Positions 1-8,736 of a stretch of 8,736 bases of DNA are shown piece after piece. Under the pieces are notes generated by a model. The model worked only from the letters and a program-made list of their open reading frames with translations, was not told the DNA's origin and ran no database searches. The DNA comes from an uncultured Ignavibacteriales bacterium (lineage in GTDB: Bacteria > Bacteroidota > Ignavibacteria > Ignavibacteriales > Ignavibacteriaceae), in the NCBI GenBank assembly GCA_913053915.1, contig CAJXGP010000058.1, positions 1 through 8,736 on the forward strand, written 5' to 3'. The first letter of the stretch is position 1; each line of letters begins with the position of its first letter. Made by a program: the position numbers and the translations under genes.

Positions 1-157
1 GAACTCCCTTAAATACAAAGCGGAATTAAATTTAATGAGAAACCAAAACTTAGATATTACTAATTTTGAAGAGAAAATAAATGCATTTAAAATACCTAAA
101 TTAATAACCATCGCAAGTGGTTTTATTCCGATGGCATGTAACAAATCTTTTAAATAA
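1..157 (+). CDS. 3' end of a DUF2130-like protein, apparently truncated
   Basis: The reading frame starting at base 2 is open from the left edge to a TAA at 155-157 and gives 51 residues; its start lies outside the window. The first about 30 residues (NSLKYKAELNLMRNQ, then NLDITNFEEKINAFK) resemble, from memory, the conserved C-terminal part of DUF2130 proteins. These are coiled-coil-rich proteins of unknown function. In that family, as I recall it, the motif is followed by roughly 80-90 further residues. Here the likeness stops near residue 31 and an unrelated tail (IPKLITIASGF, ending in NKSFK) runs straight to the stop. I could not find the missing end in the other two forward frames. The gene therefore looks 3'-truncated and may be a pseudogene. 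The family call rests on about 30 residues without an alignment. Confidence 0.5.
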   Translation, partial: NSLKYKAELNLMRNQNLDITNFEEKINAFKIPKLITIASGFIPMACNKSFK

Positions 158-395
158 AAATATAGTACAATTACCGCTATCCCGAATAGTAAAGAATTAC
201 CGAGAGATAAAACTACTGATCCGGCAGAATAAAAAAATAACCTATAAAAAAGAAGCACAAGAGAAATTATCACAAATGCCTGCAATTTATAGCTCTTTAT
301 TACTGTTCTAACAATAGGTCTCATATTTTCGATAATAATTAAAAAATAAATTCAGTTTTTAACGAGCTCCAAATTAAATAAGGGGAATGCCATTT

Positions 396-546
396 ATGAG
401 TTCATTCTAAAAAGCTTAATAGAGTCACTCTGAATCAGCGAGGCAACTGAAGAATCTCTTATTTTACAATGGATTAGAGATTTATCATTTTCCGCCTGAG
501 GCAGACAGTCAGTTCAGAATGACGCATCAGTACTTTTTAGAGTAGA
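396..546. repeat. Nested palindromic interspersed repeat (REP/MITE-like)
   Basis: Three concentric inverted repeats share one centre. The outer arms are TCTAAAAAG (406-414) and CTTTTTAGA (533-541), which match perfectly. Five bases further out on each side ATGAG faces CTCAT. The middle arms are GTCACTCTGAA (424-434) and TTCAGAATGAC (513-523), with one mismatch. The inner arms are AATCTCT (453-459) and AGAGATT (476-482). The TCATTCTGAA-type arm and the GAAGAATCTC core resemble a class of short palindromic elements that I recall as frequent between genes in Bacteroidota/Chlorobiota-like genomes. There is no transposase. The structure is seen directly; its being a multicopy family is inferred. 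Confidence 0.6.
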
Positions 547-926
547 CTCATTTATCAAAGTAAAACTATATTTAACTAACTCTTAAAAAGCAAATTACGT
601 TAAAAAATGATATATGTAAAGAAAAGTTTTATATGCGGTAAAAAATTAGGATAATATTATCATCATAATTTGTGCCTAGTCGGAACACTCAGCTTTCTCC
701 CAGTGGAGGTTAGAAAATATTATTTATTTTTAAGCTTTACTTATTGCGCCAAAGAGAAAAATATTGATAGGATTTTGAAGCTGTTAAAATATGTTTTAAA
801 ACGAAAATAATAGAAAAATTACCCACAACAAGTTTCTCTCTCAGTAAGCGGGAGACTTGAGTAAATTTGATTTTTATTGTTATTAATTAACTGCTCACCT
901 TACGCAAAATATTAAATATGAATAGT

Positions 927-1047
927 CACAACCTTCAGGTCGTGGGCAAATGATAGTGTCATTTCGATACCGACGAAGTCAGGGAGAGAAATCTTTTTTT
1001 GACGAAAAGTGAAAGATTTCTCAGTCGAAGACTCCTTCGAAATGACA
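927..1047. repeat. Palindromic interspersed repeat cluster (REP-like)
   Basis: Two stems lie inside one another. The outer arms are TGTCATTTCGA (957-967) and TCGAAATGACA (1037-1047), perfect over 11 bp. The inner arms are GAGAAATCTTT (986-996) and AAAGATTTCTC (1012-1022), also perfect over 11 bp. Just to the left is a smaller hairpin, CAC-A-ACCT (927-934) with AGGT-C-GTG (937-944), broken by one mismatch. The GTCGTGG of this small hairpin recurs at 1077-1083 to the right of the large one. The layout matches the 396-546 element (outer TCATT arm, inner AATCT core) and suggests a related family. It could fold as a cruciform in DNA or as a hairpin if transcribed. Confidence 0.65.
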
Positions 1048-1158
1048 GTTTATTAGTTGTATAACACTCTCTAAAAGTCGTGGCTATAAATTGTAAAATA
1101 ATGCGTAACATAACTAATTAAAATAAATTTCATACAACACGGGAGAACATTAAAGCGT

Positions 1159-1176
1159 TGCCGGTTATTCCCGGCA
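1159..1176 (-). terminator. Possible terminator hairpin after the anti-sigma gene
   Basis: TGCCGG (1159-1164) and CCGGCA (1171-1176) form a perfect GC-rich 6-bp stem with a 6-base loop, about 36 bases past the stop of the leftward sigma/anti-sigma unit. On the minus strand it is followed by ACGCTTTAATG, a poor U tract, so intrinsic termination would be weak. On the plus strand it is followed by ACAGAAATTTTTA. It is the only GC-rich hairpin next to the end of the unit. Confidence 0.4.
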
Positions 1177-1211
1177 CAGAAATTTTTATAGTGAATTACA
1201 GTTTCCATTGT

Positions 1212-2786
1212 TCAAATTATAATAGTATTTGATTTTTTCTTAGGTGGAATTTTGATTTTGAACTCTTTCTTCATATTCTGAATTTCTTTTCTGAATTTAT
1301 CCATTTCTTTTTGAAGTTGTAGCATCTGTTTTTGGAATTGTTTTCCTTGAAAAATCATTGTAGAGCCGTTGAAAAAACGTTTAAATATGGATGCTAAGGA
1401 ATCAGGATTATTTTTAAATCTCTTAAACTGCTGCGTGAATAACGAATCCGGTTTATAATTATTCGATTTGCCCGATGGACCAAATCTGAAAGTTTTGAAA
1501 TTGAAATCATAGGATTTAGTAGGATTATTATAATGATATTTAAAGCTATAACTTTTGCTTCCGCCTTTCCGGAAATCCGGTGGAATATCAAATGAAAAGA
1601 CCTTGAATTTATTTGCAGTTTCATCAAGCTTCTTTAAAAAAGAATCAAAATGAGGTAATCGGATATTTGGGATAGGAATATCTCCTAAATGGACAGTGCA
1701 AGAATTAGTATCAAAATAAACCTTAAAATGTTTATCCCACGAAGAATCCCTTTTTAATTTGACAAGCCCTGTATCAAAATTGAAAGATATTTTGAATGCA
1801 TTCAGTCGCTTTGCAGATTCGCCAACATTACTCTTCAATTCCTTTTTCATCTTCTCAATTTTATGTTTAAACTTTTTCATATCGAAGTTAAAGGAATCGG
1901 AAAAGATTGTATCAGGAGTAAAAAATATATACTGATTGCTCTTGGAAGCTTTAACTTCATGGACAAGTTGAGCAACAGTTTTATTATATTTGGAAAAACC
2001 ACTTGGGACGGCTTTGTCAAACTGTTTTTTATTTGATTTAACTGCAAAAGTTAAAAGATCTGCAGTTAAGGCTTTATTGTAATTCCAGAGATTTGGGTTA
2101 ATCGCAATAGTATTTTTATTATTTACAAGAATTTGATTTTGCAAATCACCGGCATAAGAAGTTAAGATTGAATCAACTTGCAATTGTTGTTTTTTATTTA
2201 ACTTTAACCGCTTAACAAATTTGTTTAGATTGTTATTAGCCGGTTGCATGGCGGCAGTCTTTATTTCGAAATACCGATGTCCGTTCGGGTCCGAGCCAAG
2301 TTGCAAAAATTGATTTTTTCTTTCATCAAGCGGTAACCTATGAAAAAATGCGAAATTAAAGATATCTTCATTAGAAAGATCGGCGGCATATAAAAGAGGT
2401 TTTAAATTTTGTTTATAAAAAGCCTTAATATTAGATTTTTGTGAGTTCAGCAAATTATTCATAATACCGGGATTAAGCTTCAATACAATCATAAGGATTG
2501 TAGTTATCACTGCTACTCCGATGACGGGAAACCACTTTCTTGTACCCCTAAAAAATGGTTTTTTAAGCCTGATATTTGCTGCTAATCGAGTTTCAAAATA
2601 AGGATTTTCTTCGATAGTATTTACAGATTGTATCGTAAGTTGTTTAATCTTTTTTAATTCAGTAAGTTTTTTCCGTAATTCTTTAGATTTTTTTAATTCC
2701 TCCTCTAATTGTTTTTTTTCATCTTCAAAAAGTTCTCCGTCGATATAAGCCGACAACCGTTCATATTTTTTTAAGCTTTTCTTCAT
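1212..2786 (-). CDS. Membrane-anchored anti-sigma-like protein without a zinc motif
   Basis: Probable regulator that holds the ECF sigma factor encoded just upstream at the inner membrane. The N-terminal 50 or so residues carry the LSAYIDGEL motif and a charged helix, typical of cytoplasmic anti-sigma domains. The usual zinc ligands (H-x3-C-x2-C) are absent: the only cysteine in the protein is near residue 363. One membrane segment follows at about 86-103 (WFPVIGVAVITTILMIVL). The remaining about 420 residues would be extracytoplasmic; they are rich in Lys, Phe and Asn, with a helical LKLNKKQQLQVDSIL stretch near 194-208 and a coiled-coil-like end (about 482-510). I do not recognise a domain there. 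I prefer ATG 2786 (TGATG overlap with the sigma stop, AGGAG 8 bases upstream); GTG 2789 would add one residue. Its function is inferred from context and the N-terminal motif. Confidence 0.75.
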   Translation of the reverse strand: MKKSLKKYERLSAYIDGELFEDEKKQLEEELKKSKELRKKLTELKKIKQLTIQSVNTIEENPYFETRLAANIRLKKPFFRGTRKWFPVIGVAVITTILMIVLKLNPGIMNNLLNSQKSNIKAFYKQNLKPLLYAADLSNEDIFNFAFFHRLPLDERKNQFLQLGSDPNGHRYFEIKTAAMQPANNNLNKFVKRLKLNKKQQLQVDSILTSYAGDLQNQILVNNKNTIAINPNLWNYNKALTADLLTFAVKSNKKQFDKAVPSGFSKYNKTVAQLVHEVKASKSNQYIFFTPDTIFSDSFNFDMKKFKHKIEKMKKELKSNVGESAKRLNAFKISFNFDTGLVKLKRDSSWDKHFKVYFDTNSCTVHLGDIPIPNIRLPHFDSFLKKLDETANKFKVFSFDIPPDFRKGGSKSYSFKYHYNNPTKSYDFNFKTFRFGPSGKSNNYKPDSLFTQQFKRFKNNPDSLASIFKRFFNGSTMIFQGKQFQKQMLQLQKEMDKFRKEIQNMKKEFKIKIPPKKKSNTIII

Positions 2787-3385
2787 CACATCAACTCCTG
2801 TTCATAAGGTTTTAAAATATTTTTTAATCCTTCACGAGCTCTAAAAATACGAGATTTAACCGTACCGATTTCACATTGAATAGATTCGGCTATTTCTTGG
2901 TAACTTAAACCTTCTATATCTTTTAATAATAACGGAATACGAAGTTTCTCGGGTAATTTGGAAATTGCATTTTGTACAATCTCCTTTATATCGATATTTT
3001 CTTGATTAGGTGTATATCCGAATTCATGTTCCCATTCATTTATAGGTGAAAAAATGCTTCTTATCTTCATTTTTCTTAAATAATCTTTACATTTATTCAC
3101 CGTTATTCTGTATAACCAAGTTGTAAATTGTGATTCAAATCGGAACTTATTCAGGTTTTTATAAACAATCAAAAAAACTTCCTGCGAAATATCATCCACT
3201 ACATCGTGGTTATTGACGGTGATAAAAACAATACTCCTCACTTTCTCCTTATGCCTTATCATAAGAATACTAAAAGCCGATTCATCGCCTTCAATAAATC
3301 TTTTTATTAATGAAAAATCATCATCTAAATTTAAAACCTGTGCTTGATACAAATCTTCTTTGTTTTCCTTATAATTTTTATTCAT
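2786..3385 (-). CDS. ECF-type RNA polymerase sigma factor
   Basis: A 199-residue sigma-70-family factor of the extracytoplasmic-function type, which directs RNA polymerase to a specific set of promoters. Region 2 spans about residues 24-105, with the core-binding DDISQEVFLIVYKNL segment (64-78) and the -10-recognition part FRFESQFTTWLYRITVN (81-97). A linker of about 30 residues follows. Region 4 spans about 134-190, with LPEKLRIPLLLKDIEGLSY and the helix-turn-helix EIAESIQCEIGTVKSRIFRA (164-183). No regions 1.1 or 3 are present, as usual for ECF factors. The start ATG is preceded by A-rich sequence without a clear Shine-Dalgarno site. The stop overlaps the start of the downstream anti-sigma-like gene, the classic sigma/anti-sigma arrangement that keeps the two in balance. 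The target regulon cannot be told from this sequence. Confidence 0.93.
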   Translation of the reverse strand: MNKNYKENKEDLYQAQVLNLDDDFSLIKRFIEGDESAFSILMIRHKEKVRSIVFITVNNHDVVDDISQEVFLIVYKNLNKFRFESQFTTWLYRITVNKCKDYLRKMKIRSIFSPINEWEHEFGYTPNQENIDIKEIVQNAISKLPEKLRIPLLLKDIEGLSYQEIAESIQCEIGTVKSRIFRAREGLKNILKPYEQELM

Positions 3386-3505
3386 TTTTTAGACGTATTC
3401 TCATTTTCTTTGTTCCGTAAGATATATATAATTTATCAACCGTTAAAACAACTCTTAAAAGAATAATAAAAGTAATTCTCCAATACTATTGCAAAAGAAT
3501 TGTCA

Positions 3506-3520
3506 TCTAATTAAATTAGA
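3506..3520. promoter_or_regulatory. Perfect 15-bp palindrome in the divergent sigma/STAS promoter region
   Basis: TCTAATT and AATTAGA flank a single A (3513). The palindrome lies in the 157-bp gap between the divergent sigma and STAS genes, 22 bases before the STAS start. A weak candidate STAS promoter (TTGCAA 3489-3494, 17-base spacer, TAAATT 3512-3517) would have its -10 inside the palindrome, a position suited to an operator. The symmetry is seen; the promoter and any bound regulator are inferred, and AT-rich palindromes arise easily by chance. Confidence 0.3.
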
Positions 3521-3542
3521 TTAAAAAAATAAGGAGTTATGC

Positions 3543-5438
<1,896 letters not shown>

Positions 5439-5448
<10 letters not shown>

Positions 5449-5567
5449 AACCGGCATTCATAATAATTCCGAATCAGGAAAAATTGTTACCAACTAAAAT
5501 ATTTCGGGAAAAAATAGCCATGACAATTTTTGATACAATAGAAAAATTTTATGAGGAATATAATTAA
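5439..5567 (+). other. Out-of-frame continuation of the small exported protein
   Basis: Read in the -1 frame relative to the ATG at 5251, this stretch encodes 42 residues (LLVEPAFIIIPNQEKLL, then KIFREKIAMTIFDTIEK) and ends in a TAA at 5565-5567 that shares its last base with the kinase start (TAATG). There is no good start codon or ribosome-binding site for it alone. The exact junction with the kinase argues that it is the true 3' end of the gene at 5251. Confidence 0.5.
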
Positions 5568-6781
5568 TGAAGATGTTAGGAGGACCGAGATCCTTTCATA
5601 TTAAGATTTTACTTCTGTTTATTGCTATAATTATTGCAGGAGGTACACTCTATTATACCCAAAATTTAGTTGAACATCTTCAGACTAAAGAAAGACAAAT
5701 ACTCCAATTATATGCAAGAGGAATTGAATATGTTGCAAACACTTCATCTCAAAATACAGATATCACCTTTCTTTTCGATAATATAATTAAACCAATCGAT
5801 TTTCCATTAATTCTTACCGATGCTAATGATAATGTTAATATAAACAACAGTAAGGAAGATATTAGAAATATTGATTATGATACCACAATGTCCGGAAAAG
5901 AATTACAGGAATTTTTTGCAAAAAAGATAAAAGAAATGGACAAACTGCATCCTCCTTTATTAGTAACATATCAAGATTCGGTTATACTAACGAAAATTCA
6001 CTACGGTGACTCAAATTTAATTACTCAATTGAAGTACTATCCATATTTTCAAATTATTATTGCTGCTTTATTTATAATATTAGGTTACATCGGATTCAGC
6101 AATATTAAAAAAAGCGAGCAAAGTAATATTTGGGTAGGCATGGCAAAAGAAACGGCACATCAATTTGGTACACCGATTTCCAGTTTAATGGGATGGCTTG
6201 AAATGTTAAAATTGCATTTTGATGATCCGGATAAAGTTATAGACATTACCGAAGAAATAAACAATGATGTTGAAAAATTAAATAAGATTACTTATAGATT
6301 TTCAAAAATAGGCGCCGCACCAGAATTAAAACCATACATAGTTTATAATGTAATTAAAAATGTAGTTGAATATTTTCAAAGAAGGCTACCACAATTGGGA
6401 AAGGGTGTTGAATTAACACTCAATGGAGATCAAAAATCAAAAGTAAAATTAAATTCTGAGCTTTTTGAATGGGTTATAGAAAATTTAATTAAGAATGCAC
6501 TCGATGCAATAAATCATAAAAATGGGAAAATATATATAAATGTTTCTGCCGGTAAAAAAACTGTTGAAATAGAAATCTCGGATAATGGGAAAGGAATTGA
6601 TATAAAAAGGCGCAAAGATGTCTTTCGCCCAGGTTACAGCACAAAAAGAAGGGGATGGGGTTTAGGCCTGAGTCTTTCGAAAAGGATAATTGAAGGATAT
6701 CACAAGGGGAAAATATTTGTGAAAAGCTCAGTACCGGATGAAGGTACAACTTTTAAAATCACTCTCGATAAATATATCTAA
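5567..6781 (+). CDS. Membrane sensor histidine kinase without HAMP domain
   Basis: A 404-residue two-component sensor kinase. The first membrane segment is at about 11-30, an extracytoplasmic sensor region at 31-157, and the second membrane segment at about 158-178. Only about 20 residues then separate the membrane from the phospho-acceptor His198 in KETAHQFGTPISSLMGWLEML, so no HAMP linker is present. The HQFGTP H-box replaces the common HELRTP. The ATPase domain has the N-box NLIKNALDA (306-314), the G1 box DNGKGI (339-344), and FRPGYSTKRRGWGLGLSLSK (353-372) combining F and G2 boxes. It ends in a normal EGTTFKITL strand. Its ATG overlaps the stop of the preceding frame (TAATG), so it is probably translated with purA and the small protein. 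There is no response regulator nearby; ligand and target are unknown. Confidence 0.92.
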   Translation: MKMLGGPRSFHIKILLLFIAIIIAGGTLYYTQNLVEHLQTKERQILQLYARGIEYVANTSSQNTDITFLFDNIIKPIDFPLILTDANDNVNINNSKEDIRNIDYDTTMSGKELQEFFAKKIKEMDKLHPPLLVTYQDSVILTKIHYGDSNLITQLKYYPYFQIIIAALFIILGYIGFSNIKKSEQSNIWVGMAKETAHQFGTPISSLMGWLEMLKLHFDDPDKVIDITEEINNDVEKLNKITYRFSKIGAAPELKPYIVYNVIKNVVEYFQRRLPQLGKGVELTLNGDQKSKVKLNSELFEWVIENLIKNALDAINHKNGKIYINVSAGKKTVEIEISDNGKGIDIKRRKDVFRPGYSTKRRGWGLGLSLSKRIIEGYHKGKIFVKSSVPDEGTTFKITLDKYI

Positions 6782-6825
6782 TTCTTTGTTGCTTAAATTT
6801 TCATATCGATTTATTGTCCGGCAAA

Positions 6826-7770
6826 TCAGCTCATCGCCAGCATCCGTTCAATCGGTTTTAAGGCAAGCTTCATCAAGTTAGGCTCTAAAGTTATCTGCGG
6901 CTCTTTATTTTTCATACAAAAAAACAATTTCTCCATTGTACTTAGTTTCATATACGGGCATTCATTACAACTACAATTTTTGTCAGGTGGGGCTGGAATA
7001 AAGTACTTGTCAGGCATAATTTTTTGCATTTGATGAATAATTCCTACTTCAGTTGCAACTATATAACTACTCGAATCATCTTCCCGCACAAACTTTAAAA
7101 GCTTGCTGGTTGATCCAATAAAATCTGCACTGTTCAGAATTACATCTTCGCATTCGGGATGAGCAATAATTTTACTACCGGGATATTGAACCAGCAGATC
7201 GATTATTTTTCTTTCGCTAAAGGTTTCATGCACTATACATGTACCTTCCCAAAGCAGCATATCTCTACCGGTTTTTTTTATTAAATATTTACCGAGATTT
7301 CTATCCGGGGAAAATAATATGGGCTGTTCTTCAGGAATTTGATTAATTATTTTTTCGGCATTGCTTGAAGTACATATTATATCGCTCAATGATTTAACTG
7401 CAGCCGAACAATTTATATAAGTAATTGCCAAATGATCAGGATGTTTTTTCCTGAAGTTTTTAAAAAGAGGCGCCGGACAACTATCTGCCAAAGAACAACC
7501 GGCTTCAAGATCCGGTAGTAAAACAAGTTTATTCGGATTTAATATTTTAGCCGTCTCAACCATAAAATGGACTCCGGCAAAAACTATTACATCCGCATCA
7601 GTAGCTTTTGCTTTTCTGGCTAACTCTAAGCTATCACCGACAAAATCTGCAATATCTTGTATTTCGGATTCTTGATAATAGTGCGCTAATATAACTGCAT
7701 TAAGTTCTTTTTTTAATCTGATAATTTCTTTTTCTAGATCTACCTGTACATCAATTTCAAAATCCAACAT
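6826..7770 (-). CDS. nadA: Quinolinate synthase A
   Basis: Condenses iminoaspartate with dihydroxyacetone phosphate to quinolinate, in the cytoplasm, for de novo NAD synthesis. The enzyme carries a [4Fe-4S] cluster. The 314-residue product has normal length for the shorter NadA class. The three expected cluster ligands are visible: Cys92 in [10 protein letters not shown], Cys178 in EGTCIVHE, and Cys271 in [10 protein letters not shown]. The substrate-binding AHYYQ (29-33), GDSLELA (45-51), HPEC (204-207) and ATEVG (239-243) motifs are present. AGGAGT lies about 7 bases before the ATG, which fixes the start. nadB and nadC are not in the window. It converges with the kinase gene, with 44 bases between the two stops and no clear terminator. 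A palindrome and a candidate promoter lie just upstream (7800-7864). Confidence 0.97.
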
Positions 7771-7799
7771 TTATTGACTCCTAAGAAATAATAAAATTT

Positions 7800-7827
7800 A
7801 TAATACAAAAAGTAATAAAATTGTCTC
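7800..7827 (-). promoter_or_regulatory. Candidate nadA promoter
   Basis: On the minus strand GAGACA (7827-7822) is separated by 16 bases from TATTAT (7805-7800), which matches the sigma-70 consensus at 4 of 6 and 5 of 6 positions. It would start transcription near 7793 and give a leader of about 20 bases containing the AGGAGT site. The -35 hexamer overlaps one arm of the palindrome at 7824-7864. In AT-rich DNA such matches are common, so this is tentative. Confidence 0.3.
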
Positions 7828-7864
7828 ATAATAATTAAACTAAAAAAAATTTATTATTATGAGA
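7824..7864. repeat. Perfect 12-bp inverted repeat upstream of nadA
   Basis: TCTCATAATAAT (7824-7835) and ATTATTATGAGA (7853-7864) match perfectly around a 17-base A-rich loop. It lies 54 bases before the nadA start and overlaps the candidate -35. It could be a pair of operator half-sites for an NAD-responsive regulator, or a terminator read from either side, since A and T runs lie within the loop. Which of these applies cannot be told from one copy. Confidence 0.5.
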
Positions 7865-7908
7865 TGCAGGGCAATGTTCGTAGAAGCTGTTTTCAACAAT
7901 TTTAACTT

Positions 7909-7924
7909 TGGCATATAAATTGAT
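7909..7924 (+). promoter_or_regulatory. Sigma-54-like -24/-12 promoter, copy 1
   Basis: TGGCAT (7909-7914), five bases, then TTGA (7920-7923) keeps the exact spacing of the sigma-54 consensus TGGCAC-N5-TTGC. The final C of the -12 element is A. The predicted start lies near 7931-7936, exactly where the 27-bp block shared with copy 2 begins. The same element recurs at 8310. The spacing and duplication are seen; use by RpoN is inferred, and no RpoN activator is in the window. Confidence 0.45.
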
Positions 7925-7932
7925 ATATAAGA

Positions 7933-8062
7933 GATGAAAATAGAAAATAGTTTTAAGCATATATCTCCCCAAAATTAACTACCGGGCTTTACTTCAAAGT
8001 CCGGTAGCATACCTTCTAACCCAATTAGTTACAAACATTAATATAAATTAATTGGTTTGTTT
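7933..8062 (+). ncRNA. Candidate small RNA, copy 1 (two hairpins)
   Basis: Predicted transcript of about 130 nt. It opens with a 27-base block (7935-7961, beginning TGAAAATAG and ending AAGCATA) identical to that at 8336-8362, followed by the C-rich CTCCCC (7965-7970). The first hairpin pairs 7979-7990 (CTACCGGGCTTT) with 7996-8007 (AAAGTCCGGTAG), including one G-U pair and a 5-base loop. Then TTAGTTACAAA (8025-8035), shared with copy 2, leads into a second hairpin: ACAAAC-ATTAAT (8031-8042) with ATTAAT-TG-GTTTGT (8047-8060), followed by TTTAAAA, a weak terminator tail. There is no ORF of note inside. I know no family with this layout. The RNA call is inferred from promoter, conserved 5' end and hairpins. 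Confidence 0.45.
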
Positions 8063-8309
8063 AAAAAACCAAAACACTCGCAGTTTCATTATTACAAAAT
8101 TTGAAATTTATCAGATTTTCAAGTTCTTTCAGATGACCGTTCCTAATTTACCGGAGAATGACTTTAATAGCCCGGATTCATAAAATATTACAATGGCTTT
8201 GAAGCAAACCTGACACGTAATAATCACTTCTTACATGTAATTTTTACCGGTTATTTTAACTTTCTCAAATTAAATCTTGTGAAACGGTTAATTTTCTAAG
8301 TTTTTTTAA

Positions 8310-8325
8310 TGGCACATAATTTGAT
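8310..8325 (+). promoter_or_regulatory. Sigma-54-like -24/-12 promoter, copy 2
   Basis: TGGCAC (8310-8315), five bases, then TTGA (8321-8324): a full match to the -24 half, correct spacing, and one mismatch in the -12 half. It aligns without gaps with copy 1 from the promoter through the shared 27-bp block. The predicted start is near 8333-8336 (GGGT). A T run (8301-8307) lies just upstream. Confidence 0.5.
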
Positions 8326-8333
8326 ACTTATAG

Positions 8334-8428
8334 GGTGAAAATAGAAAATAGTTTTAAGCATAGCACTCCCTCCATTATTAGTTACAAAGACCTGTCGGAT
8401 GCTCCCTCAGTCGACAGGTCTTTCCTCT
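8334..8428 (+). ncRNA. Candidate small RNA, copy 2 (one hairpin, C-rich loop)
   Basis: Predicted transcript of about 95 nt. It begins with the same 27-base block as copy 1 (8336-8362), then CTCCCTCC (8366-8373), then TTAGTTACAAA (8378-8388), which runs into a perfect 12-bp stem: AAAGACCTGTCG (8386-8397) with CGACAGGTCTTT (8412-8423). The 14-base loop carries a second CTCCCTC (8402-8408). The tail CCTCTTTAAAC is only moderately U-rich. Unlike copy 1, it has no extra hairpin between the C-rich motif and the terminator-like stem. CTCCC-type segments are complementary to GGGAG-like ribosome-binding sites, so an antisense role on mRNAs is plausible but unproven. I do not recognise the family. Confidence 0.5.
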
Positions 8429-8736
8429 TTAAACATTTTATAAAATTATTTGTTAAAAGCCCCCGATAACTTAATTTTTTATGTCATTTTGATTGGAGTG
8501 AATATTTTAATTTATCCTGGTAATTTTTCAATCATTCAGTTCCTTCGAAACGGCACTTGCATCTTTTCCTTCATATTGAGCAAAAAAGGAATTCCCTTAT
8601 ACCATAATAAATCTATCTGTATTTTGGTATTCACAAAAGACCTACCGACAAATGAAGCACGGATAAAATTAGAATAGAACCATTGCTAATAGGTAGTAAA
8701 ATGAATGATTTTGAAATATAATTGCGATACACCGGA

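Follow-up and report, generated by a model that had tools for sequence, protein, structure and literature searches.

A syntenic family of predicted, paired small RNA genes with sigma-54-like promoters in Ignavibacteriales, and their putative pairing with microprotein leaders

Results

Two similar units beside nadA

The DNA considered in this study (the window) is a stretch of 8,736 nt, contig CAJXGP010000058.1, from an uncultured bacterium of the Ignavibacteriales. A Pfam check of its proteins covered a histidine kinase, NadA, PurA, a STAS protein, and a protein of the sigma-70 type. The gene for the membrane histidine kinase (5567..6781, forward strand; PF02518, E 9e-22) and nadA (6826..7770, reverse strand; PF02445, E 5.9e-118) are conserved neighbors of the feature of interest, judged by synteny. 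That feature consists of two similar units on the forward strand, which I will call copies A and B. They align without gaps over 61 nt (7909-7969 with 8310-8370), with 82% identity and an offset of 401 bp.

Each unit begins with TGGCA-N6-TTGA, present as TGGCATATAAATTGA in copy A (7909..7923) and TGGCACATAATTTGA in copy B (8310..8324). If these are numbered as sigma-54 promoters, with the second G of the GG pair at -24, then +1 falls at 7935 and 8336, in both cases the first base of an identical 27-bp block, TGAAAATAGAAAATAGTTTTAAGCATA (7935..7961 and 8336..8362). A 23-mer from this block, with up to three mismatches allowed, finds two sites in the window, the units themselves, as against an expectation of 0.00 from shuffled sequences. 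A C-rich motif beginning with CTCCC comes next, CTCCCC in copy A (7965..7970) and CTCCCTCC in copy B (8366..8373). It is succeeded by a 3' hairpin, at 7979..8007 in copy A, where it is of the family type and lies within a match to the covariance model R2 (see below), and at 8386..8423 in copy B, where it has perfect 12-bp arms, CTCCCTC in its loop, and the covariation of the family. After the hairpin comes CCTCTTT in copy B, the counterpart in copy A (CATACCTTCTA) being a weak T-tract. Each unit thus appears from its sequence to possess what a trans-acting sRNA gene should have, a promoter of its own and a 3' terminator hairpin, the T-run of copy A being weak.

The predicted sRNAs run from +1 to approximate ends at 8019 (copy A, 7935..8019) and 8431 (copy B, 8336..8431). 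R2 matches copy A at 7934-8019 (54.4 bits, E 3.1e-9) and copy B at 8335-8431 (63.2 bits, E 6.9e-11), copy B having been included in the training set of the model and copy A excluded. I read a third match in the window (3908-4012, E 0.009) as the hairpin 3' of the STAS gene.

The first-pass annotation had described a repeat of two units sharing, in the same order, a sigma-54-like element, the 27-bp block exactly at the predicted 5' end, and CTCCC, with a diverged but gapless stretch from promoter to block, and all of this holds. It had also described a shared TTAGTTACAAA leading into a terminator hairpin. The sharing is real, but it is not a trait of the family, for TTAGTTACAAA is found in two of 57 distinct units, both those of the window, and not in the 55 others; nor does it lead into the terminator of copy A, since the family-type hairpin (7979-8007) precedes it. 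ATTAGTTACAAA is likewise common to both units (8024-8035 and 8377-8388), and the sharing of ATTAGTTACAAA and TTAGTTACAAA is possibly a trace of local gene conversion.

Distribution, structure, and synteny of the family

An exact internal 22-mer of the block occurs at nine loci in the species-genome collection, eight of them in metagenome-assembled genomes (MAGs) of Ignavibacteriales/Bacteroidetes and one in Acaryochloris. Three of the eight MAGs have tandem pairs of exact matches, and in another three (L001, L003, L006) the second copy has diverged. The Acaryochloris match (L004) has no promoter in the stretch inspected and was rejected as a chance match, and a 19-mer match from IMG/VR (L010) was rejected as a family unit for the same lack in the stretch inspected. 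Plasmids searched with 7880-8460 gave no match.

A wider view is provided by two models. With a threshold of E<=0.01, R1, a sequence-only model of promoter and block, finds matches in 87 of the order's 164 genomes, its weakest matches probably being due to chance. Inspection of the loci brought out a distantly related subfamily, whose block is shorter (GAAATAGTTTAAGCATAGCATCCCTCC) and precedes GACAC and a hairpin with CCCTC in its loop. R2, the full-length covariance model, matches 31 of 391 class-sampled genomes at E<=0.001; all 31 belong to the order's 164, so that there is no match among the genomes new in the class sample. In 40 further genomes of the order, R2 matches 23 at E<=0.01.

The full-length alignment of 24 sequences contains a single helix, 96.3% of its cells being paired. 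Two-sided changes are seen in seven of the nine pairs of the 3' hairpin, equalled on these measures by none of 500 shuffles, and sliding the helix out of register drops the pairing to 23-41%. One of five measures of covariation, the occurrence of further pair types, does not rise above the shuffles (304/500).

Rfam 15 offers no credible match in the window, and at ten related loci (those of eight relatives and two target loci) it matches only miRNA models, which I take to be chance, in accord with the earlier view that this RNA family is apparently undescribed. The check proposed at that time, a covariance-model search for many copies with compensatory stem changes, was run and gave a positive result, within one order and in seven of nine pairs. 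The further claim, that these are paralogous sRNA genes under selection at the 5' end, gains support from the predicted homologues, the stem covariation, the synteny, and a block complementary to mRNA leaders.

Synteny was assessed at 25 loci. In 23 of them the sRNA is flanked on one side by aroB, which in two of these is 1.4-1.7 kb away; the window stops short of aroB, and the stretch available for L207 shows none. On the opposite side lie nadA and/or a histidine kinase gene in 22 loci (the exceptions are L208, L211, and L212), nadA itself being present in 13. The usual arrangement is nadA/kinase, sRNA, aroB.

Promoters and upstream elements

Thirteen units, found without regard to the promoter and aligned by the block, all have TGGCA at -28 and TTG at -17 relative to the 22-mer. 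The letters between and after these two elements vary, and an invariant run opens at the base that would be +1 for sigma-54; the 27-nt block as a whole is nearly invariant among relatives. CCC stands close behind the block in all 13 (L004, which is no unit, excluded). Larger sets of 51 and 57 distinct units were gathered by an expression demanding GGC, TTG, and a C-rich run, and so the presence of these features in them is not evidence. The spacer is 6 in all 57, though the expression allowed 6 or 7, and the base at -12 is A (TTGA) in 28, T (TTGT) in 24, G (TTGG) in three, and C (TTGC) in two. Set beside the -24/-12 element TGG-N10-TTGC, the units show GG and TTG at a fixed distance (13/13) but seldom the textbook C at -12 (2/57).

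All eight genomes with the long block encode RpoN, as do 158 of the 164 genomes of the order, so that its presence does not discriminate across the order. In the eight genomes, TGGCAYNNNNNTTGA occurs 79 times (the sRNA genes counted), versus 47 times for the reversed pattern. An identical TGGCATATCAATTGA is found 5' of fliL in six of the eight (L256, L258, L263, L284, L285, L286), 18-28 nt from the start codon, and a similar form 5' of flgB in at least five (L248, L255, L266, L273, L277). One FliL was scanned (PF03748), and one FlgB, which lies above the TIGR01396 cut-off and has no Pfam match; the remainder of each were identified by likeness. With TGGCA-N6-TTGA near the start codons of fliL and flgB, these MAGs have an apparent sigma-54 flagellar regulon.

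Upstream of copy B lies a palindrome of the form GTAA-N3-TTAC (GTAATTTTTAC; 8237..8247, forward strand), -73 from TGGCA, which is a candidate activator site. The same form is present in 26 of the 51 units, at -63 to -84 of TGGCA, compared to a mean of 0.16 and a maximum of 2 in shuffled sequences, a comparison that is partly post hoc because the N3 spacing was taken from the same sequences; the form GTAA-N5-TTAC occurs in none of the 51. Copy A is preceded instead by TGTCTCA (7822..7828, forward strand), -87 from TGGCA and some 50 nt 5' of the start codon of nadA. Within 160 nt upstream, TGTCTCA is present in 10 of the 51 units, at -85 to -95 (shuffles: mean 0.36, maximum 3). The box may serve either sRNA A or the divergently oriented nadA, in the latter case perhaps as an operator. 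An imperfect inverted repeat, TCTCATAATAATTAA / TTTATTATTATGAGA (7824-7864), lies between nadA and sRNA A and overlaps the box. From the presence of GTAA-N3-TTAC before B and TGTCTCA before A, the two copies seem to be differently controlled, unless TGTCTCA serves nadA.

Complementarity to the leaders of microprotein genes

A 25-mer of the block, searched with three mismatches in the eight genomes, finds the sRNA genes and two antisense matches. Both of the latter are leaders, with TTAAAACTATTTTCTATTTT just 5' of GGAGGG and a start codon. An 18-nt core of the complement, with GGAGG on its 3' side, occurs in three of the 164 genomes (G003, G005, G006), all among the eight with the long block. 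The complementary runs in these leaders are 20-21 nt, and all precede genes of one microprotein family, encoding homologues of 35-41 aa that each have a single hydrophobic stretch. Two of the three proteins, when scanned, had no Pfam or NCBIfam match near the cut-off, and the third, compared with 5.8 billion proteins, matched nothing but an unnamed entry identical to it.

A profile of the three proteins finds many paralogues, often in tandem. They form a multi-copy family of about 35-45 aa with a single transmembrane (TM) segment, resembling MDLFSLxxSAxxIxxGSxFVxIGGSYIAYRIRKK (L066-L081, L096-L114). Two loci (L034, L035) have, 3' of the target ORF, a hairpin with a loop that contains CCCTCC, complementary to GGAGGG. 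A different kind of gene, L160 in G002, encodes an apparently secreted repeat protein of 121 aa, cut by the contig end; it has its own sigma-54-like promoter, and its leader carries GCTTAAAAAAACTATTTTC, an interrupted complement of the sRNA.

The profile listing extends to 152 of the 164 genomes at E<=1, with many weak matches in long frames, and leaders were chosen from it by score and by a small open frame, the gene being picked before its leader was read. The leaders of G022, G024, and G030, where no sRNA was identified, and L115, which has no ORF, were left out. Duplex energies were calculated for 43 leaders, in a comparison that included a spurious G018 unit. For Watson-Crick runs that unit was absent, L108 (a leader of 52 nt) was dropped, and L113 was added, giving three leaders found by complementarity and 40 that were not. 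No use was made of copy A of G061.

Paired with the sRNA of their own genome, six of the 43 leaders have duplex energies that none of 200 shuffles equalled: G031 L091, G061 L076, those of G003 and G006, and G005 L067 and L111. The longest Watson-Crick run reaches at least 11 nt in eight of the 40 leaders picked by homology, as against a mean of 0.13 and a maximum of 2 in 300 rounds of shuffling; neither related genomes nor paralogous leaders are independent samples. The remaining 32 have no such run with the sRNA of their own genome. Strong leaders are found in six of the 16 genomes tested (G003, G005, G006, G031, G061, G064) and not in G001, G002, G004, G007, G008, G018, G020, G021, or G023, while the G029 leader has a run of 9 nt (13 with G-U). 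By both counts, targeting is patchy.

In some genomes the complement in the leader follows changes in the sequence of the sRNA. The G061 sRNA has TAGTTATTAAGCA in place of the TAGTTTTAAGC of most genomes, and the G061 leaders hold the matching complement: the run in L099 is 13 nt with its own variant sRNA and does not exceed 8 nt with the sRNA of any of 15 other genomes, and L076 pairs over 19 nt with its own, with one G-U. For the variant TAGTTATAAAGC of G031, the matching sequences are TTTATAACTATTTT in L114 and GGTGCTATGCTTT in L091. Such complementarity, long in eight of the 40 leaders (a number reached in none of the 300 shuffles) and covarying in G061, is what a trans-acting sRNA should show.

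In the clade with the short block, ATGCTTAAACTATTTC lies 5' of a STAS-domain gene in G040, G043, and G044 (the domain was scanned for G043). GCTTAAACTATTTC lies 5' of a gene that I read as lipoprotein-like (it has no Pfam match) in G042, G045, and G063; the case of G063 is weakened by the failure of an R2 search to find an sRNA there. Outside the sRNA gene, exact GCTTAAACTATTTC occurs 12 times in the six genomes G040-G045 and 7 times in the other 158, while its reversed control occurs 3 times in G040-G045 and about 53 times in all 164. Recognizable genes have five of the 12 in their leaders, with one further doubtful case; G041 accounts for three, which are near-identical repeats, and no start codon is near any of the others. 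Eighteen other short-block genomes with an sRNA match have no GCTTAAACTATTTC outside the sRNA gene, and a genome-wide search for the short target pattern ACTATTTT-N2-28-GGAGGG showed no enrichment over the reversed control.

Discussion

A proposed mechanism

The family, the form of its promoter, the covariation of its hairpin, its synteny, and the covarying complementarity can be read in the sequences compared. The mechanism that I infer from them adds transcription, the identity of an activator, a direction of control, and a role for the C-rich module. As a whole, the best explanation, and in my judgment a very probable one, is that these are sibling sRNAs, putatively independent of Hfq and driven by sigma-54, that act at ribosome-binding sites. 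Copies A (from 7935) and B (from 8336) would give rise to trans-acting regulatory RNAs of about 85-97 nt, with TGGCA-N6-TTG as the promoter from which sigma-54 RNA polymerase would transcribe each. For copy B, activation probably goes through a protein that binds the palindrome about 100 bp 5' of its start. Without Hfq, the single-stranded 5' end, UGAAAAUAGAAAAUAGUUUUAAGCA, would pair with the leaders of mRNAs that encode single-TM microproteins, as a rule 5-22 nt to the 5' side of the Shine-Dalgarno (SD) site, most likely blocking the loading of ribosomes, and the 3' hairpin would terminate and protect the sRNA. The window's own genome presumably carries such a microprotein target as well.

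The C-rich stretch and the C-rich loop of the hairpin would constitute a second module for pairing, one that can bind GGAGGG. They are complementary to that sequence but cannot pair with the SD within the collinear duplex that the 5' block forms, and the module may act on other mRNAs or belong to a further sRNA molecule.

Independence from Hfq is suggested by the distribution of the protein. Hfq (PF17209) was found in none of 21 genomes searched, with the control positive in five named genomes, which implies that pairing is either Hfq-independent or mediated by another protein.

A more far-reaching scheme may be entertained, though I consider it unlikely in its entirety: an Hfq-free RNA arm of a sigma-54 regulon (flagellar and membrane), in which siblings A (under TGTCTCA) and B (under GTAA-N3-TTAC) would jointly tune membrane microproteins, the 5' block of one sRNA molecule lying before the SD and the C-rich arm of a second on it, with sRNA and target coevolving clade by clade.

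Alternative explanations

Repression of initiation is the simplest reading of the position of the pairing sites, which lie inside or beside the stretch needed by the 30S subunit: in the 11 strong cases, the distance from site to SD is 5-22 nt in ten and 42 nt in one. The same 11 sites, however, are all upstream of the SD rather than on it, as might also be expected if the sRNAs activate their targets, for example by exposing the SD or by shielding the mRNA at its 5' end. Predicted folds of the 11 target leaders leave the SD accessible to very different degrees (0.01 to 0.81 unpaired), so that activation may apply as well as repression. The SD is largely paired in some leaders (0.12 unpaired in G003, 0.04 and 0.14 in G031, 0.01 in G061), in keeping with activation, but open in others (0.69 and 0.72 in G005, 0.80 and 0.81 in G064), and I regard activation as a minority prospect, worth keeping in mind.

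Readings that dispense with a base-pairing RNA fare worse. A block that is A-rich, repeats GAAAATA, and begins at the predicted +1 might serve chiefly for the binding of a protein to DNA or RNA, for example within the first part to be transcribed, with the same site inverted in the leader complements. A fixed site would stay put along the sRNA, however, and the complements track different parts of it (TAGTTATTAAGCA in G061; AAAATAGTTATAAA and AAAGCATAGCACC in separate leaders of G031), making this improbable. That the block encodes a short peptide is more improbable still: in copy A an ATG starts an open frame of 14 codons (MKIENSFKH..., by eye) and copy B begins with GTG, but only 20 of 57 units have a start codon in the 26-nt stretch surrounding the start of the block, and 11 of 57 an ORF of at least 15 codons. 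Moreover, block lengths in relatives differ by numbers that are not multiples of three, and third codon positions are no more variable than the first two. Finally, two like units spaced 401 bp apart could suggest a mobile or repetitive element duplicated in tandem. The conserved synteny speaks against a scattered element, the locus being fixed by aroB in 23 of 25 cases, and the 25-mer, with up to three mismatches, finds one locus in each of eight genomes, its two extra matches being the antisense leaders. I give this last idea almost no credence.

Comparison with known small RNAs

Base-pairing sRNAs are best known from bacteria that possess Hfq. In the open-access journal literature, I found none describing sRNAs of Ignavibacteria or Ignavibacteriales among the matches listed, and a search joining sigma-54, sRNA, Bacteroidetes, and Shine-Dalgarno led, among the matches listed, to Flavobacterium only. 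The main texts of two surveys of new bacterial RNAs, searched by term, do not contain Ignavibacteri-, Melioribacter, or aroB.

The Qrr sRNAs of Vibrio are controlled by sigma-54 and act on the leaders of mRNAs. Like the family considered here they are multi-copy siblings, and the promoter here is, by its sequence, of a sigma-54-like form, with the C at -12 mostly missing. Qrr sRNAs require Hfq, however, the gene for which was found in 0 of 21 genomes here, and no Qrr model matches the window (E<=1) or ten related loci (E<=0.1). A title on LuxO and sigma-54 is among those cited in the excerpts of PMC12559287, and Qrr copies are distal according to excerpts of PMC4211561, whereas the copies here are adjacent, at nadA-aroB.

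OmrA and OmrB of the enterobacteria are closer in arrangement, being tandem siblings with a common 5' pairing region or seed, as copies A and B appear to be. They have a strict need for Hfq. Their control, in the passages available, is by EnvZ and its regulator, the present units having a sigma-54-like promoter and a histidine kinase gene nearby, and those passages have them found partly through binding to Hfq, the protein found in 0 of 21 genomes here. No covariance model of theirs in Rfam matches the window or the ten related loci.

Sibling sRNAs are also represented by the alphaR8 group of Caulobacter (SisA-D) and by AbcR1/AbcR2, both from another phylum and of other sequence. According to passages of PMC12559287, SisA employs a conserved 10-mer to pair upstream of a start codon, and Hfq was used in the assays. 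Rfp18 of Flavobacterium belongs to the same broad phylum and is predicted to pair with mRNA, but it does so by its third stem-loop and with protease targets, and the passages of PMC9723704 make no mention of a sigma-54 promoter.

Compared with these systems, the present family offers, in a group for which no sRNA paper was among the matches listed, a promoter class, a fixed locus, compensatory changes in a stem, and candidate targets that track the sRNA. It may tie sigma-54 to membrane microproteins, two scanned members of which are unnamed by Pfam and NCBIfam. It would provide a directly testable pair of sRNA and target independent of Hfq, and in copies A and B a naturally occurring contrast between sibling sRNAs whose upstream control seems to differ.
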